12,316 nt of DNA from an uncultured Bacteroidales bacterium (lineage in GTDB: Bacteria; Bacteroidota; Bacteroidia; Bacteroidales; UBA932). Position numbers and translations under genes: made by a program. Of the stretch, positions 1-12,316 are shown in pieces. Within the stretch, counting starts at the first letter, position 1. Each line of letters begins with the position of its first letter. The notes beneath the pieces are model-generated. The model saw only the letters and a program-made list of their open reading frames with translations. It ran no database searches and was not told the DNA's origin. The DNA is taken from contig CABQAB010000031.1 of the NCBI GenBank assembly GCA_902461985.1, positions 1 to 12,316 of the forward strand. The letters are read 5' to 3'.

Positions 1-60
1 GCACGAAGTGCATAGTCGAGACATCTATTGATTAGCAATCAAGTAATAAGATCTCTCCAC

Positions 61-162
61 GCGCTTCGCTTGGTCGAGATGACATTTGCAAGACTTTTTA
101 GTCAGACCCATGCGCTTCGCTTAGTCGAAATGACAATTCAAGTACTTTGGGGTCGGCCCCTG
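61..162. repeat. Two diverged tandem 51-bp intergenic units
   Basis: Unit A (61-111) and unit B (112-162) begin with the same bases, GCGCTTCGCTT, then (G/A)GTCGA(G/A)ATGACA, a CAAG segment, a CTTT run and a GTC(A/G)G(A/C)CC end. A weaker relative of the core (AGTCGAGACAT) lies at 14-24. Around unit A an imperfect hairpin can be drawn: ATCTC at 51-55 with GAGAT at 76-80, CC at 57-58 with GG at 72-73, and GCG at 61-63 with CGC at 67-69. A perfect 6-bp hairpin, TTGATT/AATCAA, sits at 28-42. I see no coding content in 1-286. GTCGAGATGACA-type intergenic repeats are, from memory, common in Bacteroidales; their function is unknown. Confidence 0.6.
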
Positions 163-186
163 TTGGATAGACAATAAGGCTTGATA

Positions 187-244
187 ATCCGGTTCACAGA
201 ATTGTGGTCCACAACATTGTGGACCACAATCTTGTGAACCACAA
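187..244. repeat. Palindromic 13-bp box array, 15-bp period (copy 1)
   Basis: Three consecutive near-perfect 13-bp palindromes occur at 202-214 (TTGTGGTCCACAA), 217-229 (TTGTGGACCACAA) and 232-244 (TTGTGAACCACAA), each separated by 2 bp. A degenerate fourth unit, containing CCGGTTCACA, precedes them at 187-199. The flank AATAAGGCTTGATA (173-186) is nearly the same as the flank of a second array at 9751-9793, in the same orientation. The third unit provides the TTG of the promoter predicted for the downstream ATPase. Possible roles are an array of protein-binding sites, an RNA hairpin, or a mobile intergenic repeat; the sequence does not decide among these. Confidence 0.8.
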
Positions 245-262
245 TTATTTTCCGTACATTTG
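231..262 (+). promoter_or_regulatory. Bacteroidetes-type promoter of the AAA ATPase
   Basis: TACATTTG at 255-262 matches the Bacteroidetes -7 consensus TAnnTTTG. CTTG at 231-234 can serve as the -33 element, with a 20-bp gap to the -7 box. The hipB promoter in this window has the same geometry. Transcription would start near 268-270, leaving a leader of about 18 nt before the ATG at 287. The -33 element lies inside the last palindromic box, so a protein bound to the array could control this promoter. Confidence 0.55.
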
Positions 263-286
263 TCCCAGAACAAATGAATCACATCG

Positions 287-1411
287 ATGGAAAAAGCATT
301 CATATTCGGGACAGCAGTTGAAGGAGATAACTTCACCGACCGAACCCAGGAGAGCAAAAGGCTCAGGATGAACTTCGAATCGGGAGTAAACACGATTCTC
401 ATCTCTCCCCGCAGGATGGGCAAGACATCTCTGGTCAAAAAAGTAATCAACGAGGTGGCGGATAAAAACATAAAAATCATATATATGGACATCTACGACT
501 GCAGGGATGAATATGATTTTTACAATAGGTTCGCTTCTGCCATACTCAGGGGGACTGCCACCAAAGTTGAACAGATTTTCGACTCAGCAAAAGAATTTCT
601 CGAACGGATAGCACCCAAGATATCAATAAGCCCGGACCAGACTGCCGAATATTCCGTATCACTCGGAATAAACCCGAAAAACACCTCTCCGGAAGAAGTG
701 CTCAGTCTGCCGGAAAGGATTGCAATAAAAAAGGGCCTGCACATCATTGTCTGCATCGATGAATTTCAACAGATTGGAGAATTCAGCGATACGCTTAACA
801 TCCAGAAAAAGATGAGAGGAGTTTGGCAACATCAGCAACACACGTCGTATTGCCTGTTCGGAAGCAAGAAACACCTGATGGCCAATTTATTCCAAAGCAG
901 ACGAATGCCGTTTTACCAATTCGGAGACACCATCATCTTAGAGAAGATTTCCACTGACGAATGGATTCCATTCATTCAGAAACGATTTGCCAGCGGAGAA
1001 AAACAAATAAGCGCCGCTCTTGCAGAAAAGATTTGCTCAAAAGTCGAGAATTACTCAGCTTATGTGCAACAGCTTGCATGGAACGTTTATATAAACACAC
1101 AAAACGAAGCGACAGAAGAAACAGTGGAGGAATCCATGGAGGAACTGCTCAGACAGAATGAAGCTCTGTTCATGGCCCAGATTGACGGACTTACGACCTA
1201 TCAGATGAATTTCCTCCGTGCACTATGCAGTGGAATAGACTCAGGATTCGCATCGAAAGATATAATGGAGACATGGAACATAGGAACAAAATCGAATATT
1301 ACACGAATCATGAAAGTCCTCACAGAGAAAGAATTGATAGAAAAAGAATGGAAAACGGTAAGAATCACCGACCCGGTGTTCAGACTGTGGTTTTCCATCC
1401 ATTGTATGTAG
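287..1411 (+). CDS. AAA ATPase, archaeal-type (ATPase_2-like), with C-terminal winged helix
   Basis: This is a 374-aa soluble P-loop ATPase. Walker A is at about residues 40-48 (SPRRMGKTS), the GPRRxGKTS-type loop of the archaeal ATPase family. Walker B is at about 152-159 (IIVCIDEF). A sensor-1-like strand follows at about 187-197 (SYCLFGSKKHLM) and possible arginine fingers at 205-206 (SRRMPF). Residues about 303-365 look like a winged helix ending in the family's DPVFRLWF motif, so the protein appears complete. No signal peptide or membrane segment is visible. The family belongs to the wider STAND/AAA group and is abundant in Bacteroidetes and archaea. Its substrates are mostly unknown, and it is often found as single genes near mobile DNA. 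The gene stands alone: a 170-bp gap with its own -7 box separates it from the lipase operon. The ATG at 287 fits the short leader from the predicted promoter. Confidence 0.9.
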   Translation: MEKAFIFGTAVEGDNFTDRTQESKRLRMNFESGVNTILISPRRMGKTSLVKKVINEVADKNIKIIYMDIYDCRDEYDFYNRFASAILRGTATKVEQIFDSAKEFLERIAPKISISPDQTAEYSVSLGINPKNTSPEEVLSLPERIAIKKGLHIIVCIDEFQQIGEFSDTLNIQKKMRGVWQHQQHTSYCLFGSKKHLMANLFQSRRMPFYQFGDTIILEKISTDEWIPFIQKRFASGEKQISAALAEKICSKVENYSAYVQQLAWNVYINTQNEATEETVEESMEELLRQNEALFMAQIDGLTTYQMNFLRALCSGIDSGFASKDIMETWNIGTKSNITRIMKVLTEKELIEKEWKTVRITDPVFRLWFSIHCM

Positions 1412-1509
1412 AATCAGATTATTCCATTCCGCTTCGCCCCATTAGACATATTTCTTATATTTAACATTCAATACTCCTTGAGTGCTGTAAGTTTTGAGAA
1501 AATATTTTC

Positions 1510-1518
1510 TATCTTTGC
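1510..1518 (+). promoter_or_regulatory. -7 promoter box of the lipase operon
   Basis: TATCTTTGC is an excellent match to the Bacteroidetes -7 box (TAnnTTTG). No clear -33 TTTG is seen at the usual 19-21 bp; TTTTG at 1492-1496 is too close and CTTG at 1477-1480 too far. Transcription would begin near 1524. The next two open frames begin at 1547 (short) and 1582, and the start preferred for the secreted protein is at 1825, so the message may carry a leader of about 300 nt. Confidence 0.55.
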
Positions 1519-1546
1519 ACGGTCGAGAGATCGGCATACATAATTG

Positions 1547-1588
1547 ATGAAAGTGTTTTCGCACTGTCCTTATCAGAAAATGTGGTAG
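1547..1588 (+). other. Possible 13-codon upstream ORF
   Basis: An ATG at 1547 opens a 13-codon frame (MKVFSHCPYQKMW, stop TAG at 1586-1588). It lies just after the predicted transcription start and overlaps the GTG at 1582, the earliest start of the long lipase frame. It could be a leader peptide that affects translation of the lipase, or a chance ORF. No attenuator-type run of identical codons is seen. Confidence 0.2.
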
Positions 1589-1824
1589 TTTTCAACAAGC
1601 AAAAGGACAACGGACAGCACTCATTCATTCGTTTAGACTATGCGGACGGGGATATACGCCCCCTTATTCCCCATATCTTCACGAGTGTGGGGTATTGGAC
1701 ATCGTTTATTTTGCTTGGGTTTTACCACAACCTTCTGATAAATAGACGAAATCGGCTCCACACTTTCTTTTATGAACACAATAACTTCCTTCAGGAAGCC
1801 GAGAAGGAGAGTTGTTCCGCAACC
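1582..1824 (+). other. Open in-frame 5' extension or structured leader of the lipase gene
   Basis: These 81 codons are open and in frame with the lipase, starting at a GTG. The encoded stretch has a hydrophobic segment near residues 32-53 (from IFTSVGYWTSF) followed by RRNR, then reaches the signal-peptide-like region at 82-106. A signal peptide 80 residues inside a protein would be unusual, so this may be untranslated leader or the remains of a fused upstream sequence. A 7-bp RNA stem is possible between CCCCATA (1669-1675) and TGTGGGG (1686-1692). The absence of stops over 243 nt is a modest argument that it is, or recently was, coding. Confidence 0.4.
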
Positions 1825-3936
1825 GTGAAATGGTCTGGCTACAAATATTTTGCTACTATCGTTGCATTTATTCTATTTTCCACGCTCAGTTCTAAAGGAC
1901 AATGGTACTATAACTATAGGTTAGACTCCGGTACTATGCCCCAATATGTGCACGCAGGACCGTTCGTGTCCAAAAATGAATGTGAGGCATCGCGTTCACA
2001 TTTGCTGGCATCTGAAGGACTGGATTTCTCCACTATCGTAGATGGAGGAAAAAACATCAAATGGGAAGCGACACCATGCGTGGGTCCTGCACAAGGCAAT
2101 AATTTTCCTGTTGCAGGAGACCTGTCTTACATGAACAATTACCAACTTCTCGGTGTTGAGCAAGGAATGTCGAGTTTCACATCCAATCCGGCAGAAGACA
2201 TCAGCAATTGGTATCGGGAATGGATGGAAAAATATGAGAACAACATTTCTCCATATGATTTTCCGAATGTCATACAAGTCTATACCGGAGATCATAGTTT
2301 CGATAAAAAATACTATGAACTTGCTTCGAATGAAGAGAATTTCAATACCGGATATTCAGGCATCAGTTATGAAAAACTCAAAGACAAATATTTTATCCCG
2401 ATCAACGCCAACGACAAAGAGAATCTATTAACGGAATTTGCCGACAATGTACTTGTAAACAGGTACATATCACATATCACAGATAACATGATTGACGACA
2501 TCGTTGCACAGCTGCTTGACAGTGGTGACTGGACAATGCTTTCTGATTATGTAATCGAATTATTTGCATCCGCAGCCGGAATAGACATCAGCCGTTTCAG
2601 AGATCTTTTATGCAAAGAATATAATCTCAGCGATAAAGAGAAGCAAATTTTATTTAATTTCTACGGATTCAAGAAAAAAATATATGAAAGGATTGGGAAT
2701 GCCGCCGATAATAAAATAAAGAAAAGTCGTGAGGGGATAAATAAGACCGAATTGGATATGGCTATATTATCTCAAGACTGCTACAAAGACAGCCCTTCAT
2801 TATTACACGACACAGACTATATCAGTGTAACAGACGAGTTCTTCCTGCAACACCCAGAATGGGAAACGACTATGGGTGAAGTCGGAGAAGCCTTGAAGAT
2901 CTTGAATAGCCAGACGAACGGGTTCTATGCTGAACTGTACTATAACGAAATTACTAATGAATTTTCAGTAGCTTTCAGGGGAACCGAAGTCCGATACAAT
3001 GATATCATAACTGATTTATTACAAGCTCAGGGAAAACTGACTGAACAGCACGGGTGTGCATACACATTGGCGGTACTGCTGAAAAGGGCCAAAGACAGCG
3101 GAGTCAAAATCAACATTACAGGACATTCTTTAGGCGGAGGTCTTGCCAGTGTTGTAGGGGCTTTCACCGGATTGCCGACATATACATACAATGCTGCTGG
3201 CATATCCGACAATTCCATCAGGAAATATGAGGAACTCCGCAGGCTGGATGCTGGAGATACAAGGCCAGTGACCCAGGATGATATAGATAAAATCAAACTC
3301 CAGTCACAGAATAATATTACCGCATTCTGTTCGAGTGACGATATCTTGACAAGAGTGCAAGACCGGGATTTTGCATATTTGGCAAAACAATACGGACCAC
3401 TGATATTAAAAAAAACCATAACGGCATTAGGTGACATAATAAATCCAGTCAGTCCAACAATCAAAACAATCAATACCATCAACAAATTTCTCAGCGAGAA
3501 TGAGGTGGATTCATTGAACGACGAGGTGGCATCACAAGAATCCGGACACAATTCGACTGAAACATTGAGTGAGGAAATAATAGAATCTCTTGTCAACTAT
3601 TACATTGAAAAAACGGATATGACAACAATTCAAGGAATCATCAATGCTGCAAACCCTCAAAATCTCGTGACGGATATTGCATCTGACATAGCAAGTGGAA
3701 TAGTTGATCTTGCCTGCAACGCCAATCCGGCGATAGGTAAAAAAACAATTCTGGAGAATGCCGGCACTCATTCCATTAACTCTGTCATTCAAAAAGAGTT
3801 TTCACTGAACGCTGATGCTCAAGAACAGTGGATGGAAGCAAAACGAAAGCAGGAAAAAATAAAAGCCGACATTGAAAATGAAGAAAGTAAACAGACAAGC
3901 AAATCCAAGATGACATTGATAACAATAAAACACTAA
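1825..3936 (+). CDS. Secreted class-3 lipase-like alpha/beta hydrolase
   Basis: I chose the GTG at 1825 because it gives a classical signal peptide: MKWSGYKYF, then the hydrophobic run ATIVAFILFSTL, with cleavage near SSKG/QW. The frame is open upstream to a GTG at 1582, giving 784 aa; numbers below use that longer form. Residues 107-170 form a small domain with the motifs GPFVSKNECEASR and PCVGPAQ (two Cys). Residues 200-390 are of unknown fold. Residues about 390-600 match a Lipase_3/DUF2974-like hydrolase: AILSQDCY, FSVAFRGTE (strand before the oxyanion region) and the nucleophile elbow GHSLGGG with Ser516. Asp586/587 (SSDDILTRV) and His730 (AGTHSINSV) are plausible triad partners. The last 40 residues are charged and probably helical. 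The substrate is unknown: acyl lipids of host, diet or competing bacteria are all possible. It is the first gene of an operon, 8 bp before the next gene. Confidence 0.8.
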   Translation: MKWSGYKYFATIVAFILFSTLSSKGQWYYNYRLDSGTMPQYVHAGPFVSKNECEASRSHLLASEGLDFSTIVDGGKNIKWEATPCVGPAQGNNFPVAGDLSYMNNYQLLGVEQGMSSFTSNPAEDISNWYREWMEKYENNISPYDFPNVIQVYTGDHSFDKKYYELASNEENFNTGYSGISYEKLKDKYFIPINANDKENLLTEFADNVLVNRYISHITDNMIDDIVAQLLDSGDWTMLSDYVIELFASAAGIDISRFRDLLCKEYNLSDKEKQILFNFYGFKKKIYERIGNAADNKIKKSREGINKTELDMAILSQDCYKDSPSLLHDTDYISVTDEFFLQHPEWETTMGEVGEALKILNSQTNGFYAELYYNEITNEFSVAFRGTEVRYNDIITDLLQAQGKLTEQHGCAYTLAVLLKRAKDSGVKINITGHSLGGGLASVVGAFTGLPTYTYNAAGISDNSIRKYEELRRLDAGDTRPVTQDDIDKIKLQSQNNITAFCSSDDILTRVQDRDFAYLAKQYGPLILKKTITALGDIINPVSPTIKTINTINKFLSENEVDSLNDEVASQESGHNSTETLSEEIIESLVNYYIEKTDMTTIQGIINAANPQNLVTDIASDIASGIVDLACNANPAIGKKTILENAGTHSINSVIQKEFSLNADAQEQWMEAKRKQEKIKADIENEESKQTSKSKMTLITIKH

Positions 3937-3944
3937 AATTTGCC

Positions 3945-5108
3945 ATGAAACAACTGACAATCCGGACAACCATATTCTTTACCTGTATCCTGTTTCCGGT
4001 TCTCAATTTTGCACAGACACAACATATGACTCGTGAAATGTGCAGAGACTCGGTGCTGGCAGAGAATTTCGATGCTGCAATCAAAGGATATTCGCGGCTC
4101 ATTCAAACAGAAAAAGAAAACAGGACAAGAAAAAGAGGCGTAGAAGCCGACTTGGTCGCAGAATATGCCTATGCCCTTGCTTTGGATTCCATAACTGACA
4201 GGGCTCTGGCGACTATTGACCTTGCCAGATCAATGGAAGCGGGTCATGCGGATTTTTATACAGCGCAGATATTTGAGTTACTGGGATTTCATGAACTCGC
4301 CGGAACATTCATGAATGGAGCTGAGATTCCGAAATGGATTGAATCTTCATATCAGGACATCGCCATCCGTCACAGAGTCCATCTCATTTCAAGTGACAAC
4401 GACATGAAATCTGCATTCATAAAGGCCAATGTATTGACGAAACAAAAGCAGTATGTCCAGGCAATAATTAAATTTGAGGAGATTACGGACAACTATCCTA
4501 CATCATACATGCCATATATTGGATACAGCACCACATTAGAAAACCTCGGCATGTATGGTGAAGCCGCTGATAAACTGCAGCATGGTCTTAATCTGATAGG
4601 ACAAAGGGATTCATCCACAACGGCAGTTTTACAAAAACATCTCGATGGCCTGAAAATCACCATTGCCAGAAAGACCTCTCCAAATTTCTTTGAAAGAATA
4701 TCAGACAAATATGAGCCATCATTTATGTTGTACGCCGGAGGATCCGCCGGGAAAAACAATCTATCGTTAAATGGCAGATTGGGCTTCTTCACAAAGAACA
4801 AATTCAGCGGGACACTGAACCTCGGCTATTCCTATATTTCCAAGGACAATGCATTCAATATCGGAATAGCAGCATATCAAATGATCAATATATTTGTCGT
4901 CGGGCTGGGCATCAATGAACAAATCAGTAAAAACAGCACATTCAGTATATCGCCATCGGTCGGGATATCCTTAATGAACCAAAAAGGCAATGCTTCATAT
5001 GACATTATGTGCAACCTTTTTATTCCTTGTAAAAGAGGTCATTTGCTCAGTTACACTATTTCATTCGGCAGGACATACTATTTTAATTTTAACCCCAAGA
5101 AAAAATGA
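3945..5108 (+). CDS. Exported TPR protein with C-terminal beta-barrel-like domain
   Basis: This is a 387-aa protein with a signal peptide at residues 1-23 (cleavage near NFA/Q). Residues about 37-235 are helical with TPR-like units; the clearest are around 36-56 (AENFDAAIKGYSRLI) and 163-215 (KQKQYVQAIIKFEEI, then LGMYGEAADKL). From about 257 to 384 the sequence alternates in the manner of antiparallel membrane strands (SFMLYAGGS, LNGRLGFF, FSGTLNLGYSY, NIGIAAY, FSISPSVGIS) and ends in an aromatic strand before basic residues. I infer an outer-membrane anchored scaffold whose periplasmic TPRs bind a partner, perhaps the lipase or the next protein. It starts 8 bp after the lipase stop and overlaps the next gene by 4 bp (ATGA), so translation is probably coupled. 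I do not recognise a named family. Confidence 0.75.
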   Translation: MKQLTIRTTIFFTCILFPVLNFAQTQHMTREMCRDSVLAENFDAAIKGYSRLIQTEKENRTRKRGVEADLVAEYAYALALDSITDRALATIDLARSMEAGHADFYTAQIFELLGFHELAGTFMNGAEIPKWIESSYQDIAIRHRVHLISSDNDMKSAFIKANVLTKQKQYVQAIIKFEEITDNYPTSYMPYIGYSTTLENLGMYGEAADKLQHGLNLIGQRDSSTTAVLQKHLDGLKITIARKTSPNFFERISDKYEPSFMLYAGGSAGKNNLSLNGRLGFFTKNKFSGTLNLGYSYISKDNAFNIGIAAYQMINIFVVGLGINEQISKNSTFSISPSVGISLMNQKGNASYDIMCNLFIPCKRGHLLSYTISFGRTYYFNFNPKKK

Positions 5109-5917
5109 AACCTGAGACATACTTGACCCTATCAGTATTATTGGCTGCCGTCTCCAATATTGCCATCGCACAAAATGCCGGACGCCGCAATGACATCCAT
5201 GTATATTCTGATTCTACAATAGTAAATTACATAGCAGGGGGAAGAGTTGAAGACGGAAAATTATATCTTATTGCAGACAATGCCTACGACAAACTGACTC
5301 AAAAAGAAAAAAGCATTCTCATGCATTCTTTGACAGATTCTTTAACAACAGACAATATAGTTGTAAATACAGAAACCGAAATAGAATTATGGACAAGAAG
5401 CGACACTTCAGCATTTCAGTTGACCTTCACTTGGGATGCCGACAATTCAAACATTGAGAAATACAAACCACTCTCCATCCAGAAATCGGGTATAGACCGT
5501 ATGTTCTGGTATGCAGGTGGAAACATCCACGGGACTAAAGGAAACTTTAACGGTTCAATCAATCTGAGAATTGGAACATATCTGTACAAGAATTACGTTG
5601 ATTGTTCCATAACCTCGGACTTAGGTTTAATGAGTGCTTCCGGTGGCACCAGTTTTTCCGGCAACATCGGGATAATGGGACGAGGCAGTTTTCCTATTCC
5701 CATCCCAAAAGTCCCCATAGCTCCTTATGGCGGCATAGGATTAAACTTGAACTTTTCTCCAGAAGTATATTTTGAAATAGTAACATACACCGGCATAAGT
5801 CTCTATATAGGTCCGGGCAGTATTGACATAGGATTTCAATACGGACTGAAAAGCAAGTTCTCGGCCACTTTTGGATACACATTCCGTCCGCAATTCAGCA
5901 AACGAAAAACTAAATGA
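5105..5917 (+). CDS. Small predicted outer-membrane beta-barrel protein
   Basis: This is a 270-aa protein with a signal peptide at residues 1-22 (AIA/Q). Residues 30-125 form a soluble region of mixed helix and strand. Residues about 134-262 contain repeated amphipathic strands (MFWYAGGNI, FNGSINLRIGTYL, DCSITSDLGLM, FSGNIGIMGRG, YGGIGLNLNF, ISLYIGPGSIDIGFQYG) and end with FSATFGYTFRPQF, a typical outer-membrane barrel ending, before a basic tail. It overlaps both neighbours by ATGA, so three consecutive genes are translationally linked. The barrel-like half resembles that of the preceding TPR protein, so the two may assemble together. Its function is unknown. A transport role for the lipase is possible, but the barrel looks too short for a large export pore. 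Confidence 0.7.
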   Translation: MKPETYLTLSVLLAAVSNIAIAQNAGRRNDIHVYSDSTIVNYIAGGRVEDGKLYLIADNAYDKLTQKEKSILMHSLTDSLTTDNIVVNTETEIELWTRSDTSAFQLTFTWDADNSNIEKYKPLSIQKSGIDRMFWYAGGNIHGTKGNFNGSINLRIGTYLYKNYVDCSITSDLGLMSASGGTSFSGNIGIMGRGSFPIPIPKVPIAPYGGIGLNLNFSPEVYFEIVTYTGISLYIGPGSIDIGFQYGLKSKFSATFGYTFRPQFSKRKTK

Positions 5918-6780
5918 GACGAATTATAATAATTTCAGCAATACTCAGCTGTTATGTGTTATGCCCGGCACAGGAAGTCGAGTGTGACACTGCATTGAAA
6001 ACAAAATGCATCCATTTTTGGGATAAATATAATTTCCGCGACACCACACCACTGCAGACCCCAAAAGTTATACTGGATTTCATCTATTTGCTTTCAAACA
6101 TAGAACTCAACACGGCACAAGAATGTATCCGAAACGTAATGGACAGGGCGTCTTATTCCCCTGAAATCTACTCGGCATTCGCATGTTTATTTGAAAGATA
6201 TCTATATAATACTGATTCCTGTTTCAGGAATGACGAACTATACATTCCTGTACTGGAACATATCATGTCATCCGCAACCATTAACGATTCAGCAAAAATA
6301 TCCTGTCGGAATCTCCTTGAACATCTCTGCAGAAACAGAATAGGCGAACGAGCATCAGATCTAACAATAACGCTGCGGGACAGTGACTGCATCCAGTTAC
6401 ATGAAATCAATGCCACCTATATTATACTATTGTTCCACAATCTTGAGTGCAGTGTTTGCAGACAGGCGATAGCAGACATTATGAATTCTGAAACAATAGT
6501 TTCAATGCAATATCAGGATGAACTGAGAATTATCAGTATATACCCGGGAGAAGATATTCAGCAATGGGCAAAATCAAGATTTCCGGCATCATGGTTAAAC
6601 GGGTACGACAGTTATAATCAGATAAGTCAAAACGCTATCTATTACATCAGACAATATCCGACCTTGTACCTTTTGGACCAGGACAAAACTATTCTGATAA
6701 AAGACAGATCTTTCAGTGAAATCGAGAATTATCTCATGGATAAAAAACAAGGAGGAAGCCGAAAATCCTTAAAAGAGTAG
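5914..6780 (+). CDS. Periplasmic thioredoxin-like protein, DUF5106-like N-terminus
   Basis: This 288-aa protein has a signal peptide at residues 1-19 (CPA/Q). An alpha-helical, Cys-containing N-terminal part spans about 20-140, as in Bacteroidetes DUF5106 thioredoxins. The thioredoxin-like domain starts near 146 (ASDLTITLRDSD). Strand beta-1 (YIILLFHNLE) leads to the CxxC pair Cys179-Ser-Val-Cys182, and the cis-proline region is at 248-250 (QYPTLYLLD). The CSVC active site, with Glu in place of the usual Trp in front, suggests a disulfide reductase or isomerase rather than a general thioredoxin. The N-terminal half has about eight further Cys, which is high. The ATGA overlap with the barrel gene and the MauE-thioredoxin gene downstream point to a shared redox role, probably reducing or sorting disulfides in proteins of this operon. 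Confidence 0.8.
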   Translation: MRRIIIISAILSCYVLCPAQEVECDTALKTKCIHFWDKYNFRDTTPLQTPKVILDFIYLLSNIELNTAQECIRNVMDRASYSPEIYSAFACLFERYLYNTDSCFRNDELYIPVLEHIMSSATINDSAKISCRNLLEHLCRNRIGERASDLTITLRDSDCIQLHEINATYIILLFHNLECSVCRQAIADIMNSETIVSMQYQDELRIISIYPGEDIQQWAKSRFPASWLNGYDSYNQISQNAIYYIRQYPTLYLLDQDKTILIKDRSFSEIENYLMDKKQGGSRKSLKE

Positions 6781-6805
6781 GTACAATTAAAACATTATTA
6801 CGCTT

Positions 6806-7033
6806 ATGAAAAAAGCAATTTCAATCATTCTGGCCGCTACGGCAATTCTCATCAGTGCGGCGTCCTGCACCAAGAACATCACTTGCAAATGTGTTGTCGA
6901 CATGGGCGAATACGGCAAATCCGAATCGACAATTGAAGTCGAAGGAAAAAGTTGCTCAGAAGGAAATTCCACTACAACAACTACTGCAGCCGGCATGACA
7001 GTTACAGTCAAAACAACATGTGAGAAGATTTGA
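6806..7033 (+). CDS. Small Cys-rich lipoprotein
   Basis: This is a 75-aa protein with a clear lipoprotein signal. MKK is followed by the hydrophobic run AISIILAATAILI, then the lipobox SAASC with the lipidated Cys at residue 21. The mature part, about 54 residues, has four more Cys at 27, 29 (a CKC motif), 50 and 72, and a Thr-rich patch (TTTTT, 56-60). Four Cys in such a short exported protein suggest two disulfides, or a CxC redox site. It begins 25 bp after the thioredoxin gene and is followed by a strong hairpin. I recognise no family. Given its neighbours it may be a substrate or a carrier of the thiol relay; this is inference. Confidence 0.75.
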   Translation: MKKAISIILAATAILISAASCTKNITCKCVVDMGEYGKSESTIEVEGKSCSEGNSTTTTTAAGMTVTVKTTCEKI

Positions 7034-7059
7034 TTTAGTTGCCGGACATTCAAGAGGTC

Positions 7060-7090
7060 GGCTAAGAAGTCATTTTATGACTTTTTAGCC
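7060..7090 (+). terminator. Strong hairpin after the small lipoprotein gene
   Basis: GGCTAAGAAGTCAT (7060-7073) pairs with ATGACTTTTTAGCC (7077-7090) across a TTT loop. This gives 14 consecutive pairs with one G-T wobble. The downstream sequence (AGCCTCACAC) lacks a T-run, so it may be a processing or stability element, or a partial terminator, rather than a complete stop. It separates the first five genes of the cluster from the MauE-like gene 50 bp further on, for which I see no clear promoter of its own. Confidence 0.65.
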
Positions 7091-7139
7091 AGCCTCACAC
7101 ATTTCAAATTGCAAACAGACTCTCCGAATATATAGTCTT

Positions 7140-8102
7140 ATGGTCAAATTCAAGTGGAGATATATTCCAAAACTGGTACTTGGCGTTCTTTTTTGTATTT
7201 CGGCGATACTTAAAGCAGTATCTGTCGAACATTTCGAATTATATATTTTCTCTCTAAGCGTGACGAGTTATGATGTATCTTCGATTCTCGCACGACTGCT
7301 TATAAGTTTTGAACTCCTGCTTGGAATAGGACTCATATCCAATTGCTATCACAGGCCCGTAACAATCCTGTGCGCTCTTTCTCTAATTCTCTTCAGTGCT
7401 TTTCTTATCTGGCGCATAACTTTAGACGACAGCACTAATTGCCATTGTTTCGGAGATATAATAGAACTTAAGCCGTCAGAATCCATTATCAAAAACATCA
7501 TATTCTTCCTATTGCTGATACCGGCATGGAAAAACGACATTTATAGCCATACGCCAAAATTATGGATCACGGGATTGGCAATCACAGCCGTAACAACTTC
7601 CGTATTTTTAACATTGCCGCCGGATTGTTTACTCAGGAATCACCGGAACGCCTCGCAAGAGATAAACAACTCGCTTTTGTGCGATTATCTTCATGTGAAT
7701 CAGCTTGACAGCGGAATACATATGCTTTGCTTCTACAGCACTGATTGTCCATATTGTCACAATTGTGCCGGGAAAATTGCCGGAATAATATCCAGAAACA
7801 ATGTCCCGATGGAGAATATTCTCGTCGTTTTCATGGACAAGGGTGAAAACAAAACTGCAAAAGACACATTCTTCGACAAATACGGACTTGGACTGCATGT
7901 AAACTACACATCTCTGTCACCGTTGGATTTTATACCACTGACGAATGGTTCCATGCCCTTGGTAGTCATCATCAAAGACAGCACAATCTTAAAGGAATAC
8001 GATTACATAACAGTGGATGAAACAGAAATAGTATCACTAATAGGAAAACACCGGCAGGGAGCCAGCCAAACTGATGCGGCCGGCTCCCTTCTCAATAGAT
8101 AA
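7140..8102 (+). CDS. MauE/DoxX-like redox membrane protein fused to a periplasmic thioredoxin domain
   Basis: In this 320-aa protein, residues about 8-130 contain four membrane helices of MauE/DoxX type (PKLVLGVLFCISAILK, SILARLLISFELLLGIGL, VTILCALSLILFSAFLI, IIFFLLLIPAW). A CHCFGD motif at 101-106 matches the CxCFG signature of this family. A fifth helix (about 141-158) crosses to the periplasmic side. The C-terminal domain (about 180-300) is thioredoxin-like: LCFYSTDCPYCHNC, with CxxC at 203/206 and an extra Cys at 209, and a cis-Pro segment SMPLVVI. MauE-like proteins are thought to move reducing equivalents across the membrane for disulfide chemistry in exported proteins. Here the fusion would deliver electrons directly to a periplasmic thioredoxin and on to the other redox genes of the cluster. 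The last 18 codons overlap a terminator-like hairpin. Confidence 0.8.
   Translation: MVKFKWRYIPKLVLGVLFCISAILKAVSVEHFELYIFSLSVTSYDVSSILARLLISFELLLGIGLISNCYHRPVTILCALSLILFSAFLIWRITLDDSTNCHCFGDIIELKPSESIIKNIIFFLLLIPAWKNDIYSHTPKLWITGLAITAVTTSVFLTLPPDCLLRNHRNASQEINNSLLCDYLHVNQLDSGIHMLCFYSTDCPYCHNCAGKIAGIISRNNVPMENILVVFMDKGENKTAKDTFFDKYGLGLHVNYTSLSPLDFIPLTNGSMPLVVIIKDSTILKEYDYITVDETEIVSLIGKHRQGASQTDAAGSLLNR
8057..8088 (+). terminator. Terminator-like hairpin overlapping the 3' end of the MauE-thioredoxin gene
   Basis: GGGAGCC (8057-8063) pairs with GGCTCCC (8082-8088). An inner GCC (8065-8067) pairs with GGC (8078-8080) after one A/C mismatch. TTCTC follows, and the later TTGATTTGTTGCTTT is only moderately T-rich. 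The stem lies within the final codons, so the protein's last residues (about QGASQTDAAGSLL) are terminator-encoded. The hairpin could also act on transcripts coming leftwards from hipA, since the two units converge here. Confidence 0.5.
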
Positions 8103-8122
8103 CAGTTGATTTGTTGCTTTGA

Positions 8123-8184
8123 TGCGCCGCTATTCCAGGCCGCAGGCGCGGAGAAGCGAGGACGGGTCTGGGGCTGCGCCACGG
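8123..8184 (-). pseudogene. Stand-alone duplicate of the dcp 3' end (left direct repeat)
   Basis: These 62 bp match 9811-9872, inside and just after dcp, at 57 positions with no gap. On the minus strand they read RGAAPDPSSLLRACGLE and then TAG, against RGAAPDPSALLRARGLK and TAG in intact dcp. Three of the five mismatches change an amino acid (A to S, R to C, K to E), as expected for a non-functional remnant. The match starts 7 bp beyond the stop codon and ends 4 bp before the hipA stop. The hipBA module therefore lies between two direct copies of the Dcp C-terminus. Confidence 0.85.
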
Positions 8185-8188
8185 GATA

Positions 8189-9292
8189 CTAAAAGAAGTC
8201 ACCTGCCAGCAATTTCCCGACTATGCTGCGAACCTCATCGATAATACCGACACACCTTGATTTCGGAATGCGTATCTCAGTTCCTGCCTTGATCATATCC
8301 TTTTCCGAAGGGTTTCCGCTTCCACAGACAGAAGTCGCATGCTCTCCATTGTAGCCGTCGGCCGAGCGGGTCAAATCATAAGCCGGAGCAAGAGACCAGA
8401 TGCCGTTCTTGCAGATGAACGCAAAATTCTTGGCATGGTCATCCTTGTTTTCCGCAAGCACATTGAAAACCATCCTCCTGAACATTTCCTCGACCTGCAT
8501 TGGGTCTTGCGTCAGATAGCCAGTCAAGTGCAGCAAATTGACATAATCCAATTTCGGAAAATGGATTGACTCGTTCATCAGAGCACCGGCAGTTGCCACA
8601 TGAAGTCTTTCCCCGTCCTTGACATCGAATCGGCGTGAGGCGAAATATTTCCCGTCTATAAGTTTGAAATCAGGGACCTCTATCCCGCAGGCACGAGCAG
8701 CCACATTGTAGCCGTACTCCATTATGCCCATATCCTCAGGGTCGGAAATGTTACGGAACTTCACAAGCCACTCCCCTTCCGCATCCTTCATCAGGCATTT
8801 GGGACGGCATCCGCCGGAGTTACCGCTGTTGAAATAGAGGACATCGGCGTCTTTGTCGGACTTTTCGGACAGGACGTCAAACGCCATACGCTGAAGTTCG
8901 TCAAGCTGCGGAAGGGATTTCTCCTCACCTATGAAAGATTCCGGGACATAGCACAGGGCTCCCATCCCCGAACTGCCGACTATGCTCAGATACTGGACCG
9001 GAGAGAGTCTTAGAGAATCAAGGCCCTTCCTTTTGAGAATCCGATGGATCAGATAGCGTCCGTAGCCGTCCGGGATACTGTCATCGAAAACACCGAAATT
9101 TCCTGCGAACGGAGTCCTTTCGGCAATGAAAAGCTCGTCTTTAAGAGGAAGGTAGAGCGGAGACACGGAAAAGCCGTCCCTCAGCCAGTCATTGTCATAC
9201 TGAAAAGCACAACGGTCTCCTTCCGGAACCATCGTGAGCCTTCCCACAATACGGCCATGATACATTACGTTCAAGACACCCGTGATTTTCAT
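8189..9292 (-). CDS. hipA: HipA-family serine/threonine kinase toxin
   Basis: This 367-aa protein is a HipA toxin. E. coli HipA phosphorylates and inactivates glutamyl-tRNA synthetase; the target here is unknown. Residues about 1-115 are the N-subdomain (FDDSIPDGYGRYLIHRIL, then LSIVGSSGMGAL). A Gly/Ser-rich loop at 155-163 (NSGNSGGCR) corresponds to the region autophosphorylated at Ser150 in E. coli HipA. The HipA_C kinase core contains WLVKFRN (Lys178, probable ATP ligand), the catalytic loop ENKDDHAKNFAF (Asp284/285, His286, Asn289) and the metal-binding Asp306 in APAYDL. All key residues are present. The protein is shorter than the 440-aa E. coli enzyme but keeps both N- and C-domains. 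It lies 23 bp after hipB on the same strand, the usual antitoxin-first order, and ends against the dcp remnant. Confidence 0.93.
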   Translation of the reverse strand: MKITGVLNVMYHGRIVGRLTMVPEGDRCAFQYDNDWLRDGFSVSPLYLPLKDELFIAERTPFAGNFGVFDDSIPDGYGRYLIHRILKRKGLDSLRLSPVQYLSIVGSSGMGALCYVPESFIGEEKSLPQLDELQRMAFDVLSEKSDKDADVLYFNSGNSGGCRPKCLMKDAEGEWLVKFRNISDPEDMGIMEYGYNVAARACGIEVPDFKLIDGKYFASRRFDVKDGERLHVATAGALMNESIHFPKLDYVNLLHLTGYLTQDPMQVEEMFRRMVFNVLAENKDDHAKNFAFICKNGIWSLAPAYDLTRSADGYNGEHATSVCGSGNPSEKDMIKAGTEIRIPKSRCVGIIDEVRSIVGKLLAGDFF

Positions 9293-9315
9293 TCAGAAGA
9301 TTTTTTTTAGAAATT

Positions 9316-9636
9316 TCAAAACTGCTTCCTGGTCACCCCCCTCTTTCTGTCTTTGTTGCCCTTGATTTCCTCAAGTTCCGACATCGTGGAATACTTCGCG
9401 GCAGACATTACAGACTTCAGATTCGAGATATAATCAAGAGATTGGCACAAAGCCGCATAGGATTCCAGAGAAATCTTATGCTCAGTTTCAAATCTCGCGA
9501 TTGTAGGAACAGGGACTCCAGAACGTTCCGAAACGGCTTTTCTGGAAAGCCCCTTCTCCAGACGGCGCTTCCTGAAATCCGATGCCATTGAAGACAGCAC
9601 CGAAGAAAGCGACTCTGTATATAAAGAATAAATCAT
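9316..9636 (-). CDS. hipB: HipB-like XRE-family antitoxin
   Basis: This is a 106-aa DNA-binding protein. A Cro/C1-type helix-turn-helix occupies about residues 20-72: FRKRRLEKGLSRKAVSERSG for the first helices, then VPVPTIARFE as the recognition region and SLESYAALCQSLDYI. A flexible basic tail follows (KGNKDRKRGVTRKQF), as in HipB proteins, where the C-terminus contacts HipA or is degraded. By family knowledge it should neutralise HipA and repress its own operon. A 24-bp inverted repeat over the predicted start of transcription (9670-9693) is the likely operator. The ATG at 9636 is used; Met17 (MASDF) is a possible later start that would still keep the whole HTH. Confidence 0.9.
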   Translation of the reverse strand: MIYSLYTESLSSVLSSMASDFRKRRLEKGLSRKAVSERSGVPVPTIARFETEHKISLESYAALCQSLDYISNLKSVMSAAKYSTMSELEEIKGNKDRKRGVTRKQF

Positions 9637-9669
9637 ACTATTATATCTCCAATCCTCGTTTATAGACTA

Positions 9670-9693
9670 CAAATCATAATATAGTATCATTTG
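9670..9693. promoter_or_regulatory. Probable HipB operator (24-bp inverted repeat)
   Basis: The half-site CAAATCATAATA (9670-9681) and its partner TAGTATCATTTG (9682-9693) are complementary at 10 of 12 positions with no spacer. The repeat sits directly downstream of the -7 box of hipB, where a bound repressor would block initiation. Position and symmetry fit HipB autoregulation. Confidence 0.6.
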
Positions 9694-9724
9694 CAAATAT
9701 AATCAAAAGCATCCGGAAATGCAA
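9694..9724 (-). promoter_or_regulatory. hipBA promoter
   Basis: On the minus strand, TATATTTG (9701-9694) is a perfect TAnnTTTG -7 box. TTG (9724-9722) is a plausible -33 element separated by exactly 20 bp. The start of transcription would be near 9687, about 50 nt before the hipB ATG. Confidence 0.65.
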
Positions 9725-9736
9725 TTGAGAACGGCC

Positions 9737-9794
9737 AATAAGACTTGATATTCCGGTTCACAACATTGTGGACCACAATCTTGTGAACCGGAAT
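9737..9794. repeat. Palindromic box array (copy 2) forming a 45-bp near-perfect palindrome
   Basis: Three 13-bp units at the same 15-bp period as copy 1 lie at 9751-9763 (TTCCGGTTCACAA), 9766-9778 (TTGTGGACCACAA) and 9781-9793 (TTGTGAACCGGAA). Together 9750-9794 is a palindrome centred at 9772, with 14-bp perfect outer arms and one C/C mismatch pair at 9764/9780. The left flank AATAAGACTTGATA (9737-9750) matches copy 1 apart from one base. The repeat lies between the dcp stop and the hipB promoter; as RNA it would form a very stable hairpin in the dcp 3' region. Confidence 0.8.
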
Positions 9795-9796
9795 CA

Positions 9797-9817
9797 AAGA
9801 GGAACGGCGGTGCGCCG
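9797..9817 (-). terminator. Possible intrinsic terminator of dcp
   Basis: On the minus strand, directly after the dcp stop, CGGCG (9817-9813) pairs with CGCCG (9809-9805) over a CAC loop. TTCCTCTTTG follows. The left duplicate of the dcp end keeps only the stop-proximal arm of this stem, because the duplication boundary falls in the loop. Confidence 0.45.
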
Positions 9818-9872
9818 CTATTTCAGGCCACGGGCGCGGAGAAGCGCGGACGGGTCTGGGGCTGCGCCGCGG
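9811..9872 (-). repeat. Right direct repeat: native 3' end of dcp
   Basis: This is the intact partner of the 62-bp copy at 8123-8184, offset by exactly 1,688 bp, with 57 of 62 identities and no gap. It covers the last 18 codons of dcp and 7 bp beyond the stop. Recombination between the two copies would excise hipBA and array copy 2 and leave one dcp end. Confidence 0.85.
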
Positions 9873-11911
9873 AAACGCTCATAAAGCACCATCGGTTCTT
9901 CCGAGCCGCCGGCTTCGAGGATGTTGTGCTTGAATGAGGCGGCTGTCTCTGAATCGAAGATTCCTTTTTCCTTGAACAGTTCGAAGGCGTCCTTGTCCAG
10001 AACTTCGGCCCAGAGGTAGCTGTAATAGCCTGCACTGTAGCCGCTGTTGAAGATATGATTGAAATAGGTTGTGCGGTAGCGTGGGATAATCTCGTCAATC
10101 AGCCCCATCTCACTGCAGACCTGAGCCTCGAATTTCTCAATGTCAATCAGCCGCATGGACTCGTCATCAGGGCAGACAGTCTCCGAAGCGAGAGGCGAAG
10201 ACGCCGGCACATAGACAGACCGAAGTTCATGCCATTTCATGTCAAGTATGGACGCCGCAGCCAGTTCAGTGGTCATAAAGCCCTGGTTGAAAGTGCCGGC
10301 GGCAACAATTTTCTTCACTAATTCGTCCGGAATCACCTCCCCGCTCTCATAGTGGAAAGCGTAGGTGGCCAGAACCTCAGGCTGAAACGCCCAGTTCTCG
10401 TTGATCTGCGAAGGAAGCTCCACGAAATCACGTGCTACGGACGTTCCGCTCACACCGGCGTAATGACACTTGGTAAGCAGACCGTGCAGTGCGTGACCGA
10501 ACTCGTGGAACATGGTGCCCACCTCGTCGATAGTCAGAAGGGACGGTGTATCCGCAGTCGGTCTGGTGAAATTGCCCACATTTACTATAATCGGACGGAT
10601 GTCGTTGCCTGCCTCATCCACATACTGCTCGCGTATATTGTTCATCCATGCGCCTCCCCTCTTGGTGCTGCGCGGATAGTAGTCCGTGGTAAGAATGCCG
10701 AGCAGAAAACCGTCAGAAGCATCCGAAACCCTGAACACCTCTACGTCCGGATGGTATTTCGGAGCGTCTGCAACCGGCTCGATGGTCAGTCCGTACAGCC
10801 GGGAAGCATTTTCGAACACGCCGGCGCGGACATTCTCCATCTTGAAATACGGACGGGTCTGATTCTCGTCAAGGTCGAACTTCTCCTTGCGGACCTTCTC
10901 GGAATAATAGGCCCAGTCCCAAGGCTCGATCCGGCTTCCGGCGGGCAGCAGACCTGCTTCGACATCCTTGTCCATAGCCCTCTGGAGGTCTTTCAGTTCC
11001 GCTTTGGCCTTGGCGACTGCCGGACGGACAATGCCTGAAAGGAACTCGTCCACTGTCCTGGAATCACCGGCCATCTTGTCCGCAAGTATGAAGTCGGCAG
11101 GAGTGTCATAACCTAAAAGACGTGCTTTCTGCTGACGAAGTTCGAGAATCCTTAGGAGCACTGTCCTTGTGTCGTTGTCACCGCCGTTCGCGCCACGGGT
11201 CGAATATGCCCTGAACATACGTTCTCTCAAGTCCCTGTCGGCACATTCACCCATTTTGGAGGCATATTCTGAAATGCTGATGCCGAATTCGGACGCAAAA
11301 GCATTGTTCTCCGCAAGCAGTTTAGTTCCGAACGACTGCTCTGCAACAGCAAGTTCGGAATTTATAGCCCTTATCTTCGCCTGGCCGAGAGAATCCAGAG
11401 CCACACCGTTGTTCACGAAAGCCCTCCAGGTCTTGTCCAGGAGCATTTTCTGTTCCCGTGTAAGCCCGTGCGCATCACCGTTGTCCTCGGCCACGGAAGC
11501 GTCTGCCCAGACTTTCTGAACCCTGTCGAACAGACCGGGATTGAGATAGATGTTGCTCGCATGGTCGGAAACCAGCGGAATCACCTGCTCGACGATGCTC
11601 TGGAGTTCCGGAGTCCCGTCTGTTTCAGCCAGATTGAAAAGCACGCCCTCGACCCTGCCGAGCAGCGAGCCGGAACGGTCCAGCGCTGCTATAGTGTTGT
11701 CGAAGTCCGGAGTTTCGGAGCTGTTCACGATTGCCCCGATTTCCTCATTCTGGAGTTCAATACCTCGCCGGATGGCGGGCAGATAGTCGGAATTATGTAT
11801 CTTTTCAAAAGGCGGAATGCCATAAGGAGTGTCCCATTCGGCGAAGAAGGGATTTTCGCGGCATCCGGCAAGAGCCAGAACAGCAGCCATAATCATAATT
11901 ACTTTTTTCAT
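9818..11911 (-). CDS. dcp: Peptidyl-dipeptidase Dcp, M3 metallopeptidase, lipoprotein form
   Basis: From the ATG at 11911 this is a 697-aa M3 zinc peptidase that removes C-terminal dipeptides. The zinc site is HEFGH at about residues 469-473, with the third ligand Glu about 25 residues later in FVELPSQINENW. The C-terminal substrate-binding signature (FNHIFNSGYSAGYYSYLWAEVLDKDAF) is intact, and the ending RFRGAAPDPSALLRARGL is the normal family end. The N-terminus MKKVIMIMAAVLALAGC is a lipoprotein signal with Cys17, so the enzyme is probably membrane-anchored in the periplasm, unlike the cytosolic E. coli form. A TTG in frame at 11926 would add five residues ahead of the signal and is less likely. 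Base composition is clearly more GC-rich than the genes to the left, fitting a core gene beside accessory DNA. Confidence 0.95.
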   Translation of the reverse strand: MKKVIMIMAAVLALAGCRENPFFAEWDTPYGIPPFEKIHNSDYLPAIRRGIELQNEEIGAIVNSSETPDFDNTIAALDRSGSLLGRVEGVLFNLAETDGTPELQSIVEQVIPLVSDHASNIYLNPGLFDRVQKVWADASVAEDNGDAHGLTREQKMLLDKTWRAFVNNGVALDSLGQAKIRAINSELAVAEQSFGTKLLAENNAFASEFGISISEYASKMGECADRDLRERMFRAYSTRGANGGDNDTRTVLLRILELRQQKARLLGYDTPADFILADKMAGDSRTVDEFLSGIVRPAVAKAKAELKDLQRAMDKDVEAGLLPAGSRIEPWDWAYYSEKVRKEKFDLDENQTRPYFKMENVRAGVFENASRLYGLTIEPVADAPKYHPDVEVFRVSDASDGFLLGILTTDYYPRSTKRGGAWMNNIREQYVDEAGNDIRPIIVNVGNFTRPTADTPSLLTIDEVGTMFHEFGHALHGLLTKCHYAGVSGTSVARDFVELPSQINENWAFQPEVLATYAFHYESGEVIPDELVKKIVAAGTFNQGFMTTELAAASILDMKWHELRSVYVPASSPLASETVCPDDESMRLIDIEKFEAQVCSEMGLIDEIIPRYRTTYFNHIFNSGYSAGYYSYLWAEVLDKDAFELFKEKGIFDSETAASFKHNILEAGGSEEPMVLYERFRGAAPDPSALLRARGLK

Positions 11912-11943
11912 ATTCTTATATTTCAATTGTTTCTAAACTACTC

Positions 11944-12048
11944 CGAAGAATCTGCCAAGACAAGACAAATATATTCATTTTGGCAGAATTGTTACCTAAA
12001 GAATCTGCCAAAATGAGGCAAAAGATGTCCATTCTGGCAGATTCTTCG
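11944..12048. repeat. Four alternating AATCTGCCA half-sites upstream of dcp
   Basis: The motif AA(T)TCTGCCA occurs forward at 11949-11957, reverse at 11981-11990, forward at 12002-12010 and reverse at 12035-12043. The outermost pair extends to a perfect 14-bp inverted repeat (CGAAGAATCTGCCA, 11944-11957, and its complement at 12035-12048). The inner right pair has perfect 12-bp arms (11999-12010 and 12035-12046). Several copies continue as CCAAAATGA. The first two half-sites straddle the -7 box of dcp, so regulator binding is plausible. Alternative RNA or cruciform hairpins are the other reading. Confidence 0.7.
11966..11973 (-). promoter_or_regulatory. -7 promoter box of dcp
   Basis: The minus strand reads TATATTTG, a perfect TAnnTTTG. 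Transcription would start near 11959, leaving about 48 nt before the dcp ATG at 11911. No good -33 TTTG is seen at the standard distance; an AATTCTGCCA half-site occupies part of that region. Confidence 0.5.
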
Positions 12049-12058
12049 AATATCGGTA

Positions 12059-12074
12059 AAGCGGGAATCCGCTT
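12059..12074 (-). terminator. Small hairpin at the stop of the right-edge gene
   Basis: The minus strand has AAGCGG (12074-12069) pairing with CCGCTT (12064-12059) over a 4-nt ATTC loop. The hairpin overlaps the TAA stop by 2 nt. There is no T-run beyond CTTTACC, so this is at best a weak terminator. Confidence 0.35.
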
Positions 12075-12316
12075 ATTTGTTCAAAACAGCCTTGATGAAG
12101 TCGTTGTCGTTGTCAGTGAGAATGAACTGGTAAGCACCCTGATATATCGAAAGAATACCGGTGAGCGTTATCGTCTTGTCCCCGGACAGCACATCCTTGT
12201 CAATCTTCAGGTCGGCAAATTTCGAATATCCGCTGGAACGCACCTGGATTGGAATCTCCGCCCCCGGCATCTCGAAATACTGACTCACCGAATAGGCATT
12301 CACATTCTTCAGCAGT
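12073..12316 (-). CDS. C-terminal fragment of a predicted exported OB-fold-like protein
   Basis: The frame is open from the right edge to a TAA at 12073-12075. The GTG at 12303 is an internal Val codon (context LLKNVNAYSVSQYF), not a convincing start. The visible 80 residues contain alternating beta-strand segments (AEIPIQVRSSGYSKFADLKI, then KTITLTGILSIYQGAYQFILTDNDNDF). This resembles the C-terminal part of Bacteroidetes proteins with a DUF5689-like OB fold, which are usually lipoproteins or surface proteins. The family call is tentative, as the N-terminus is outside the window. It precedes dcp on the same strand by about 160 bp, with a promoter in between. Confidence 0.6.
   Translation of the reverse strand, partial: LLKNVNAYSVSQYFEMPGAEIPIQVRSSGYSKFADLKIDKDVLSGDKTITLTGILSIYQGAYQFILTDNDNDFIKAVLNK

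Follow-up and report, generated by a model that had tools for sequence, protein, structure and literature searches.

Integrative islands at the 3' ends of genes or tRNA genes carry a tyrosine recombinase, are bounded by direct repeats and preserve the working gene end. The genes of restriction-modification systems are said to insert with a long target duplication, as reportedly described for Helicobacter pylori by Nobusato et al. in 2000, and by Furuta et al. in 2010. Passages of PMC3874152 give these target duplications as long and variable, of the order of 100 bp; they also appear in passages of PMC3031569 and PMC1643837, and PMC2654758, which reviews toxin-antitoxin systems, cites in the excerpt available the paper of Nobusato et al. 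for restriction-modification systems. The H47 genomic island of E. coli lacks a recombinase and has short direct repeats, and its excision was tested experimentally, according to excerpts of PMC5426353. In excerpts of PMC5350276, Rpn nucleases raise RecA-independent transfer in E. coli, and independent insertions of rpnC at one place are inferred. For hipBA, neither target duplication nor direct-repeat insertion is reported in the titles and abstract openings listed from the open-licence literature.

The locus described here lies in a window of 12,316 nucleotides (the whole stretch of DNA that was analysed), in which hipBA sits between two direct copies of the 3' end of dcp (Table 1). Both copies read as the C-terminus of Dcp plus the stop codon, and they align without gaps, which bears out the coordinates and the identity given in the initial annotation. 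As the initial annotation also has it, hipB and hipA are the only genes between the copies, preceded by their upstream region, and no recombinase gene is present. There is no Y1 transposase gene in the unit and there are no REP-type repeats at its ends, the repeat being mostly dcp coding sequence. HipA kinase domains (HipA_C and Couple_hipA) and an adjacent HTH antitoxin gene (HTH_3) are present and, by domains and gene order, the pair is a predicted type II toxin-antitoxin system. By tblastn, 50 of 50 relatives of the first set have a hipB match next to hipA, and 4 of 20 later loci gave no hipB match. The promoter-like match upstream of hipB is not above chance, because four such matches were seen in the stretch scanned and 2.3 were expected. 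The top NCBIfam match of dcp is peptidyl-dipeptidase Dcp, at a score under the cut-off of that model. When the window was searched with Dcp by tblastn, dcp itself and the 17-residue tail were returned (82%, E 0.001); all remaining matches had E values of 2.6 or worse, so the window holds no second dcp paralogue. Two details of the initial annotation need rewording. Three of the five mismatches had been called non-synonymous, but the five mismatched bases sit in four codons, of which three are non-synonymous (A to S, R to C through two bases, and K to E) and one is synonymous. The left copy had been said to lack one arm of the dcp terminator; this is literally right (AGCGGCG-CAC-CGCCGTT, 9803-9819), but the second arm lies on the inserted side, and the dcp hairpin may therefore never have existed before the insertion. 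The hairpin on the far side of R2 is a possible shared terminator of the pre-insertion site. Like the islands with a tyrosine recombinase, the unit has direct repeats at the 3' end of a conserved gene and a preserved working end; unlike them, it has no integrase, no recurring target, and a length of 1.6 kb with hipBA only. With H47, as far as the excerpts describe that island, it shares the short direct repeats, the mobility and the lack of an encoded site-specific recombinase, but the excision of H47 is experimental, whereas the unit in the window is known here from its sequence.

Table 1. Features of the window at and around the duplicated dcp end.
Feature	Position	Strand	Description
R1 repeat copy	9811..9872	-	Final 17 dcp codons, stop and 7 bases further; putative functional copy; 57/62 bases identical to R2; residues as in L001-L003 at all 3 non-synonymous sites
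R2 repeat copy	8123..8184	-	Putative displaced dcp 3' end; starts 4 bases past the hipA stop; bears all 3 amino acid changes
Inserted unit, 1626 bases	8185..9810	-	hipB upstream region, hipB and hipA
hipA, predicted toxin kinase gene, 367 aa	8189..9292	-	Pfam HipA_C 5.7e-41, Couple_hipA 2e-15
hipB, predicted antitoxin gene, 106 aa	9316..9636	-	Pfam HTH_3 8.9e-8
hipB upstream region	9637..9810	-	Contains the nested palindrome 9750-9794 and one promoter-like match
dcp, M3 peptidase gene	9818..11926	-	Target gene with duplicated 3' end; Pfam Peptidase_M3 4.1e-124
Hairpin between MauE-like gene and R2	8056..8089		One stem mismatch; inverted repeat +99..133 past the hipA stop
MauE/DoxX-like gene	7140..8102	+	Across the insertion from dcp and convergent with that gene; Pfam MauE 2.2e-16

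The codons of R1 and R2 were compared with those of the three closest relatives found (L001-L003, with Dcp 82% identical). In 10 of 18 codons, counting the stop, R1 and R2 agree on a codon that none of the three relatives has, which indicates that the duplication postdates the split from L001-L003 and copied the dcp of the window's own lineage or that of a very close relative. Such sharing is not expected if an attachment site had been imported from a more distant species. At all three codons with an amino acid difference R2 departs from the relatives and R1 agrees with them, which makes the left copy the displaced one. These comparisons support a working copy in R1, which is joined to dcp, and a displaced, decaying copy in R2, beside hipA.

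The most direct evidence that hipBA of this family inserts with target duplication comes from the locus L213 in genome G509. In the related genome G612 both sides of the insertion match on one contig and the matches overlap by 47 bases; the neighbouring genes are adjacent there, with a single repeat copy and no hipBA. In G509 hipBA has therefore inserted and duplicated a target of about 47 bases. At the site of L207 and L208, G572 has one copy of a MITE-like repeat and no hipBA, and G516, G526 and G599 have 59, 81 and 94 bases, respectively, between the aligned parts of the two neighbouring genes. Judged by match coordinates, G577 carries this insertion too, with an internal deletion in hipA. 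Clean empty sites were not found for L191 (81 genomes), L221 (60 genomes) or L178 (81 genomes). For the window itself, the empty arrangement dcp - R - left flank was found in no relative, G001-G003 having gpmI beyond dcp. Six of seven left-flank proteins, namely the MauE-like neighbour and five more, had no match in 80 dcp loci; the seventh, an ATPase, has matches in L021 (28%) and in L056, in the latter upstream of dcp. G003, a near relative, has dcp and a MauE-like gene (42% identical) on different contigs.

We infer that the duplication in the window is the same kind of event as at G509, and we consider it likely that hipBA entered downstream of dcp by insertion with a long target duplication, as a unit without a recombinase of its own. 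The start state would have been dcp - R - left flank. A hipBA module landing just downstream of dcp and duplicating about 62 target bases would have produced dcp - R1 - hipBA - R2 - left flank, with R1 then kept by selection as the dcp end and R2 left to drift. Capture with fill-in or a template switch presumably made the insertion: in the simplest molecular step a DNA fragment would be captured at a break with two nicks tens of bases apart and the overhangs would be filled in, and a template switch would have an equivalent product. The insertions that survive would be those leaving the neighbouring genes whole, which would explain why gene ends and hairpins are found at the repeats. Addiction, together with a landing place that costs no gene, would keep hipBA in the genome.

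To see how often hipBA is flanked in this way, relatives of hipA were collected: 136 of 400 genus genomes had one at E 1e-20, as did 52 of 398 family genomes at E 1e-80, and the two sets overlap. The sample was taken from the better hits and comprised 70 loci besides the window, with 71 hipA copies (several hits with 38-40% identity were left out); many of these loci come from draft metagenome assemblies, and genomes that are related do not count as independent. The sequence upstream of hipB and that downstream of hipA, each up to 600 bases, were locally aligned with each other, and the threshold score was 60. The count took in 69 hipBA copies including the window. L180, L217 and L218 were excluded for a short flank; L176, L177 and L172, whose repeats lie more than 600 bases out on at least one side, were left out of the count. 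Eight of the 69 copies reached the threshold: the window, with a score of 99, and L207, L208, L187, L191, L221, L178 and L213. Without the window this makes 7 of 68 hipBA loci (6 if L207 and L208 are taken as one). Control genes reached the threshold in 7 of 523 cases, random positions in 5 of 584 and cross-paired hipBA flanks in none of 408 (maximum 35). The difference between hipBA loci and control genes has a Fisher p value of 0.0004, or 0.0016 with L207 and L208 as one, both optimistic because the genomes are related. As control genes and random positions also reach the threshold, such repeats are not unique to hipBA. A strong flanking repeat is absent at 61 of the 68 other hipBA loci, where an older scar may have faded or the module may have come in by a different route.

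The direct repeats range from tens to hundreds of bases, and the duplicated sequence varies between insertions. They measure 62 bases in the window, 47-86 bases in L213, L221, L178 and L191, 132-185 bases in L207 and L208, and 215-229 bases in L187. The second repeat copy follows the hipA stop after 1-60 bases in seven of the eight flanked units and after 201 bases in L178. In L191 a gene that faces hipA tail to tail contributes its 3' end to the repeat, along with the adjoining arm of a hairpin. In L213 the repeat comprises a hairpin and the final codons of one gene, and it overlaps the 3' coding end of a NUDIX-like gene that runs the opposite way. The repeat of L221 looks like coding sequence from a gene end (the two sides were read apart), and that of L178 is coding sequence of the downstream open reading frame. 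The repeat of L207 and L208 is a MITE-like dispersed element and that of L187 is an unexplained sequence, so these three may have arisen otherwise. In 28 pairwise comparisons of the eight flanked units the repeats were related only between L207 and L208, and no other repeat resembles that of dcp. The 40-base ends of the units likewise have nothing in common except between L207 and L208. Insertion by a route with no dedicated transposase is favoured because the flanked units, eight in number, share no ends.

Four other explanations were weighed against insertion with target duplication. It seems improbable that an already flanked unit was moved into the same site by a homologous single crossover of a circle, made of hipBA and a dcp end and excised from a close relative. 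Through its repeats such a unit could leave the chromosome and go back in, and RecA-independent excision between short repeats is described, in the excerpts available, for the recombinase-less island of E. coli (PMC5426353). Such a crossover accounts for spread at one site but not for the first insertion, and it depends on 62 bases of homology. No relative with hipBA at dcp came to notice in the work on the dcp loci.

Another possibility is that a small non-autonomous island, with an attachment site that mimics the dcp 3' end, was integrated by a tyrosine recombinase supplied in trans. The repeat does lie at the 3' end of a conserved gene whose end is intact, and a second scar at a dcp end, with other cargo, was found in L066. 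This locus came from a repeat screen of 81 dcp loci including the window (1.47 Mb), which gave 26 repeat pairs, and from gapped alignment: on the other side of a RecG-C-like gene of 345 aa there is a second copy of the dcp end with its terminator, 81 bases long (about 85%). In a single ungapped 60-base test the best second dcp end in the 80 other dcp loci scored 35 and the window 55; the degenerate copy in L066 scored 34 of 60 there and was hence passed over. The duplicated dcp end is thus known in 2 of 81 dcp loci, with different cargo, and no attachment sequence recurs. gpmI lies near dcp in 29 loci, of which 10 have a gap of 9-266 bases between the two genes and 19 have 1.1-8.7 kb of other DNA. 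No duplicated dcp end scoring 60 was found in these 19 long gaps, the best being 44 (L006, a palindrome match), and dcp as an integration hotspot in the strict form is unsupported. Several of the long gaps contain ordinary-looking genes. Against a recombinase in trans also stand the repeats of the other flanked hipBA units, which are unrelated to the dcp repeat (one of these units, in G509, has an empty-site partner in G612), and the codons of R1 and R2, which are those of their own lineage and do not look imported. Searches of viral contigs gave no hipA relative and no match to a 21-base repeat pattern, and the unit had no match in phage or plasmid records, so that no carrier element of these kinds was found. 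Taken with the evidence in its favour, a recombinase in trans appears quite unlikely. The initial annotation had proposed integration at the dcp 3' end and had suggested a search for other cargo at the same target. What remains of the proposal is a dcp end duplicated around hipBA, with a predicted working copy joined to the gene and a displaced one on the hipA side. Site-specific integration with dcp as attachment site is not supported, in view of the unrelated repeats and unit ends of the other flanked hipBA loci and of the lack of phage, plasmid or viral matches, and the search for other cargo yielded the one case of L066 and nothing further in the 81 loci.

A prior tandem duplication of the dcp end, for instance through slippage between two GCGGCGCA motifs, with later entry of hipBA between the copies, is very unlikely: GCGGCGCA does occur near one end of R1 and at its other end, but G612, the empty partner of G509, has a single copy and not a tandem pair. 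It is hardly credible that the repeats stem from REP or palindrome elements which a RAYT-type transposase mobilised, carrying hipBA along: genes that we take by eye to be RAYT-like do lie between palindromic direct repeats in these genomes, the window has its palindrome at 9750-9794 and the repeat of L207 and L208 is MITE-like, but the 62-base repeat is mostly coding dcp sequence with the palindrome outside it, and the palindrome is absent from the upstream regions of 50 other hipB genes. Different inverted repeats are present in 5 of these 50 regions, and the palindrome was dropped as a general hipB operator or element end.

Insertion of hipBA with a long target duplication resembles the restriction-modification case, as far as the excerpts describe it, in three respects: an addiction-type gene unit, a long and variable duplication, and recognition by comparing related genomes. 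It differs in the cargo, here a type II toxin-antitoxin hipBA in Bacteroidales-type genomes, and in that similar scars are also found here around single Rpn, KilA-N, ATPase and RecG-C-like genes. The kind of event is known and the cargo, a toxin-antitoxin module, is new to it; the case would extend the mechanism proposed for restriction-modification genes of Helicobacter pylori to toxin-antitoxin genes in another phylum. Movement of solitary toxin-antitoxin pairs between chromosomes without a mobile element becomes testable through filled and empty genomes and recurring unrelated scars, and the junctions lend themselves to reading, dating and comparison between different cargo genes.

The seven control genes that reached a score of 60 are those of L053 (ATPase_2), L055 (KilA-N), L066 (RecG-C-like), L039, L060, L079 and L177. 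L039 has a weak Pfam match to Y1_Tnp, and L060 and L079 have no Pfam match; by eye we take L039, L060 and L079 to be RAYT-like and L177 to be Rpn-like. The gene names NUDIX, SGNH, Dct and RAYT are likewise our own assumptions, made by eye or from recall. An Rpn/PDDEXK gene in L050 had a flank score of 59. Together, the repeat screen and the high-scoring controls point to a narrow set of genes, among them the RAYT-like genes between palindromic direct repeats, which are probably their own. L055 and L050 have the same chromosomal site with different cargo (KilA-N and Rpn, respectively), in each case between two copies of that locus's own terminator-like hairpin downstream of the preceding gene. 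An empty site for the KilA-N gene of L055 was not found in 150 genomes. We infer that the scars of L066, L055, L050 and L053 are insertions of the same kind as that of hipBA. More tentatively, and we regard this as possible rather than probable, a common transposase-free route may spread hipBA, Rpn, KilA-N, AAA ATPases and RecG-C-like genes through Bacteroidales, each landing beside a terminator or the end of a gene and duplicating tens to more than 100 bases, so that the neighbours keep their ends; Rpn-type nucleases could supply the break. An Rpn gene is itself enclosed by a scar of this type, at L050, and there is no sign here that Rpn makes the hipBA insertions. L060, at the site of L055 and L050, has one match to the terminator-like hairpin. 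The repeat screen also gave repeats ahead of genes of outer-membrane or lipoprotein type, and some other repeats inside open reading frames.

A single intergenic site carries different cargo depending on the genome, KilA-N in one locus of the dcp set (L055) and Rpn in another (L050). Each of these two genes is bracketed by a terminator-like hairpin of its own, present in two copies, and a third dcp-set locus (L060) has one match to such a hairpin. In the window, the repeat copy attached to dcp (9811-9872) contains a GCGGCGCA motif near one end and again at the other end.

Features at the shared intergenic site and nested palindromes of one family in the window
Feature	Locus	Coordinates	Position
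KilA-N	L055	7171-8227	shared intergenic site
Rpn	L050	7021-8249	same site as the L055 KilA-N
Single terminator-like hairpin match	L060	about 4644-4692	same site
Nested palindrome	window	172-246	directly upstream of the AAA ATPase gene
Nested palindrome, same family	window	9736-9795	upstream of hipB

The palindrome family seems to accompany the ATPase. Another dcp-set locus, L056, has matches to the AAA ATPase of the window at 70% and 54%, and a 30-base exact match to the palindrome family lies a short distance upstream of them. Because of this apparent tie, the palindrome copy ahead of hipB may be the relic of an ATPase.

Hairpins were also found at the repeats of two other hipBA loci with flanking direct repeats. 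In L213, the displaced (upstream) copy, at about 2576-2623 in the hipBA orientation, forms a more perfect hairpin than does the sequence of G612, a relative that has one repeat copy and no hipBA at that site, as if the displaced copy had been co-opted as a terminator. In L191, the hairpin bordering the repeat is found on both sides with the loop inverted (locus coordinates around 3210-3250 and 5125-5165), and it appears to encode the final hipA residues there; the inverted match also came up in the search for an empty L191 site.

Window positions 1460-1782, spanning the start of a 784-amino-acid lipase-like ORF and the region upstream of it, are a dispersed sequence, with matches in two close relatives (83% and 74% in G002; 77% in G003). 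Finally, the Rfam DUF805b RNA matches positions 6749-6783 of the window (E value, 1.5e-13). This match overlaps the DUF5106/thioredoxin-like ORF at its 3' end and sits right before the next small ORF.
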